A stretch of DNA of 64,000 bases from an uncultured Atopobiaceae bacterium (lineage in GTDB: Bacteria > Actinomycetota > Coriobacteriia > Coriobacteriales > Atopobiaceae): contig CANQNP010000002.1 in NCBI GenBank assembly GCA_947625235.1, positions 1 through 64,000 of the forward strand, given 5' to 3'. Under the pieces are notes generated by a model that saw only the letters and a program-made list of their open reading frames with translations, made no database searches and was not told the origin of the DNA. Shown one piece after another: positions 1-64,000 of the stretch. Each line of letters starts with the position of its first letter. Positions within the stretch are counted from its first letter, which is position 1. The translations under genes and the position numbers were made by a program.

Positions 1-565
1 ACTTTTCACCTTTCCCTCACGGTACTGGTTCACTATCGGTCACAGGATTGTACTTAGGCTTGGAGGGTGGTCCCCCCAGCTTCCCACCGGGTTTCACGTG
101 CCCGGCGGTACTCGGGAACATCCGCCACAGTCGACGCACTTTAACCTACGGGGCTGTAACCCGCTATGGCCTGCCTTCCCAGGCAGTTCGGCTAGCACGT
201 CGATTTCTTACTGTGTAGAGGGTGGCAGCACCTCAATGCAGCGTCCCACAACCCCAGCGGCATAACTCCTGCCAGATACACACGCTCGCTGGTTTGGCCT
301 CTTCCCCGTTCGCTCGCCACTACTAGGGGAGTCTCGGTTGATTTCTCTTCCTCCGGGTACTTAGATGTTTCAGTTCCCCGGGTGGCCTCCCATAGCCTAT
401 GTATTCAGCTATGGGTACCTGGACATAACTCCAGGTGGGTTTCCCCATTCGGAAATCCGCGGATCAAAGGGTATGTGCACCTCCCCGCGGCTTATCGCAG
501 CTTGTCACGTCCTTCATCGTTCTCCTGTGCCAAGGCATCCACCGTGTGCTCCTACCGTCTTCCCT
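1..565 (-). rRNA. 23S ribosomal RNA, 5' part (partial)
   Basis: The minus strand reads as the 5' portion of large-subunit rRNA. The conserved start motif ACACGGTGGATGCC lies at about 547-534. The 5' end is placed by analogy to the distance from this motif in E. coli, so it is accurate to a few bases. The gene continues past the left edge of the window, so the 3' part and any 5S gene are not visible. It lies downstream of the 16S gene in the same operon, with no tRNA between them. Confidence 0.97.
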
Positions 566-2313
<1,748 letters not shown>

Positions 2314-2580
2314 AAAAGTTTGTGAAGGCCTTGGGCCTTCGAACGTGCAATGTGAGATGTTTGAAAGGAAAGTCCAGCCCCAGCCTTTAAGATTCGAGTT
2401 TCCTTGAATAAGGAATCGACATCAAACAAAGGCTTACATCCAACCGTGATGGTTGGCGAAGCATTCGCTGGTTTGCTGTCTTGGCTGCTCAATGCAGCCA
2501 CAGTATCCGGTTTTCAAGGTTCGCGGCGCCCCGTGCCCAAGCCCTTGGAGGCTTGTTCGCGTTTTTGGGCGCGGAGATCA
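2314..2580 (-). promoter_or_regulatory. rRNA operon leader
   Basis: This transcribed leader lies between the rRNA promoter and 16S. Positions 2457-2484 form the 5' arm of the 16S processing stem; the matching arm is in the 16S-23S spacer at 741-762. The element TTGAAAACCGGATACTG (minus strand, about 2517-2501) resembles the conserved leader/spacer boxes that in other Gram-positive rRNA operons belong to the antitermination and processing signals. That role is inference. No open reading frame here looks coding. Confidence 0.6.
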
Positions 2581-2609
2581 ACTATAGCGCCCTCTCTTCC
2601 CGGATGCAA
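2581..2609 (-). promoter_or_regulatory. rRNA operon promoter
   Basis: Reading the minus strand, a -35 TTGCAT (2609-2604), a 17-base spacer and a -10 TATAGT (2586-2581) match the housekeeping sigma consensus closely. The promoter sits about 270 bases upstream of 16S in a locally AT-richer stretch that includes an upstream run of A residues. It is the clearest consensus promoter in the window. The rest of the gap to the next gene, 2610-2707, shows nothing else I can name. Confidence 0.8.
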
Positions 2610-2707
2610 CACTTTTTTACCGGAAATTTGCATTCACGGCTTCTCCACAACCGTGGCACGCGCAGGCGCGGGAGCAATATAGCACGCCGGGCGGCGCGAT
2701 CAAGCGC

Positions 2708-4105
2708 TCAACGCGAAGTCGTCCTTTCCACCACATCTTCCGCGGCGTCGAGGAGCCGGTCGCGCTCCTGCTTGGTGGGCGCCTCGGCGAAGATGCGCAC
2801 GAGGGGCTCTGATTCCGAGGTGCGCACGAGGAACCAGGATTCGTCTTCGAAGTGCATCTCGAGGCCCATCGCGTGGCTCATGAGCGTGGGCGCCTTGCCG
2901 AGCACGGCGCCCGGGTTCACGCCGGGCAGGAGGTTCTTGAGCATGGCCTTCGTGGCCACGTCGACGGGCACGGCGCGAAGGCCGTAGGACGTCGTGCCGA
3001 GCGTGGCGTCGAGCTCGGCCACGAGCTCGGAGAGAGGGCGAGCCGCCTGGCACGTGAGCTCGAGCACGCAGAGCGCCACCACGAAGGCGTCGCGGCTCTC
3101 GCCGAAGGCGGGGACCGTGAGGCCACCGAGCACGTCCGTCGTGGAGAGCACGCCGCCCGTGTTCACCTCGTCGCGCGCCCACGCGCGCTCGTCGCCCACG
3201 CGCACGAGCTCGAGGCCGAGGCGCCTGGCCTGGCGCTCCACCACCACGCTCGCGGTCCTCGGCACCACCACGCGGCCGCTGAGACCGCGATCCTCCACGA
3301 GGTGCGCCATGGCGAGGGCGTGCACCTTCGGCGAGGGCACGAGCGAGCCGTGCTCGTCGATGACGGCGAGGCGGTTCGAGGGACCGTCGAAGACGAAGCC
3401 CATGTCCGCGCCGCCCACGCGCACGGCGCGCTCGCAATCGTCTGCCCACGGCTCGATGGCCGCGGGATGGAGGTCGCCGAAATCGTCCACGTTCGCCCCG
3501 TGGATCTCGCGCACGGCGAGCCCGAGGCCGGCGAAGTAGGCGCGCGCGATGCCACGCGCCGTGCCGTAGAGCGGGTCCACCACGATGGAGAGCGAGGGGG
3601 CCATCGATTGCCCGATCGTGAACGAGCTCCGAAGGTGCGTGAGGTAGGGGCCCGTGAGGTCCACGAGGTTGAAGTGGCCCCGCTTGGGCTCCACCTTCGC
3701 CGGGACCATGCGCTCCACGAGCGCGGCCTCCTCGGCGCCCATCGCGTGCCCGCGCGAATCGCGCACGCGAATGCCGAGGTAGTTTGAAGAGCGGTGGTCG
3801 GCTCCCACCATGAAGCCGCCCGCGGCGCCCGCGTCCTCGGCGAGGGCGAGGTTCAGCGCGGGCATGGGCGTGGGCGCCTCCGCGAGGTGCACCGAGAGGC
3901 CCTCGGAGCCGAGGAAGGAGGCCACCGCGCGCGCGATCTCCGCCGAGCCGGCGCGCGTGTCGAAGGCCACGTAGGCGCGGCTCCCGCGATCGTCGTGGGC
4001 CCAGATCTCCGCGCACGCCGACGCCACGCGCAGCGCCACCTCCTTCGCCTCCGCGAGGGAGCAGCGGGAATACCAACCGTCGTTCGTGAAGCGGATGTAG
4101 GCCAT
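2708..4105 (-). CDS. Phosphohexomutase-fold protein with degenerate catalytic motifs
   Basis: This 465-residue protein aligns along its length with the phosphoglucomutase/phosphomannomutase family, whose four domains normally interconvert hexose 1- and 6-phosphates. Family landmarks are recognisable: VAFDTRAGS near residue 47, the PTPMPALN segment, and a domain-4 phosphate loop RTSESEPLVRI near the C-terminus. The catalytic phosphoserine loop TASHNP is replaced by GADHRS, so the serine position is Asp. The metal loop DGDxDR is replaced by DGPSNR, and the sugar-specificity loop is also unlike active members. It is therefore probably not a normal mutase. It follows galU by 50 bases on the same strand, where an active glucose mutase would be expected. 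The ATG at 4105 was chosen because homology begins there; the ribosome binding site is weak. Confidence 0.75.
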   Translation of the reverse strand: MAYIRFTNDGWYSRCSLAEAKEVALRVASACAEIWAHDDRGSRAYVAFDTRAGSAEIARAVASFLGSEGLSVHLAEAPTPMPALNLALAEDAGAAGGFMVGADHRSSNYLGIRVRDSRGHAMGAEEAALVERMVPAKVEPKRGHFNLVDLTGPYLTHLRSSFTIGQSMAPSLSIVVDPLYGTARGIARAYFAGLGLAVREIHGANVDDFGDLHPAAIEPWADDCERAVRVGGADMGFVFDGPSNRLAVIDEHGSLVPSPKVHALAMAHLVEDRGLSGRVVVPRTASVVVERQARRLGLELVRVGDERAWARDEVNTGGVLSTTDVLGGLTVPAFGESRDAFVVALCVLELTCQAARPLSELVAELDATLGTTSYGLRAVPVDVATKAMLKNLLPGVNPGAVLGKAPTLMSHAMGLEMHFEDESWFLVRTSESEPLVRIFAEAPTKQERDRLLDAAEDVVERTTSR

Positions 4106-4155
4106 GGGCGGGTGGTCCTTCGGGTCGTTCTCGGCGGATCTCGGATGCGGCGGGG

Positions 4156-5043
4156 CTACGCGATGAGCGAGGCGTCGTCGCCGAGCTCCTCGAGGAAGGC
4201 GCCCTTCGCGGCCTCGCTCGCGAGCGCCATGCGCGCGTTCGCCGCGGCCCACGTGGCGGGCGTGCCCGTGTCGAGGCCGTCGCGGCCGTCGATGACGAGC
4301 GCGTACATCTCCTCTTCCTCGAGCAGGCGCACGAGGGCGTCCGTGAGCTGGATCTCGCCGCTCGCGCCTTCGCCTTGGTCCTCGAGGAGCTCCATCACGC
4401 GGGGAGAGAGCAGGTAGCGACCCACGATCGCGAGGTTCGTGGGCGCCTCCTCGGGAGATGGCTTCTCCACGAGGCCGGAGAGCTTGAGCACCGCGCCGGG
4501 CGCGTTCTCGTCATCGCCGGCCACGAGCTCGCCCGCGACGATGCCCCAGCGCCCGGTGGTCGAGGGGTCCACCGGCGCCACGGCGATCACGGACGCGCCG
4601 CCGTGCGCGGCCGAGACGGCCGCCATGGCGGGGTTCATGCCGTGCGCGGGGACCACGTAGTCGCCGAGGAGCACGAAGAACGGCTCGTCGCCCACCTCGC
4701 TCGCCGCCTGGAGCACGGCGTGGCCGAGCCCGAGCGGCTCGTCTTGGTAGACGAAGGCCACGGGAAGCGACCCCGCCTCCCCCACCTTCTCGGCGAGGGG
4801 CGCCTTACCATGCGCGCGGAGGAAGTCCTCAAGCGCCGGCGCCGGGGAGAAGTAGGCCTCGAGCATGGGCTTCTCGCGCGAGTTCACGATGATGGCCGCG
4901 TCCACACCCTCCACGTCGAGCGCCTCCTCCACCACGTGCTGGATCACCGGGGTGTCGAGGAGCGGAAGGAGCTCCTTCGGCACGCCTTTGGTGGCGGGGA
5001 GGAAGCGCGTGCCCAAGCCGGCGGCGGGGATGATGGCCTTCAT
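4156..5043 (-). CDS. galU: UTP-glucose-1-phosphate uridylyltransferase
   Basis: This 295-residue cytoplasmic nucleotidyltransferase makes UDP-glucose from UTP and glucose 1-phosphate for glycans and glycolipids. The N-terminal nucleotide-binding signature AAGLGTRFLPATKG with the following PKELLP is at residues 7-27. The QDEPLGLGHAVL segment and VLLGDYVV follow, as in GalU. Length matches the family. It starts 27 bases after a DtxR-type regulator and precedes the degenerate phosphohexomutase, so the three are probably co-transcribed from the murA side. The RBS is GAAAGGG before ATG 5043. Confidence 0.93.
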   Translation of the reverse strand: MKAIIPAAGLGTRFLPATKGVPKELLPLLDTPVIQHVVEEALDVEGVDAAIIVNSREKPMLEAYFSPAPALEDFLRAHGKAPLAEKVGEAGSLPVAFVYQDEPLGLGHAVLQAASEVGDEPFFVLLGDYVVPAHGMNPAMAAVSAAHGGASVIAVAPVDPSTTGRWGIVAGELVAGDDENAPGAVLKLSGLVEKPSPEEAPTNLAIVGRYLLSPRVMELLEDQGEGASGEIQLTDALVRLLEEEEMYALVIDGRDGLDTGTPATWAAANARMALASEAAKGAFLEELGDDASLIA

Positions 5044-5070
5044 GCGAAACCCTTTCTCGAATCTGCGCGG

Positions 5071-5535
5071 CTATTCGTGGAGGTGCGTGCCGTGCACGCT
5101 GCCCTCGGAAAACTCCTTCACCTGCATGCCCTGGCCCTCGAGGTAGAGGGTCCAGCGGCGCATCGTGTCCTCGGAGAGGGCGTGCTCCATGAGGCACGCC
5201 TCGGCGTCGGCGACCTTCGGCTCCACGCCGAGGTCCTCCTCGAGGAAGGTGCGCAGCATCCGATGGCACTTCCAGAGGAGCTCGGCGTAGGCGCGGCCCT
5301 CGTCCGTGAGCCCCACGCGGCCGTAGCGGTGCTGGACGACGTAGCCCTTGTCCTTCAGCGTGACGAGGGCCTTCGCGACGCTCGCCTTCGAGACGTCGAG
5401 GAGCTCCGCCACCGCCACCGAGCGCACGGCCTCGGCGCCGTCCTCGTCGAGCATGATGCGCCAGATGGCCTCGAGGTAGTCCTCGTTTGCCATCGTGAGG
5501 CTGTGGAGGTCGGCCACTTCGCTCGATGTCGCCAT
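5071..5535 (-). CDS. DtxR/MntR-family metal-dependent transcriptional regulator
   Basis: This 154-residue DNA-binding repressor belongs to the iron/manganese-sensing DtxR family. An N-terminal winged helix-turn-helix (about residues 15-75, with the recognition region LLDVSKASVAKALVTLKDKG) is followed by a dimerisation domain carrying the metal ligands. The family hallmark ExCxxEH appears as EACLMEHALSE near residues 112-122, with the upstream His ligand in KCHRMLRTFLEEDLG. There is no C-terminal SH3 domain, as in MntR-type short members. It lies 17 bases after murA and 27 before galU. The metal specificity cannot be assigned from sequence alone. RBS: GGGGGAAGCG before ATG. Confidence 0.88.
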   Translation of the reverse strand: MATSSEVADLHSLTMANEDYLEAIWRIMLDEDGAEAVRSVAVAELLDVSKASVAKALVTLKDKGYVVQHRYGRVGLTDEGRAYAELLWKCHRMLRTFLEEDLGVEPKVADAEACLMEHALSEDTMRRWTLYLEGQGMQVKEFSEGSVHGTHLHE

Positions 5536-5552
5536 CGCTTCCCCCTCGTGCC

Positions 5553-6812
5553 CTAGAGGTCCACGCGGCTCACCTCCGCGCCCAGGCCCTGGAGCTTGGG
5601 CACGAAGTCCTCGTAGCCGCGGTCGATGTGGTGGATGTCGCTCACGGTGGTGTAGCCGTCCGCGACGAGCCCGGCGAGCACGAGTGCCGCGCCGCCGCGC
5701 AGATCGGGCGCCGTCACCGGCGCGCCGGAGAGGCCGTCCACGCCGCGGACGATGGCGTGGTGGCCTTCGATGATGATGTCGGCGCCCATGCGCGAGAGCT
5801 CCGCCGCGAGCATGAAGCGGCTCTCGAAGATGTTCTCCGTGACGACGCAGCTGCCGCGGGCCACGGAGAGGAGCACCATCGTCTGGGCCTGCATGTCCGT
5901 CGGAAAGCCCGGGAAGGGCAGCGTCTGGATGTCGAGGGCGCGAAGCGGCCCCTCGCGGCTGATGGTGCAGGAGCGCTCGCCGCGCTCCACCTGCATGCCC
6001 ATTGATTCGTATTTGCGGAGGACGAGGCCGAGGTGCTCGGGGTCGAAGCCCGTGACCGTCACGGGGCCGCCCGTGAGTGCGCCCGCCGCGAGGAAGGTGC
6101 CCGCCTCGATGCGATCACCCACCACCTCGTGCTCCACCGGGTGCAGCGCCGAGACGCCTTTGACCTTGATGGTCGGGGTGCCGGCGCCCTCGATCTCGGC
6201 GCCCATCTCCGAGAGCATGGTCGCGAGATCGCAGATCTCCGGCTCGCGCGCGGCGTTTTCGATCGTCGTCTCGCCCTCGGCGAGCACCGAGGCCATGAGG
6301 AGGTTCTCCGTGGCGCCCACGCTCGCGAAGTCGAGCGGCACGAACGCGCCCGTGAGCTCGCCGTCCACCCTGGCCACGATGTCGCCGTGGTCCTGCGAGA
6401 ACGTGACTCCGAGCGCGGAGAGGCCGCGAAGGTGCATGTCGATCTTGCGCGCGCCGATGTTGCAGCCGCCCGGCATGGCCACGCGCGCCTTGCCGAAGCG
6501 CGCGATGAGGGGGCCGAGCACCGCGGTGGAGGCGCGCATCTGGGCCACGAGCTCGTAGGGGGTCACCCAGCTCTCCACGCCCGAGGTGTCGATCACGAGC
6601 GTGTGCTCGTCCTCCACCTCGATGGAGGCCCCGAGGCGCGTGAGCACCTTGCCCATCACGTGGACGTCGGAGATGTTCGGGACGTTCGTGAGGCGGGAGA
6701 CGCCCGGCGCCATCAAGGTGGCCGCCATGAGCTTCAGCGCTGAGTTCTTGGCGCCCTCGACGCGGACCGTGCCGCGCACGGGCGGGCCGCCAACGACTCG
6801 GATTGCCTCCAC
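5553..6812 (-). CDS. murA: UDP-N-acetylglucosamine 1-carboxyvinyltransferase
   Basis: This 419-residue enzyme catalyses the first committed step of peptidoglycan synthesis, transferring enolpyruvate from PEP to UDP-GlcNAc. The N-terminal GTVRVEGAKNSALKLMAA segment and the catalytic loop MPGGCNIGARKIDMHL (Cys at about residue 117) are intact. Because the loop residue is Cys rather than the Asp of mycobacteria, the enzyme is predicted to be a fosfomycin target. The start is GTG at 6812 after AAGGAGGGGGC. An 85-base gap separates it from atpC, so it may be read through from the ATP synthase operon or have its own promoter; no clear consensus is visible. Confidence 0.95.
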   Translation of the reverse strand: MEAIRVVGGPPVRGTVRVEGAKNSALKLMAATLMAPGVSRLTNVPNISDVHVMGKVLTRLGASIEVEDEHTLVIDTSGVESWVTPYELVAQMRASTAVLGPLIARFGKARVAMPGGCNIGARKIDMHLRGLSALGVTFSQDHGDIVARVDGELTGAFVPLDFASVGATENLLMASVLAEGETTIENAAREPEICDLATMLSEMGAEIEGAGTPTIKVKGVSALHPVEHEVVGDRIEAGTFLAAGALTGGPVTVTGFDPEHLGLVLRKYESMGMQVERGERSCTISREGPLRALDIQTLPFPGFPTDMQAQTMVLLSVARGSCVVTENIFESRFMLAAELSRMGADIIIEGHHAIVRGVDGLSGAPVTAPDLRGGAALVLAGLVADGYTTVSDIHHIDRGYEDFVPKLQGLGAEVSRVDL

Positions 6813-6897
6813 GCCCCCTCCTTGGTCTCGCGTGCCCCGCTTGCGGGCCCCATTCTAGTGGAGCGTATGTGAAGTCCGCGTGGTCGAGCCGCGCGCC

Positions 6898-7326
6898 CTA
6901 GCGGGCGTGGTACTTCTCGTCCACCTTCAAGAGGAGGTCGCACCAGCGGATCTTGCTCTCGAAGTACGAACGACCCGGGTCGTCGGCCGCAAGCTCCTCG
7001 AGCGCGTCCTCGGCATCGTCCTTCGTGTCCTCCACGACGTCGGGATCGATGTCGTCCACGTTGCGGGCGTGATCCGCGAGGACGATCACGCGCTCGTCGG
7101 AGATGCCGCAGTAGCCGCCGGAGATGACGATGTGGGTCGTGGTCTCGCCCGCCTCGTCCGGCACGTGGTTGATGCGCATGACGCCCTCGCCGAGCGCGCA
7201 GATCTCGGGCGCGTGGTGTGGGAGGATCCCGAGCTCGCCCGTGCGCGTGATCACCGTCACCGAGAGCGCGTCGCCCTCGCTGAGGAGCTTGTCCGGCCGG
7301 ACGATCTGGTACTTGAAGGTGTCCAA
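6898..7326 (-). CDS. atpC: F1Fo ATP synthase epsilon subunit
   Basis: This 142-residue epsilon subunit of the F1 stalk couples rotation to catalysis and can inhibit hydrolysis. The N-terminal beta-sandwich shows the typical GELGILPHHAPEI segment near residues 30-42 and VISGGYCGISDERVIVLADHA. The C-terminal part is an acidic helical region. It is the last gene of the ATP synthase operon, 29 bases after atpD. Confidence 0.95.
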   Translation of the reverse strand: MDTFKYQIVRPDKLLSEGDALSVTVITRTGELGILPHHAPEICALGEGVMRINHVPDEAGETTTHIVISGGYCGISDERVIVLADHARNVDDIDPDVVEDTKDDAEDALEELAADDPGRSYFESKIRWCDLLLKVDEKYHAR

Positions 7327-7355
7327 GGTCTTTGCCTACTCACTCATCGCGCAGC

Positions 7356-11455
<4,100 letters not shown>

Positions 11456-11462
11456 TGCCCTC

Positions 11463-11927
11463 CTAAGATTCACTACCTGAGTTCTTCAAGGCGCGGCGCG
11501 CGTTCTCGAGCTGCGTGCGCACGGAGGCGTCCTTGCGCTCGCCGCGCGCGTTCACGATGATCCCGCCGATGATCGCGGGGTCGACCTTCTCCACCAGCTG
11601 GATGGGCCCCGAGTACTCGGCCTTGAGGAATTCCTTCACCTCCTGGCGGAGGTCGTCGTCAAGCGGGATCGCCGTCGTCACGTCCACGACCGTCACCTCG
11701 CCCTGCGCGCGAAAGAGGTCGCTGTAGCGCGCGGAGATGAGCGGCAGGAGCTTGTCGTCGCCGCGCTCGAGGATCACGCGCATCGTGTCGTTCACCTCGT
11801 CGAGGCTCTCGGCGAGGTGCTCGATGACGTTCAGGTCCTCGAGCTCGCGGCCCTCCGCCTGCGCGGCCTCGAGCAGCGTGGCGGCGTAGGTTTCCACCTT
11901 GGCGTGGTCCTCGGCGCTAAGACTCAT
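11463..11927 (-). CDS. atpH: F1Fo ATP synthase delta subunit
   Basis: This 154-residue peripheral stalk subunit joins F1 alpha to the b dimer. The N-terminal [14 protein letters not shown] helix and the C-terminal [21 protein letters not shown] segment (family consensus DPxLIGGxxxxxGdxxiDxS) identify it. It is about 20-25 residues shorter than the usual 175-180, apparently within the helical N-terminal domain. The ATG at 11927 overlaps the atpF stop by 11 bases. A longer in-frame upstream start would read nonsense across atpF and was rejected. Confidence 0.9.
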
Positions 11928-12501
11928 CGACGTCCCCTGCCTTGGCGAGGTAGCGCTCGATGATGCGCTTCTGCGCGTCCTCGTCGAGCGATTCGCCGAT
12001 GATCTTCGCCGCGAGGTCCACCGAGATGTCGGCCACCTGCTCGGTGAGCTCGTCCATCGTGGCGTCACGCTCGGCGGCGAGCGCCGTGCGCGTGCGCTCG
12101 GTGAGCTCCGCCGCCTGCTTGCGGGCGTCGTCGATGATCTCGGCCTTGGTGGCCTCGGCGCTCTTCTTGGCCTCGGCGATGATGCTGTCGGCCCTCGCCT
12201 GCGCCTCTTGGATGGTGGCCTCGGACTTCTTCAAGGCGTTCTGGGCATCGAGCTTCGTCTTCTCGGACTCGTCGATGTTGTCTTGGATCGTCTGCTGGCG
12301 CGAGTCGAGCGTCTTCAGGACGCTCGGCCAGATGAACTTCGCGAGCACCACGAAGATGACGATGAAGGCGATGAGCGCCGGGAAGAACTCAGCCGGCTTC
12401 GGGATGAGGATGTCGAAGGCGGTGACCGCCAACGCGGGACGGGGCCAGAGGAGCACCCCGAGCAGGGCGACGAGTGCCGCGCCCTTCGGGAAGCGACGCA
12501 T
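11917..12501 (-). CDS. atpF: F1Fo ATP synthase b subunit
   Basis: This 194-residue peripheral stalk b subunit has a basic, hydrophobic N-terminus (MRRFPKGAALVALLGVLLWP) that reads like a signal peptide. The family membrane helix follows around residues 38-58 (EFFPALIAFIVIFVVLAKFI). The rest is a long charged coiled coil (about residues 62-180). An extra N-terminal hydrophobic segment is known from other actinobacterial b subunits; whether it is cleaved here cannot be seen. It lies 20 bases after atpE. Confidence 0.93.
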   Translation of the reverse strand: MRRFPKGAALVALLGVLLWPRPALAVTAFDILIPKPAEFFPALIAFIVIFVVLAKFIWPSVLKTLDSRQQTIQDNIDESEKTKLDAQNALKKSEATIQEAQARADSIIAEAKKSAEATKAEIIDDARKQAAELTERTRTALAAERDATMDELTEQVADISVDLAAKIIGESLDEDAQKRIIERYLAKAGDVDES

Positions 12502-12521
12502 AGTGGGAACCTCCCGGTTCG

Positions 12522-12716
12522 CTACGACACGACGAGCGCGACCACGAAGCCAATCAGAGCGAGGGCTTCGACGAAGGCCGAGCCGAGGATGAAGACGGTG
12601 AAGAGGCGCCCCTGCACCTCAGGCTGGCGCGCCATGGACGTCGTGGCGCCATAGGCCGCGATGCCAATGCCAATGCCGGCGCCGATGACGCCGAGGCCGT
12701 ATCCGATAACTCCCAC
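12522..12716 (-). CDS. atpE: F1Fo ATP synthase c subunit (proteolipid)
   Basis: This 64-residue hairpin of two membrane helices forms the rotor ring. The polar loop SMARQPE and the ion-binding glutamate in ILGSAFVEALALIGFV are present. At the positions that bind sodium in Ilyobacter-type rings (Gln in helix 1, Ser after the helix-2 Glu), this protein has Ile and Ala. Proton rather than sodium coupling is therefore predicted. It starts with GTG at 12716 after AAAGGAGGAATC. At 64 residues it is shorter than the common 70-80, lacking extra N-terminal residues. Confidence 0.95.
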   Translation of the reverse strand: MGVIGYGLGVIGAGIGIGIAAYGATTSMARQPEVQGRLFTVFILGSAFVEALALIGFVVALVVS

Positions 12717-12726
12717 GATTCCTCCT

Positions 12727-13527
12727 TTATTCCTCTTCCTCGGCCAACTGGACGTAGACGCCAGTGAGCATGGCGAAGACGTAGGCCTGGATGGCCGCCA
12801 CCAGCATCTCCACGAGGTAGATGATGATGAGCAGCAGGATCCACATGAGGCTGATGCCGGTGCCGGTGATGGCCTCGAGGGTGATGCCCTGGGCGAGGCG
12901 CTGGATGAAGAGCGACGCGAGGATGGCGAAGGTGCCCATCACCACGTGCCCCGCGAACATGTTACAGAAGAGACGGACGGCGAGCGTGATGAGGCGAAGG
13001 AAGGTCGAGAAGAGCTCGATCACCCACACGAGCCAGTCCATCGGGAAGGGCACGCCGGAGGGCTTGAGGCTCTTGAGGTAGCCCCAGCCGCCGTGCTTCT
13101 TCACGCCGACGCCGATGAAGTACACGAAGGTCATGAGCGCGAGCGCGAGCGTGACGCCGATCGTGCCCGTGCCCGGGTGCGCGCCCGGCACGAGGCCGAT
13201 GAGGTTGTTGATGAGGATGAAGAAGAAGACCGTCGCGATGAACGGGAAGTGCTGGCGCCACGTGGCGCCGAGGAGGTCGATCACGAGGTCCTTGCGGGCG
13301 AACTCCACGAGATACTCGATCGCGTTCACGAAGCGGCCCTCGGGCACGAGGTGCGCCGCCTGGCGCCTCTTGAAGGCGAAGAGGAGGATCACGAGGATCA
13401 CCACCGCGACGGCCATCCAGAACGTGTACTGCGTGAAGCCGAAGTACTCGTCGCCGATGATCGGCTGCGCGACGAAGCTGTCGACGAGCTCGTTGACGGC
13501 ATCAGGCAACTGCTCGAACTCGCTCAC
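12727..13527 (-). CDS. atpB: F1Fo ATP synthase a subunit
   Basis: This 266-residue membrane stator carries the two half-channels. The essential arginine lies in LAVRLFCNMFAGHVV (about residue 187), and the C-terminal helix IIYLVEMLVAAIQAYVFAML contains the conserved Gln. Five or six membrane helices are apparent. Its start overlaps the stop of the upstream small membrane protein by four bases. Confidence 0.95.
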   Translation of the reverse strand: MSEFEQLPDAVNELVDSFVAQPIIGDEYFGFTQYTFWMAVAVVILVILLFAFKRRQAAHLVPEGRFVNAIEYLVEFARKDLVIDLLGATWRQHFPFIATVFFFILINNLIGLVPGAHPGTGTIGVTLALALMTFVYFIGVGVKKHGGWGYLKSLKPSGVPFPMDWLVWVIELFSTFLRLITLAVRLFCNMFAGHVVMGTFAILASLFIQRLAQGITLEAITGTGISLMWILLLIIIYLVEMLVAAIQAYVFAMLTGVYVQLAEEEE

Positions 13528-13820
13528 GCCCCCACCTCCTTAGAGCTGAACGGGCGCATCCAGCGCCAGGCGACGACCGACTCCGCGCCGAAGAGCGCGA
13601 GGAAGGTGCCCATGGTGGTGCAGGCATAGGGCAGAAACGCGCTTCCCAAGCGCAGGGAGCCCATGCCGAGCAGGATCATGAGCAGGGCGAACGAACCCAT
13701 GATCGACGCGAGTCCCGAGGCTATGGAGGCGTGCTTGCCGTGGCGGGCATGGCGAGCCAGGAGAAGGCCCGGCAGGGCGCCTGCGACGCCCGAAGCCACA
13801 CCAAGCACGAACACCAGCAC
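13524..13820 (-). CDS. Small membrane protein in the atpI position
   Basis: This 98-residue hydrophobic protein has three probable membrane helices (about residues 1-22, 33-55 and 62-80) and a charged C-terminus. It has no motif I can name. It is the first gene of the ATP synthase operon and overlaps atpB by four bases, exactly where atpI or the actinobacterial AtpI-like assembly factor lies. A role in c-ring or complex assembly is therefore inferred from position only. The start is a GTG at 13820 behind AAAGGCGG; a later start is possible. Confidence 0.6.
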   Translation of the reverse strand: MLVFVLGVASGVAGALPGLLLARHARHGKHASIASGLASIMGSFALLMILLGMGSLRLGSAFLPYACTTMGTFLALFGAESVVAWRWMRPFSSKEVGA

Positions 13821-13858
13821 GCAAGCCGCCTTTCAAAAGGGATCGCGAACGTCTGCCC

Positions 13859-13864
13859 ATAGTA
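13859..13864 (-). promoter_or_regulatory. Candidate -10 of the ATP synthase operon
   Basis: TACTAT on the minus strand lies about 40 bases before the first gene of the operon, in the short gap after rpiB-upp. No good -35 is recognisable at 16-18 bases, so this is a weak call based on position and the hexamer. Confidence 0.3.
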
Positions 13865-13869
13865 CCCCA

Positions 13870-14937
13870 TCACAGAGTGCCGAAGATGCGATCCCCTGCA
13901 TCGCCAAGACCCGGCAGGATGTAGGCGTTTTCGTTCAGGCAACGGTCGATGGCGCAGGTGTAGACGCGGACGGTGGGGTCGCTGTCCAGCACTTCCTCGA
14001 GGCCCTCGGGGGCGGAGACGATGGAGAGCAGGCGCACGTCCGAGACGCCGGCCTTGCGGAGGAAGTCGATGGCCATCGTGGCCGAGCCGCCGGTGGCGAG
14101 CATCGGGTCCACGAGCAGGCAGGTGCGCTGGTCCACGTCGGGCGGGAGCTTGCAGTAGTACTCGTGCGGCTCATGCGTCTCCTCGTCGCGATACATCCCG
14201 ATGTGGCCCACCTTGGCCGACGGGATGAGCACGAGGAGGCCGTCCACCATGCCGAGACCGGCGCGAAGGATCGGCACGATGGCCACCTTCTTGCCGGCCA
14301 CGCGCTTGGCGACCATGGTCTCGAGCGGCGTCGTGACCTCCACGTCCTCGAGCGGGAAATCGCGCGTGGCCTCGTAGCCGAGGAAGAGCGCGAGCTCGCG
14401 GATGAGCTCGCGGAAGAGCTTCGTCGGCGTGTCCTCGCTCCTGAGGATCGAGAGCTTGTGGGCCACGAGCGGATGGCGCACCACCTGCACGCGCGGCTCG
14501 ACCATGCAGCCGCAATCGAGCTTGGCGGTGCGGCCCGCATGGCGTCCGCCCTCGAAGGGCGTGGCGAGGAAGATCCGACAGAGCTCCTCGTTCGCCTCGA
14601 GGCTCACGAAGCGCCCGGAGAGGCAGAGCACGTTCGCGTCGTTGTGGGCGCGCATGAGCTCAGCGAACTCGGGCGTCTGCACGGCGGCGGCGCGGATGCC
14701 GGGCACCTTGTTCGCGCCCATCTCCATGCCGAGGCCCGTGCCGCACACGAGGATGCCCCGCTCGGCCTCGCCGGCCGCCACCGCGCTCGCCACCTTGTAG
14801 GCGAAGTCGGGGTAGTCGACGCGGCTGTCGTTGGCGGGGCCGAAGTCGATGACCTCGTGGCCCTCCTCGGCAAGCCAGGGGACGAGCTCGGCCTTCTGCT
14901 CGAAGCCCGCGTGGTCGGAGGCGATGGCGATTTTCAT
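13870..14937 (-). CDS. Fused ribose-5-phosphate isomerase B / uracil phosphoribosyltransferase
   Basis: One 355-residue reading frame contains two complete enzymes. Residues 1 to about 145 are Rpi[16 protein letters not shown], the catalytic Cys in [20 protein letters not shown], and [11 protein letters not shown]. Residues about 150-355 are uracil phosphoribosyltransferase: [33 protein letters not shown], the PRPP loop [13 protein letters not shown] and the C-terminal uracil pocket [15 protein letters not shown]. No stop or frameshift separates them. RpiB makes ribulose/ribose 5-phosphate, the precursor of the PRPP used by Upp, so the fusion joins linked steps of uracil salvage. ATG 14937 follows GGAGCACCC. 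It lies 37 bases after glpK. Confidence 0.93.
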
Positions 14938-14974
14938 GGGTGCTCCTTCAAGGGGAAATCGGTTGATGACGAGG

Positions 14975-16480
14975 CTAGGCGAGGGTGCGATGGACCGCGT
15001 CGTCCCAGCCGGCGAGGAGCTCCTCGCGCTCGGCGTCGCCCATCGAGGGCTCGAAGCGCCGCTCGCCCGCCTGGCGCGCGGCGAGGTCGTCCACGTCCTG
15101 CCAGTAGCCCACGGAAAGTCCCGCGAGGTAGGCGGCGCCAAGAGCCGTGCGCTCCGCCGCGCCGGGCCGCACGACCGGGCGCGAGAGGATGTCCGCCTGG
15201 AAGCCCATGAGGAAGTCGTTCGTGGCGGCGCCTCCGTCCACGCGAAGCTCGCGCACCGGCATGCCGCAGTCCGCCTCCATCGCGCGAAGCACGTCGAAGG
15301 ACTGGTAGGCGATCGATTCGAGCCCCGCGCGCACGATCTGGGCGCCGTTCGTGGAGCGCGTGAGGCCCGTGAGCGTGCCGCGCGCGTCGCTTGCCCACCA
15401 CGGCGCGCCGAGCCCGGTGAACGCGGGCACGAGATAGCAGCCGCCCGTGGAGGGCACGGAGCGCGCCACCTCGGCGCTCTCCTCGGCGCTCTTGATGAGG
15501 CCGAGCTCGTCGCGCAGCCACTGGACGACGCTTCCCGCCTGGAAGACGGAGCCCTCGAGCGCGTAGGACACCCGCCCGCCGGCTGCGATGCCGATGGTGC
15601 AGAGGAGGCCGTGCGTGGAGGCCACGGGCGCGTCTCCCACGTTCATGAGCAGGAAGCAGCCGGTGCCGTAGGTGTTCTTCGCCATGCCGGCGTCGAAGCA
15701 GAGGTGCCCGAAGAGCGAGGATTGCTGGTCGCCCACCACGCCCGCGATGGGCGGATGGTGGGAGAAGATGTCCGAGCTCACGCGCCCGAAATCCCCGTCG
15801 GAGGGCCGCGCCTCGCCGAGCATGGCGCGCGGCACGCGGAAGAGCTCGCAGAGCTCGTCTGACCACGAGAGCGTGTGGATGTCGAAGAGCATCGTGCGCG
15901 AGGCGTTCGTGTAGTCCGTGGCGTGGACGGCACCATGCGTGAAGTTGTAGACGAGCCACGTGTCCACGGTGCCGGCGAGGAGCTCGCCGCGCTCGGCCCG
16001 CTCCCTCGCGCCTTCCACGTGGTCGAGGATCCAGGCGATCTTCGTGGCGGAGAAGTAGGGGTCGATGACGAGCCCCGTCTTCTCCTGGACGAGCGGCCCG
16101 TAGCCGGCGTCCACGAGTTTCCTCACCTCGGGCGCCGTGCGGCGGCATTGCCACACGATGGCGTCCGCGATGGGCTGGCCGGAGGCCCTGTCCCACACGA
16201 CGACCGTCTCGCGCTGGTTCGCGATGCCCACCGCGCGGATCTCGTCGGAGTGGATGCCGCTCTCCACCTGCACTTCCACCATGCAGGCGATGGAGCGCGA
16301 GAGGATCTCCATGGCGTCTTGCGACACCCACCCGGCCTCGGGGAAACCGAGGCGAAGGGGACGCTGCGCCATGGCCACGGCGACGCCGAAGGAATCGTAG
16401 AGGATGGCCCGTACGCTCGAGGTTCCCGCATCGAGCGAGAGGATGTAGCCGCGATTGCCCGTGCCCGGGGATACTGCCAT
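14975..16480 (-). CDS. glpK: Glycerol kinase
   Basis: This 501-residue FGGY-family kinase phosphorylates glycerol to sn-glycerol 3-phosphate. The phosphate-1 motif [16 protein letters not shown] is at residues 14-29. The substrate region has [14 protein letters not shown] and [10 protein letters not shown]. The FGGY signature region [11 protein letters not shown] and the C-terminal adenosine motif [20 protein letters not shown] are intact. No GlpF or GlpD neighbour is visible. ATG 16480 follows AGGAGATCCCC. A leader of about 180 bases with a large hairpin lies upstream. Confidence 0.95.
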
Positions 16481-16567
16481 GGGGATCTCCTATCGGCCGC
16501 GCGCGTGCGGGGAAGGCGCCGCGCTGTCGCCACTAGTGTGAACCCTCGGCCCAACCACAAATAGCCC

Positions 16568-16658
16568 GCAGAGCCCTTCGCGTATGCCGGACGGGGGCAC
16601 GCGACACGTGGACGGGGCACGACCATGGTCGACGTCCGGACACGCGAAGGGCTGCTGC
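16568..16658 (-). ncRNA. Large hairpin in the glpK leader
   Basis: Inside the 241-base gap between tsaC and glpK, arms at 16568-16593 and 16633-16658 are inverted repeats sharing AGCCCTTCGCGT and CCGGACG with few mismatches, with a loop of about 40 bases. A -10 TATAAT lies just upstream, so the hairpin would begin within about 10 bases of the RNA start. There is no U-run, so it does not look like a simple terminator. It could be a structured leader of glpK or an independent small RNA. I recognise no known riboswitch class. Confidence 0.45.
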
Positions 16659-16671
16659 GAACCGTTCGATG

Positions 16672-16677
16672 ATTATA
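16672..16677 (-). promoter_or_regulatory. Candidate -10 upstream of glpK
   Basis: A perfect TATAAT on the minus strand stands in a local AT-rich patch about 190 bases upstream of glpK. A plausible but weak -35 (CTCGAC) lies 16 bases upstream. The expected RNA start falls immediately before the large leader hairpin. Confidence 0.5.
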
Positions 16678-16721
16678 GATATGTTGGATTGCCGTCGAGG
16701 CACGCCTCGCCGAGCGGAGTC

Positions 16722-17357
16722 CTAGGAAAGCGCGGCGAGGAGATCCTCCTCGCGAAGGGCGCCGGCGCGAAGGATCCTTAAAGCTCGCCCCGTGGCGTCC
16801 ACCACGCTCGACGCCACGCCGAGCGGTGCGGGGCCGCCATCCACCACCCAGTCCACCGAGGCCGCGAGCTGGGGATCCAGCTCCTCGACGCCGCGCGCGG
16901 GAGGCTCGCCGTGGAGGTTTGCGCTCGTGAGCGCGAGGGGCGCGCCGAGGGCGCGGCAGAGGGCGCGGACGAAGGCGTGGTCGGGCACCCTGAGGCCGAC
17001 GGTGCCATCGGGGGCGCGGTAGCCGGCGGGCACGGCATCCGACGCGCGGACGACGAGCGTGAGCGCGCCCGGCCAGAACCGCTTCGCGAGGCGCAGGGCG
17101 GAGGGCGCCACCTCCTCGGCATAGCGCGCAAGATCGTCCGCGGAGCCGAGCACGAGCGGGAGCGTTTGGCTGCGCTCGCGCCCCTTGAGCTCGAAGATCC
17201 TCGCATGGGCGGGATTTCCCCCGAGGGCGGCGCACCCGATGCCGTAGACGGAATCGGTGGGGATGATGGCCACGTCGCCCGAGGCGAGCCCCGCCGCCAC
17301 CTCGCGCGCGGCTTCCTCGAGCGCGCTGCCTTGGCCGCCGAGCCTCAGGGCGCGCAC
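16722..17357 (-). CDS. tsaC: L-threonylcarbamoyladenylate synthase (Sua5/YrdC family)
   Basis: This 211-residue enzyme makes threonylcarbamoyl-AMP, the donor for the t6A37 modification of ANN-decoding tRNAs. YrdC-domain motifs are clear: PTDSVYGIGCAA near residue 33, FELKGRERSQTLPLVLG, RFWPGALTLVV, VGLRVPDH and LTSANLHGEPP. There is no C-terminal Sua5 extension. The GTG start at 17357 lies behind GGGAGGCACCAC and overlaps the prmC end by 13 bases. It belongs to the prfA-prmC-tsaC translation cluster. Confidence 0.92.
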   Translation of the reverse strand: MRALRLGGQGSALEEAAREVAAGLASGDVAIIPTDSVYGIGCAALGGNPAHARIFELKGRERSQTLPLVLGSADDLARYAEEVAPSALRLAKRFWPGALTLVVRASDAVPAGYRAPDGTVGLRVPDHAFVRALCRALGAPLALTSANLHGEPPARGVEELDPQLAASVDWVVDGGPAPLGVASSVVDATGRALRILRAGALREEDLLAALS

Positions 17358-18274
17358 GTGGTGCCTCCCTGCCCAAACGTGCGCTCGGCGAGGAGGAAGC
17401 GGGGACGCCCCGCGAGATCGCGCTCCGCGCGCACCGTCCGGAAGGCCGGGGCGCCGTCCGCGCCCCGCGCGGATTCCACGAGCTCCGTGGCCTCGTCCAC
17501 ATGGCCCTCGAAGAGCTCGAGCGCGAGGATGCCCCTAGGCGCGAGGAGCCGAGGCGCCTCGTGTGCGATCCTTCGCACGAGGCGCAAGCCGTCTTCTCCC
17601 CCGTCGAGCGCGAGGCGCGGCTCGTGGTCGCGCACCTCGCGAGGAAGCTCGTCCATCACGGCGCTCGGCACATAGGGCGGGTTCGAGACCACGAGGTCGA
17701 AGGCGCCGAAGAGCTCCTCGGGCACCGCGCGGGCGAGATCTCCCTCGCGCACGTGCACGCGCGCGTCGACCCCGAGCGCCTCGGCGTTCCTTCGCGCGAG
17801 CGCCACCGCCTCGGGCGCCACGTCCGTCGCCCACACCTCGGCGCCCTCGCGCTCGGCGGCGATCGCGCAGGCGATGCAGCCCGTGCCCGTGCACAGGTCG
17901 AGCACGCGCGCGGAGCCGGCCCGCCCCACGCGCGCATCGAGCGCGTCGAGCGCGAGCTCCACGAGAAGCTCCGTCTCGGGACGCGGGATGAGGACCCCCG
18001 GCTCGCAGATGATCTCGAAGCGCCGGAAGGGGGCGCTCCCCGTGAGGTACTGGAGGGGCTCGCCGGCGCAACGCTTGGCCGTCACGGCCATCAGCTGGAA
18101 GCGCCGTGCGAGGTCAAGGGGCTCATCGAAGGAGAGGTGGAGCTCCGCGCGACTTTTGCCGCTCGCCCACTCGAGCAGCCACTCGGCACTCACCTCGGCG
18201 TGCTCGTCTCCCGCGTTCTCGAGCATGCGCCGCGTCTTGAAGAGCGCATCGCCGAGGGTCTCTCCCGCAGCCAC
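17345..18274 (-). CDS. prmC: Peptide chain release factor N5-glutamine methyltransferase
   Basis: This 309-residue SAM-dependent methyltransferase modifies the glutamine of the GGQ motif in release factors. The N-terminal helical domain (to about residue 90) leads into LIPRPETELLVE, the SAM loop VLDLCTGTGCIACAIA, and the catalytic VVSNPPYVP motif near residue 195. It follows prfA by 15 bases, so enzyme and substrate are co-expressed. The start is GTG 18274 with only a weak RBS. Confidence 0.94.
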   Translation of the reverse strand: MAAGETLGDALFKTRRMLENAGDEHAEVSAEWLLEWASGKSRAELHLSFDEPLDLARRFQLMAVTAKRCAGEPLQYLTGSAPFRRFEIICEPGVLIPRPETELLVELALDALDARVGRAGSARVLDLCTGTGCIACAIAAEREGAEVWATDVAPEAVALARRNAEALGVDARVHVREGDLARAVPEELFGAFDLVVSNPPYVPSAVMDELPREVRDHEPRLALDGGEDGLRLVRRIAHEAPRLLAPRGILALELFEGHVDEATELVESARGADGAPAFRTVRAERDLAGRPRFLLAERTFGQGGTTCAP

Positions 18275-18289
18275 CGCGCGTCCCGGCGC

Positions 18290-19357
18290 TCAGACCGCGG
18301 CCGCGAGCCGCTCGGCGCGATCGGCCGCCGCGAGGGCCTCGATCACGCTCGGGAGCGTGTCGCCGAGGAGCACGCCGTTGTACGTGCCGTTGAAGCCCAC
18401 GCGGTGGTCCGTCACGCGGTCCTGGGGCTGGTTGTAGGTGCGGATCTTCTCCGAGCGGTTGCCGTGGCCGATCTGGCTCTGGCGCTCGGCGCCCATCTCC
18501 GCCTGCTGGCGCTCGAGCTCGCGCTCGTAGAGCCGCGCGCGGAGCATCTGCATGCACACCTCGCGGTTTTGGATCTGCGAGCGCTGGTCCTGCGATTGCA
18601 CGACGGTGTTCGTGGGGAGGTGCGTGATGCGCACGGCGGAGTACGTCGTGTTCACGCACTGGCCGCCCGGGCCGCTCGCGCAGTAGGTGTCGATCCTGAG
18701 CTCGGAGGGGTCGATCTGGATGTCGATCTCGTCTGCCTCGGGGAGCACCGCCACGGTGGCCGTGGAGGTTTGGATGCGGCCCTGGCTCTCGGTCTTCGGC
18801 ACGCGCTGGACGCGATGGACGCCGCTCTCGTACTTCATGATCGAGTAGACCTGGTCGCCCGTGACCTTGAATTCGATGGTCTTGAAGCCGCCGGCCTCGG
18901 AGGGAGAGCTCGAGAGCACCTCCACCTTCCAGCCGCGGAGCTGGGCGAAGCGCTCGTACATCTTGAAGAGGTCGCCCGCGAAGATGGCTGCCTCGTCGCC
19001 GCCCACGCCGGCGCGGATCTCGACGATCGTGTCCTTCTCGTCGTTCGGGTCGCCGGGGATGAGCATGACCTTGATCTCGTCCTCGAGCGCGGGGAGGATG
19101 GCCTCGTTCGCCTCGATGTCGGCCTGGAGCATCGCCTTGGCCTCGGGGTCGCTCTCCTCCTTGAGGAGCTCCTTCGCGGCTTTGATGTCCGCCTGCGCGC
19201 TGAGGTATTCCTCGGCTTTCTCCACGAGGGGCCCTTGCTTGGCATGCTCCTTCGCCAAGCGGGCATACTCCTTCTGGTCGTTGTAGACCGCGGGATCGGA
19301 GAGCTTGGCGGTGAGTTCCGCGTAGGCATCGAGAAGCTTTTGGAGTTTGTCGTCCAT
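18290..19357 (-). CDS. prfA: Peptide chain release factor 1
   Basis: This 355-residue class I release factor recognises UAA and UAG. The stop-codon recognition tripeptide PxT is present as PKT in RVPKTESQGRIQTS. The peptidyl-hydrolysis motif is GPGGQCVNTTYSAVRITHLP. These features distinguish it from RF2, which has SPF. ATG 19357 follows GGGCGAGGT; an in-frame ATG 24 bases upstream has no RBS. It heads the prfA-prmC-tsaC operon. Confidence 0.96.
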   Translation of the reverse strand: MDDKLQKLLDAYAELTAKLSDPAVYNDQKEYARLAKEHAKQGPLVEKAEEYLSAQADIKAAKELLKEESDPEAKAMLQADIEANEAILPALEDEIKVMLIPGDPNDEKDTIVEIRAGVGGDEAAIFAGDLFKMYERFAQLRGWKVEVLSSSPSEAGGFKTIEFKVTGDQVYSIMKYESGVHRVQRVPKTESQGRIQTSTATVAVLPEADEIDIQIDPSELRIDTYCASGPGGQCVNTTYSAVRITHLPTNTVVQSQDQRSQIQNREVCMQMLRARLYERELERQQAEMGAERQSQIGHGNRSEKIRTYNQPQDRVTDHRVGFNGTYNGVLLGDTLPSVIEALAAADRAERLAAAV

Positions 19358-19461
19358 ACCTCGCCCTTTCCAGTGAGCCAACCTTGCATAGTACCATGGG
19401 GTTTCCGTGCGAGCGGCGCCCCGCCGCTCCTCCTCGAAACCCTTAGAAGAAGGGACCTGAA

Positions 19462-20304
19462 ATGGGCATTGAAATCGCCAAGCCCGAGCCGATCCGCCTC
19501 GGCAACCGCTACCTCTACACGCTCTCGAGCTACGAGCCCGTGAAGGTGGAGGTGACGGTGGAGCAGGCGAGCGACGCGGAGATCGAACTCACGCTGGAAT
19601 CGCTCGCCGTCGATTCGGGCGTGGACGTCGCCGGGCTCACCGACGAATGGGCGCGCGAGCACACCGGCGCGCCGTCGCTCGACGAGCTCAAGGCCTCGCT
19701 TGCCCGGGAGCGCGATCGCGCGGTGGCGAACCACGCGGAGGAGGCCCGCCACGCGGCCACGGTGGACGAGCTCGCGAAGCGCCTCGCCCAGAGGGTGCCC
19801 GACGACGAGGTCGCACGCTATCGCGCGATGCTCCTGCGCTCGAACGAGCTCGAGGCCGGCTCGCTCGGCCTCGCGCTCGACGACCTCCTGCTCCGCCTCG
19901 GCACGAGCCGCGCGGAGTTCGACCGCACCCTGGACGAGCAGGCGCTCGCCGAGGCGGAGCGCGAGGCGGCGCTCTCGGCCTTCGCCTCCGAGCGCGCGCT
20001 CTCCGTGGACGAGAGCGAGATCCCCTACCTCGTGGGGAGCGATCCCGTGCGCGGAGCCGCCTACCTCGAGCAGATGAAGCGGCAGGGCGCGCTCGAGGGG
20101 CTGCGCTTCCAGTGCCTCCTCACGAAGGCCGCGCGCGTCGTCGCCGCGGAGGCCGCCTGCGTCTACGTGGCCGAATCGCCCGAGGACGCGGCGAGGCGCC
20201 TCCAGGCCATGCGCGAGGCCCTCGGCCAGATGCGCGAGCGCGCGGCGCAACGAGAAGAACCCTCGGACACTGGGTCCGAGGGTCCCGATCTCCACTTGGT
20301 GTGA
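19462..20304 (+). CDS. Trigger-factor-like protein lacking ribosome-binding and PPIase domains
   Basis: This 280-residue, highly charged, helical protein resembles the C-terminal substrate-binding domain of trigger factor. It shows a LTDEWAREHTGAPSLDELKASLARER segment like the DEFAKxLG..TLEELK linker of Tig, VPDDEVARYRAMLL where Tig has VPEALVEREI, and a closing region around QGALEGLRFQCLLTKAARVV. The N-terminal ribosome-docking domain is absent, and I see no FKBP-type PPIase core. It is a lone plus-strand gene between minus-strand neighbours. RBS AAGGGA precedes ATG 19462. It could be a chaperone paralogue or an unrelated helical protein. An inverted repeat (ACCCTCGGAC/GTCCGAGGGT) near 20259-20283 overlaps its last codons. 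Confidence 0.65.
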   Translation: MGIEIAKPEPIRLGNRYLYTLSSYEPVKVEVTVEQASDAEIELTLESLAVDSGVDVAGLTDEWAREHTGAPSLDELKASLARERDRAVANHAEEARHAATVDELAKRLAQRVPDDEVARYRAMLLRSNELEAGSLGLALDDLLLRLGTSRAEFDRTLDEQALAEAEREAALSAFASERALSVDESEIPYLVGSDPVRGAAYLEQMKRQGALEGLRFQCLLTKAARVVAAEAACVYVAESPEDAARRLQAMREALGQMRERAAQREEPSDTGSEGPDLHLV

Positions 20305-20322
20305 GGGGGTGAGGCTTGGGCC

Positions 20323-20844
20323 TTAGGCCTCCGGGGCCTCGCCAAGGTCGTCCTTGGCGGCCTCGGGCTTGGCCTCCGCCTTCGGCGCGTCGGCGATGGC
20401 CGGCGCGGCGGCGGGGGACTCCGCGGCGGCGGCACCACCCTCGAGCTCGGCCTTCTCAGCCGCGGCCTTGGCGGCCTCCTCGGCGAGGCGCTTCTTCTTC
20501 TCCTGCTCCGCGGCGTAGGCCTTGGCGCGGGCGGCCTTCTCGGCGGCGCGGGCGGCCATCTTCTCGTGGCGCGCGGCGTCGGCCTTCGCGGCGGCCTCGG
20601 CGCGAGCGGCCTTCGCGGCGGCCTCGCGCTTGAGCTGGTTCTCGGCGGCGCTGCCGAACTTGTTGGCGAAGCGCTGGACGCGGCCGCCGGTGTCCACGAG
20701 CTTCTGCGTGCCGGTGTAGAACGGGTGGCACTTGTTGCAGAGGTCGAGGGTCATGCTCGGCACGGTGGCGCGGGTCTTCCACGTGTTTCCGCAGCTACAG
20801 CGGACCGTGCACTCCATGTACTTGGGGTGGATGTTGGGCTTCAT
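20323..20844 (-). CDS. rpmE: 50S ribosomal protein L31 with long C-terminal extension
   Basis: Residues 1 to about 72 are a zinc-type L31: [20 protein letters not shown], with cysteines paired as CxC and CNKC, and [20 protein letters not shown]. Normal L31 stops here at about 70 residues. This protein continues for about 100 more residues of Ala/Lys/Glu-rich, largely helical sequence, ending in an Ala/Pro-rich acidic tail (total 173). ATG 20844 follows AGGAAGGAAGAGCC. The reading frame is open throughout, and the tail shows no sign of a frameshift. Confidence 0.93.
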
Positions 20845-20894
20845 GGCTCTTCCTTCCTCATTCCCTTGGTTTCCGACCAAGGCGAAGCCCGAAG

Positions 20895-20903
20895 ATGATA
20901 GCA
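20895..20903 (-). promoter_or_regulatory. Candidate extended -10 of rpmE
   Basis: TGC directly followed by TATCAT on the minus strand gives an extended -10 element 50 bases before the rpmE start. A small hairpin (CCTTGGT/ACCAAGG, about 20872-20890) lies in the leader. The divergent coaX gene begins at 20975. Confidence 0.4.
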
Positions 20904-20974
20904 CGCGAGGCACCGCGTGAGCTGCGCGGATGGTGCACACTAGCGGCCATCAACGTTCGTCCACAGGAGGCGCG

Positions 20975-21769
20975 ATGTTCCTCGCCATAGACGTCGGCAA
21001 CAGCCAGACCACCTTCGGGCTCTTGGACGCCGAGGGAAGCCCCGCGGCCATCTGGCGCTGCCAGAGCGATCCCGGGGAGACGACGGACGAGCTCTCCCTC
21101 CGCCTCGCGGGCTACCTCGCGCTTCGCGGCTTCGGGCCCTCCGACGTGGACGCCTGCGCCGTGGCCTCGGTGGTGCCGGCGCTCGAGCGGAGCTGGAATC
21201 GCGCCCTCTCGCGCCTCGGATGCGAGCTCACGATCGTGCGGCCGGGCATGCCGTCGAGCGTGGAGGTGGCGATTCCCCAGCCGGAGACGCTCGGCGCCGA
21301 CCGCTTGGCGAATGCTGTGGCGGCGAAGGCGGCCTATGGCGCGCCGGTCCTCGTGGTGGACTTCGGCACCGCGACGAACATCGACGTCGTGGATCGCGAG
21401 GGCCGCTTCGTGGGCGGCGTGATCAGCCCGGGGCTCATGCTCTCGGCCGAGGCGATCTTCGCGCGCGCCGCCAAACTCGCGAACGTGGCGGTGGAGTGTC
21501 CCAAGAGGGTGGTGGGCAACACCTCGGAGAAGGCGCTGCAAGCGGGCCTCGTCATCGGCGCCGCCGCGTCGGCCGAGGGGCTCGTGGCCCGCATCCAGCG
21601 AGAACTCGACATCGAGGGGTGCCCCGTGGTGGCCACGGGCGGCCTCGCGCGCACGGTGGGCCTCGCGACGGAGTGCTTCACCGCCGTCGACCCGCACCTC
21701 ACGCTGCGGGGCATCCGCCTGCTTGCCCTTGGGGCGCGGGAGACCCCAGAGGCTACGCGTCCCAGCTGA
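20975..21769 (+). CDS. coaX: Type III pantothenate kinase
   Basis: This 264-residue ASKHA-fold kinase starts coenzyme A synthesis by phosphorylating pantothenate. The phosphate motif MFLAIDVGNSQTTFGLL is at the N-terminus. Other landmarks are PETLGADRLANAVAAKA, VVDFGTATNIDVVD and the GGVISPGLMLSAEAIFARAAKL segment. Start ATG 20975 follows ACAGGAGGCGCG. Its 3' end overlaps the folP-folK 3' end by 17 bases on the opposite strand, so the two transcripts converge. Confidence 0.95.
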   Translation: MFLAIDVGNSQTTFGLLDAEGSPAAIWRCQSDPGETTDELSLRLAGYLALRGFGPSDVDACAVASVVPALERSWNRALSRLGCELTIVRPGMPSSVEVAIPQPETLGADRLANAVAAKAAYGAPVLVVDFGTATNIDVVDREGRFVGGVISPGLMLSAEAIFARAAKLANVAVECPKRVVGNTSEKALQAGLVIGAAASAEGLVARIQRELDIEGCPVVATGGLARTVGLATECFTAVDPHLTLRGIRLLALGARETPEATRPS

Positions 21770-23321
21770 TGGGGCCGAGGTCGGCGCGGACGATGCCGAT
21801 GCGCTCCTCGCGCGGCGCCACCTCGATGCCCACGCTCGCGAAGTAGCGCTCGGGATCGCTCATGAGGTCCTCCATGGGCACGAGCACGAAGTCGCGCTCG
21901 GGAAGTCCCGGGTGCGGGAGCACGAGGCGCTTGCCGGCCGAGCGCTCGTCCTCGTAGAACACGAGGTCGAGGTCGATCGTGCGCGGCTGCGCGCCGCCCA
22001 CGCCGGGCTTGCGGATGCGCCCGAGGGTGCGCTCGATGTCGAGTAGATGCCCGAGGAGCACGCGCGGGTCGAGCTCCGTGCGGATCTCGCAGACGGCGTT
22101 CGCCACCGGAGTGGCGATGCCGAGCGCGGGATCGCTCTCATAGGCGTTCGAGACGGCGAAGACGCAGGTCATGGGCAGCTCGTCGATGAGCTTCACGGCG
22201 CGCGCGAGGTAGGCCACGCGGTCGCCCACGTTCGATCCGAGCGAGATGAAGGCGCGCGAGATGGAATCCGTGGAGATGGCGCGCCAGGCGTCGAGCGCCT
22301 GCACGAGCGCGGCCACGTCGTGGGTGCGCACGATGCGCGCGCCCGCCTCCACCGCCGCGAGCGCCACGCCGAGGCTCGCCGCGTCGCGCTCCGCCGGCGC
22401 GCCCACGCCGGAGATGGCGCCCACGAAGCGCTTGCGCGAGACGGCGCACACGAGCGGATATCCCATGGAGACCATCTGGCCCATCGCGCGGCAGATGATC
22501 ACGTCCTCGTCGGTGGTGGTGCCGAAGCCCACCCCCGGATCGAGCGCGATGCGGTCCGCCTCCACGCCCTCGCGGCGCAGGATGCGCGCCTGGTCGCCGA
22601 GGAAGCCCATCACCTGGCGCATCACCGGCGCCGATTCCGGCAGGGGGAAGCGGCGGTTCAGCGGGCGGTGGACGCCCATGATCCCCGAGGTGCGATGCGC
22701 GTCCTCGTCCATGAGCGCGGCGAGCGGGTCCTCGCCTGCGCTCGGCTCGGGCTGGGGGAGGTCGGGGAAGAGCGATGCCTCGGCCTCCTCGCGAACGGCC
22801 TCTGGCTGGTGCGCGCGCGGGTCGGTGTCGAGGTAGGCCCGGCGACGCCTGCCCGTGGAGGCGGTGCGCGCGGGCGCCATGACGCTTCGGCAGACGATGA
22901 TCCCGCACATCGTCTCCGCCGCCACCTGCACCATCGCGGGGTCGATGAAGCCGGTGACGTCGTTCACGATGTGCGCGCCGAGGCGGCAGCAGAGCTTGGC
23001 CGTGGGCGCGTGGCGCGTGTCCACCGAGACGAGCGCGCCCGCGGCGAGGAGCTCGCGGACCACGCCCACGATGCGCCCCGATTCCTCTTCGGGCGTGAGG
23101 GGCGAGAAGCCCGGACGCGTGGACTCGCCGCCGACGTCGATGATGTCCGCGCCTTGGTCGAGCAACTCGAACGCGCGATCGAGCGCGGCCTTCTCGTCGA
23201 AGGATTCGCCTCCGTCGGAGAAGGAATCGGGGGTGACGTTCACCACGCCCATCACGCGCGGACGCTCGAGCGAGAGCTCCGCATCGCCGATGTGCCAGAT
23301 CGTCTCGTTGCGCCTGGGCAT
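21753..23321 (-). CDS. Fused dihydropteroate synthase / HPPK (folate synthesis)
   Basis: This single 522-residue frame has FolP first and FolK second. FolP landmarks include MGVVNVTPDSFSDGGE (residue about 24), IIDVGGESTRPGFSP, VSVDTRHAP, LDPGVGFGTT, VCAVSRKRFVGA and VRTHDVAA. The usual MHMxGxPxTM loop is replaced by about 90 non-conserved, partly acidic residues (roughly 145-235). FolK occupies about residues 355-500 with AFISLGSNVGDRVAYL and the RTIDLDLVFYEDER motif. The fusion would combine pterin activation and pteroate formation. It is the last gene of the purine-folate operon, 73 bases after folE. Confidence 0.9.
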   Translation of the reverse strand: MPRRNETIWHIGDAELSLERPRVMGVVNVTPDSFSDGGESFDEKAALDRAFELLDQGADIIDVGGESTRPGFSPLTPEEESGRIVGVVRELLAAGALVSVDTRHAPTAKLCCRLGAHIVNDVTGFIDPAMVQVAAETMCGIIVCRSVMAPARTASTGRRRRAYLDTDPRAHQPEAVREEAEASLFPDLPQPEPSAGEDPLAALMDEDAHRTSGIMGVHRPLNRRFPLPESAPVMRQVMGFLGDQARILRREGVEADRIALDPGVGFGTTTDEDVIICRAMGQMVSMGYPLVCAVSRKRFVGAISGVGAPAERDAASLGVALAAVEAGARIVRTHDVAALVQALDAWRAISTDSISRAFISLGSNVGDRVAYLARAVKLIDELPMTCVFAVSNAYESDPALGIATPVANAVCEIRTELDPRVLLGHLLDIERTLGRIRKPGVGGAQPRTIDLDLVFYEDERSAGKRLVLPHPGLPERDFVLVPMEDLMSDPERYFASVGIEVAPREERIGIVRADLGPISWDA

Positions 23322-23394
23322 TTCGTGCCTCCTCGGGCGTGCCGCCGTATGCCCCTTCGGGCTCGCCAGTCCCTAGCCTAGCGCCTTCGCCTCG

Positions 23395-23973
23395 CTAGAG
23401 CCCGGAGGCCTTGCCGTCGAAGATGAGCTTCATGGCCTCGGCGCGCGTGGCGGCGTTCTTCTGGAAGGCCCCGCGCACGGCCGAGGTGGTGGTGATGGCA
23501 CCGGGTTTCTTCACGCCGCGCATCGTCATGCAGAGGTGCTCCGCCTCCATGACCACGAACACGCCGAGCGGGTGGAGCGCCTCGTCCACCGCGTCCGCCA
23601 CCTGCGCGCAGAGGCGCTCCTGGAGCTGGAGGCGCCGCGCGTAGACGTCCACGGTGCGCGCGAGCTTGGAGATGCCGCACACGCGCCCGCTCTCGCCCGG
23701 GATGTAGGCCACGTGCGCCGAGCCGAAGAACGGCAGCAGATGGTGCTCGCAGAGCGAGAAGAACGGGATGTCGCGCACGACGACGATGTCGTGGCAGTCC
23801 GCGTCGAAGCCCACGCGGAAGAGCTCGGAGGCGTCCTGCGCCATGCCGGCGAGGCACTCCTCGAGCGCCTGCGCCACGCGGCGGGGCGTGTCCTTGATGC
23901 CCTCGCGGGCGGGATCCTCCCCCACGCCCTCGAGGATGAGGCGGACGCCCTCTTCGATGCGCGCGCGATCCAT
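23395..23973 (-). CDS. folE: GTP cyclohydrolase I
   Basis: This 192-residue type I GTP cyclohydrolase catalyses the first step of pterin and folate synthesis. The zinc-binding region [14 protein letters not shown] is near residue 73 and the later [19 protein letters not shown] supplies the third ligand. The [20 protein letters not shown] segment is typical. ATG 23973 starts 5 bases after the purN stop. Confidence 0.96.
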
Positions 23974-23978
23974 CGCCC

Positions 23979-24608
23979 CTACGCCCCCTCGCCGGGCGCG
24001 GGGAGGATCCTCACGCGACGATCCTCGAGCACCTCCACGCGTCCCTCGGCGAAGAGCTGGATGGTGGCGGGGAGCAGGCGATGCTCCACCTCGTGGATGT
24101 GCGCCTCGAGCACCTCTTCGCTCCAGCCCTCTTCGATGCGCACCGGCTCCTGGGCCACGATCGGGCCCGCGTCGTAGTCGGCGTTGGCGATGTGCACCGT
24201 CACGCCGGTGACCTTCACGCCGCGATGCCACGCGTCGGCGATGCCGTGCGCGCCGGGGAAGCTCGGGAGGAGCGCAGGGTGGAGGTTCACCACCTTGTCC
24301 GGCCAGGTGAGGAGCACCGCGAGGCCGACTTTTCGCATGTAGCCCGCGAGCACCACGAGCTCCACGCCCGCGCGCTTGAGCTCGGTGGCGATCACCTGAT
24401 CCGCCACGCCGGGCTCGGCGTAGAGGTCCTTCGAGAGGGTGAGGGTGGGGATGCCGGCGGCGTTCGCGCGCTGGAGGCCGTAGGCGTCGGCGCGCGAGGA
24501 CACCACGAGCTCGATCGTGGCGTCGAGGCGCCCGGCGTCGATCTCGTCGATGAGCGCTTGGAGGTTCGTGCCGCTTCCGCTGATGAGGACGCCCAGCTTG
24601 AGGCTCAT
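23979..24608 (-). CDS. purN: Phosphoribosylglycinamide formyltransferase
   Basis: This 209-residue folate-dependent GAR transformylase begins with [19 protein letters not shown]. The catalytic region [18 protein letters not shown] contains the Asn-His pair, and [21 protein letters not shown] supplies the Asp. It uses 10-formyl-tetrahydrofolate, the product line of the downstream fol genes. The start overlaps the purM stop by 4 bases. Confidence 0.96.
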
Positions 24609-25678
24609 GCGTAGACCACCTTTCCCGAGCCCTTCACGATGCGCCCGATGGAGAAGGGCGAGATGCCCTGTGCGCGAAGCGCCGCCACGACCTCGGCCTC
24701 GTCCTTCGGCGCGCACGTGAGCGCCATGCCCACGCCCATGTTGAAGGTCTTCCACGCCTCCGTGGCCGAGAGCTGCGCGGCCTCGCACACGTACCCGATC
24801 ACCGGCGGCATGCGCCAGGCGGGCGTGCCGCCACCCCAGTCCACCTCGGCGTCGAGGCCCTCGGGGAGCAGGCGATCGAGGTTCTCCGTGATGCCGCCTC
24901 CCGTGATGTGCGCGAGCGCGTGGATGGGCGCGCCCTCGGCAAGCACGGCGACGAGCGGCTTCGCGTAGATGGTCGTGGGGGCGAGCAGGGCGTCCGCGAG
25001 CGATTCGCCGGCGAGCTCGGCGCGGGGCTCGAGGAGCTCCTCGTCGGAGAGCGTGTCCGTGAGCGCGGCGCGCACGAGGGAGTAGCCGTTCGAGTGGATG
25101 CCCGAGGAGGGAAGGCCGAGGATCACGTCGCCCTCGCGCACGCGCGCGGGCCCGAGGAGGTTCTTCTCGTCCACCACGCCCACGCAAAATCCCGCGAGGT
25201 CGTAGTCCGAAGGCGCCATCACGCCCGGGTGCTCGGCCATCTCGCCGCCGATGAGGGCGCAGCCCGCGAGCTCGCACCCCTTCGCGACTCCGCCCACGAT
25301 CTTCGCCATCACGGGGGCCTCGAGCTTGCCGATGGCCACGTAGTCGAGGAAGAAGAGCGGCTCCGCGCCACACACCACCACGTCGTCCGCGCACATGGCC
25401 ACGAGATCTCGCCCCACCCCCTCGGGGCGCCCGAGGCGCTGGGCGAGCGCGAGCTTCGTGCCCACGCCGTCCGTGGAGGACACGAGGATGGGGTGCTCCA
25501 TCTCGGCGAACACCGCGCCGTCGAAGAGGCAGCCGAAGCCGCCGAGCCCTTCGAGCACGCCGGGGCGCGCGGTCTTGGCCACGGCGTCCTTGATGGCGTC
25601 CACCGCGCGGGCGCCCTCGGCCGTGTCCACGCCGGCATCGGCGTAGGTCATCTCTCGGGGCGTGCGGTCGAAGGTCAT
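24605..25678 (-). CDS. purM: Phosphoribosylformylglycinamidine cyclo-ligase
   Basis: This 357-residue AIR synthetase belongs to the PurM/PurL ATP-grasp-like superfamily. Landmarks are [17 protein letters not shown] at the N-terminus, [45 protein letters not shown] and [19 protein letters not shown]. It converts FGAM to AIR. It overlaps purF by 4 bases (ATGA) upstream and purN by 4 downstream, so translation is coupled. Confidence 0.96.
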
Positions 25679-27225
25679 ACGACCCCCTCCTTCTCGGCCA
25701 CGATGCGCGCGATGTCCTCGAGGCTCATCTGCAGGCTCGCCGAACGCCGCGAGAGGGCCTTCGGCTCGAAGCCCTCGAGGAAGCTTCCCTCGGAAAACGC
25801 CGGCGGAATGGCCACCGGATACTCGCCCGTGAAGCACGCGGCGCAGTGGCCGGCGCTCCTCGGGCAGGCGGAGATGAGCCCGCCCACCGAGAGGAAGGCG
25901 AGCGAATCGGCGCCGATGACCTCGCGAATGCCCTCGACGGACATGTTCGCGGAGATGAGCTGGTCTTGCGTGGCGGTGTCGATGCCGTAGAAGCAGGGCC
26001 AGGTGACCTCGGGGGAGTTGATGCGCACGTGCACCTCGACGGCGCCCGCCTCGCGGCAGAGCTTCACGATCTGCCCCATCGTCGTGCCGCGCACGATGGA
26101 ATCGTCCACGAGCACCACGCGTTGCCCGGCGAGCACGTCGGCAAGCGCGCTCAGCTTGAGCTTCACACCGAGCTCGCGGAGGCTTTGGTCTGGCTGGATG
26201 AAGGTGCGCGCCACGTAGCGGTTCTTGATGAGGCCCGTCTTCATGGGGATGCCCGAGGCGTTCGCGTAGCCCTCGGCGCCGGGGAGCCCCGAATCCGGCA
26301 CGCCGACGACGATGTCGGCCGAGGCCGGCGCCTCCTTCGCGAGCCGCTCTCCCATCGAAAAGCGCGTGGAGAAGACCGAGCGCCCGTTCACCACGGAATC
26401 GGGACGCGCGAAGTACACCTGCTCGAAGATGCAGCTCGCGGGCACCGCGGGCGGCATGGCCTGCATCGTCTTGAGGCCGCTGTCGGTGATGCGGATCACC
26501 TCGCCGGGGTTCACGTCGCGCACGTAGCGCGCGCCCACCATCTCGAGCGCGCAGGTCTCGCTCGCCACCACCCAGCCTCGCGCGCCGCTGAGCTCGCCGA
26601 GCACGAGCGGGCGGATGCCGTTCGGGTCGCGGAAGGCGTAGAGCGCGTTTTCGCGGATGAGGGCCATCGCGTAGGCGCCCTCGATGAGCGCCATCGTCTT
26701 CGCGATGCCGTCGCGCAGGCGATGCGTCTTCTGCGTGTAGTAGCCGATGAGCTTGGCCGCCACCTCGGTGTCCGTGGTGGAGCGGAAGTCGATGTGGCGC
26801 TCGATGAGCTCGTCGCGGATGCTCTCGGTGTTCACGAGGGTGCCGTTGTGCGCGAGGGCGATGATCACGTCGTCGATGGCCGAGAGGTGCGGCTGCGCGC
26901 CCTCCCAGTCCTTGCCGCCGCTCGTGCCGTAGCGCACGTGCCCGAGCGCCACCTTGCCCTGGAGCGCGGCGAGGTCCGCCTCGGAGAACACCTGCTCCAC
27001 GAGGCCGAGGTCCTTGCGGATGAGCACGGTGGAGCCATCGCCCACCGCGATGCCCGCGCTCTCCTGGCCGCGGTGCTGGAGCGCCCGCAGGCCGAAGTAC
27101 GTGAGCCGCGCGACGTCCGCGCCCGGCGCCCATACGCCGAAGACGCCGCACTCGTCGTGGAGCTCGTCGGGGCCAGCGGGCTTCGCGGATCCGTGGCCAC
27201 GCAGGGGTTTCACCTTCTCGCTCAC
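25675..27225 (-). CDS. purF: Amidophosphoribosyltransferase (Fe-S type)
   Basis: This 516-residue enzyme commits PRPP to purine synthesis. The N-terminal nucleophile Cys lies in DECGVFGVW after a short propeptide, as in B. subtilis PurF. Cysteines corresponding to the oxygen-sensitive [4Fe-4S] cluster are seen in ASCIFEQV, WPCFYGID and GHCAACFTGEYP. The PRPP loop is VVLVDDSIVRGTT. I choose GTG 27225 because AGGAGG lies 8 bases upstream; the in-frame ATG at 27246 would bury that site in the coding region. It follows srtB by 17 bases. Confidence 0.95.
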   Translation of the reverse strand: MSEKVKPLRGHGSAKPAGPDELHDECGVFGVWAPGADVARLTYFGLRALQHRGQESAGIAVGDGSTVLIRKDLGLVEQVFSEADLAALQGKVALGHVRYGTSGGKDWEGAQPHLSAIDDVIIALAHNGTLVNTESIRDELIERHIDFRSTTDTEVAAKLIGYYTQKTHRLRDGIAKTMALIEGAYAMALIRENALYAFRDPNGIRPLVLGELSGARGWVVASETCALEMVGARYVRDVNPGEVIRITDSGLKTMQAMPPAVPASCIFEQVYFARPDSVVNGRSVFSTRFSMGERLAKEAPASADIVVGVPDSGLPGAEGYANASGIPMKTGLIKNRYVARTFIQPDQSLRELGVKLKLSALADVLAGQRVVLVDDSIVRGTTMGQIVKLCREAGAVEVHVRINSPEVTWPCFYGIDTATQDQLISANMSVEGIREVIGADSLAFLSVGGLISACPRSAGHCAACFTGEYPVAIPPAFSEGSFLEGFEPKALSRRSASLQMSLEDIARIVAEKEGVV

Positions 27226-27242
27226 CAACTCGCCTCCTCCTC

Positions 27243-28064
27243 TCATGCGTGTGCGCGCGCGGTGGCGGCCTCGCTTGCGGGGAGGCTCACCAAAAGCGTA
27301 CGCCCATTGTCCTCTTCATAGCTGCACGTGGAGAGCGTGAGCACGTGGCTCGCCCCCGCGGCCATGGTGCTCGCCCCCTCGGCCCTCGCCTCGGCCTTGT
27401 CCACCAGGCCCTCGAGGTAGCGGTGGAAGTCCGCCTCGCTCGGCCAGTTGAAGGCGCGCACGCCCTCGTCCGTGCCCACCGTGCGATAGCACAGGAGCGG
27501 CACGAGCTGCGTGGCGCTCTCGGGCGTGACGTACCAGATGAGCCCGATCTCGTCGAACTTCGCCTGATCGTCGAGCTCGGCGATGGGCGCGAACATGGAG
27601 CCGTTTTGCAGGTGGTGGCCGTAGACGATCGTCTGCTCGTCCACGAGCCCGGGGTTCGTGTTGTCGCAATCGAGGAACACCTGCCCGCCGATGCCCCATT
27701 CGCCCTCCGCCGTGGTGTTCAGGTAGTACTCGTTGTCCTCGCCTTGGTAGACGGGGTAGTTGATGCTCGTGCCCGGCACCTCGAGCCACGCGCAGACGTG
27801 CGGATCCACCGCCTCGAGCGCGGCCCAGTCCACCTCGGGCGCCTCGTTTGGGTCGTCGAAGAGGGTCACGTGGGCCTGGAGCTCGGCGTTGAGCGAATCC
27901 TGCGCGGAGTACTTGCCGAAGGCGTCCATGAGGAGCCACGCGGCCACGCCGATGAGCACCGCCGCCACCGCGATGAGCGCGAGGGGAAGCCACCTGGGCG
28001 CTCTGCGCGGGGCGTCTCGCCCGGCGCCGGGCGCCTGCTCGGCCATGTGCCTTGCGCGTGCCAT
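27243..28064 (-). CDS. Class B sortase
   Basis: This 273-residue membrane-anchored transpeptidase joins sorting-signal proteins to peptidoglycan. One membrane helix spans about residues 26-46. The catalytic domain has the SrtB pattern: WLEVPGTSINYPVYQGEDN, catalytic His in TIVYGHHLQNGSMF, Cys in LTLSTCSYE and Arg in NGRTLLVSLP. It sits between purE and purF in a purine operon, with its start overlapping the purE stop (TGATG). No gene in the window encodes an obvious sorting signal at its C-terminus. An alternative start is the next Met (MAEQAPG). Confidence 0.9.
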   Translation of the reverse strand: MARARHMAEQAPGAGRDAPRRAPRWLPLALIAVAAVLIGVAAWLLMDAFGKYSAQDSLNAELQAHVTLFDDPNEAPEVDWAALEAVDPHVCAWLEVPGTSINYPVYQGEDNEYYLNTTAEGEWGIGGQVFLDCDNTNPGLVDEQTIVYGHHLQNGSMFAPIAELDDQAKFDEIGLIWYVTPESATQLVPLLCYRTVGTDEGVRAFNWPSEADFHRYLEGLVDKAEARAEGASTMAAGASHVLTLSTCSYEEDNGRTLLVSLPASEAATARAHA

Positions 28065-28522
28065 CAGGCGCGGGCCATCTCCTCTTTGAGCGCGCGGAAC
28101 CTCGCCCGCACCTCGGGATGCGCGGCACCCACGATCTGCGCCGCGAGGAGCGCGGCGTTGCGCGCGCCGCCTATGGCCACGCACGCCACCGGCACCCCGG
28201 GGGGCATCTGCACGATGGAGAGGAGCGAATCCATGCCGCCGAGGTCGCTCGTCTTCATGGGCACGCCGATCACCGGGAGCGCGGTGTGCGAGGCCACGAC
28301 GCCCGGCAGCGCGGCCGCCTTGCCCGCGGCGGCGATGATCACCTCGAGCCCGCGCTCCTCGGCGCTCCCCGCCCACTCGGCCACCTTCTCGGGAGCGCGA
28401 TGGGCGCTCGCCACGAGGTAGTCGTAGCCGATGCCGAACTTCTCGAGCTCCTCGGTGCAGGGGTCCATGGCGGGGCCGTCCGAGGTGGAGCCGAGGATGA
28501 TGCCGACTACGGGCTCGCCCAT
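28064..28522 (-). CDS. purE: N5-carboxyaminoimidazole ribonucleotide mutase
   Basis: This 152-residue class I PurE shows GIILGSTSDGPAMDPC, VASAHRAPEKV, AAGKAAALPGVVASHTALPVIGVP (in segments) and SIVQMPPGVPVACVAIGGA. It rearranges N5-CAIR to CAIR. ATG 28522 follows GGAGAGGAGGCCCGC. It is the first gene of the operon purE-srtB-purF-purM-purN-folE-folPK; purK is not visible in the window. Confidence 0.95.
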   Translation of the reverse strand: MGEPVVGIILGSTSDGPAMDPCTEELEKFGIGYDYLVASAHRAPEKVAEWAGSAEERGLEVIIAAAGKAAALPGVVASHTALPVIGVPMKTSDLGGMDSLLSIVQMPPGVPVACVAIGGARNAALLAAQIVGAAHPEVRARFRALKEEMARA

Positions 28523-28605
28523 GCGGGCCTCCTCTCCTTGAGAAAAATCCCAGCGTAGCGGCCGTGCCATGCGACCGCGTGGCACGAGTGTGCCCACGTG
28601 GAATC

Positions 28606-28621
28606 AGTATAGGGGTAGAAT
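28606..28621. promoter_or_regulatory. Overlapping candidate -10 elements of purE and pdxK
   Basis: In the 142-base divergent gap, TATACT on the minus strand (28611-28606) would serve purE, and TAGAAT on the plus strand (28616-28621) would serve the pyridoxal kinase gene. Neither has a strong -35. A hairpin (CGTGCCA/TGGCACG, about 28563-28586) lies in the purE leader. No purine riboswitch or recognisable PurR box was seen. Confidence 0.35.
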
Positions 28622-28664
28622 TCAACAAGATTTATCGATCCGCCCCCGCGGAAAGGAAGCGTCC

Positions 28665-29558
28665 ATGCAAAATCCCGATACGCTTCGGCTCTTCGAGCGC
28701 TCAGGCGCCGTGATCCCGCGCGTGGCCTGCGTGCACGACCTCTGCGGCTATGGCAAGTGCTCGCTCGGCGTCGCGATCCCCGTCCTCTCCGCCGCGGGCT
28801 GCGACGCCTGCCCCGTGCCCACCTCGCTCTTCTCCGCCCACACGAAGTTCCCGACGTTCTATATGTACGACACCACCCCCATGCTCGAGGGCTACCTCGA
28901 CGCGTGGGTGGCGGAGGGCATCGAGCTCGACGCCGTGTACTCGGGCTTCCTCGGCGCGGCGGAGCAGGTGGCCTCCATCAAGCGCCTCTACGCGGAGCAC
29001 CCGAAGGCGCTCCGCATCGTGGATCCCGTGATGGGCGACGGCGGCCAGGTCTACCCCACCTACACCCCCGAGCTCTGCGACGCCATGCGCGGCCTCGTGG
29101 CGGGGGCCGACCTCCTCACGCCGAACCTCACGGAGGCCTCGATCATCACGGGCATCCCCTACGCGGGGCAAGACGTGGACGACGACTACGTGGACGCGCA
29201 GCTCGACGCCCTCGTGGCCGCCGGCGCGAAGGTCGTCGTGCTGAAGGGCATCGCCCGCGAAGATGGGCTCGTGCGAAACTACGTGGCCGGCGCCGATCTC
29301 GAGCGCGCGGAGGTGGCGGGCGAGCTCTTGCCCTTCATGCTCCACGGCACGGGCGACCTCTACTGCTCGGCCCTCCTCGCGGCGGTGCTCTGCGGAAAGA
29401 CGCTCCTCGAGGCGGTGGAGTTCGCCTCCGCGTTCGTGCGCGACGCGATGGCCTTCACGCCCACGCAGCCGGACTTCGAGGTGCGCGGCGTCTCCTTCGA
29501 GCCCCTGCTCGGCGAGGTGGCCGCCCTCGTCCCCGCGCGCGCGAAGGCCGAGGCCTAG
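28665..29558 (+). CDS. Pyridoxal/pyridoxamine kinase
   Basis: This 297-residue ribokinase-superfamily enzyme belongs to the PdxK/PdxY group and phosphorylates B6 vitamers to pyridoxal 5'-phosphate. Family features are VHDLCGYGKCSLGVAIPVLSAAG at the N-terminus, DAVYSGFLGAAEQV, IVDPVMGDGGQVYPTY, LLTPNLTEASIITGIPY and the anion-hole region HGTGDLYCSALLAAVL, in which Asp is the base. It is plus-strand, divergent from purE and convergent with the next gene (5-base gap). ATG 28665 follows GAAAGGAAGCGTCC. Confidence 0.92.
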   Translation: MQNPDTLRLFERSGAVIPRVACVHDLCGYGKCSLGVAIPVLSAAGCDACPVPTSLFSAHTKFPTFYMYDTTPMLEGYLDAWVAEGIELDAVYSGFLGAAEQVASIKRLYAEHPKALRIVDPVMGDGGQVYPTYTPELCDAMRGLVAGADLLTPNLTEASIITGIPYAGQDVDDDYVDAQLDALVAAGAKVVVLKGIAREDGLVRNYVAGADLERAEVAGELLPFMLHGTGDLYCSALLAAVLCGKTLLEAVEFASAFVRDAMAFTPTQPDFEVRGVSFEPLLGEVAALVPARAKAEA

Positions 29559-29563
29559 GCGCC

Positions 29564-30362
29564 CTATTGCGCTTCGTCGCCCGCGGACACGCCCACTCCG
29601 AGGGTACCGAGGGTGCCGAGGAGCGGGGTGTCGGCGCCGGTGATGAGGTCCCTCAGGCGCGCCGTGGTCTCGGCGTCGATGCCCGTGATGGAGCAGGAGA
29701 GGCTGATGTCGCCCGCCTCCGTCACCTGCTTCGACCACGTGAAGGTGGCGAAGGGCTTCACCTGCCCCGCGGGCTCGAGGAAGTCGAAGAGCGTGGCGTG
29801 GAGGAGGTTCCCCTCGTCGTCCACGTGCACGTTCACCTTGTAGATGACCTCGTTGATCTGCGGGTTCATGAGGGCGTTCACGGAGAGCGCGGCGGCTTGG
29901 ATCTGGCTTGCGGCGAGGGCCTCCACCTCGGTGGCGTAGCGCGTGTCGATCACGGAGACCTCGATCACGCCGGTGGCTTGGTCGGCCTCCTGCACGGTGA
30001 AGTCCTGCGGGAACTGCGTGAAGCCGCTTCCCCACTCCACGCCGTCCTCGAGCGCGACGGTGACGGTGTGGAGGTTCGCCTCGTTCGCGAGCGCGGCGGT
30101 GGCGTCGCGGCGCACGCAGCCGCTCGACACCTGCGTGAGCACGATCACCGCCACGAACGCCGCGACGAGGAGCACGGAGGCGCGCGCCATGACCGTGCCC
30201 ACGTTCGAGCCCGAGGGGTCGAGCCCGGAGAGCGGGTCCACGGCGCGGCCGACGCCGAACTTCCGGCGGCTCTCGCGCTCGCGCTCGGCTTCGGCGGGGT
30301 TCGCGTGGCCCGTCTCGTCGACGGTCGCGAAGAGCTTCTCGGCCTCCTCCGCGGAGAGCGGC

Positions 30363-30376
<14 letters not shown>
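29564..30376 (-). CDS. Membrane-anchored protein of unknown function
   Basis: This 270-residue protein has a charged cytoplasmic N-terminus of about 60 residues and one membrane helix at about residues 63-82 (ARASVLLVAAFVAVIVLTQV), followed by an extracellular domain. A Cys just after the helix (SSGC) is not a convincing lipobox. The outside domain contains two beta-rich stretches and resembles no family I can name. It overlaps the end of the ABC exporter gene by 14 bases and is probably translated with it, which suggests a function at the same membrane. Confidence 0.75.
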
Positions 30377-32210
<1,834 letters not shown>

Positions 32211-32223
32211 GGAAGCCAAGGTC

Positions 32224-32919
32224 CTAGGCCTCGTCCTCGCCGGCTTCCTCGACGATCACCTCGTCGAGGGCGGCGTCCGCAAGACCACTCGGGGCGAGGC
32301 GGCGCGAGATGGCGTCGAGCGCGAGCGCCCCCACCACGGTCTTCGCGTCCTCCACCTGCCCGTCGAGCACGGCGTCCACGAAGTCGGCCACGGGCACGAC
32401 GTCCACGTTCAAGAACTCGTCCTCGTCCGGGTGCGCGACGCCGCGCGTGAGGCCGGTTGCGAGGTAGAGGTGGATGAGCTCGTCCGAGAAGCCGACGCTC
32501 GTGGCGATCGTGAGGATCCTCGCCATGGAGGCCGCCTCGAGGCCCGTCTCCTCCGCGAGCTCGCGACGCGCCGCGCAGAGGGGGTCCTCGCCGGGGTCGA
32601 GCTTGCCCGCGGGGATCTCCACCGTCACTCGATCGAGCGCCACGCGGTACTGGCGCACGAGGTAGATCTCCGCGTCCTCCGTGACCGCGAGCACCGCCAC
32701 GGCGCCGGGATGGCGCACGACGTCGCGCTCGGCGGGGGCTCCCGAGGGGAGCGCCACGCTGATGCGATCGACGTCGAAGATGAGGCCCGAGAAGACGGGC
32801 TTCTCGCCCACGATCGTCTCCTCGAGCGCGGAATCGAGCGCGCCGTCGCCCCCGCGCGTGAAGGCGCGGGCCTCGGCCTCGCCCAGAGGCTGCTCATGCA
32901 GGGGATTCGTCGGCCTCAC
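32224..32919 (-). CDS. NUDIX hydrolase, ADP-ribose pyrophosphatase type
   Basis: This 231-residue protein carries the NUDIX box GX5EX7REUXEEXGU, seen from GKLDPGEDPLCAARRELAEETG near residue 115. The preceding VRQYRVALDRVTVEIPAG is typical of the ADP-ribose/nucleoside diphosphate sugar branch (NudF-like). The GTG start at 32919 overlaps the purD stop (GTGA) and lies behind GGAGGCGTGGGACGA. It is coupled to purD upstream and the ABC exporter downstream. Confidence 0.85.
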   Translation of the reverse strand: MRPTNPLHEQPLGEAEARAFTRGGDGALDSALEETIVGEKPVFSGLIFDVDRISVALPSGAPAERDVVRHPGAVAVLAVTEDAEIYLVRQYRVALDRVTVEIPAGKLDPGEDPLCAARRELAEETGLEAASMARILTIATSVGFSDELIHLYLATGLTRGVAHPDEDEFLNVDVVPVADFVDAVLDGQVEDAKTVVGALALDAISRRLAPSGLADAALDEVIVEEAGEDEA

Positions 32920-34226
32920 TCGTCCCACGCCTCCTTCGAGCGCATGGCGCGATGGCCGATGTCCTTCCTCAGCGCCTTGCCCTCGAAGTGGATGAGGTCG
33001 GCCGCGCGATACGCGAGCTCGCGGGCCTCCTCGAAGGTGGGCGCCTGGGCCGTGACGTTCAGCACGCGGCCGCCGGCGGTGAGGAGCTCGCCGTCTTCCG
33101 AGAGCTTCGTGCCGGCGTGGAAGATGGTCACGCCCTCCACGGCCTCGGCGTCCCCCACGCCCGTGATGGGCTTTCCCACCTCGTAGGAGCCGGGGTATCC
33201 CGCGCTCGTGAGCACGACGGAGAGCGCCCAGCCACTGTCCCAGTGGATCATCTGCGGATCGAGCGTGCCCGTGGCGCAGGCGTAGAGCACCTCCACGAAA
33301 TCGCAGTCCATGCGCGGCAGCACCACCTGCGTCTCGGGGTCGCCGAAGCGGCAGTTGAACTCGAGGACCTTCGGGCCGTCGGATGTGAGCATGAAGCCGC
33401 CGTAGAGGCAGCCCACGTAGGGGTTGCCGGAGCGCGCCATCTCGGCCACGACGCGCTCGTTCACCTCGACCATCGCCACCACGTCGGCCTCCGAGGCCAC
33501 GGGCACGGGGGAATAGACGCCCATGCCGCCCGTGTTCGGGCCGAGGTCGCCCTCGAGGGCGCGCTTGTGGTCCTGCGAGGTGGCGAGCGCCACGACCGTC
33601 TTGCCGTCCGTGAGCGAGAGGAGCGAGCACTCGGGGCCCGAGAGGCGCTCCTCCACCACGACGACGGAGCCGGCCTCGCCGAACGCGCCGTCGAAGCAGG
33701 CGCGGATGGCCTCCTCGGCCTCCTCGGCGCTCGACGCCACGACGACGCCCTTGCCGCCGCAGAGCCCGTCCGCCTTCACCACGCAGCCGCCCTCGAACTC
33801 GCGCGCGTAGGCGATGGCCTCCTCGGCGTCCGTGAAGCTCTCCCAGCGCGCGGTGGGCACGTCGGCGGCCTCCATGACCTCCTTCGCGAAGGTCTTCGAG
33901 CCCTCGAGGCGCGCGGCGGCGGCGCTCGGGCCGAAGACCGGGATGCCCTCGGCGCGGCAGGCGTCGGCCACGCCGGCCACGAGCGGAGCCTCGGGGCCCA
34001 CGACCACGAGGTCGATGTCGTTTTCCTTGGCGAAGGCGGCGACGGCCGCGCCATCCTCGATGGGGAGCGCCACGGAGGTGGCGATCCCCGCCGTGCCGCC
34101 GTTTCCCGGAGCCGCCCAAAGGCGCCCTATGCTCGGCGAAGCCGCGAGCTTGGCGAGGATCGCGTGCTCGCGCCCGCCCGAACCCAAGACGAGGACGTTC
34201 TTCGTGCTCTTCGAGGCGGTGGTCAT
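32916..34226 (-). CDS. purD: Phosphoribosylamine-glycine ligase
   Basis: This 436-residue GAR synthetase of the ATP-grasp superfamily shows NVLVLGSGGREHAILAKLA at the N-terminus, VVVGPEAPLVAGVAD, KTFAKEVMEAADVPTA, ADGLCGGKGVVVASS and LEFNCRFGDPETQVVLPRM. ATG 34226 was chosen after AAGGGGAGCC; an upstream in-frame Met at 34241 has no RBS. It lies 60 bases after degV and is separate from the main pur operon. Confidence 0.96.
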   Translation of the reverse strand: MTTASKSTKNVLVLGSGGREHAILAKLAASPSIGRLWAAPGNGGTAGIATSVALPIEDGAAVAAFAKENDIDLVVVGPEAPLVAGVADACRAEGIPVFGPSAAAARLEGSKTFAKEVMEAADVPTARWESFTDAEEAIAYAREFEGGCVVKADGLCGGKGVVVASSAEEAEEAIRACFDGAFGEAGSVVVVEERLSGPECSLLSLTDGKTVVALATSQDHKRALEGDLGPNTGGMGVYSPVPVASEADVVAMVEVNERVVAEMARSGNPYVGCLYGGFMLTSDGPKVLEFNCRFGDPETQVVLPRMDCDFVEVLYACATGTLDPQMIHWDSGWALSVVLTSAGYPGSYEVGKPITGVGDAEAVEGVTIFHAGTKLSEDGELLTAGGRVLNVTAQAPTFEEARELAYRAADLIHFEGKALRKDIGHRAMRSKEAWDE

Positions 34227-34286
34227 GGCTCCCCTTCCCAACGGGTGTGGATGTGCGAGGCGCAGCCGCGCTCGGCTGCGGATGTG

Positions 34287-35213
34287 CTAGATGACGGACT
34301 CGAAGACGAGCTTCGGGAGGTCGTCTCCGAGGTAGAGGTAGCGCTCGGGCACGTAGACGAGCCCGAAGCCGCCGAGCCCCGCGCGGTAGGCCACGACGCC
34401 CGAGGCCTCCACGGTGCCGAGCGAGCGGCCCTCCGTGAGGCGCTGGACCACCGTGTCCTTGAGCGCGAGCGCGGCGTCGGAGATGCCCACGAGGTAGCCC
34501 GCGTGCACCATGAAGCCTTCGCGCTCGCAGTCCACCGTCACGAGGTTCGCCACGAGGGCGGCGAGCTGCGCGGGATCCTTCGTGCTCGCCACCATGTTCG
34601 GCGCGCCCTCGCCGTCGAAGGCCCAGAGGCTCCAAAGCCCGAGCGGCTTGTCGAACCTCGCGCGGATGCGCTGGGTGGGGGTGAAGGTGGGCGTGAGCGA
34701 GAAGGCGTTCTTGGGGCTCGAGACCATGAGCATGGAGAGGTGCTCCGCGAGCTCTCGCGCGTGGCCGAGCGCCTCTTCGTAGGCAAGGCCCGCGATGCGC
34801 GTGCGCACGAGGTCGCAGACGACCATCCCCTCGCCCACCGACACGACTCCCGTGTCGAGGACCTCCACCTCCACGCGAAGCTCCGGGTCGAGCCCCTGCG
34901 CGGCGAGGCGCGCCGTGGTGCAGGTGTTGGTGAACGCCGAGGAGGCGCACACGCAGACGATCCTCGTGGAGCCCTCCTCCGCGAGGCGCTGGAAGCACAC
35001 GCGGAAGTCCGCCACGGAGGGCGCGAGCACGGAGATCGGCGTGCCGAGCGCGAGGAGGTTCGTCGCGTCCGCGGGGGTGAGCTCGAGGACATCGTCCAAG
35101 ACGCTTTGGTTGAAGCGCAGCTTGAAGGGCACGACCGTCACGTCGTTGGCCTCATACCACGGCAGCGTGAGGTCGGCGCAGCTATCGCAGACGATGGCGA
35201 AGGGGTGGGTCAT
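34287..35213 (-). CDS. DegV family fatty-acid-binding protein
   Basis: This 308-residue EDD/DegV-fold protein starts with FAIVCDSCADLTLPWYEANDVTVVPFKLRFN, the typical DSxxDLP...VPL opening. The central region STRIVCVCASSAFTNTCTTARLAA corresponds to the SSxLSGTYxxA fatty-acid headgroup site, here with altered residues. Members bind fatty acids for the FakA kinase, but no fakA is visible here. It is separated by 12 bases from purA upstream and 60 from purD downstream. Confidence 0.85.
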   Translation of the reverse strand: MTHPFAIVCDSCADLTLPWYEANDVTVVPFKLRFNQSVLDDVLELTPADATNLLALGTPISVLAPSVADFRVCFQRLAEEGSTRIVCVCASSAFTNTCTTARLAAQGLDPELRVEVEVLDTGVVSVGEGMVVCDLVRTRIAGLAYEEALGHARELAEHLSMLMVSSPKNAFSLTPTFTPTQRIRARFDKPLGLWSLWAFDGEGAPNMVASTKDPAQLAALVANLVTVDCEREGFMVHAGYLVGISDAALALKDTVVQRLTEGRSLGTVEASGVVAYRAGLGGFGLVYVPERYLYLGDDLPKLVFESVI

Positions 35214-35225
35214 GCCGCTCGCTTC

Positions 35226-36512
35226 TCAGCGCCAGTGGCGGTCGATGGTCTGCTCGCGCTCGGGGCCCACGGCCACGATGGACACGCGCACGCCGGCGAG
35301 CTGCTCGATGAGGTCGATGTAGTCCTTCGCCTCGCGCGGGAGGTCGAAGAACGTGCGGCAGCCGCTGATGTCGCACTTCCAGCCGGGAACCGTGAGGTAG
35401 ACCGGCTTGGCCTTGTAGAACACGGACTGGTGCTCGGGCACCGTCGTGTAGCGCACGCCGTCCGCCTCGTAGGCCACGCAGATCTTGATCTCGTCGAGGC
35501 ATCCCAAGACGTCGAGCTTCGTGATGGCGAGGTCGGTGAGGCCGTTCACGCGCGCGGCGTAGTTCACCACCACGGCGTCGTACCAGCCGCAACGGCGCTT
35601 GCGCCCCGTGGTGACGCCGTACTCGTGGCCCACCTCGCAGAGCTTCTCGCCGATCTCGTCTCCTTGCGGAAGCTCCGTCAAGAAGGGGCCGGAGCCCACG
35701 CGCGTGAGGTAGGCCTTCGCGATGCCGAGCACGCGGTCGATGGCCACGGGGCCCACCCCCGAGCCGGTGACGGCGCCGCCCGCGGTGCAGTTCGAGCTCG
35801 TGACGAAGGGGTAGGTGCCGTGGTCGATGTCGAGCATGGTGGCCTGCGCGCCCTCGAAGAGGATGGACTGGCCGGCGTCGATGGCGTCGTTCAGGAAGCG
35901 CGAGGATTCGACGATGTAGGGCGCGAGGCGCTTCGCGAAGGGGCGGTAGCGCTCGGTGATCTCGTCCACGGTGTACGTGGGGAGGCCGTAGACGAGCTCC
36001 AAGATGGGGTTCTTCTCGGCGAGGGCCGTCTCGAGCTTCTCGCGGAAGACCTTCTCGTCGAGGAGGTCCTGCACCCGAAGCCCGATGCGGGTGGCCTTGT
36101 CCGCGTAGCACGGGCCCACGCCGCGGCGCGTGGTGCCGATGAGGTTCTTGCCGAGGCGCCGCTCGTTCGCGCCGTCGAGGTCCTTGTGGTAGGGCATCAC
36201 GAGGTGCGCGTTGCCGGAGATCTTGAGGAGCTCGCAGGAGATGCCGTCGGCCTCGAGCGTGTCCATCTCGCCCACGAGGATCTCGGGGTCCACGATGCAG
36301 CCGTTGCCGATGACGGGCACGACGCCGGGGTACATCACGCCGGAGGGCACCTGGTGGAGCCCGAACTTCTGGTCGCCCACGATCACGGTGTGGCCGGCGT
36401 TCGCGCCGCCCTGATAGCGGCACACGACGTCGAAATCGCCGGAAATGAGGTCGGTGACCTTGCCTTTTCCCTCGTCGCCCCACTGGGTGCCCACGAGCAC
36501 GGTCACGCCCAT
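35226..36512 (-). CDS. purA: Adenylosuccinate synthetase
   Basis: This 428-residue enzyme catalyses GTP-dependent formation of adenylosuccinate from IMP. The glycine-rich GTP loop VLVGTQWGDEGKGKVTDLIS and RYQGGANAGHTVI are at the N-terminus, the central GTTRRGVGPCYADKATRIGLRVQDL runs in parts, and FEGAQATMLDIDHGTYPFVTSSN follows. ATG 36512 follows GAGGAGAGAGCC. An upstream in-frame ATG at 36530 would place the RBS inside the gene. It heads purA-degV-purD-NUDIX-ABC-membrane protein. Confidence 0.97.
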   Translation of the reverse strand: MGVTVLVGTQWGDEGKGKVTDLISGDFDVVCRYQGGANAGHTVIVGDQKFGLHQVPSGVMYPGVVPVIGNGCIVDPEILVGEMDTLEADGISCELLKISGNAHLVMPYHKDLDGANERRLGKNLIGTTRRGVGPCYADKATRIGLRVQDLLDEKVFREKLETALAEKNPILELVYGLPTYTVDEITERYRPFAKRLAPYIVESSRFLNDAIDAGQSILFEGAQATMLDIDHGTYPFVTSSNCTAGGAVTGSGVGPVAIDRVLGIAKAYLTRVGSGPFLTELPQGDEIGEKLCEVGHEYGVTTGRKRRCGWYDAVVVNYAARVNGLTDLAITKLDVLGCLDEIKICVAYEADGVRYTTVPEHQSVFYKAKPVYLTVPGWKCDISGCRTFFDLPREAKDYIDLIEQLAGVRVSIVAVGPEREQTIDRHWR

Positions 36513-36583
36513 GGCTCTCTCCTCGCTCATGTTGGCCTGCGTGTGTCGCGGGACCGCGCCGCCCAGCGCCGCCCGCGGCGTCA

Positions 36584-36589
36584 AGTATA
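36584..36589 (-). promoter_or_regulatory. Candidate -10 of purA
   Basis: TATACT on the minus strand lies about 70 bases upstream of purA. The -35 region is GC-rich and not convincing. It stands just downstream of a GC-rich hairpin that probably ends the dnaB transcript. Confidence 0.4.
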
Positions 36590-36599
36590 GAAGAGCCGC

Positions 36600-36630
36600 T
36601 GCGGCGGGGCGCGATGCCCCGCGCGCCGCA
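36600..36630 (-). terminator. GC-rich hairpin after dnaB
   Basis: An inverted repeat of GCGGCGGGGC against GCCCCGCGCGCCGC (centre about 36614) lies about 50 bases downstream of the dnaB stop, followed on the minus strand by CTCTTCT. It is terminator-like, but the U-tract is poor. Confidence 0.4.
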
Positions 36631-36679
36631 ACACCTCCTTCATCAATCGACCCGAATCCCGCCGGAAGCGCGAGGCCGG

Positions 36680-38119
36680 CTACTCGTCGTGGCGGTGGTC
36701 GATCTCGAAGAACTTCGTGATGCGGTCGAGGAAGCCCATCGTGATGATGTTCGTGGGGCCGGAGCGGTTCTTCGCGACGATGAAGTCCGTCATGTTCTTG
36801 TCCGGGCGATCCGGGCGCTCCGCCTCCTCGGGGGAGTTCGACTTGTCCATGAGGATGACGACGTCGGCGTCCTGCTCGATGGCGCCGCTCTCGCGGAGGT
36901 CGTAGAGCTGGGGGCGGCGGGGCGTGGCGTTTGCGGATTGGCGGTTCAGCTGCGAGAGCGCGATCACGGGGACGTCGAGGTCCTTCGCCATGATCTTCAG
37001 CCCGCGGCTCATCTCGGCCACCTCGTTCGCGCGATTGTCCGAATAGCGCTTGCCGGAGGAGAGGAGCTGCAGGTAGTCCACGATCACGAGCCCGCGATCC
37101 TTGCCGTGGAAGTGCCGGCGCGCCTTCGCGCGGATCTCCGTGACGGTGGTGCCGGGGGTGTCGTCGATGGCGATGTCGAGGCGCGAGAGGTGCTGGCTCG
37201 CGGAGGTGATGACCGGCCACTCCGAGGTGGAGATCTGCCCCTTCGCGATGGACGAGTGGCTCACGTTCGAGGCGCTCGAGAGGAGGCGCTGGGCGATCTC
37301 GAGCGAGCTCATCTCCAGGGAGAAGATGAGCACCGAGGCCTGCGCGTCCGGCTTGTCGGGGTTCGCGGCCTCCACGGCGAGGTTGAGCGCGAAGGACGTC
37401 TTGCCCACGGCGGGGCGCGCGCCCACGACGATGAGCTGGCCGCCGCGGAGCCCCATGAGGGTCTCGTCGAGGCGCTCGTAGCCGGTGGTGATGCCGAGGA
37501 GCTGGCCGCCGGCCTCCCTGCGGAACTGGATCTCGTTATAGAGCGCGACCATGGCGTCGCCCACGGAGATGGTGGCGTTGCCCACGTCGCCCTCCGTGGC
37601 CTTGAAGAGGAGCTCCTCGGCCGCGTCCACGACCTCCTTGGGGTCCTCCGGCGCGTCCGCCGCGAGGGCCGTGATGTTCGCCGCCGCCACCATCATCGAG
37701 CGCAGGAGGCTGTCGCGCTTCACGAGCTCGGCGTGGTGCCTCCACGACACGAGCGAGAAGAGCTGGTTCGCAAGGTCGTTCACGTACGAGGCGCCCCCGG
37801 CGCGCTCGAGCGTGCCCTGGCTGCGGAGGTGGCTCACGATGGAGATGGGGTCCGTGGGGTAGCCCTTGCCGGAAAGCGTCTCAAGGGCCTCGAAGACGAT
37901 GCGGTTCCGCTCGAGGTAGAAGTCCTCCTTCTTGAGGTCGATCATGCAGTCGTGCAGGACGTCCTCGGAGGTGATCATGGCGGCGAGCACCGAGCTCTCC
38001 GCCGTGGCGTCGTGGGGCAGGATGAGATCCGGCGCCTGGCCGCTGTTCAGCACGAGGCCCCGGCGCGCGGCGCTCGAGGGCACCTCCGAGAAACGTGGCT
38101 TTTCGGCAAATTCGGGCAT
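36680..38119 (-). CDS. dnaB: Replicative DNA helicase
   Basis: This 479-residue hexameric RecA-fold helicase unwinds DNA ahead of the replisome. The N-terminal domain (about residues 30-130) opens with LPHDATAESSVLAAMI. The helicase domain has GGQLIVVGARPAVGKTSFALN (Walker A), VLIFSLEMSSLEIAQRLL, LVIVDYLQLLSSG (Walker B) and VPVIALSQLNRQ. There is no intein. ATG 38119 follows GGAGCGAGC. A 474-base gap separates it from rplI, so it is probably transcribed independently. Confidence 0.96.
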   Translation of the reverse strand: MPEFAEKPRFSEVPSSAARRGLVLNSGQAPDLILPHDATAESSVLAAMITSEDVLHDCMIDLKKEDFYLERNRIVFEALETLSGKGYPTDPISIVSHLRSQGTLERAGGASYVNDLANQLFSLVSWRHHAELVKRDSLLRSMMVAAANITALAADAPEDPKEVVDAAEELLFKATEGDVGNATISVGDAMVALYNEIQFRREAGGQLLGITTGYERLDETLMGLRGGQLIVVGARPAVGKTSFALNLAVEAANPDKPDAQASVLIFSLEMSSLEIAQRLLSSASNVSHSSIAKGQISTSEWPVITSASQHLSRLDIAIDDTPGTTVTEIRAKARRHFHGKDRGLVIVDYLQLLSSGKRYSDNRANEVAEMSRGLKIMAKDLDVPVIALSQLNRQSANATPRRPQLYDLRESGAIEQDADVVILMDKSNSPEEAERPDRPDKNMTDFIVAKNRSGPTNIITMGFLDRITKFFEIDHRHDE

Positions 38120-38593
38120 GCTCGCTCCGCTCGATCCATCGTTTACGAAGGATGGTAGACCCGAAACTTCACGGCAATTCACGGCCTTTTCGGCCCCATG
38201 CGCCTCTCGACTCCACGATGTGCAAAGTCCCTTCGCCCTTTCTCGCGAAACGGGGCTTTTCGACGTTTTCTACAAATTTCGGGGATTTTCGGCCTTTGGT
38301 TTTGAACTTGCTTCACGAAAAATTCATAGAACTAAAAACACGTCCATCTACATGGGCTTACGCCACGCGCCCTGATTCTCGATATGAAGAAACCGCAGGT
38401 AGAAGGGTGTATCCACGAAAAGTCGATGGACGCGAGGGGCCGCTCGTCGCGCTTGACGAGCGGCCCCTCGTTGTGCTTTCGCAGGTATTTAGGCGAATCG
38501 CGGGCGATCGCGGGTGATTTGGCATGTCGAAAGTGCCCCTGGAAGCGGCGCCCCGGAATCGGTCGCGGATGCCGGGGCGGGATGCGCGACGCC
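38120..38593. other. Non-coding gap between rplI and dnaB
   Basis: This 474-base region carries no credible gene. Its middle (about 38160-38400) is clearly AT-richer than the surroundings and contains at least four copies of TTTTCG on the plus strand (38100, 38187, 38257 and 38286) plus CGAAAA copies nearby. No sure promoter for dnaB was found; TATGAA at about 38331 (minus) is a weak -10 candidate. Only one poor DnaA-box-like sequence (TATCCACGA) is present, so it does not look like an origin. Confidence 0.6.
38434..38469 (-). terminator. Strong hairpin downstream of rplI
   Basis: An almost perfect inverted repeat GAGGGGCCGCTCGTC/GACGAGCGGCCCCTC with a 6-base loop lies about 130 bases downstream of the rplI stop. 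It probably ends the rpsF-ssb-rpsR-rplI transcript, although there is no clear U-run on the minus strand. Confidence 0.55.
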
Positions 38594-39175
38594 CTAGGCC
38601 CGGGCGGCCTCCGCCTCGGCAACCTCGAGATCGCGCGCGTCCTCGGCGAGCACCGCGCCCGCGAGGTCGGCCTCGGTGGCGAGCGCCTCGTCGGCCTCCT
38701 CGGCCTCGTCAGCCGCGGGAAGGTCCTCGGGCTTGCCCACCTGCACGTTCAGCGAGGCGAAGATGTCGCGGTAGAGGTTCACGTCCACCACGTGCAGGCC
38801 GGCCTGCTTGATGGGCGCCTTGAGCTCCACGCGACGGCGATCGATCGTCACCTTGAGCTGGCTCGCGATGGCGTCCGCGATCATGGTGGAGGTCACGGAG
38901 CCGTAGAGCTGGCCCTCCTCGCCCACGCGCACGTCCTCGATGCGGATGAGCTTGCCCTCGAGGATCTCGCGCACGGCCTCGGCGTCCTCCACGCGGCGAA
39001 TCTCGCGCTTTTGGATGTTGTGGCGGCGCTCCTCGAGCTGCTTCAAATTGCCCTTGGTGGCGGGCTGCGCGATGCCCTGGCGGAAGAGGTAGTTCTCGGC
39101 GTAGCCCTGGGCCACGTCGATCACGTCGCCCTCGCCGCCCTTCCCGCGGAGCTCGGTCAACAGGATTACGTTCAT
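38594..39175 (-). CDS. rplI: 50S ribosomal protein L9
   Basis: This 193-residue L9 opens with MNVILLTELRGKGGEGDVIDV and YAENYLFRQGIAQPAT, and has the C-terminal domain around LYGSVTSTMIADAI and GLHVVDVNLYRDIFASLNVQV. Standard L9 is about 150 residues; this one adds about 40 acidic and Ala-rich residues. It lies 15 bases after rpsR in the rpsF-ssb-rpsR-rplI operon. Confidence 0.95.
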   Translation of the reverse strand: MNVILLTELRGKGGEGDVIDVAQGYAENYLFRQGIAQPATKGNLKQLEERRHNIQKREIRRVEDAEAVREILEGKLIRIEDVRVGEEGQLYGSVTSTMIADAIASQLKVTIDRRRVELKAPIKQAGLHVVDVNLYRDIFASLNVQVGKPEDLPAADEAEEADEALATEADLAGAVLAEDARDLEVAEAEAARA

Positions 39176-39190
39176 GTTCGGCTCCTTCGG

Positions 39191-39478
39191 TTAGTCGCGC
39201 CTCCGGGCGCCACGATTGGTGACCACGGGCACGGCGTAGGGCATGAGCGCCATCGTGCGCGCGCGCTTGATGGCGTTTTGGATCATGTTCTGGTGCTGGC
39301 GGCACGCGCCGGTCACGCGACGCGGCTTGATCTTGCCGCGATCCGTGACGTACTTGCGCAGGAGTTGCGTGTCCTTGTAATCGATTTCCTTCACGCCGTC
39401 GCGGCAAAACTGGCACACCTTGCGGCGCGGTTGCCTCTGGTAGTCACCAGAGGTCTTCGAACGAACTTTACGTGGCAT
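39191..39478 (-). CDS. rpsR: 30S ribosomal protein S18
   Basis: This 95-residue S18 retains CQFCRDGVKEIDYKDTQLLRKYV and KIKPRRVTGACRQHQ. Three cysteines (CQFC and GAC) suggest the zinc-binding form of the protein. It lies 9 bases after ssb and forms a heterodimer with S6 in the platform of the small subunit. Confidence 0.96.
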   Translation of the reverse strand: MPRKVRSKTSGDYQRQPRRKVCQFCRDGVKEIDYKDTQLLRKYVTDRGKIKPRRVTGACRQHQNMIQNAIKRARTMALMPYAVPVVTNRGARRRD

Positions 39479-39487
39479 GCTGCTTCC

Positions 39488-40078
39488 TTAGAAGGGGATG
39501 TCCTCGTCGTAGACCGCTCCCTCGGGCGGCAGGGGCGCCGCCGGGGAAGAGCCTGCCGACATTCCGTCGTCGATGCCATCGCCTTGGGGCGCCGGCACCG
39601 AATAGCTGGGCGCTTGGCCGTAGCCGCCGGAATTCTCGTTTCCGTAGCCGCGGTTCTGCGCGCCGTAGCCCTGACCACCCTGGTAGCCCTGGTTGGGCTG
39701 GTAGCCCTGGCCGCCTTGGTAGCCGCCTCGACCCTGGCCGCCGTCGTTTCGGCGCGAGATGAAGTCGAGGTCGTCCACGACCACCTCGATCTTCGAGCGG
39801 CGCTGGCCCTCTTGGGACTCCCAGGTGCTGTAGCGGAGCTTGCCCTCGATGGCCACCTTCGTGCCCTTCGAGAGGAAGCGCGAGAGCGAATCGGCGCGCT
39901 GGCCGAAGAGCACGCAGTCGATGAAGTTCGGGAAGTCCTCCCACTCACCGGTCTGCTGGTTGCGGCGGCGATCGTTCACGGCCACCCCGAAGTTCATCAC
40001 GCGGGTGCCGTTCGTGGTCATGCGAAGCTGGGGATCACGGGTGAGGTTGCCGGTGATCAGGACGCGGTTGATGCTCAT
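39488..40078 (-). CDS. ssb: Single-stranded DNA-binding protein
   Basis: This 196-residue SSB has an OB-fold in residues 1-110 (MSINRVLITGNLTRDPQLRM, FGVAVNDRRRN, FIDCVLFGQRADSL) and a Gly/Gln/Tyr-rich flexible linker with repeated GYQ/GGQGY units. The acidic tip YDEDIPF recruits partner proteins. The location between rpsF and rpsR is the standard bacterial arrangement. ATG 40078 follows AGAGAGGTGTACGC. Confidence 0.96.
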   Translation of the reverse strand: MSINRVLITGNLTRDPQLRMTTNGTRVMNFGVAVNDRRRNQQTGEWEDFPNFIDCVLFGQRADSLSRFLSKGTKVAIEGKLRYSTWESQEGQRRSKIEVVVDDLDFISRRNDGGQGRGGYQGGQGYQPNQGYQGGQGYGAQNRGYGNENSGGYGQAPSYSVPAPQGDGIDDGMSAGSSPAAPLPPEGAVYDEDIPF

Positions 40079-40128
40079 GCGTACACCTCTCTTTCGCAAG
40101 GCGACGGGCCTTGCGGGCAGTCACTCGA

Positions 40129-40416
40129 CTACGCTGCCTGTCGAGTGATCATGGACCGCTTGACCGCATCCGTGATGCGCAGGATGCGCTCAAGCTCTTC
40201 GATCTGGTCCGGTTCCGCCTGGAACTTGATGAGGGTGTAGTCGCCTTCCTGGAGATGGTCGATCTCATAGGCGAGCTTACGCCGGCCCCACTCGTCCACG
40301 TCCTCCACCTTGCCGCCCACACCGGTGATGGCGGCGTCGATGCGCGCCATGGTGGCGGCGCGAGTCTCGTCTGTGAGGGTGGGATCGAGGATGAACAGCA
40401 GTTCATAAGCCTTCAC
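40129..40416 (-). CDS. rpsF: 30S ribosomal protein S6
   Basis: This 95-residue S6 starts (M)KAYELLFILDPTLTDE. I choose GTG 40416 because GGAGG lies 8 bases upstream. An earlier in-frame GTG at 40425 is part of that ribosome binding site (GGAGGTG). VEDVDEWGRRKLAYEIDHL and the C-terminal ERILRITDAVKRSMI are typical. It is the first gene of rpsF-ssb-rpsR-rplI. Confidence 0.95.
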   Translation of the reverse strand: MKAYELLFILDPTLTDETRAATMARIDAAITGVGGKVEDVDEWGRRKLAYEIDHLQEGDYTLIKFQAEPDQIEELERILRITDAVKRSMITRQAA

Positions 40417-40487
40417 AACGTTCACCTCCTCTGGGCTTAGCGGCCCCGGGACAGAAGGAGTGCCCGAGGCAGAAGGTCAAGACGGCC

Positions 40488-40496
40488 ATCCTAGCA
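40488..40496 (-). promoter_or_regulatory. Candidate extended -10 of rpsF operon
   Basis: TGC followed by TAGGAT on the minus strand gives an extended -10 about 70 bases before rpsF. The leader between it and the start is C/G-rich and could hold the S6:S18 autoregulatory element, but I could not fold a confident match. A GC-rich inverted repeat (GGGGCCG/CGGCCCC, about 40591-40629) lies behind the upstream gene. Confidence 0.4.
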
Positions 40497-40646
40497 CAAG
40501 GATCGCGCCCCCTTCGTCCATCAGCGGAAATCCGTTCGATGGAAGCGTAGGGGGCGCACCTTGCAAGAATCACCATGCGAGCCAGCCGGGGGCTGGCAGG
40601 GGGCCGACCACCATCCAACAAGCCGGCCCCGGAGCGGCGCGTTGCG

Positions 40647-42446
40647 CTAGATCAGGTGGTCGACGCGCTCGTCGCCGTCCTCGGCGTCCTTCTCGGCGAT
40701 GGCCTCGTCCACGGCCTGCTTCACCTCGGGAGAGTCGATGGAGGGCACCGCGTCTTGGGAGCGGAGGTCGATGTCGGGCCAGGTCCTCGCCACCTCGGCG
40801 GACACCTTGCCGTAGACCTCGCGCTCGCCGGGCTCCGCGTCCGCCTCCGATTCCACGTCGCTCGAGAACTTCACGCTTTCTTCAATTGTGGGCGCGCCGA
40901 GCTTCCCCGTGCCGGGCTCGGGCGGGGTCACGATCTCCGTCCAGCGGGTGGTGGCCGCCACGGCCTTGCCGTAGAGGTCCTCCGGCGTGGGCGCGCTCAC
41001 GGGCGTCTGCGGCACCTCGGCCCTCGGGGCCTCGGACACGGGCCTTGCCGCCACCTCGCGCGCGGGCGGCTCGACGCCGAGCTCGTGCGCCGCCTCGGCG
41101 ATGTCCGCGTTCACCGCGGCCGCCATCTCCGGCGTGTCCATCTGCGAGACGGCGTCTTGGGTTTGGAGGTCGATGTCGGGCCAGGTCCTCGCCACGTCGC
41201 TCGACACCTCGGTGTAGAGCTCGGGGGCCGTGGGGGGCCGCACCCCGTGCTCGTCCGCCTTCTCGGGCTCCTTCGTGGCCCCGTCCGCGGGCCACGCCAT
41301 GTGGAAGGTGGCATCGGGGGTGGGGCTCACCACATCGGTCCACCTGGTCGTGGCCTTCGTGGCGTCGTCGTAGAGGTCTTCCGGGGTGGGGGGCACCACC
41401 GGCTCGCCCACGTACTCGGGCGAGGAGGGCGCCGCCTCGGCGCCGTGCGGTGCGCCAGCGGGCACGCCACCTGCCGCGCGGTCGCTCGCGGGAGGCTCAT
41501 AGGGGGTGGAGGTGTTCATGGGGCTCTCTCCTTTCCAAGGCTCAGAGCCATACATACCCCGAGGATCCGCCCCCATGCCGCTCCCGTTCGCCTGAGCGGG
41601 GCCCGCCCACGCGTCGGGGCCGCCCAAGGGCGCCGAGGGGATGCTCGCCGGCACGGGATCAGAAGGACCGCCCCAAGCCGGCACGTTGAATTGGCGCATC
41701 CAAAGCGCCGTCGCGTTGTAGATCAAGAGGTCGAAGGTGACCCCGATGATGCTCCCGACGTAGGCGATGGCGACCACGAGCTGGCCCAACCACGAGATGG
41801 CGGAGCTCACCAACCCCACGCTGTTCGAGAGCAGGATCTCGGGGTTTCCCGAGTAGTAGTAGAGCGAGGCCATCTGCGCGAGGGGGCCGGCGAGCGCAAG
41901 CGACGTGACGAGCACGACCGCGAGCGTGAGGCAGAGGGTCACCGCCACGCGCAGGAGGAAGATCAGGAAGACCTTCATCAGCCCGCCGAAATCGCGCCCG
42001 CACATGTCGAATATCTGCGAGAGGCCGAAGCCCGGCCCCACGTGCTGGTAGATGGCCGAGCGCACCACGGCGACGTTCAGGACGAGCGAGTAGAGCGCGA
42101 CGCCGAACCACACGAGCCACGCGAGCCACGCGCCCGTGAGGGCCACGATGAATCCGGCGATGGCGCCGCCCACGCACGCCCAGACGAACTCCACCACGAA
42201 TCCCTTGAAGCCGCCGACGAAGCAGGCGCCGATGTCCACCTTGCGCTGCTTGGGAGCGGAATCGATGCCCCACGCGGTGAGGCGCGCCCAGCCAAGGTAG
42301 TAGCCGAGGGTCCAGAAGATGCCCACGATGGGGATGAGCGCCACGAGCGCAAGGACGAGGATCGGCTTGTACCAGCCGCGATCCTGCGTGAGCATGCGCC
42401 ACGAGCGGGAAAGGTAGCTGCCGTCGAAGAATGCGGTGTCGTGCAT
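40647..42446 (-). CDS. DUF4013-like membrane protein with a duplicated soluble tail
   Basis: This 599-residue protein has an N-terminal half (about residues 1-250) with six or more membrane helices, Gly-rich loops and the FDGSYLSRSWRMLTQDRGWYKPILV opening seen in DUF4013-type proteins (family name from memory). Residues 255-350 are a Pro/Ala/Gly linker. The tail holds an internal duplication: PTPEDLYxxAxxATTRWT at 353 and 487, and VARTWPDIDLxxQDAV at about 418 and 552, a period of about 134 residues. A strong internal RBS (AAAGGAGAGAGCCCC) precedes an in-frame ATG at 41519, which would release the tail alone. Function is unknown. Confidence 0.75.
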   Translation of the reverse strand: MHDTAFFDGSYLSRSWRMLTQDRGWYKPILVLALVALIPIVGIFWTLGYYLGWARLTAWGIDSAPKQRKVDIGACFVGGFKGFVVEFVWACVGGAIAGFIVALTGAWLAWLVWFGVALYSLVLNVAVVRSAIYQHVGPGFGLSQIFDMCGRDFGGLMKVFLIFLLRVAVTLCLTLAVVLVTSLALAGPLAQMASLYYYSGNPEILLSNSVGLVSSAISWLGQLVVAIAYVGSIIGVTFDLLIYNATALWMRQFNVPAWGGPSDPVPASIPSAPLGGPDAWAGPAQANGSGMGADPRGMYGSEPWKGESPMNTSTPYEPPASDRAAGGVPAGAPHGAEAAPSSPEYVGEPVVPPTPEDLYDDATKATTRWTDVVSPTPDATFHMAWPADGATKEPEKADEHGVRPPTAPELYTEVSSDVARTWPDIDLQTQDAVSQMDTPEMAAAVNADIAEAAHELGVEPPAREVAARPVSEAPRAEVPQTPVSAPTPEDLYGKAVAATTRWTEIVTPPEPGTGKLGAPTIEESVKFSSDVESEADAEPGEREVYGKVSAEVARTWPDIDLRSQDAVPSIDSPEVKQAVDEAIAEKDAEDGDERVDHLI

Positions 42447-42542
42447 GGAATGCTCCTTGGGAAGGCCTCATTGGGCCGCGTGGGCCCATCGGCGCCATTC
42501 TAGGACGCCGATGGGCCCACGCCATGCGCGCTCCGGCGGCGG

Positions 42543-43031
42543 CTAGAGCTTGTCGGCCTCCTCATAGGCGTCGTCGATGAGCTTCGCGGCGATCTCGTCC
42601 GCGCGGTCCTCGATGCGCTCCACCTTGAGGGCGGCCTCGTCCTCGATCTTCGCCACCTTGCGGCGGGCGTAGTCCTCCACCGCGGCGGCCTCGCGGACCT
42701 TGCGGTCGATCACGTTCTCGATGTGCTCCTCGCGAATGCCCTCGCGGTGCAGCTCGCGCGCCTCCACGCGATCGTCGTGGGCGAGCTCGCGCTCCTCGCG
42801 GCGCACCTCGCGCTCGTCGTGGCGCTCGACCTTGCGATCCTCGCGCTCGCCCTTGCGCTCGGCGCGGGCCTCCTCGCGCTCATCCTTGCGCTCGGCGCGG
42901 GCCTCCTCGCGCTCCTGCGCGTGCTCCACATGGGCGAGCTTGCGCTCATCGCGCAGGACCTCGCGCTCCTCATGGCGCTCCTCGCGTCGCTCTTCGTGGG
43001 CGAGATGCCGCGGGCTTTCCTCGATGCTCAT
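42543..43031 (-). CDS. Extremely charged single-helix/coiled-coil protein
   Basis: This 162-residue protein is almost entirely Glu, Arg, Lys, His, Asp and Ala. Residues about 10-90 are repeats of the kind HEERREERHEEREVLRDE and EARAERKDEREEARAERK, the pattern of a stable single alpha helix or coiled coil. The C-terminal 60 residues (VREAAAVEDYARRKVAKIEDEA) are more ordinary amphipathic helix. No motif or homologue is recognised. It starts after GGGAACCACC at 43031 and lies between a membrane protein gene and a thioesterase on the same strand. The real-gene call rests on a good RBS and coherent composition. Confidence 0.6.
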   Translation of the reverse strand: MSIEESPRHLAHEERREERHEEREVLRDERKLAHVEHAQEREEARAERKDEREEARAERKGEREDRKVERHDEREVRREERELAHDDRVEARELHREGIREEHIENVIDRKVREAAAVEDYARRKVAKIEDEAALKVERIEDRADEIAAKLIDDAYEEADKL

Positions 43032-43156
43032 GGTGGTTCCCTTCGCTTGGCGGCCCGCGGCGAACGCGAGCCCGGTGTCTCCATGCGAAGGTTTATCCCC
43101 CGTGGGCAGCGCGCTCTATCTTTACTTCCCCTCGCCGCAGGCCCGAGAGCCGAGGC

Positions 43157-43687
43157 CTATGCCTCCGTGATCTCTGGGATCTCCGGGATCTCGCGCGGGT
43201 CGGGCTCCCACACGTAGCCCTCGTCGCCCCCGCCCATCTCGGAGATGATCTTCTCCACGGGCGCGATGTAGTACGTGGCCTTGCCGGTGACGCACACCGT
43301 GCCGTCGGCCGTCTCGATCGTGCCCTCGCCCTCGAAGAGGCGCCGCGAGTCGCGCGTGATGTGCGCGTGGCAGTAGAGCGGCTCGCCGAGCGGCGTCGGC
43401 TTGCGGTAGCGGGTCTCGAGCTTCACCGTCACGCCCCAGAACCCGGGATGGTCCACCAGGTACGCGCGGCCCACCGTCTCGTCGATGATCGCCGAGGCGA
43501 TGCCGCCGTGGAGCCGCCCTTGATAGGACTGGTGCTCCTCGCGCCCCTCGAAGATGCAGATGAGCTCGTGCTTCTCGTGGTCTTCCACGAACTGCGCCTT
43601 CAAGCCGGCGACGTTCTCCGTGCCGCACACGAAGCACATGTCGTTCACGCATTGGTTGTTCAGATGGTCGTGGGCGTGCTCGGGCAT
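43157..43687 (-). CDS. Hotdog-fold thioesterase (PaaI-like)
   Basis: This 176-residue protein has a hotdog domain with the active-site region GRLHGGIASAIIDETVGRA near residues 57-75, which is the HGGxxxxxxD/E pattern of PaaI-type acyl-CoA thioesterases. It is followed by VTVKLETRYRKPTPLGEPL. An N-terminal segment with several Cys (NQCVNDMCFVCG) precedes it, a feature of the NPCFVCG-type members. The substrate is unknown. ATG 43687. Confidence 0.85.
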   Translation of the reverse strand: MPEHAHDHLNNQCVNDMCFVCGTENVAGLKAQFVEDHEKHELICIFEGREEHQSYQGRLHGGIASAIIDETVGRAYLVDHPGFWGVTVKLETRYRKPTPLGEPLYCHAHITRDSRRLFEGEGTIETADGTVCVTGKATYYIAPVEKIISEMGGGDEGYVWEPDPREIPEIPEITEA

Positions 43688-43724
43688 GGCGCTCCCCCTT
43701 CGCGCGAGATGTACCACTCCCACT

Positions 43725-44756
43725 CTAGCGCGGGGGCGCGTCCGCCTCGTCCGCCGCATCCTCCGAGGACGGCTTCTGGGCGGGATCGTCCGATGCCGCG
43801 CCCGCCCCCACGCCGGCCGTCGCGGGGCTCGCGTCCCCTTGGGCCTGGCCCGCGCCTTCTGCCGCCTGGCCCGCGCCTTCTGCCGCCTGGCCCGCACCTT
43901 CAGCCGCGCTACCCGCGCCTTCTGCCGCGCTGCCCGCGCCTTCTGCCGTGTGGCCCGCGCCTTCGGCCGCATGCTCGACCCCGGACCCCACGGCCTCCAT
44001 GGTGCGCCCCACGCTCGCCACGACGTCCGCCACGTCACGCACGACCGGCGTGGCGGCCACGATGCGCTTCACGGGCTTCACCACGATGGGCGAGAGGTCC
44101 ACGGCCTGCGGCGAGAGCCAGTCGTACCTCCTCGAGAGCCACCAGAGTCCCATGCCGATGACGACGCAGATGAAGCACGCCGTCTCCTTCACCATGCCCG
44201 CGTGCACGCACACGTAGTAGGCGAACGACCCCGCCACGGCGCAGAGCGCGTAGAAGTTGCCGCGGCGGAAGATCTTCGGCACCTCGCCGAGCACCATGTC
44301 GCGGAGCATGCCGCCGCCCACGGCCGTCATCGTGCCGAGCATCACGCTCGCGAAGATGGAGAGCGAGTAGAGCACGGCCTTCTCGGTGCCGGACGCCGCG
44401 AAGAGCACCACCGAGAGGATGTCCACCCAAGGCAGCAGCTTCTCGAGCTTCAGCACGAGGCCGCTGAAGAAGAACACGACGAGCGTGGCGAGGAGGCAGA
44501 GCGGGATCGCGATCGGCGAGGTGATCATGTAGACGCCGCCACGCTGCAGGATCATGTCGCGGATGAGGCCGCCGCCGAGGCCGCACATGATCCCCAGCGC
44601 CACCGAGCCGAGCAAATCGAGCTTGTGCTCCTTCGCCGAGAGCGAGCCGAACGCGGCGCCCACGATGATGGCGGCGATGTCGAGCCAAGCCGGCATCACG
44701 AGGTCGGTGTTCGTAGGCTCCATGGTGGTGAAGATGTGTTTTAGCAGCTCTTCCAT
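43725..44756 (-). CDS. TRIC channel/UPF0126 family membrane protein with repeat tail
   Basis: This 343-residue protein has about seven membrane helices containing the twin family motifs GLGGGLIRDMIL and AVGGGMLRDMVLGE, as in the YicG/TRIC monovalent cation channel family. The core ends near residue 215. The C-terminal 125 residues are soluble and contain about six 7-residue AAEGAGx repeats. ATG 44756 is preferred over an upstream GTG because GGGAG lies at the right distance. It ends just before the thioesterase gene. The tail is not part of the family norm. Confidence 0.88.
   Translation of the reverse strand: MEELLKHIFTTMEPTNTDLVMPAWLDIAAIIVGAAFGSLSAKEHKLDLLGSVALGIMCGLGGGLIRDMILQRGGVYMITSPIAIPLCLLATLVVFFFSGLVLKLEKLLPWVDILSVVLFAASGTEKAVLYSLSIFASVMLGTMTAVGGGMLRDMVLGEVPKIFRRGNFYALCAVAGSFAYYVCVHAGMVKETACFICVVIGMGLWWLSRRYDWLSPQAVDLSPIVVKPVKRIVAATPVVRDVADVVASVGRTMEAVGSGVEHAAEGAGHTAEGAGSAAEGAGSAAEGAGQAAEGAGQAAEGAGQAQGDASPATAGVGAGAASDDPAQKPSSEDAADEADAPPR
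43842..43973 (-). repeat. 21-base tandem repeat encoding AAEGAGx
   Basis: About six tandem 21-base units (ccgcgccttctgccgcctgg-like on the plus strand) encode HAAEGAG, HTAEGAG, SAAEGAG twice and QAAEGAG twice. Because each unit is a whole number of codons, unit gain or loss would alter tail length without breaking the frame. Confidence 0.85.
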
Positions 44757-44808
44757 GGCCACTCCCGCGCTCTCTTGGGGATTTGGGGTCTTCGTGCTGA
44801 GAGTAGGG

Positions 44809-44814
44809 TATACT
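44809..44814 (+). promoter_or_regulatory. Candidate -10 of the tRNA-Ser genes
   Basis: TATACT on the plus strand lies 13 bases before the first tRNA-Ser. The -35 side is weak (TTGGGG at an over-long spacing), so the call rests on the hexamer and its distance from the mature 5' end. Confidence 0.45.
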
Positions 44815-44827
44815 CGTTCAGCGCTAA

Positions 44828-44918
44828 GGAGAGTTGTCCGAGTGGTCGAAGGAGCACGACTGGAAATCGTGTAGGCGCCTCAAGCGTCTCCAGGGTTCAA
44901 ATCCCTGACTCTCCGCCA
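44828..44918 (+). tRNA. tRNA-Ser (GGA)
   Basis: This class II tRNA has acceptor GGAGAGT paired with ACTCTCC, an anticodon loop ctGGAaa between CACGA and TCGTG, a long variable arm (AGGCGCCTCAAGCGTCTCC region), a T-loop GGTTCAAATCC, and an encoded CCA. It reads UCC/UCU serine codons. Confidence 0.97.
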
Positions 44919-44964
44919 GCCAATTTCGCGGCGTCCCCGGCCGGGGGCGCCGCGTGCTCCCTCC

Positions 44965-45055
44965 GGAGGGGTGGCAGAGCGGTTGAATGCGGCGGTCTCG
45001 AAAACCGTTTGGCGCTTTTCGCGTCACGGGGGTTCGAATCCCCCCTCCTCCGCCA
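44965..45055 (+). tRNA. tRNA-Ser (CGA)
   Basis: This class II tRNA has acceptor GGAGGGG paired with CCCCTCC, an anticodon loop ctCGAaa between GCGGT and ACCGT, a long variable arm, GGTTCGAATCC in the T-arm, and an encoded CCA. It reads UCG. Its 3' end is the source of the repeated fragments found over the next 350 bases. The 46-base spacer from the first tRNA contains a GC-rich inverted repeat (GCGGCGTCCCC/GGGGGCGCCGC). Confidence 0.97.
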
Positions 45056-45119
45056 GAAACAACAAGCCGGCCTTTTGGCCGGCTTTTTGTTTCTCGCGGA
45101 GGAGGGGGGATTCGAACCC
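45030..45119 (+). terminator. Terminator at the centre of a 43-base-arm palindrome
   Basis: GCCGGCC-TTTT-GGCCGGC followed by TTTTTGTTT is a textbook intrinsic terminator of the tRNA transcript (about 45064-45092). The inverted repeat does not stop there. The arms extend to 45030-45072 and 45077-45119 with only two mismatches, and include the T-arm and acceptor 3' strand of the tRNA-Ser itself. The tRNA 3' end is thus copied in opposite orientation just beyond its own terminator. Confidence 0.85.
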
Positions 45120-45225
45120 GCGAGGGCTTGACGAGCCCTTGTGGCTCGTCAAGGAGTGGAGGGCCGAAGGCCCGGAGCTCAGCGGAAATGCGAAGCATTT
45201 CCGCGTCGAATCCCCCCTCCTCCGC
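45096..45225. repeat. Three-hairpin element closed by inverted tRNA-Ser 3' ends
   Basis: A perfect 20-base inverted repeat (45096-45115 with 45206-45225), both arms derived from the tRNA-Ser 3' end, encloses three consecutive hairpins. These are CTTGACGAGC/GCTCGTCAAG (45127-45153), GGGCC/GGCCC (45161-45173) and GCGGAAATGC/GCATTTCCGC (45182-45204). Neither strand encodes a protein. The cloverleaf-like arrangement could form in DNA or in RNA of either strand. No known family is recognised. Confidence 0.75.
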
Positions 45226-45295
45226 CCTCTAAAGAATCCCAGCCGCAGGCTGGGCACTGATTTAGCCGAAAGCCACTCATGAATCCTTGCCACGA
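45213..45295. repeat. Direct repeat copy 1 (tRNA-tail module)
   Basis: This 83-base unit starts with CCCCCTCCTCCGCC (tRNA-Ser 3' end) and contains the hairpin CCCAGCC/GGCTGGG. It ends in ATGAATCCTTGCCACGA. It matches copy 2 at about 73 of 83 positions by eye, without gaps. Confidence 0.85.
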
Positions 45296-45387
45296 GCTAA
45301 AAGCGCATTTCCGCGTCGACTGTGCGCGCAGCTTAAGAGCCTAAATATGTTCGCTGCGCGCTCTGAACGATCCACTGGATCGTTCAG
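45296..45387. repeat. Spacer with two hairpins between the direct repeats
   Basis: This segment holds a second copy of GCATTTCCGCGTCGA (45305-45319; first copy 45195-45209). A 9-base-pair hairpin GCGCGCAGC/GCTGCGCGC follows (45324-45361), then an 11-12-base-pair hairpin centred on 45375 (CTGAACGATCC/GGATCGTTCAG). It is non-coding. Confidence 0.7.
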
Positions 45388-45470
45388 CCCCCTCCTCCGC
45401 CCTCCACAGAATCCCAGCCGCAGGCTGGGCGCTGATTTGGCCGAAGACCCTCCATGAATCCTTGCCGCGA
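45388..45470. repeat. Direct repeat copy 2 (tRNA-tail module)
   Basis: This is the second copy of the 83-base unit, again beginning with the tRNA-Ser 3' fragment CCCCCTCCTCCGCC and containing CCCAGCC/GGCTGGG. Most differences from copy 1 lie in one short patch (positions 56-62 of the unit). Confidence 0.85.
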
Positions 45471-45594
45471 ACCCGAGAGGGCGCGAGAAGCCCTTGTGGC
45501 GGATCAAGGCTCGCGCCTTGATCCGCTTTCTCGCCCTCCGCATAGACGGCGGTCCAGACGGCCGAAGATCACGGCCATCTGGAACCTTGCTATG
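45471..45594 (-). terminator. Nested hairpins downstream of typA
   Basis: A 12-base-pair hairpin GCGGATCAAGGC/GCCTTGATCCGC (45499-45526) is nested in an outer stem GAGGGCG..GAGAA (45477-45490 with 45527-45538). A further 9-of-10 hairpin CCAGAcGGCC/GGCCaTCTGG (45554-45582) is closed by CATAG/CTATG (45541-45594). These lie 30-150 bases after typA and could end its transcript, but no U-run follows. They look like part of the same repeat array. Confidence 0.5.
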
Positions 45595-45623
45595 CGGGTC
45601 AACAAATCTGGCGCGGGCTTGTG

Positions 45624-47486
45624 TTACGCGAGCTTGGCGACGCGGCCTCGCCTCACGTTGTCCTTCTTGCGCTCGTTCGTGTCGAGGATGCGCTTTCTCA
45701 GGCGGATGCTCTCGGGGGTGATCTCCACGAGCTCGTCGTCAGCGATGTACTCGAGGGCCTCCTCGAGCGTGAAGGTGCGTGGCGGGGTGAGCTGCACGGC
45801 GATGTCGGCCGTGGAGGAGCGCTGGTTGCCGAGGTTCTTCGTGCGCGCGACGTTCACGGTCATGTCGCCCGCGCGCGAGCGCTCGCCCACGATCATCCCC
45901 TCGTAGCACTCGTCGCCGGGGCCCACGAAGAGCTGGCCGCGCTCCTGCAGCGTGCCGAGCGCGTAGGCCACCGCCTTCTCCGTGGCCATGGAGATCATCG
46001 CGCCGTTCGAGCGCTTCTCGAAATCGCCCGCGTAGGGGCCGTATTCGAGGAACGTGTGGTAGAAGACGCCCTCGCCGTGGCTCGCGTTCAAGATGCGGTT
46101 CTTGAGGCCGAGGATGCCGCGGGTGGGGATGGAAAACTCGAGGTGGCACGTGGTGCCGTTCGAGGCCATGGACACGAGCTGGCCGCCCGCGCCGCCGAGG
46201 ATCTCGATCATCTTGCCCGAGACGTCGTCCGGGCACTCGATGACGGCCTGCTCGATGGGCTCGAGGCGCTCGCCGTGCTCGCCCTTCGCGAAGAGCACGC
46301 GCGGCCGGGCCACCTGGAACTCGAAGCCCTCGCGGCGAAGCGTCTCCATGAGCACGGAGAGGTGGAGGATGCCGCGGCCCTTGACCTCGATGCCGCCGAC
46401 GCCACCACCCGCCGCCTCGCCCGCGACCTCGCTGATCTCCATCGTCACGTTGTTCTCGGCCTCGCGAAGGAGCCGATCGCGCAGCTGCCGGCCGCCCACG
46501 ATCGAGCCCTCGCGCCCCACGAGCGGCGAGGTGGAGGCCTCGAAGATCACGGCCATGGTGGGAGGGTCGATGCGGATGGGGGCGAGCTCCTGCGGGGCCT
46601 CGGAGCTCGTGAGCACGTCGCCGATGTCGACGCCGTCGATGCCCACGACGGCGCAGATGTCACCCGCGGCCACCTCGCTCGCGTCTTGGCGTCCGAGGTA
46701 GTCGAAGGTGGAGAGCTGCTTCACGGTGGCGCTCTCGCGCTCGCCGTCGTTCTTCAAGACGAGCACGCCCTCGCCCGCGTGGACGGTGCCGGAAAACACG
46801 CGCCCGATGCCGATGCGGCCCACGTAGCTCGAGTGGTCCACCGTCATCACCTGCATCGCGAGCGGCGCCGCAGGGTCGGCGTCGGGCGCGGGCAGCCACT
46901 CGATGATGGTGTCGAGGAGCGGCAGCATGTCCATGTTGCCGTCGCCCGGCTCGAGGCGCGCGTAGCCGCGCGCGGCCGAGGTGTAGACCACGTGCTCGAG
47001 CGCGAACTCGAGCTGCTCGTCGCTCGCGCCGAGGTCCATCATGAGGTCGAGCGAATCGTTCACCGCGCGCTCGGGGTCGGCACCGTCGCGGTCGATCTTG
47101 TTCACCACGAGGAGCACCTGGAGGCCCGCGTCTATGGCGTGGCGGAGCACGAAGCGCGTCTGCGGCATGGGGCCCTCGTAGGCGTCCACCAAAAGGAGCG
47201 CGGAATCCGCCATCTTGAGCACGCGCTCCACCTCGCCGCCGAAGTCGGCGTGGCCCGGCGTGTCGATGACGTTGATCTTCACGCCGGAGTAGGTGATGGA
47301 GATGTTCTTCGCGAGGATGGTGATGCCGCGCTCGCGTTCCTGGTCGTTCGAATCGAGCACGCGCTCCGTCACCTGCTGGTTCTCGCGATAGGCGCCGGTT
47401 GCGCGAAGCAGCTGGTCCACGAGCGTGGTCTTGCCGTGGTCCACATGCGCGATGATGGCGACGTTCCTAAGCTGCTCCTGAAGCAC
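45624..47486 (-). CDS. typA: Translational GTPase BipA/TypA
   Basis: This 620-residue ribosome-associated GTPase acts in 50S assembly and stress adaptation. The G domain has IIAHVDHGKTTLVDQLLR (G1), RGITILAKN (G2), VIDTPGHADFGGEVERVL (G3) and VVNKIDRDGADPERA (G4). EF-G-like domains III and V and the BipA-specific C-terminal domain (RKRILDTNERKK) follow. The start is GTG 47486 with GGGAGG just upstream. No paralogue is nearby, and there is no tetracycline-resistance-type N-terminus. Confidence 0.95.
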   Translation of the reverse strand: MLQEQLRNVAIIAHVDHGKTTLVDQLLRATGAYRENQQVTERVLDSNDQERERGITILAKNISITYSGVKINVIDTPGHADFGGEVERVLKMADSALLLVDAYEGPMPQTRFVLRHAIDAGLQVLLVVNKIDRDGADPERAVNDSLDLMMDLGASDEQLEFALEHVVYTSAARGYARLEPGDGNMDMLPLLDTIIEWLPAPDADPAAPLAMQVMTVDHSSYVGRIGIGRVFSGTVHAGEGVLVLKNDGERESATVKQLSTFDYLGRQDASEVAAGDICAVVGIDGVDIGDVLTSSEAPQELAPIRIDPPTMAVIFEASTSPLVGREGSIVGGRQLRDRLLREAENNVTMEISEVAGEAAGGGVGGIEVKGRGILHLSVLMETLRREGFEFQVARPRVLFAKGEHGERLEPIEQAVIECPDDVSGKMIEILGGAGGQLVSMASNGTTCHLEFSIPTRGILGLKNRILNASHGEGVFYHTFLEYGPYAGDFEKRSNGAMISMATEKAVAYALGTLQERGQLFVGPGDECYEGMIVGERSRAGDMTVNVARTKNLGNQRSSTADIAVQLTPPRTFTLEEALEYIADDELVEITPESIRLRKRILDTNERKKDNVRRGRVAKLA

Positions 47487-47573
47487 CTGGCCTCCCCTCG
47501 TTTGCCCTCGGGAATGGTAGTGGATGGAGGCGCCGCGCGGGCAGGCGAGCGTGGCGAAACGGTGATGCGCGAG

Positions 47574-48056
47574 CTAGAGGAGCGGTTCGACCTCGCCCGC
47601 GGGAAGGGGATCGGTGAAGGAGAAGCCGTCGCCGGCGCCCAAGCCCGAGACGAGCTGGTAGGAGCTCCACGCCGCCGGCGCGCCCTTCTCGCCGAACTCG
47701 CAGATGAGGGCGTCGTGGTAGCCGGCCGAGAGCCCGGAGGCGGCACTCGGGGCGTCCTCGGCTGCCTCGCGCGCGGCGACGGCGCCGAGGTAGCAGATGG
47801 CCCAAGCCTCCGGCTCGCCAAGCGCCTCGCGATCCACGGTGCCCGCGGCGAGGCCCTCCACCCAGCTCCGCGCCCACTCGAGGCCCTCTTCCGCGGGCGC
47901 GTCCTCGGAGGCGAAGGTGAGGCGCTCGTCGGCGCCGTCTACCACGCTCGCCACCACGCCGAGCTCGCCCTTCTCCGCAAGCGCGTCGAGGGCCTCCCCG
48001 ATGAGGGTGGTCGCGAGCTCGTCCAGCCGCGCGCTCACCTGTCCCCGCTTCGCCAT
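47574..48056 (-). CDS. Hypothetical acidic protein
   Basis: This 160-residue cytoplasmic protein is rich in Ala, Glu and Gly and predicted to be mostly helical, without membrane segments or recognised motifs. The N-terminus (MAKRGQVSARLDELATTLIGEALDALAEKG) reads like an amphipathic helix. It has an excellent ribosome binding site (GGAGGCGCC before ATG 48056) and GC-rich codon use like its neighbours, so it is probably real. It lies 87 bases upstream of typA on the same strand. No function is proposed. Confidence 0.65.
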   Translation of the reverse strand: MAKRGQVSARLDELATTLIGEALDALAEKGELGVVASVVDGADERLTFASEDAPAEEGLEWARSWVEGLAAGTVDREALGEPEAWAICYLGAVAAREAAEDAPSAASGLSAGYHDALICEFGEKGAPAAWSSYQLVSGLGAGDGFSFTDPLPAGEVEPLL

Positions 48057-48145
48057 GGCGCCTCCTTCGCTCGCGTCCCATCGCGCTTGAGGGTAGCCCA
48101 AAGCCCCGGGCCGCCCCGCCACGACCTCACCTCACGCAGCCAAAG

Positions 48146-48185
48146 CGCGACCCCCGCGGGGCGCGTGGCCGCCGCGGGGGTCGCG
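48146..48185 (-). terminator. Terminator hairpin after the secreted repeat protein gene
   Basis: CGCGACCCCCGCGG and its complement CCGCGGGGGTCGCG form a stem of 13-14 base pairs with a loop of about 12 bases, 30 bases after the stop of the large secreted protein. A U-run is lacking apart from CTTTGG. Confidence 0.6.
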
Positions 48186-48214
48186 TTTGGCTCATGGACG
48201 CGATCGCGTGAGCG

Positions 48215-51200
48215 CTAGTACATGCCGTGCCAGACGGGATCTTCCTCTTGATAGCCAAGGCTCACGAGGTAGTCGATCTCCTCTCTGTCCGTGGAGCAGT
48301 GGTGCGCGGCGGGACCATCCACGGCGTAGGGGTTGTAGAGGCGAATCATCGGCTTCGCGCCCGCCGCGTCCGAATAGAACGCGGGCTGTCCCTCGAATTC
48401 GAGCTGCCACCCGAGATCCGAGAGCTCCTGGACCTCCGACCACTTGCTGGTATAGAGGTGCTCGGTGCTGTAGGGGTTGAAGAGGCGGTAGACGGGCACC
48501 TCGGACCACGCGGGCACGGAGAGCGGGTTCTTCGCCGTCTCATCGGTCCACCCGCGGCCCACGAGATCTTTGTATTCGGTGCTGCTCGTCGTGAAGAGGT
48601 GCTCGCCGCTCCACTGGTTGTAGAGACGGAACTGCTCCCTGGGCGAACCTTCGGGGTTATTCGGGTCGAAGCCCTCCGGCACCTCGCCCACGTTCACCGC
48701 GAAACCGGAGATCGACTGGGCGTGCGTGGCCGTCGCGGCGCGGGCCACGATGAACTCGCAGGTGCCCTGGCGCAGTGCGGTGATGGTCACCTCGTTGCCC
48801 GCCACCTCGGCATACGCGATGTCGTGGTCGTTGGAGATGGCGATGATCGCGCCGTCACCCTCGCCGCCAACCGAGATGGTGGTGGGCCTGCTGCCGGGGA
48901 TGAGCTCGAGCTTCAGGCTTTCGAGCTCCACCGAGGACTCGGGCTTGTTGAGCGAAGTGCCGCCCTTCGCCTTGGAGTAGTTGAACGACGACATCGCCGC
49001 GTCGAGCGTGGCCTTCGTGTGGTCCACGTGCTTTTGCGTGGCGTCGGCGTTACCGAGCTCCTTCTGGCCGTGCGCGACGGAGCGCTCGAGGACGCTCATC
49101 ACCTCAGGGGTCACCCAGTCGACGTTGGCCGGCACGTCCTTGCCGTCCTCGGAGCTCGCGGCGGTGCTCATGAGGTTGTTCGCGGCGAGGAGGGTCTCGC
49201 CGAGTTCCCTCTTCTCGACCACGACTTCCGGCTCCGTTGGCGTCGTGGGAGTGTCGGATCCGCCAGAGCCACCCGAACCACCAGAACCACCAGAACCACC
49301 AGAGCCGCCGGATCCGCCGGGCGTCGAAGGCGATTGCGCCAACGGCTTATAGGTGCCGGTGAGCACGGTGTAGTTGTCGTTGTGTGGCGTGTAGGTCCAG
49401 CCATAGGACTTGCCGGCCACGACGCTCTCGTTCGGCGTGTCCCACTCCACCGTGCCATTGAGCTTTTCGCTGCCGATGCCCGCGAACGTGCTTGCGCTGA
49501 GGTGGTAATCGGAGAGCTTCGGGCCGCTCCCGGTGACCGTGGGATAGCCGATGGGCGTGGCCTTGTTGATCACGATTTGGCCGGAGGTCTCGGACCCTTC
49601 GTACTGGTGGCCGTCCGGGAGGGTCACCACGACCTTGTAGTCCCATGTGCCCGCGTTCGTGGGCGGCGTATGCTGGAAGCCATTGTTGTCCTTGAGGTCG
49701 TACGTCACCTCATAGCTCGCCTCGCTCACGTTTGGCACGAGCGTCACCGTCACGGAATGCGGCTTGGTGTTGTAGTCGCCCGTCTTGCCCGTGACGTCGG
49801 CCTGCACCGCGTCCTTCGAGGTGATGTGCACCTTCGCGACCCCCGTGGTCGTGGTGTAGTTGGTCACATCGACGGGATGGAAGGTGAAGCGGTACTCGAC
49901 CGCTTGGCCAGAGGCGCCGCTGATTGCCTGATCCCCGTTCTCCCAGTTCGCATAGCCGGCCACGCTGTTGCCGTTGTGGGGATTCTTGCCGGCGATGTTG
50001 AGCACGATGTTGTTGAGCGGCGTACCCGCCTTGCCCGAGCCGGCCACGATTTCGGCGTCGAACACCGGGGTGGCCTTCGTCACCTTGTAGAGGCTCGAGG
50101 TTGAGACGGTGTAGTTCGAATTGCTCGACTTGGCGGTGATCGCGTAGCCGTTGGTGTTCACGGCCGCGCCGGGATCGGTCGCCTTGCTCGAGAGGTTCAC
50201 CGCGCTCACGTTGTCCCCGTGTGCCACTCCTTCGATGATGAGGACGCTCGAGGGCAGCGTCCCGGTTTCGCCGTATACCTTCGACTTATCGAGGCTGAAC
50301 GTGAGCGGCTTCGGGGTGATGGTGAGCGTGGCCGTTGCGTAGCCGGGCGCGTAGTCCTTCGTGGCCGCGGTCTTCACCACCACGTCATAGACGCCCACAT
50401 CCTTGGGCTCAGTGGGCAGGCCGTTGTAGGTGATGGTCATCGTGCCGTCGGAAGTCACCTTGGGCGTGACCTTCTTCGCGGTGCCGTCGTACACGAAGCT
50501 TTCGCTGGCAACGCTGAGGCCAGCGGGCGTGCCGTCGCGACCGACCCACGTGACCGTCGCGGACGACTCATACGGTACGTAGTAGTCCTTGTCGTTGCCC
50601 TTAGGCACGAACCGATACCTCTGGACGGACGTGGTGCTCTTCCCGCTCACGGGACTCATGGAGAACGTGGGGTCGACCCACTCGAAATCACCCTCGACCT
50701 CGATGCTTCGATCCCACATGTTCGCCATCCTGCCCGTGGGAGGATGCTCATTAAGCGTTTCCCCTGCTTGGAACTGCGATATCTTCACCGGGTCTCCGAT
50801 GACGGAGAGCGTCGATGGCAGCACCTCGACCTGGAGCGTGGGGAGGGAGCCAGTGATGTTGTACTTATGGCTATCCACGAGATTGTAATTCCCGCTAATG
50901 GATTTCCTCTCCAGCGTGGGAGCGGTGAGGCCGAGCTCCCCGAGGGTCATCTTTCCCAAGGTGGTATCCACCTGCTCGCGGGAATAGTTGACGCTCGCAC
51001 CGTAGTTTCGCGTGTGCTTGACTACGGGGTCGAGAATCTTGAGCTCGTCCATTATGAGGTTGAGCTTGATCTTGATCGGGTCCAGCGAAAGTCGCACGAA
51101 GAAGATTTCGCCGTCCTTCTCCAGAGGCTTGGAGGGACGCCCTGCCGGATTAAGCTTCACCGTGATGGTGGCATGATCCTTGGGCGCGACCGAACCCTTA

Positions 51201-51505
51201 TCCGTCTTTATCGTGAAGAAGGTGCCGGACGTGATAGGGGTGATCTGGATGTACTCCTCCGTGTTGTTGGTGATGGTGAAGGTCTTTTCCGGCTGCTGGT
51301 CAAACTCGTCGTACTTCACATCGCCGAAGTTCACCTCGCCGGTACTCGCCTCGACCTTCCCCGCCTCCATGGGGTAGGCGGTGTGCTCGCGAGAAGCGTT
51401 CGTCTGTGCCTCGGCGAGGGTGGGCGCTTGGATGGCGGCGAAGGCGCCGAGGCCCACGAGGGCGGCCGCGAAGGCCGCCGCAAGGACTTTCTTCATGCGT
51501 TTCAA
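48215..51505 (-). CDS. Large secreted Ig-like repeat protein
   Basis: This surface or secreted protein is about 1,096 residues. A signal peptide (MKRMKKVLAAAFAAALVGLG...AEA, about 33 residues) is followed by an ASH-like beta domain (VNFGDVKYDEF...TFTITNNT) and several MBG/Ig-like repeats (VYDGTAKKVTP, YNTKPHSVTVTL). A (GGS)n linker lies at about 49256-49320, then a helical segment and a Big-2-like domain. Three C-terminal repeats of the FRLYNQWSGEHLFTTSS type (DUF5648-like) close the protein. No LPxTG-type signal or membrane anchor is visible. I prefer TTG 51505, 5 bases after GGAGCCATC; ATG 51496 is the alternative. Function is probably adhesion or glycan contact (inference). Confidence 0.85.
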   Translation of the reverse strand: MKRMKKVLAAAFAAALVGLGAFAAIQAPTLAEAQTNASREHTAYPMEAGKVEASTGEVNFGDVKYDEFDQQPEKTFTITNNTEEYIQITPITSGTFFTIKTDKGSVAPKDHATITVKLNPAGRPSKPLEKDGEIFFVRLSLDPIKIKLNLIMDELKILDPVVKHTRNYGASVNYSREQVDTTLGKMTLGELGLTAPTLERKSISGNYNLVDSHKYNITGSLPTLQVEVLPSTLSVIGDPVKISQFQAGETLNEHPPTGRMANMWDRSIEVEGDFEWVDPTFSMSPVSGKSTTSVQRYRFVPKGNDKDYYVPYESSATVTWVGRDGTPAGLSVASESFVYDGTAKKVTPKVTSDGTMTITYNGLPTEPKDVGVYDVVVKTAATKDYAPGYATATLTITPKPLTFSLDKSKVYGETGTLPSSVLIIEGVAHGDNVSAVNLSSKATDPGAAVNTNGYAITAKSSNSNYTVSTSSLYKVTKATPVFDAEIVAGSGKAGTPLNNIVLNIAGKNPHNGNSVAGYANWENGDQAISGASGQAVEYRFTFHPVDVTNYTTTTGVAKVHITSKDAVQADVTGKTGDYNTKPHSVTVTLVPNVSEASYEVTYDLKDNNGFQHTPPTNAGTWDYKVVVTLPDGHQYEGSETSGQIVINKATPIGYPTVTGSGPKLSDYHLSASTFAGIGSEKLNGTVEWDTPNESVVAGKSYGWTYTPHNDNYTVLTGTYKPLAQSPSTPGGSGGSGGSGGSGGSGGSGGSDTPTTPTEPEVVVEKRELGETLLAANNLMSTAASSEDGKDVPANVDWVTPEVMSVLERSVAHGQKELGNADATQKHVDHTKATLDAAMSSFNYSKAKGGTSLNKPESSVELESLKLELIPGSRPTTISVGGEGDGAIIAISNDHDIAYAEVAGNEVTITALRQGTCEFIVARAATATHAQSISGFAVNVGEVPEGFDPNNPEGSPREQFRLYNQWSGEHLFTTSSTEYKDLVGRGWTDETAKNPLSVPAWSEVPVYRLFNPYSTEHLYTSKWSEVQELSDLGWQLEFEGQPAFYSDAAGAKPMIRLYNPYAVDGPAAHHCSTDREEIDYLVSLGYQEEDPVWHGMY

Positions 51506-51958
51506 GATGGCTCCTCTCGGGGAGTGCCATGGGGCGTGGACAGGCAACGAGCGCTGCGGAAACTTCGCCCACCCCGCAGTCGCTCGCGTGCCGAAGCGCT
51601 TCCAGACCCCAGCGCGCGGTTTTTAGATAAGGGGAAGTGTACGTGGCGTGAACGACGACCGGCAAGTGGCATTCAAAAACCGATCACCGGAGTACACAAA
51701 CACATCACGGAGCGCCCGCGCACGACGCCGCACGGCCGTGCTATGGGCACGCGGGCCAGCGCGAAGCGTCATCTGGCTTCGCGCTCCACGGGATCGCGAC
51801 AGAAAGATGGCACGGAGCCGCGGGATTGCGCGCGACGGGTATGCTTGTGGCAACAGGCGAGACCCGCTCCTGTGTCGTCATGAAGTCAGCGGGCGACGCT
51901 TCTATTTGCGGGGCCGAGCGGCAACTCGGCCCCGGCGCCTTTTAGCGGGTGGTTTCCG
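51506..51958. other. Non-coding stretch with a small structured segment
   Basis: I find no convincing gene in these 450 bases. The last 100 bases contain nested complementary blocks (CCCGCT/AGCGGG at about 51869-51899) and a hairpin GGGGCCGAG/CTCGGCCCC (51910-51933) followed by GGCGCCTTTTA. The order, structure then hairpin then T-run, resembles a leader or small RNA ending in an intrinsic terminator on the plus strand. No known riboswitch motif was recognised. Confidence 0.4.
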
Positions 51959-52144
51959 ATGTCTTCGTCTCCTGCCCACGAAATCATAGAGCTCGAGGGC
52001 AAACGCGGCAATCGTCGCGATCTGATCACTATGGCGTTCTTGCTTATCCAGTTTCATGTAGCATGGCTAAGCTACTTCACCATATTCCATTTCATCGCGG
52101 CGCCACGAGGTGGATTTCTGCGTGGGCGATTCGCTCTTTTCTGA
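51959..52144 (+). CDS. Possible small membrane protein
   Basis: This 61-residue frame starts with ATG behind GCGGGTGG and has one hydrophobic segment at about residues 23-47 (LITMAFLLIQFHVAWLSYFTIFHFI) flanked by charged residues. It stops where the remnant of a DUF4143-type gene begins. It may be a genuine small protein, a fragment, or chance. Confidence 0.2.
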   Translation: MSSSPAHEIIELEGKRGNRRDLITMAFLLIQFHVAWLSYFTIFHFIAAPRGGFLRGRFALF

Positions 52145-52154
52145 GGGGCTCGGG

Positions 52155-52346
52155 CTTTACCAGGTGGCGTGGGACGTGAGCGAGCCGACGGTGCTCCGGC
52201 GAGAATGCCGCGCGCTCTGGGAGGCCATGGCCGAGACCGGCGCCCGGCAATCGACGCTCATCGTCGGCCAGGGCGCCGAACAGGACATCGAGCGCGACGG
52301 CATGCGCATCTACTGCCTCCCCGCGTGGCGCTGGCTCCTCGGGTGA
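52155..52346 (+). pseudogene. C-terminal remnant of an AAA/DUF4143-type ATPase
   Basis: About 63 residues (LYQVAWDVSEPTVLRRECRA through IYCLPAWRWLL) match the usual C-terminus of AAA ATPase/DUF4143 proteins, where LYQVCYDL..R.REIRAL, LI...E and a closing IKVIPAWKWLL are typical (from memory). The ATPase domain and the rest of DUF4143 are missing upstream, and the fragment has no proper start. It is a decayed gene, typical of a variable island. Confidence 0.6.
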
Positions 52347-52411
52347 GCGCCAACTGGCCTCACCCAGCGCAGGGCGTGACGGTTCGCCTGCAATGAGGTC
52401 TCGCACACGGG

Positions 52412-52427
52412 TATCATAATTTTGATA
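52412..52427 (+). promoter_or_regulatory. Operator/promoter of the toxin-antitoxin pair
   Basis: The AT-rich inverted repeat TATCA-TAATTT-TGATA, 27 bases before the antitoxin start, overlaps a -10-like CATAAT. Autoregulation by a Phd/YefM antitoxin bound to such a site is the family rule; the binding here is inference. Confidence 0.5.
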
Positions 52428-52453
52428 TTTTGTCGACAGACGGGGAGCATGCC

Positions 52454-52711
52454 ATGAACATCCGTCCCATATCCGATCTTCGCAATCACTTCCCCGACGT
52501 CGAGCGGGAGGTGCGGCAAACCGGGCCCGTCTTCCTCACCAAGAACGGCTACGGGACGATGGTCATCATGAGCATCGACCAGTTCGACCACCTCAACGGG
52601 ACCGTGGAATCAGCGCTTGATGTGGCGGATGCGCAAGCGGCCTCCACGGACCTTCGCCTCGCCCACAGCGAGGTCTTCGATGCGGTGCGGAAGGGCCTTG
52701 GCCATGCCTGA
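52454..52711 (+). CDS. Phd/YefM-family antitoxin
   Basis: This 85-residue protein opens with MNIRPISDLRNHFPDVEREV, then GPVFLTKNGYGTMVIMSIDQFD, the standard N-terminal dimerisation/DNA-binding domain of Phd/YefM antitoxins. The C-terminal helix would wrap the toxin. ATG 52454 follows GGGGAGCATGCC. It overlaps the toxin start by 8 bases, the usual coupled arrangement. Confidence 0.9.
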   Translation: MNIRPISDLRNHFPDVEREVRQTGPVFLTKNGYGTMVIMSIDQFDHLNGTVESALDVADAQAASTDLRLAHSEVFDAVRKGLGHA

Positions 52712-53021
52712 TGGGCCCTACGAGCTTCGCTACCTGCCCCTTTTCCTCTCTGACTTGGAAGACGCGGTCCACTACGTCGCGAAGGTGCTCGGAAACCCCG
52801 CCGCGGCCGAAAGGCTCGTCGACACTCTCGAGCAGAAGCTGCTCGCCTATCGCGAGAACCCGTTCGCCGCGCCAGCGTATCGCTCGGCATCAGGGCGCCC
52901 ACACGCCTATCGATGGTTCGGGGTGGGCAACTACATGGCCTTCTTCGTCGTCCTCGACCACACCATCGAGGTCCGACGCTTCCTCTACGGCGCCCGAGAC
53001 CTCACGCGCCTCGCGCCGTAG
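52704..53021 (+). CDS. RelE/ParE-family toxin
   Basis: This 105-residue toxin contains PLFLSDLEDAVHYVAKVLGNPAAAERLVDTLEQKL (family: F..DL..I..YI......NP.AA..L...I), then RENPFAAPAY and an end VRRFLYGARDL, the YR..RD region of RelE/ParE toxins. Whether it cleaves mRNA or poisons gyrase cannot be decided from sequence. It pairs with the overlapping antitoxin upstream. Confidence 0.88.
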   Translation: MPDGPYELRYLPLFLSDLEDAVHYVAKVLGNPAAAERLVDTLEQKLLAYRENPFAAPAYRSASGRPHAYRWFGVGNYMAFFVVLDHTIEVRRFLYGARDLTRLAP

Positions 53022-53089
53022 GGTGCGAGGCGCCTCGCGCGGCATGAGGCCAGATGGCACGCCGCATACGGTCCCGGGCGTGCGGCCGT

Positions 53090-53158
53090 TGAACACTTTT
53101 GCCCGATCGGGCCAAAGTGTTCAGTAAACACTTTTGCCCGATCGGGCCAAAGTGTTCA
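53090..53158. repeat. Two tandem 34-base palindromes
   Basis: AACACTTTTGCCCGATCGGG followed by CCAAAGTGTTCA occurs twice in direct tandem with a 35-base period (copy 1 from 53090, copy 2 from 53126). Each copy is a near-perfect palindrome centred on CCCGATCGGG, with one mismatched pair. They lie just after the toxin gene. No U-run follows either copy. Confidence 0.85.
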
Positions 53159-53182
53159 ACGCGATGGTTCACCGAGTCCAAA

Positions 53183-53212
53183 CAAGACAAAAGGGACGGT
53201 TCTTTTGTCTTG
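53183..53212. terminator. AAGACAAAAG palindrome
   Basis: CAAGACAAAAG and CTTTTGTCTTG form an 11-base-pair stem around GGACGGTT. The sequence resembles intergenic palindromes I remember from several Gram-positive genomes. It may terminate the toxin-antitoxin transcript in one direction, but it lacks a separate U-tract. Confidence 0.45.
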
Positions 53213-53270
53213 CGCGGTGTGGCGCGAAGCGGCGCGCGGCAAGCGGGTTCTCGCGGCGCCTTTCCTGAAT

Positions 53271-53301
53271 CATCTGGCCCCGCGCTACGCGAGGCCAGAT
53301 G
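53271..53301 (-). terminator. Hairpin after the first subtilase gene
   Basis: CATCTGGCC and GGCCAGATG form a 9-base-pair stem with a 13-base loop, 25 bases beyond the stop codon. The arm GAGGCCAGATGxCAC also occurs once more at about 53046-53058, on the other side of the tandem palindromes. Confidence 0.45.
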
Positions 53302-53325
53302 ACACGTTCGGTTCGGCAGGGGGGT

Positions 53326-56300
53326 CTACTTATCCGTCTTCTCCGGCAGGGAGGAGGCGTAGAACTTCTCGCCTTCGCCTTCCCAGCCGTCGGTGATACG
53401 CGGGAGGTATTCGTCTGAGTAGTCCGTGGTCCAGTGGTGGGTGCCCTCGGTGACGTAGTGGTTGAAGAGCTGGTATATGGGGTAGGCAGCGCTCTTCGCC
53501 CTCGTTGCATCGACGCTGTAGAAGGCGGGCTCGCCCTTGAAGTCCCATCGCCAGCCGTGGTTGTCGACGAGGTCTTTAGCCTCACCGTAGCCCTTCGTGT
53601 AGTAGTGGTCGAAGTTATAGGGGTTGTAGAGACGATAGACCGGCTCGCCCGACTTGGGCGCATACCAGCCAATGTGCTCGAAGATCCACCCTGCTTTCTC
53701 GAGGTCCTTGCATTCCTCCTCGTCTGCGGTGAAGAGGTGGGCGCCCGACCACTTGTTGTAGTAGCGGTGGACCGCCACCTCGTTCGCGTGCGGGTCTGTG
53801 GTGGGGGCGGTGAAACGCACGGTGTGCGTGGCGGTGGAGCCGTCGGCGCAGGTGATGGCGAGCTGGAAGCTCGCGTTTGCGAGTTCGCTTGCCGTGTGGC
53901 CAGTGGCGGCCTGCGTGCGCACGGCCTTGGCGAGCGCCTCGTTCACGCACCTCTCGCAGAAGGCCTCGATGTCGCGCGAGCTCGCGCCGGTGAGGGTGAT
54001 CGAGATCTGCGCGTTGCCCACGAGCTGGACGGTTTCGGCCTTCGAGCTCTGAAGCGCGGTGACGATGCCCTTCACGGGGCCGTCGGAGACCTTCTCCACC
54101 GGCGCCTCCTCGTCGGCGATGGCCACCGTCCACGTGACGTCGCCGGAGTCCTCGTCGGAGCCGCTGCTCGTGCTCGGCGCGGCGCTCACCTCGGCCACCG
54201 TGCCTGAGGCTTTGTTGATGTCCTCGATCGTGCTCGGGGCCACGACCTCCTCGCGCATCTGCCCGGCATCGCTCTCCTCGCCCTTCGGCGGCTCGGGGGT
54301 GCTAGTGCCACCGGGCGTGGGCGTTGTGCTCGAACCGGTGCCACCGGAGCCGGAGCCGCTCGAGCCGGAGCTGGAGCCGCTCGAGCCCCCGCTCGACGAG
54401 CCGCCACCGGAGCCGCCGGGCGTCGTGCCACCGGGCGTGGTTGCCGCCTCCACATGCACCTCGACGGTCGTCGACCCGCTCTCGTGGTTTTGGTCGGCCG
54501 GGCACGTGATGGTGATCGTGGCATCGCCCGCCGCGATCGGCGTCACCGTGACGCTACTCGTACCCTGCGCCTTCACCGTGGCCACCCCGGTCGCGCTGCT
54601 CTTCGCTGCAAGCTGCGTACTCGCGCCCGAAACCGTGATCGTGCCGGACGCGCCCACCTTGAGGTTCCCCGTCCACCCCTTCGTGGCCGTGAGCGTGGTC
54701 TTGGCAGGCGTGATCTCGAAGCTGATGACCCGCTCCCCGGTGTAGCCATTCGCACCCCGTGCGTAGATGTAGCCGGTGCCCGCGTTGGTGTTTTCCGCGT
54801 AGCTCAGCGTGTAGTCGGCCGATTTCTGCAGCTCGTGGCCGTTCAGCCAGATCTCCGGCGTCGGGTTGATCGCATGGCCCGTATAGGGATAGGAGGGCTG
54901 CACGTCGAAGACGAGCGCGCCCGAGATGTCGCCCTTCTTCGCCTGATCCGTGTTCTCCTCGATCTTCACCTGACAGGTGGCGCTCTTGCCTCCCACCTCG
55001 GCCGTCACGCTCGTGTTTCCGGGTTTCGACGCCGTGAGCTTGCCGGTCGAATCGATCGTCGCGATGCCATCACCCGAGATCTTCCACGTCACGTCCTGCT
55101 CGATCGCGTTTGCGGGCGTGATCTTCGCGGTGAGCTGCCTCGTGTCTCCGGCTTTCATGGTCACGGTGCTTGGCTCGATGTCCACCTGCGACACGTGCAC
55201 CGTCTGGCCGCCCACCACCACCGCGAGCTTCGCCTCAGCGCCGGAGTAGTTCCCCCACGGCGACACGTTCAGCGTGATGATCGCGGTGCCTTCGCTCTTC
55301 GCGTTCACTGTGAGCCGGCTCGTGGGGTATGCCTCCGCGAGGCTCACCTCCGCGACATTCGGGCTGGTGTTGCTCACGTCCACAATGGGCAAGCTGTTGG
55401 TGCCCTTGTACGTCACATCGATCGTCCTCGAATCGCCAGCGTTGAGGTCCAGCTGCGTTGCGCCAAGGTTGAGCGTGGCCTTCGCCGGAAGGATCACGTA
55501 GCTGCGATGGGTCTCGCCGGTGTAGCCGCCCATGCCCTTCGCGTAGACGTACGCCGTGCCCGCACGGTCGAAGAACGACCAGGAATAGGTGAAGTCCTTG
55601 CCCTCCTGCAGCTTCGTTTCCCCAAGCGTCACCTCCGGCTTGGGCTTCACGCCGCCGGGCTTGTATTCCTGATCTGGAACCGCGGCGATCGTCGCGTTCG
55701 AGAGGTCTCGATTCGGATCGCGCACCTTCACCGTGATCTTGATCGTTTGACCGGGCTTGTAATTTCCTTCTGGGTCGATCCCGAGCGTGACGGTCGTCTC
55801 GCCCTCGCCCTTCGGCTCGATGTGAATCGTGTTGTAGACGACCTTGATGAGGTTTTGGTACTCGGAGACGACCTTGGCCTCCGCTACGCCCGGGTCCTCG
55901 CTCTTGACCGTGAATTTCATGGTGGGCGAGCAGAAGATGTGCTCGTCGTACGGATCGCCGCCGCCCACGAGCTCGATCTTCTCGTGGTGCACCTGCGAAT
56001 CGAGGTTCATGGAGCCTTTGGCTTGCGCGATGTCGAACGTGAGGGTGCGCGTTCCCGTGTAGACGCCGATGCCCGTGATGGTGACCGTGGCCGGCGACCC
56101 ATGCGTCGCGTCTTTGTTGTTCTCATAGGAGAGCGTGTAGTCCTCGTCGAGGATGAGGAGCTCGTTCTGCTGCTTGACGGTCGGCTGGGGTTCAAAGTAC
56201 ACGTTGTTGAACGTGTACTCCTTGGGCATGTTCTCGATGATGATGTCCGTGTTGTCCTCGCCAAGTGAGATGCGCTCATCGTTGGCAATCCAGATCTCGA

Positions 56301-58167
56301 AGTGCGTGTCCACGTAGCCGCGATAGTCGTTGATGCCCTTCACGCTCACCGTGGCGATGCCGGGCTTGAGGTTCTTTGAGTAGGCGACCTCGTAGTCCGT
56401 GTCTTGCGTGAGTCGCTGGCCGTTGACAGTGACGGTGACCGGGGGACGGATGTACTCATGCTCGTAATGCACCCTAGGCTCAACGTCGACATGCACGTCG
56501 GCCTCGGTGATGAAATGGTCTTCTGCAACGACGTGTTCGCCCACCATCGCGGCTCTGAGTGCCTTCTCCGCGTCGATTGCGCCCGCACTCCCCGTCACGC
56601 CCGCACGGACCGCATGGTTTCCGGTGGAAGGAATCTCGTTCACGTTTGTGGTGATGTACTGTATGCACTCCTCGGGCGTGAGGCCGTCTACCTCGGCAAA
56701 CATGGTTGCCGCGATGCCCGCGACGAGCGGCGACGCCATCGACGTGCCGTTCAGCATCGCGTAGCCACCGTCGTTGTACGTGGAGTAGATTTCCTCGCCC
56801 GGCGCGGAGATGTCCTTGGCCTCGTTGTAGTCTGACCAGTACATATCGTCGCCGCTCTTCGAGAGCGCGGTGACAGAGAGGCACGCCTCGTAATCAGAGG
56901 GATAGGACGCGATGGTGTAGGGCCTGCCGAGGCTGTCGCCGTTGCCGCCGGCACACACCGTGAGCACCTTGTAGTCATCCCTGAAGTGGTTGATCTTCTC
57001 CTCGAGCGCCTTGTCGTCGGCGCCCTGGGTGCCGTAACCGCCGACGCTCATGTTGATGACCTTGAGGTCGGTGAGCTTTTCGTCCTTGATGCATTGATCG
57101 AGGTAGTCGTAGGCGGCCACCATCTTCGAGGTGGACGTGGAGCCACTGCCGTTGCTGTCGAAGACCTTGATGGGAAGCACCTTGGCGTTGTAGCTCGTGC
57201 CTGCGCCGCCCACGGCGTTGTCCGCGACGCCCGCGATGATGCCCGCGACGTGCGTGCCATGGCCGTGGACGTCGGTGATCTTCCCCGGCGTGGGGTTTGT
57301 GGGGTTGTAGTACACGTCCGTCATGAGGTCGGTGACGATGTTGCCCTTGAGGTCCGGGTGGTCCGCATAGCAGCCCGTGTCGATCGTTGCGACCGTCACC
57401 CTGTGGTTCGCGCGGCCGATGTCCCATGCCGCGCTCACGTTCGCGCCGGCGTAGCTCGTGGTCGTTTTGTAGGGATACAGGTGGTAAAGCTTGTCGTTCG
57501 CGTTCGCCGGGTCGTTCGTGACGTATTGCACGCTCGCGTTGGCGTCGCTCGTCGCGGCGTTAGCGTCCACGTCCACGCCCGCTGCCGCGGCTTCCTCGGC
57601 CGTGAGCGGGGTCTCCACGTCCTCGAGCAGGTGGTAGACGAAGTTCGGCTGGGCCTCGAGGCCCGATTCTTCGAGCTCGGCCATCGCGGCGTCCGTGGCA
57701 TCGACGTCGGAAAGCGAGATCTTCGCCGTCGTCTCGTCGCCGGCGTCCGCGACGATCTGCACGTCCTTCACGGTGGCGCCCGCGAGTGTGCTCCCCTCTT
57801 CGGGAAGGGCCTCGCCGGGGTCGGCCGTGACGATCACGTCGCCCACGATCTTCTCGTCCACGACGAGGTTGCCCTCGCCGTCGTAGTACGAGCCGTCGGC
57901 GTTCACGCCCGCCACGTTCGTGGCCGCAGAGCTCGCGCTTTCCGCGGAATCCGCCACCGTAGCAGACGCGTTCGGGGCGCTCGGCACCGCTGCGGGAGCG
58001 TCCGTGAGCGCGGAGTTCGGGTTCGTGGAAGTCGGCGCGAGGAGTGCGCCGTCAGGGTGCGCCACCAGCACCACGCCCAGCGTGAGCGCGGTAATCGCCG
58101 CGCAGGCAGCCGATACGAGCGCGGCTCGCCGCTGGGGGTGCCGAGGCTTCAGGTGCCGCGAGAACAT
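53326..58167 (-). CDS. Giant secreted subtilisin-like serine protease 1
   Basis: This 1,613-residue protein begins with a long basic N-terminus and a signal-anchor-like helix (about 20-37). An I9-like propeptide region ends in EAQPNFVYHLLE (about 170-183). The S8 domain follows, with catalytic Asp263 in VATIDTGCYADHPDL, His303 in VHGHGTHVAGIIAG, Asn409 in CAGGNGDS and Ser476 in NGTSMASPLVAG. The rest is Ig-like repeats, a Big-2 domain (VDIEPSTVTMKAGDTRQLTA), a Gly/Ser linker (about 54320-54430) and C-terminal RYYNKWSGAHLFT-type repeats. No sorting signal is visible. ATG 58167 follows AAAGGAGTCCC. It is 181 bases from its tandem paralogue. Confidence 0.92.
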   Translation of the reverse strand: MFSRHLKPRHPQRRAALVSAACAAITALTLGVVLVAHPDGALLAPTSTNPNSALTDAPAAVPSAPNASATVADSAESASSAATNVAGVNADGSYYDGEGNLVVDEKIVGDVIVTADPGEALPEEGSTLAGATVKDVQIVADAGDETTAKISLSDVDATDAAMAELEESGLEAQPNFVYHLLEDVETPLTAEEAAAAGVDVDANAATSDANASVQYVTNDPANANDKLYHLYPYKTTTSYAGANVSAAWDIGRANHRVTVATIDTGCYADHPDLKGNIVTDLMTDVYYNPTNPTPGKITDVHGHGTHVAGIIAGVADNAVGGAGTSYNAKVLPIKVFDSNGSGSTSTSKMVAAYDYLDQCIKDEKLTDLKVINMSVGGYGTQGADDKALEEKINHFRDDYKVLTVCAGGNGDSLGRPYTIASYPSDYEACLSVTALSKSGDDMYWSDYNEAKDISAPGEEIYSTYNDGGYAMLNGTSMASPLVAGIAATMFAEVDGLTPEECIQYITTNVNEIPSTGNHAVRAGVTGSAGAIDAEKALRAAMVGEHVVAEDHFITEADVHVDVEPRVHYEHEYIRPPVTVTVNGQRLTQDTDYEVAYSKNLKPGIATVSVKGINDYRGYVDTHFEIWIANDERISLGEDNTDIIIENMPKEYTFNNVYFEPQPTVKQQNELLILDEDYTLSYENNKDATHGSPATVTITGIGVYTGTRTLTFDIAQAKGSMNLDSQVHHEKIELVGGGDPYDEHIFCSPTMKFTVKSEDPGVAEAKVVSEYQNLIKVVYNTIHIEPKGEGETTVTLGIDPEGNYKPGQTIKITVKVRDPNRDLSNATIAAVPDQEYKPGGVKPKPEVTLGETKLQEGKDFTYSWSFFDRAGTAYVYAKGMGGYTGETHRSYVILPAKATLNLGATQLDLNAGDSRTIDVTYKGTNSLPIVDVSNTSPNVAEVSLAEAYPTSRLTVNAKSEGTAIITLNVSPWGNYSGAEAKLAVVVGGQTVHVSQVDIEPSTVTMKAGDTRQLTAKITPANAIEQDVTWKISGDGIATIDSTGKLTASKPGNTSVTAEVGGKSATCQVKIEENTDQAKKGDISGALVFDVQPSYPYTGHAINPTPEIWLNGHELQKSADYTLSYAENTNAGTGYIYARGANGYTGERVISFEITPAKTTLTATKGWTGNLKVGASGTITVSGASTQLAAKSSATGVATVKAQGTSSVTVTPIAAGDATITITCPADQNHESGSTTVEVHVEAATTPGGTTPGGSGGGSSSGGSSGSSSGSSGSGSGGTGSSTTPTPGGTSTPEPPKGEESDAGQMREEVVAPSTIEDINKASGTVAEVSAAPSTSSGSDEDSGDVTWTVAIADEEAPVEKVSDGPVKGIVTALQSSKAETVQLVGNAQISITLTGASSRDIEAFCERCVNEALAKAVRTQAATGHTASELANASFQLAITCADGSTATHTVRFTAPTTDPHANEVAVHRYYNKWSGAHLFTADEEECKDLEKAGWIFEHIGWYAPKSGEPVYRLYNPYNFDHYYTKGYGEAKDLVDNHGWRWDFKGEPAFYSVDATRAKSAAYPIYQLFNHYVTEGTHHWTTDYSDEYLPRITDGWEGEGEKFYASSLPEKTDK

Positions 58168-58298
58168 GGGACTCCTTTCGTCGCCCACTCAGTGGAGGAG
58201 CATGGGAAGAGCGTACGTCCCGCGCCCGAGAATGGGCGTGCGATCGAGCGCGGGGGAGCGCGGGTGTCGCCTAAGGCAGCACGAACGCGCGGGGAGCA

Positions 58299-58331
58299 GC
58301 GCTGGGAGCGGAAGCACTCCGCTCCCAGCGC
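58299..58331 (-). terminator. Strong hairpin between the two subtilase genes
   Basis: GCGCTGGGAGCGGA and TCCGCTCCCAGCGC form a perfect 14-base-pair stem with a 5-base loop, 18 bases after the stop of the second subtilase. It probably ends that transcript, although T residues after it are few. No promoter for the downstream subtilase was recognisable in the remaining gap. Confidence 0.65.
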
Positions 58332-58348
58332 CGCTCAAGATCGAGTCT

Positions 58349-61300
58349 TTACTTCTTCGCCGACGGCAGGGAAGACGCGTAGAACTTCACGTTCTCGCCG
58401 ATCCAGCCCAAATCCGTGTTGTCTTTGTACTCCTTGTACTCGGTCGTCCACATGTGCGTGCCGACCTTCTCGTAGGGGTTGTAGAGCTGGTAGATGGGGT
58501 AGGCCTTAGTCGCCGCGTTCGTCGGGGTGACGGTGTAGAAGAGCGGCTTACCGTCCTCGTCCCACTGCCAGCCTGCTTTCAGGAGCTTCTGCGCCTCGTC
58601 GTCGTAGTCCATCGTGTAGTAATGGTCCCCACTCCAATGGTTGTAGAGCCGATAGACCGGCTTGCCGGCACTCGGATCAGTGGGCGAGTACCAGGCGATG
58701 TCCTCCTGTAACCAGCCATGGATCGGAAGATCGTCGTACTCCTGCTTGTTCGTGGTGAAGAGGTGCTCGCCACTCCAATGGTTGTAGAGGCGGTAGACCG
58801 GGATCTCCTGCACGGGCGTCGTCGAACCGGGCGCGGTGAAGCGCACGGTGTGCGTGGCGGTGGAGCCGTCGGCGCAGGTGATGGTGAGCTGGAAGCTCGT
58901 GTTCGCGAGGTCGCCCGCGTCCTTGGTGGTCGTGGCCTGCGTGCGCACGCCGTGCGCAAGCGCCCAGTCGACGCACTTCTGGCAGAACTCCTCGATTTGC
59001 CTCGCGGAGGCGCTCGACAGCGTGATCGAGATCTGCGCGTTGCCCACGAGCTGGGCGGTTTCCGCCTTCGTGTTCTTGACGAGTGCGGTCACGATGCCCT
59101 TCACGGGGCCGTCGGAGACCTCCTTCACCGGCGCCTCCTCATCGGCGATGGCCACCGTCCAGGTGACGTCGCTCGACGCCGTCTCGGAGCTGCCGCTCGC
59201 CACGGGCTCGGCCGTCACCTCAGCCACCGTGCCGGAGGCCTTGTTGACGTCCTCGACCGTGCTCGGCGCAACGACCTCCTCCTGCACCTGCTTGGCCTCG
59301 GTCTCCTCGGTCTCGGTGCCAGTGCCGCCACCGGCACCGCCGCCAGAGCCACCGGTGCCACCACCAGTGCCACCACCGGTGCTGCCACCGCTCGGCCCGC
59401 TCGGCAGGGCGCCGCCACCGCCCGCAGGAGGCGTGGGCGAGGACTTCTTGCTCACCGTGATCGGGATCTCAATCGAGCCAGGTTCGTAGTTGTTGTTCCC
59501 CGCCACGTTGACCGTGAGCGAGGCGCTCCCCGGCGCCTTCGCGGTGATCTTGAGCGAGGCCGTGCTCGGATACGCCCCGCCCTCAGCGACGGGATCGTTT
59601 CCGCTCAGCTCGCAGTCCACGAGGCTCTGGGTAGTGTTCGTCACCGTAATCGCGCCGGTCACGTTCGAGAGCTTGATCGTTTTCGACTCGCCCTCGGTGA
59701 GGGACGTGATCGTTTCCGCGGAAAGCGGGTTATCGCCCTTGTTGATCGTGAAGGAGACGTCGATGGGCTCCTTTCCGCCGCCCTCCCACGAGGTGTAGAA
59801 ACCATCCGTGTCGAGCGTGGCGGTCACCGTGTAGGTGCCCACGTTCACGGCGGTGGCGTTCAGGCCGTTCAGGGTTACGGCGTCGGTGGAGGAGAGCTTG
59901 TAGCCCTCGCCCGCCACGAGGCCCTCGATGGATGTCTCTTTGTACTTGAGGCCGTCCTTCGCCGTGGGCGGCGTGGCGACGCCATCCTTCACTTCGACGC
60001 GGATGGTCTCGGTCTTTTGGGCGTGGTTGCTATCGCCGGGGTCGGTAATCTGGACCTTCGCGGAACCGACGGATTGAGGCGTGATCGTAACGCCCGTCGG
60101 CGTACCGCCGGGGCCATTCGCGAAAGCAGCGCTCACCACGTCGTTGTGGTCGGTTTGTGGTGCGAGGAGATCCACCGAACCGCTATACGTGAAGGGGATG
60201 GTCACTGCCTTGTTTTGCGTTTCCCAGCGCTTGAAGGTGTGCTCGGTTTCCTTCACATCGAGCGTGCTCGACGCCTTCTCGATGGTGATGTCGTAGGTGC
60301 GAGGACCAGCGGGCGCGCTATCCCATCCATAGCCTTGCTCGGGCGTCGCGATGATGTGGTAGGTGCCCGCATTCGTGGCCACGGCGCCTTGGGCGGTTAT
60401 CTTCGCACCCTCGATGCTCTCGTCGCCGAAGGAGAGCGTGTAGTGGTCTCCCTTCGGAACAAGCGTCTTCGGGCTTCCGTCGTAGATGTACGACGTCGCC
60501 GTGCTCATCGGCGCGGCGATCTGCTGCTCCGCCACGTTGATGTTGAGGGTCTTCGTTCCGGCTTCGTAGTTGTCGTTACCCGCCGCATCCACCTCGACGA
60601 TGGCTTCGCCGGCCTTCTTCGGGGTGACCGTAATCTGGTTCCCGTCCCCGCTGATCATGACTTCGGCCACGCCATCGTTCTTGGTGGTCTTGATCGTCGG
60701 AGTGATGCTCTCATCGTGGGTGACGTTTACGGTCTGCGCCTGCTTGCCCTCTTCCTCCCAGAAGTTGAACTGCAGGTGCTCGGCGCTCAGCGCAAGGCTG
60801 CTCGGCGCCTTCCCGATCTTGAAGTTGAGCGTGCGCGAGCCGGTGTAGTTTCCCGTGAAGTTGAGCTTCGCCGTGGCCTTCGCCTCGCCATTCGTCACAT
60901 TGGTGTTGTTGCCGTATTTGATCGTGTAGTCCGTGCCATTCGCAAGCGTCATGCCGCTCTTGAATTGCACGGACGTGTCCGGCGTCACGGGATCGCCGTG
61001 GTTGTACGTCGCGTTCTCGATCGGCGCGACCGTGAGGCGCGCGGCATCCACCGGCTTGACCGTCACCGTCACGTCGCGTGGAGCCGCCGAGGACGGCGTA
61101 TAGGCGCCGCCATCAAACACGTCGGCGCTATAGGTGGGCTCGATCGTGAAGTGGTAGGTGGCCGCCGCGGTGACCATGGCATTGCCCGTCGTGGCGTCGA
61201 TGTAGGCGCTCTCGGTTTGGTCGCCCGTGCCGAGCTTGATGGTGTACCCATCTCCCGCGAGGAGGCCAGGCTGCGCGACGCCCGCGAAGTCGATCGTGGT

Positions 61301-64000
61301 GTCGCTCGGATACGACGCGCTTACCGTCTGCTTCTCGGAATCCTTGGTGATTTGCACCTCCACCGTGGCCTTTGCGGCGGTGTAGTTGGTGCCGGCATCT
61401 GCACTGACGGCGACCGTAGCCTTGTCGGCAGTCTCCCCCGTGCCCTTGGTGATGGTGAGGGTGTAGACGCCATTCGTCGCGCTCGGCGAAATGCTCGCGT
61501 TCACCGCACCGCTCGAATCGGCACTCGCCGTGAGCTCACCATCGCCGCCGTAGACCACCTCCACGGTCGTCTCGTTGGAGCTGCTTGGCAGTGCCACGAT
61601 CGAGGCCTGCGGCGCGAGCGTGGGCTCGATCGGCGTGATCTCCCACGTCACGTCGCGCGTCGCAGATTCGTTGTCGCTCCAGGTGTAGCCAGCGTTGAGC
61701 TGGAGCTTCGCCGTATAGGTCTTCGCATCTTTGCCGCTCGCGTCGCCCGTGACGGTGTAGACGCCCTCGACCTCGGGAATGCCCACCTGCTCTTGGCCGT
61801 TGTAGGGGATCTCCACGTTCGTGGGAGGCTGGACGGTCTTATCCGCCGCGCCCTCGCCGACGATCTCGAAGGTCCGCGAGATCGTACCGGCGTAGTCGCC
61901 CACGCCCGTCACGGAGACCGTGGCTCGGCCGGACTCGGTGTTGTTCGCGTAGGAGAGCGAGTAATCCTGCCCCGCCGTGAGCACGCGCCCGTCATAGGTG
62001 ACGGTCGGCAGCGGCTTCGCCACGCCGTTCTTCAGCTGCTGGTTCGCAATGGCGGTGATGCCACCGCGGCTCACGAGGTCGTAGCGGATGTCGAAGCTCA
62101 GGCGCGCGGTGCCGCGGTAGCTGCCCTTGCCGACCACCGTCACCTGCGCGGTCCCCACCTGCGTGTTCTTCGAGTACGTGACGGTGTAGTCCGTCTCGGG
62201 ACCCGCGGTCTCGCCATCCTCGTTCACCACCGTCACGGCGGGGGTGAGCGCTGATCCGGTGTACATGAGCTCGGCGGGAACCGTGATGGTGCACTGGCTC
62301 AGGTAGTGCTCCACGCCCTCGTACTGCGTTTGGAGCCACTTCAGGGAAGCCTGTCCGTCAACCGCGCCCGCGCTTCCGGTGTTGCGCGCGCGGTCGCCCT
62401 GGAACGGGATCTTGTGCGCACCCTTCTTGATGGCGGTCTCGATGTCGGTCGCCGAGGCGCTGGGATAGGCCTCGTAGAGGAAGGCCGCGATGCCCGCCAC
62501 GAGCGGCGACGCCATGGAGGTGCCGGTGTCCTCCGCGTAGGCGTCGCGATAGCCGCCCTTGTACGTGGAGAGGATGCCCTCGCCCGGCGCGCTGATGTCC
62601 TTCTTCATGTTGTAGTCGGACCACGTGGAATCGCCGCCCGTGCTATTCAGGCTCGTGACGGAGAGCACGTTGTCGTAGTCGGAGGGGTAGCTCGGGGCGG
62701 TGATGGGGTTGCCGTAGTCGTCGCCGTTGCCACCGGCTGCCACCGTGAGCACGTCGTGCTGGGTGTAGAGGTGCGTGATTTTCTCTTGGAGGATGTCGTC
62801 GTCCTCGCTCTTCCCATAGCCGCCAAGGCTCATGTTGATGACCTTGAGGTCGGGCACGTCGCCGTCCTCGATGAGCTTGTCGAGGTAGTCGAAGGCGGCG
62901 ATGAGGTCGGTGCTCTCGGCCATGCGCCCGAGGTCGTCGAAGACCTTGATGGGCAGGATCTTCACCTTCCCGTCGTCAGTCGCCTTGCTCGCGCCGGCCA
63001 CGCCGAGCCCGTTATCCACCTGCGCGCCGACGATGCCGCACACGTGCGTGCCGTGGCCCTGGCCATCCATCATGTAGAGCGCGCCCGCGGGGTAGTCCCT
63101 GTGGAAGATGTCGCGCGTGTGCTCCTGGTCGATGACGTTCACGAGGTCCTCGTGGTTCATCACGCAGCCCGTGTCGATGACGGCAACCGTCACGCTCCCG
63201 AGCTCCTCGCCCTTCGCGAGATCCCACATGCTGAAGACGCTCGCGCCGGACTTGTTGTTCGTGGGGCCGCTCGTGGTGCTCGCCACGTTCGACACGTAAT
63301 CGTAGAGGTGGTACTGCTCGACGGACTTGGGGTCGTTCGTCCTCGGCTCGGGGGTATCGGCGTCCATGGCGGTGAAGCCGCTCGGAAACTCCACGCCGAA
63401 GGCCTCGGCGAGACCCGTGAGGACGGGGTTGTCGGCGGCGCTCATGGGCTGCGCGCCCTCGGATGCAGCCGCGGCGGCATTGGGGTCGGTGATCTTGAAC
63501 GTGGCGGTCTTCGTGCCCGTGTAGTTGCGCTCGGTTGCAGAGATCGTCACGGTCACGGTGCCCGTAGTCGTGTGCTGCGGGCTGTAGCTCACCGTGTACT
63601 CAGCCGGGGACACCACGACTCCGTTGACGCTAAGCTCGAGGTCCTCCTGATAGACGGGATCCCCGGTAGCGGGTTTGTCCTCCACGCCGGACACCTCAGC
63701 CGCGTTCAGGTTCACCTTGCCGATCGTCCATTTGATGAGCTTCGGCTCGCGATCGCCGAGCTCGTCCCATGCCGCCGTCTCGTCGGTCAGCGTGGCCTTC
63801 ACCCAGTAATCCCCGGCGTTCAGGCCAACGGAGTTGCTCGCGTTATCGCCCGTAGTGGGCACGGAGGGGCCAGAGAGCGTGTAGCCGTCGCCCTTCCTCA
63901 CGCCCACCTGGAGCTGGCCGTTGAAGGTGAGGCCCGTCACCGCCTCGGGAGGCGTCACGATGTTCTTCGCGCCCGCGTCCTTCACCACGTTGAAGTAGAA
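58349..64000 (-). CDS. Giant subtilisin-like serine protease 2 (partial)
   Basis: At least 1,883 residues are visible and the frame is open to the right edge, so the N-terminus is missing. Ig-like repeats lie before the protease domain (about 63990-63480). The S8 domain (about 63320-62400) has Asp in VAVIDTGCVMNHEDL, His in GQGHGTHVCGIVGA, Asn in AAGGNGDDYG and Ser in TGTSMASPLVAGIA, all intact. About ten more Ig-like repeats follow (YxxNTxxGxAxVTVxGxGxYxGT pattern), then a Gly-rich linker (about 59320-59400) and a block near-identical to protease 1 (ITCADGSTATHTVRFTAP). C-terminal VYRLYNHWSGEHLFTT repeats end it. It is a paralogue of the neighbouring protease. Confidence 0.92.
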   Translation of the reverse strand, partial: FYFNVVKDAGAKNIVTPPEAVTGLTFNGQLQVGVRKGDGYTLSGPSVPTTGDNASNSVGLNAGDYWVKATLTDETAAWDELGDREPKLIKWTIGKVNLNAAEVSGVEDKPATGDPVYQEDLELSVNGVVVSPAEYTVSYSPQHTTTGTVTVTISATERNYTGTKTATFKITDPNAAAAASEGAQPMSAADNPVLTGLAEAFGVEFPSGFTAMDADTPEPRTNDPKSVEQYHLYDYVSNVASTTSGPTNNKSGASVFSMWDLAKGEELGSVTVAVIDTGCVMNHEDLVNVIDQEHTRDIFHRDYPAGALYMMDGQGHGTHVCGIVGAQVDNGLGVAGASKATDDGKVKILPIKVFDDLGRMAESTDLIAAFDYLDKLIEDGDVPDLKVINMSLGGYGKSEDDDILQEKITHLYTQHDVLTVAAGGNGDDYGNPITAPSYPSDYDNVLSVTSLNSTGGDSTWSDYNMKKDISAPGEGILSTYKGGYRDAYAEDTGTSMASPLVAGIAAFLYEAYPSASATDIETAIKKGAHKIPFQGDRARNTGSAGAVDGQASLKWLQTQYEGVEHYLSQCTITVPAELMYTGSALTPAVTVVNEDGETAGPETDYTVTYSKNTQVGTAQVTVVGKGSYRGTARLSFDIRYDLVSRGGITAIANQQLKNGVAKPLPTVTYDGRVLTAGQDYSLSYANNTESGRATVSVTGVGDYAGTISRTFEIVGEGAADKTVQPPTNVEIPYNGQEQVGIPEVEGVYTVTGDASGKDAKTYTAKLQLNAGYTWSDNESATRDVTWEITPIEPTLAPQASIVALPSSSNETTVEVVYGGDGELTASADSSGAVNASISPSATNGVYTLTITKGTGETADKATVAVSADAGTNYTAAKATVEVQITKDSEKQTVSASYPSDTTIDFAGVAQPGLLAGDGYTIKLGTGDQTESAYIDATTGNAMVTAAATYHFTIEPTYSADVFDGGAYTPSSAAPRDVTVTVKPVDAARLTVAPIENATYNHGDPVTPDTSVQFKSGMTLANGTDYTIKYGNNTNVTNGEAKATAKLNFTGNYTGSRTLNFKIGKAPSSLALSAEHLQFNFWEEEGKQAQTVNVTHDESITPTIKTTKNDGVAEVMISGDGNQITVTPKKAGEAIVEVDAAGNDNYEAGTKTLNINVAEQQIAAPMSTATSYIYDGSPKTLVPKGDHYTLSFGDESIEGAKITAQGAVATNAGTYHIIATPEQGYGWDSAPAGPRTYDITIEKASSTLDVKETEHTFKRWETQNKAVTIPFTYSGSVDLLAPQTDHNDVVSAAFANGPGGTPTGVTITPQSVGSAKVQITDPGDSNHAQKTETIRVEVKDGVATPPTAKDGLKYKETSIEGLVAGEGYKLSSTDAVTLNGLNATAVNVGTYTVTATLDTDGFYTSWEGGGKEPIDVSFTINKGDNPLSAETITSLTEGESKTIKLSNVTGAITVTNTTQSLVDCELSGNDPVAEGGAYPSTASLKITAKAPGSASLTVNVAGNNNYEPGSIEIPITVSKKSSPTPPAGGGGALPSGPSGGSTGGGTGGGTGGSGGGAGGGTGTETEETEAKQVQEEVVAPSTVEDVNKASGTVAEVTAEPVASGSSETASSDVTWTVAIADEEAPVKEVSDGPVKGIVTALVKNTKAETAQLVGNAQISITLSSASARQIEEFCQKCVDWALAHGVRTQATTTKDAGDLANTSFQLTITCADGSTATHTVRFTAPGSTTPVQEIPVYRLYNHWSGEHLFTTNKQEYDDLPIHGWLQEDIAWYSPTDPSAGKPVYRLYNHWSGDHYYTMDYDDEAQKLLKAGWQWDEDGKPLFYTVTPTNAATKAYPIYQLYNPYEKVGTHMWTTEYKEYKDNTDLGWIGENVKFYASSLPSAKK

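Follow-up and report, generated by a model that had tools for sequence, protein, structure and literature searches.

The phosphohexomutase homologue encoded next to galU in an uncultured Atopobiaceae bacterium retains its fold and has lost most of its active site. The gene occupies positions 2708–4105 (minus strand) of the window – the whole 64,000-nucleotide stretch of DNA that we analysed, which is the first 64 kb of a contig from a 1.73 Mb draft genome (148 contigs, 91% complete). Named relatives of this genome are Atopobiaceae, four of five from 'Lapin' samples. The open reading frame begins with an ATG at 4105 and encodes 465 amino acids. On the strength of its sequence, we consider it very probable that the protein of the window and its closest relatives (the window clade, below) is not a mutase, and the window protein probably serves to bind sugar phosphates or to regulate, not to catalyse. 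It is about an even call whether the fuller explanation holds: that this is a pseudoenzyme derived from a vertically inherited phosphohexomutase, with a cleft that would still bind a phosphosugar and tune a partner in the GalU step.

The original prediction described a phosphohexomutase homologue with a preserved fold, and the Pfam domains, the AlphaFold model and the structure matches all agree. The protein scores above the cut-off for PGM_PMM_I, II and III (PF02878, 60.4 bits; PF02879, 45.9 bits; PF02880, 21.7 bits). Domain IV received no Pfam call, yet the model of the window protein aligns to 1tuo over residues 1–461 (Z 33.0, 417 residues aligned, rmsd 3.1). The AlphaFold model (six sequences) has a mean pLDDT of 78.4 and a pTM of 0.79, with the sugar-loop region mostly below 50 pLDDT. 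The best Foldseek and VIA-align matches are phosphohexomutases without exception, and the four-domain fold with its PGM_PMM domains places the protein in the alpha-D-phosphohexomutase superfamily, taken as a fold family. No NCBIfam equivalog exceeded its cut-off for the window protein; the best match was TIGR03990 (171 bits against 439). Nor is the protein GlmM (TIGR01455, 108.4 bits against an equivalog cut-off of 447.55).

The catalytic loops are a different matter. Consistent with the predicted replacements of TASHNP by GADHRS and of DGDxDR by DGPSNR, alignment with canonical rows revealed a phosphoserine loop that reads GADHRS (residues 101–106; 3788–3805, minus strand), with Asp103 at the position of the catalytic serine, and a metal loop that reads DGPSNR in place of DGDADR (residues 240–245; 3371–3388, minus strand), with two of three metal aspartates lost. 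The losses extend beyond those originally described, to Arg12, Lys113, Lys308 and the sugar-binding loop, where STTDVLGG (residues 321–328; 3122–3145, minus strand) replaces (I)GGEESGG by alignment, in a region of low model confidence. The domain-4 phosphate-binding loop RTSESEPLVR (residues 428–437; 2795–2824, minus strand) had been called retained. This stands for Arg428, Ser430 and Arg437 and fails for Gly431 and Thr432, which are changed (RTSESEP against canonical R-x-S-G-T-E-P). Taken as a group of enzymes, the superfamily is marked by a phosphorylatable serine followed by histidine, a three-aspartate metal loop and an EESG sugar loop; the window protein has none of these, and among the ten rows of its clade not one has serine or threonine at the first site or all three aspartates at the second.

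By alignment, the first substitutions are Arg12 to Tyr, Thr101 to Gly, Ser103 to Asp, Asn105 to Arg, Pro106 to Ser and Lys113 to Arg. Asp242 to Pro, Asp244 to Asn and Lys308 to Ala follow in the metal loop and beyond, and Glu324 to Asp, Glu325 to Val, Ser326 to Leu, Gly431 to Glu and Thr432 to Ser in the sugar and phosphate loops. The window protein keeps the canonical residue at 5 of 17 listed positions (His104, Asp240, Arg245, Arg428 and Ser430); canonical rows keep 16–17, and Atopobiaceae rows 4–12 (median 9). The working parts of phosphohexomutases are the serine, the following histidine, a domain-I arginine, three aspartates, and the glutamate and serine of the sugar loop (PMC6443537, PMC7761743). 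In a BLAST comparison of 20,000 similar sequences, the latter source reports arginine for that histidine only in two fish PGM5 proteins, and invariably threonine or serine two residues ahead of the serine. Lys389 of human PGM1 is the general base proposed there (PMC7761743), and we dropped Lys308 as a candidate for this role. Judging from its position behind the sugar loop, Lys389 may in our own reading correspond to window Arg338, a position that is arginine or lysine in all 87 full-length Atopobiaceae rows.

Two trivial explanations were set aside. An alignment artefact is countered by the unchanged Arg51, Arg245, Gly327 and Arg437 that anchor the loops, and by close relatives that share them. 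A pseudogene or sequencing error is countered by the rows of the same genus, which have an identical metal loop in five of six cases and Asp-His-Arg in six of six.

Of 101 genomes in the family, 91 carry an ortholog (best match E <= 1e-47), a count that takes in the window genome. The alignment comprises 90 rows – the window protein and 89 of the 90 other orthologs – and the ortholog from G066, handled in a separate check, is non-canonical too. Eighty-seven of the 90 rows are full length, two of the other three being cut by contig ends; counts over 87 rows drop these fragmentary or broken rows (L124, L125 and L126). The canonical comparison set has 45 rows drawn from elsewhere in the class and phylum, including 15 that lie beyond the class; L156 (family f3), whose site is degenerate, was left out of it. 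Ser-His-Asn is present in 45/45 canonical rows, all of which also have the three metal aspartates, Glu324, Ser326 and Gly431, and in 0/90 Atopobiaceae rows. At the serine site the 90 rows carry S (59), D (11), G (9), T (5), A (2), L (2), C (1) and R (1); the histidine site is His in 12 and the asparagine site is Asn in none. Among the 87 rows, serine and histidine never occur together, Lys308 is retained in none, Lys113 and Gly431 in one each, and Ser326 in two. Serine or threonine with all three metal aspartates occurs in 52/87, and with Arg12 as well in 20/87.

Other residues are maintained. The anion pocket retains Arg51 and Arg245 in 87/87 rows and Arg428, Ser430 and Arg437 together in 79/87. 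Nine residues are unchanged throughout (Trp11, Arg51, Asp177, Gly181, Arg245, Gly370, Gly395, His411 and Trp424). Across the family, conservation at the catalytic columns of the phosphoserine loop is no longer exceptional: columns 103, 104 and 105 stand at the 53rd, 28th and 32nd conservation percentiles.

The picture differs within the window clade, a tree group starred at 99 whose ten rows come from the window genus and three other genera. Columns 103, 104, 105, 240, 242, 244 and 245 are all invariant there, four of them with a non-canonical residue; 119 of 465 columns are invariant overall, which gives 7/7 a chance of 6e-5 if columns are independent – an assumption that does not quite hold. 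A fragment from another genus (L124) also carries Asp-His-Arg, together with DGPANR. The proposed check, whether the altered loops are conserved among relatives, gives a positive answer in the window clade, in all seven columns, and not family-wide, where the phosphoserine-loop positions vary. Random loop variation between close relatives, named beforehand as a sign of decay, is absent from the clade.

In a quick LG+G4 gene tree of 142 rows, 86 of the 87 Atopobiaceae rows form one starred group nested among the canonical rows of the class; the orthologs of family f10, which we take to be Coriobacteriaceae (as we take f2 to be Eggerthellaceae), likewise nest within the class. The remaining row, L112, is placed outside this group, next to L156 and on a long branch; the program flagged their joining as doubtful. 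This nesting suggests that a resident gene was inherited vertically and altered in place, rather than imported. Nei-Gojobori dN/dS medians are 0.33 for the window genus and 0.04–0.22 for five other Atopobiaceae sets – well below 1 in every set, and thus the mutase homologue is under purifying selection. In five of six sets the ratio exceeds that of galU (for the window genus, 0.33 versus 0.16), and in g23/g21/g3 the two are level (0.145 and 0.143). We read these patterns as ordinary catalysis lost near the base of the family, followed by diverging fates: a newly fixed site in the window clade, serine-plus-metal remnants in other lineages and loss in a few. Relaxed constraint forms part of this picture across the whole family.

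Genes on the minus strand run from what are presumably ATP synthase genes (named from their translations) through murA (5553–6812; TIGR01072, 541 bits), an MntR/DtxR-type metalloregulator (5071–5535; PF02742 and PF01325), galU (4156–5043; TIGR01099 as best match) and the mutase homologue to 16S (799–2312; RF00177, 1552.8 bits) and 23S rRNA; murA and the regulator are neighbours in relatives as well. A gap of 50 bp separates the mutase homologue from galU, which encodes UDP-glucose pyrophosphorylase. The interval 2300–6900 yielded no terminator-like site, and we infer that the two genes are co-transcribed. The sole sigma-70-like promoter match in that interval lies just past the end of the mutase homologue (2676–2703, minus strand; 9/12 matches, mean 0.2 in shuffles) and faces the rRNA operon.

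Conservation of the gene and of its place beside galU, both claimed originally, are upheld: of the 89 relatives retrieved, 87 have galU immediately upstream and on the same strand, 9–174 bp away except in the split-gene L126 (714 bp). It lies elsewhere in L057 and L072. A 16S rRNA gene follows in 37/89; in many of the rest, the sequence runs on for no more than a few hundred bases. Ten genomes of the family lack an ortholog match. Four of these keep galU without the mutase (G010, G040, G058 and G033), three end just past galU (G032, G100 and G063), two have no galU match (G064 and G038), and G056 has a frame-broken mutase remnant after galU. This remnant (L219) and the split copy in G011 (L126) are the frame-broken mutase homologues that we observed behind galU. 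The galU link is thus close, not obligate.

The window GalU scores below the TIGR01099 equivalog cut-off (233.4 bits against 326.8), its motifs nonetheless intact. Nucleotide-binding motifs and the motifs whose residues we take to be catalytic are kept in the 90 GalU rows compared, including those of L156 and L168. Together with the four genomes that have galU alone, this suggests that GalU carries out its own chemistry without requiring the pseudo-mutase, and it can persist alone. As for adjacency to galU as a cause of the loop loss, a single origin in Atopobiaceae offers no independent contrast. We also considered a fusion with an NTP-transferase (G217 and G218) and rejected it, as the long frames are in-frame upstream readings that look non-coding by eye. 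A partner surface of newly conserved residues was rejected as well: Glu313, Gly395, Asn397 and His411 are already present in f10, and the Glu313 and His411 positions have the same residue in some canonical rows too. Comparison of Atopobiaceae with f10 and canonical rows yielded no residue that would mark a new partner.

Orthologs in f10 have Ser-His in eight of nine rows and lie upstream of 16S rRNA as in the window, with a homocysteine S-methyltransferase, not galU, between regulator and mutase. In two of these nine rows (L152 and L155), which are not beside galU, the sugar and phosphate loops are clearly altered – possibly a parallel change outside Atopobiaceae. A degenerate mutase homologue is also encoded in G110 (L156, family f3), downstream of a galU split in two frames.

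A second, canonical mutase was to be looked for in the window genome, and we identified two: GlmM (513 bits against a cut-off of 447.55) and a 539-amino-acid protein with TASHNP, DPDADR, EES and RPSGTEP loops. The latter falls below every NCBIfam cut-off, yet matches solved mutases, and it could be a source of glucose-1-phosphate for GalU.

How might such a protein work? The window protein has lost the phosphoryl-carrying serine, the asparagine two residues on, two of three metal aspartates, Gly-Gly-Glu-Glu-Ser of the sugar loop and the proposed acid, an arginine; a new set, Asp-His-Arg and Asp-x-Pro-x-Asn-Arg, is fixed in its clade. Since neither a phosphorylatable residue nor a metal site is left, cycling of a phosphoryl group would be impossible. 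The retained Arg51, Arg245, Arg428, Ser430 and Arg437 suggest that anionic ligands could still be bound in the cleft, a phosphosugar being the probable one, as in the inactive PGM5. More tentatively, ligand-dependent closure of domain 4 might tune a partner in the conversion of glucose-1-phosphate to UDP-glucose, the most likely candidate being GalU, encoded by the adjoining gene. A role as a sensor or GalU regulator is possible, though we would sooner doubt it than assume it. A wider version, in which the whole family, by vertical descent and in place, turned a housekeeping mutase into a non-catalytic phosphosugar sensor that belongs to the galU operon and modulates UDP-glucose synthesis, while its lineages try out different dead sites, strikes us as unlikely.

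Other readings fit parts of the evidence. That the protein is still an enzyme, catalysing a different reaction – with Asp103 or some other residue of the cleft as nucleophile, or with sugar phosphates being hydrolysed or isomerised free of phosphoserine – would accord with loops that are fixed rather than random in the window clade, with an aspartate at the nucleophile's place and the retention of Asp240, and with the 52/87 relatives that keep serine or threonine and the metal aspartates; outside the window clade, indeed, some phosphoryl chemistry may persist. Yet the window protein lacks two metal aspartates, both conserved lysines, Glu-Glu-Ser of the sugar loop and Arg12, and we rate this reading as rather unlikely. 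Such a residue set is not known to us from any working phosphohexomutase. A normal mutase whose phosphoryl group and metal are carried by alternative residues could draw on the complete fold and on His104 in the clade; the absence of serine, threonine and an intact metal triad from all ten clade rows, and the two canonical mutases that remain in the genome, make it highly improbable.

It is likewise unlikely that the gene is simply under relaxed selection and heading for loss, kept by chance between galU and the rRNA operon. The low conservation percentiles of the loop columns, dN/dS ratios above those of galU in most sets, and the missing or damaged genes (lost in four genomes, frame-broken beside galU in one, split in another) all point that way, but the reading frame is full length in 87/90 rows, dN/dS stays well below 1 throughout, nine residues never vary and the new loops are fixed in the window clade.

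Atopobiaceae emerge as a family of gut bacteria in which a mutase homologue has kept its place by galU, and where a 'phosphomannomutase' annotation is no guide to mutase activity. Dozens of genomes allow one ortholog to be traced from an intact enzyme to a dead active site, among them relatives that keep the serine and metal site and have lost the histidine, asparagine and lysine; both the sequence of losses and the function that was kept can thus be tested. Our literature searches for inactive bacterial phosphohexomutases returned none; the published inactive one that they found is vertebrate PGM5.

Among known systems, PGM5 (aciculin) is the closest in kind: it has the same fold and altered active-site loops, and is retained as a non-catalytic protein. 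We know of no relation between PGM5 and GalU. Mutase activity is absent from PGM5 and substrate binding intact, herring PGM5 binding glucose 1-phosphate (PMC7761743); inactivity of the window protein is predicted from its sequence. PGM5, a vertebrate paralog of PGM1, keeps the catalytic serine and the metal loop and shows a few loop changes, whereas the bacterial window protein is an ortholog that was altered in place and has lost the serine, two metal aspartates and the sugar loop. Its retained anion-binding arginines and serine are suggestive of a PGM5-like way of working, not of membership. As a precedent, an S108D mutant of PMM/PGM was, per its entry title, solved with glucose 1,6-bisphosphate (PDB 2fkm). 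The canonical orthologs of the class (PMM/PGM-like; best NCBIfam match TIGR03990, below cut-off) share domain order and gene tree with the window protein; unlike it, they have intact catalytic loops in 45/45 rows, and only L168 has galU nearby, in the opposite direction. Action on another enzyme by direct binding is known from GlmM, which inhibits CdaA (PMC8573169), although GlmM is an active mutase and its partner a cyclase. GalF, encoded beside GalU in enterobacteria and named 'GalU regulator GalF' in NCBIfam, has likewise been put forward as a second protein acting on GalU, but it is a GalU paralog rather than a mutase, and its role has been termed contradictory (PMC4643126).

Follow-up and report, generated by a model that had tools for sequence, protein, structure and literature searches.

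The structured element at 45096–45225 of the window (the whole stretch of 64 000 nucleotides analysed here) is probably a single unit belonging to a family of tRNA-tail repeats in the Coriobacteriales, a family that is maintained and spread mainly as hairpin DNA by way of homology to the tRNA T-arm. Members of this family lie behind tRNA genes, are framed by the 3′ tail of the tRNA that they follow, grow in tandem, exchange their cores and conserve their helices strongly and in a DNA-like manner.

Architecture of the element

Two tRNA-Ser genes were located in the window with ARAGORN, one with anticodon GGA at 44828–44918 and the other with anticodon CGA at 44965–45055. The second is the host of the element, the parts of which are as follows.

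44965–45055, plus strand: tRNA-Ser(CGA), the host gene, the 3′ tail of which frames the element (ARAGORN; Rfam RF00005)
45056–45095, no strand assigned: palindromic Rho-independent terminator hairpin of tRNA-Ser(CGA), terminator-like on either strand (sequence analysis)
45096–45119, minus strand: inverted tRNA-Ser tail (acceptor 3′ strand plus T-arm), the left arm of the closing stem (repeat search)
45117–45126, plus strand: hp0, mini-hairpin CCC-GCGA-GGG, with a family-wide invariant stem and a GNRA loop (fold; covariance helix 2)
45127–45153, plus strand: hpA, 11 bp hairpin with loop CTTGT; across the family of fixed length with a hypervariable, covarying stem (fold; alignment)
45154–45180, plus strand: hpB, a stem interrupted by a symmetric internal loop of purines (GGA/GGA) and capped by C(GAA)G (fold; alignment)
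45182–45204, plus strand: hpC, 10 bp hairpin with a C(GAA)G triloop (fold)
45206–45226, plus strand: direct tRNA-Ser tail, T-loop through CC, the right arm of the closing stem (repeat search)
45106–45214, plus strand: hit of covariance model R1 for the Coriobacteriales core, scoring 71.7 bits (E = 4e-14 for a search of the window)
45305–45401, plus strand: second, partial unit with the alternative core type E2, ending in a tRNA-Ser tail copy (45388–45401)
45468–45509, plus strand: further core fragment, 81% identical to 45113–45154 (repeat and genome comparison)

The closing arms (45096–45115 and 45206–45225) are 20 nt long and 100% complementary, in agreement with a preliminary description of the element as closed by a perfect 20 bp stem of tRNA-Ser tails in inverse orientations. 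The right arm is part of an exact 21 nt direct copy of the tRNA-Ser(CGA) tail (45034–45054 = 45206–45226), and the left arm sits within a 46 nt, 93% inverted repeat of tail plus terminator (45027–45072/45077–45122). That description placed three hairpins inside the stem; the interior does consist of hairpins, but the helices number four (hp0, hpA, hpB and hpC). Folded as RNA, 45096–45225 reaches −100.7 kcal mol−1 (z = −12.1, with 0 of 200 shuffled sequences as good), and as single-stranded DNA it gives z = −13.2 on the plus strand and −11.8 on the minus strand; either way the structure far exceeds chance expectation. Its characterization as a non-coding structured element built on tRNA tails is right. 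The window holds one full unit plus partial ones, and the E2 module of the partial unit at 45305–45401 is also present in another locus (L002).

An Rfam scan of the window returned no family matching the element, weak sX4 and microRNA hits being due to the tRNA and the palindrome. The sX4 sRNA (RF02223) was considered and set aside; it scored 58.9 bits at 44951–45110, below its gathering score of 70, and the match spans the tRNA-Ser gene and its terminator rather than the element.

Location behind tRNA genes and the tail frame

The general order of a unit runs from the CCA end of the tRNA through the terminator hairpin, the inverted T-arm or tail, hp0–hpA–hpB–hpC and the direct tail (T-loop to CCA) to the terminator again, the tRNA terminator recurring in each unit in relatives of the window element. 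The inverted copy generally comprises the T-arm, and in the genus of the window often the whole tail; its match to its own tRNA is perfect over 7–8 nt in most genera and over up to 21 nt in the genus of the window. Tandem arrays of two or three units are found at many loci, with the final unit truncated inside the core.

The preliminary description would have regarded the element as a one-off had there been neither a transcript nor a second copy in any related genome. Such copies are common, and they stand beside other tRNA genes. With a covariance model (R1) constructed on 20 units, the core was recovered in 49 of the 140 genomes of the family to which the window belongs, with up to 15 copies, and in 148 of the 397 genomes of the order Coriobacteriales; in a sample of 396 genomes from the phylum, the matches were confined to this same order. 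When 84,980 species genomes were scanned with a pattern, independently of tRNA annotation, the hits were mostly metagenome assemblies of Coriobacteriales, from Atopobiaceae and from lineages of the rumen and termite gut, together with a single assembly of Saccharibacteria. The latter carries two units with their own tRNA tails (L094 and L235, on contigs C49 and C41), representing either inter-phylum transfer or a binning error.

There is next to no probability that the element is a one-off rearrangement or a short-read assembly artefact. The genome containing the window is admittedly an assembly of 148 contigs (1.73 Mb), but this reading is refuted by the recurrence of the same layout in the single-contig genomes G361, G276, G253, G168 and G192, which therefore exclude an assembly artefact, and in the finished genome of E. 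coli K-12.

The suggestion that tRNA-Ser ends in particular are targeted did not hold. The hosts of the units represent 12 amino acids (Ser, Arg, Ala, Lys, Glu, Val, Leu, Gly, Phe, Thr, Trp and selenocysteine in related genomes), and each unit has the tail of its own host; window-genome relatives, for instance, lie behind tRNA-Arg(ACG) and tRNA-Ala(GGC) and are framed by the respective tail. Over 85 distinct units, representing 48 tails and 12 amino acids, the direct copy is identical to the adjacent tRNA at a mean of 19.43 out of 20 positions, and none of the 85 fits any other tail as well as its own. Since the units were picked by the first 12 tail positions, it is positions 13–20 that provide a fair test of this rule, and here 645 of 672 positions (96%) are identical to the adjacent tRNA. 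The rule poses the question of how each copy gains the 3′ end of its host tRNA. The terminal repeats of the units vary with the host tRNA, whereas classical DNA transposons and MITEs are recognized by constant terminal inverted repeats.

Among 45 loci found by pattern that also match the model, 43 follow a tRNA 3′ end. A same-strand tRNA lies within 700 bp upstream in 37 of them, and the other six are separated from the tRNA by an integrative element of 4.5–5 kb or stand behind an attR-like tRNA 3′ half; of the remaining two matches, one is at a contig edge and one is without clear placement. Small integrative elements (4.5–5 kb) lie between tRNA-Phe and the repeat array in L080 and L136, and a small integrative element or an attR-like tRNA 3′ half occupies the same position in L093, L104 and L118. 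A tyrosine-integrase-like protein is encoded in L080, L136, L093 and L104.

It is improbable that the units themselves are mobile DNA, shifted by an integrase that acts on the folded single strand in the manner of attC sites, with the tRNA tail as attachment site. The tail copies do start in the T-loop, the crossover point of many tyrosine integrases, the hairpins are perfect on both strands, and the tyrosine-integrase elements that separate the array from tRNA-Phe in L080 and L136 would suit such a mechanism. However, in those two elements the repeated part of the tRNA starts at the anticodon loop and not at the T-loop, the units have no coding partner, and no obvious integrase cargo was seen downstream of truncated units. 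Units are also absent from viral, phage and plasmid collections (the 130-mer had no match in the phage and plasmid collections and IMG/VR gave no pattern match to units), and units laid out alike are found in E. coli, where no integrase is known to be tied to tyrT-type repeats. The likeness to integron attC sites lies in the imperfect single-strand palindrome, with structure kept while sequence varies; unlike attC sites, the units are without a gene cassette and their arms are host tRNA tails.

Helix conservation, core exchange and proposed mode of spread

In an alignment of 20 units, 96.8% of the pair cells are standard pairs and 20 pairs are changed on both sides, providing the compensatory stem changes for which the preliminary description had proposed to look. 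The covariation score of this alignment is 0.451, compared with 0.111 when shuffled and at most 0.084 when slid. The stem of hpA is hypervariable, with 51 different 5′ arms among 67 parsed units, the pairs of which comprise 722 Watson–Crick, eight G·T and seven mismatched pairs; because the parse demanded a reasonably good stem, mismatches are somewhat undercounted, G·T pairs less so. The G·T share in hpA is 1.1%, against 6.7% in the acceptor and T-stems of the tRNAs at the loci concerned (p = 1e-8). A C(GNA)G triloop closes hpC in 58 of 84 units and only three of 69 neighbouring terminators. As a DNA mini-hairpin, the sequence GCGAAGC is exceptionally stable (PMC4686876). The combination of covarying, G·T-poor helices with C(GNA)G triloops hints that the unit folds as DNA, and the rarity of G·T pairs together with the triloops suggests that selection or correction acts on the DNA; G·T pairs could, however, also stay rare if copies exchanged entire hairpins. 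Hairpins that covary and are yet poor in G·T pairs indicate that covariation alone need not imply a functional RNA.

A functional structured RNA is nonetheless a possible, though less likely, explanation. According to this proposal, a read-through or local transcript would be cut at the tail copies by tRNA-processing enzymes and act in trans, as proposed for rtT of E. coli. The strong covariation of the core, the GNRA loops of hp0 (likewise typical of RNA) and the identity of the 3′ end of the unit with a tRNA end are all consistent with this, but each core is preceded by a terminator, no σ70-like promoter was found in 44700–45650, G·T pairs are rare in hpA and the distribution, with 49 of 140 family genomes positive, is patchy and fast-changing.

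Core types E1 and E2, which have different hairpins, and E1/E2 hybrids occupy the same tRNA-tail frame. Behind tRNA-Val(TAC), for example, the core is E1 in G005 and G004 and E2 in G000, the species of the window, within the same frame, and the flanks of G005 and G000 are collinear over 800 bp. At one locus (L096), the differences between two nearly identical tandem units are concentrated in hpA and in the loop of hp0. As these two units show, and as does the sharing of one frame by E1, E2 and hybrid cores, exchange of whole hairpins does take place. The E2 core consists of two short hairpins around a long stem, as seen in loci L189, L190, L179 and L183 of G000.

For the favoured reading, in which the unit is kept and spread mainly as hairpin-forming DNA, we infer from the sequences a mechanism of spread through the T-arm and tail. 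A T-arm sequence shared by many tRNAs, GGGTTCGANTCCC, would serve as a short homology for insertion of the core behind a tRNA; the core would enter by recombination or template switching at the T-arm, giving a new copy flanked by the tail of its host. In one genome (G005), a GGG T-stem is present in nine of ten carrier tRNAs and in 15 of 36 others (p = 0.011). Copying guided by the T-arm would explain the tRNA-only location, the junctions in the T-loop, the own-host tails and the GGG T-stems of the carriers. Unequal recombination between the tail-plus-terminator repeats would let arrays grow and shrink, in keeping with the spread of RtT copy numbers in E. coli given below, and template switching within hairpins would keep the arms matched. 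Any transcript of such a unit would be rtT-like, with a 3′ end resembling that of a tRNA.

Relation to E. coli tyrT repeats and to other repeats

The closest parallel in layout is found at the tyrT/tyrV locus of E. coli, where the classical 178 bp tyrT repeats and RtT RNA reside. This locus shows an inverted tail (GGGGAAGGAT), hairpins and a direct tail, in three units and a truncated fourth. The tyrT repeats have been known for decades and, to our knowledge, have no accepted function. From 1 to 14 RtT places were found per E. coli genome. In strain K-12, proK and serX are followed by units with their own tails, terminator and second unit included; lysQ is followed by a terminator, an inverted T-arm, hairpins and a direct tail, and the other lys tRNAs by shorter forms with a direct tail. 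No such units were present downstream of proM, proL, serT, leuZ and glnX in the K-12 loci read. The RtT-type units downstream of proK (3708616, L239) and serX (1097565, L242) are unannotated in the K-12 entry (NC_000913), and in another E. coli strain an RtT sRNA is annotated behind tRNA-Pro (L238). In E. coli, rtT RNA is genuinely transcribed and has been tied to the stringent response (PMC4986893), which keeps an RNA role for such units in consideration; rtT-like sequences have been reported in BIMEs (PMC2965389).

Like the tyrT repeats, the window element lies directly downstream of a tRNA gene and carries a direct copy of the adjacent tRNA 3′ end, and in its relatives the units stand in tandem with the last one truncated. 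The likeness extends to the frame of inverted and direct own tails and to the several short inner hairpins, and in K-12 proK and serX likewise obey the own-tail rule, which holds partly for the lys tRNAs. Some strings are common to RtT and the Coriobacteriales units, for example GAGCGTTGCCGCAGGCAACG and GAGGAGCGAAGCGACGA; common strings such as GAGCGTTGCCGCAGGCAACG may reflect either distant common descent or convergence on stable hairpins.

The cores, in contrast, are different. The RtT model (RF00391) gave no match at E ≤ 0.1 in 11 Coriobacteriales loci, while scoring 133–138 bits in E. coli; it matched none of 60 related genomes and gave nothing even at E = 10 in four loci. Conversely, model R1 reaches only 13.9 bits on E. 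coli. The 11 bp hpA is absent from RtT, hp0 and the order of the modules are unlike, and the inverted arm takes up to 21 nt of the tail in the genus of the window compared with 7–10 nt in RtT. It is therefore well supported that the Coriobacteriales units belong to the tyrT-repeat kind by layout and, having a different core, form a family separate from RF00391. The earlier statement that the element fits no known RNA family is thus correct with respect to sequence, for which RF00391 gives no match, but not with respect to layout.

Finding this layout around another core in a second phylum, behind a dozen kinds of tRNA, turns an E. coli curiosity into a general kind of tRNA-tail repeat and opens the way to comparative tests. 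More doubtful is the broader proposal of a class of tRNA-hopping hairpin-DNA elements that would use the T-arm as landing homology and adopt the tail of the tRNA on which they land, with the Coriobacteriales units and the E. coli tyrT repeats as two branches. No earlier report of tRNA-linked repeats in Coriobacteria was found in the open-licence literature, and a prior mention is possible.

The units also resemble REP and BIME sequences, which are likewise short, intergenic, hairpin-forming modular repeats, but differ in their link to the 3′ ends of tRNAs and in having tails specific to the host as a frame. A Y1 transposase (RAYT) was rejected as a partner of the units, PF01797 being scattered, missing in the unit-rich G005 and G013 and present in the unit-less G067.

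Within the window, the core fragment at 45468–45509 runs into an unrelated genus-wide intergenic hairpin repeat. This separate repeat (45494–45616; GGCGGCTCAAGGCTCGCGCCTTGAGCCGC..., then inverted GGATGG/CCATCC blocks) is often tandem and also occurs on contigs C2, C17, C32, C39, C41 and C63 of G000 with no link to tRNA. Its assignment to the same family as the tRNA-tail units was rejected because it is found at gene ends away from tRNAs. Further downstream, an open reading frame of 1110 amino acids on the minus strand (48215–51547) has the look of a surface protein built of repeats; it contains Gly-Ser linkers and, near the C-terminus, repeats of the YNPYS type.
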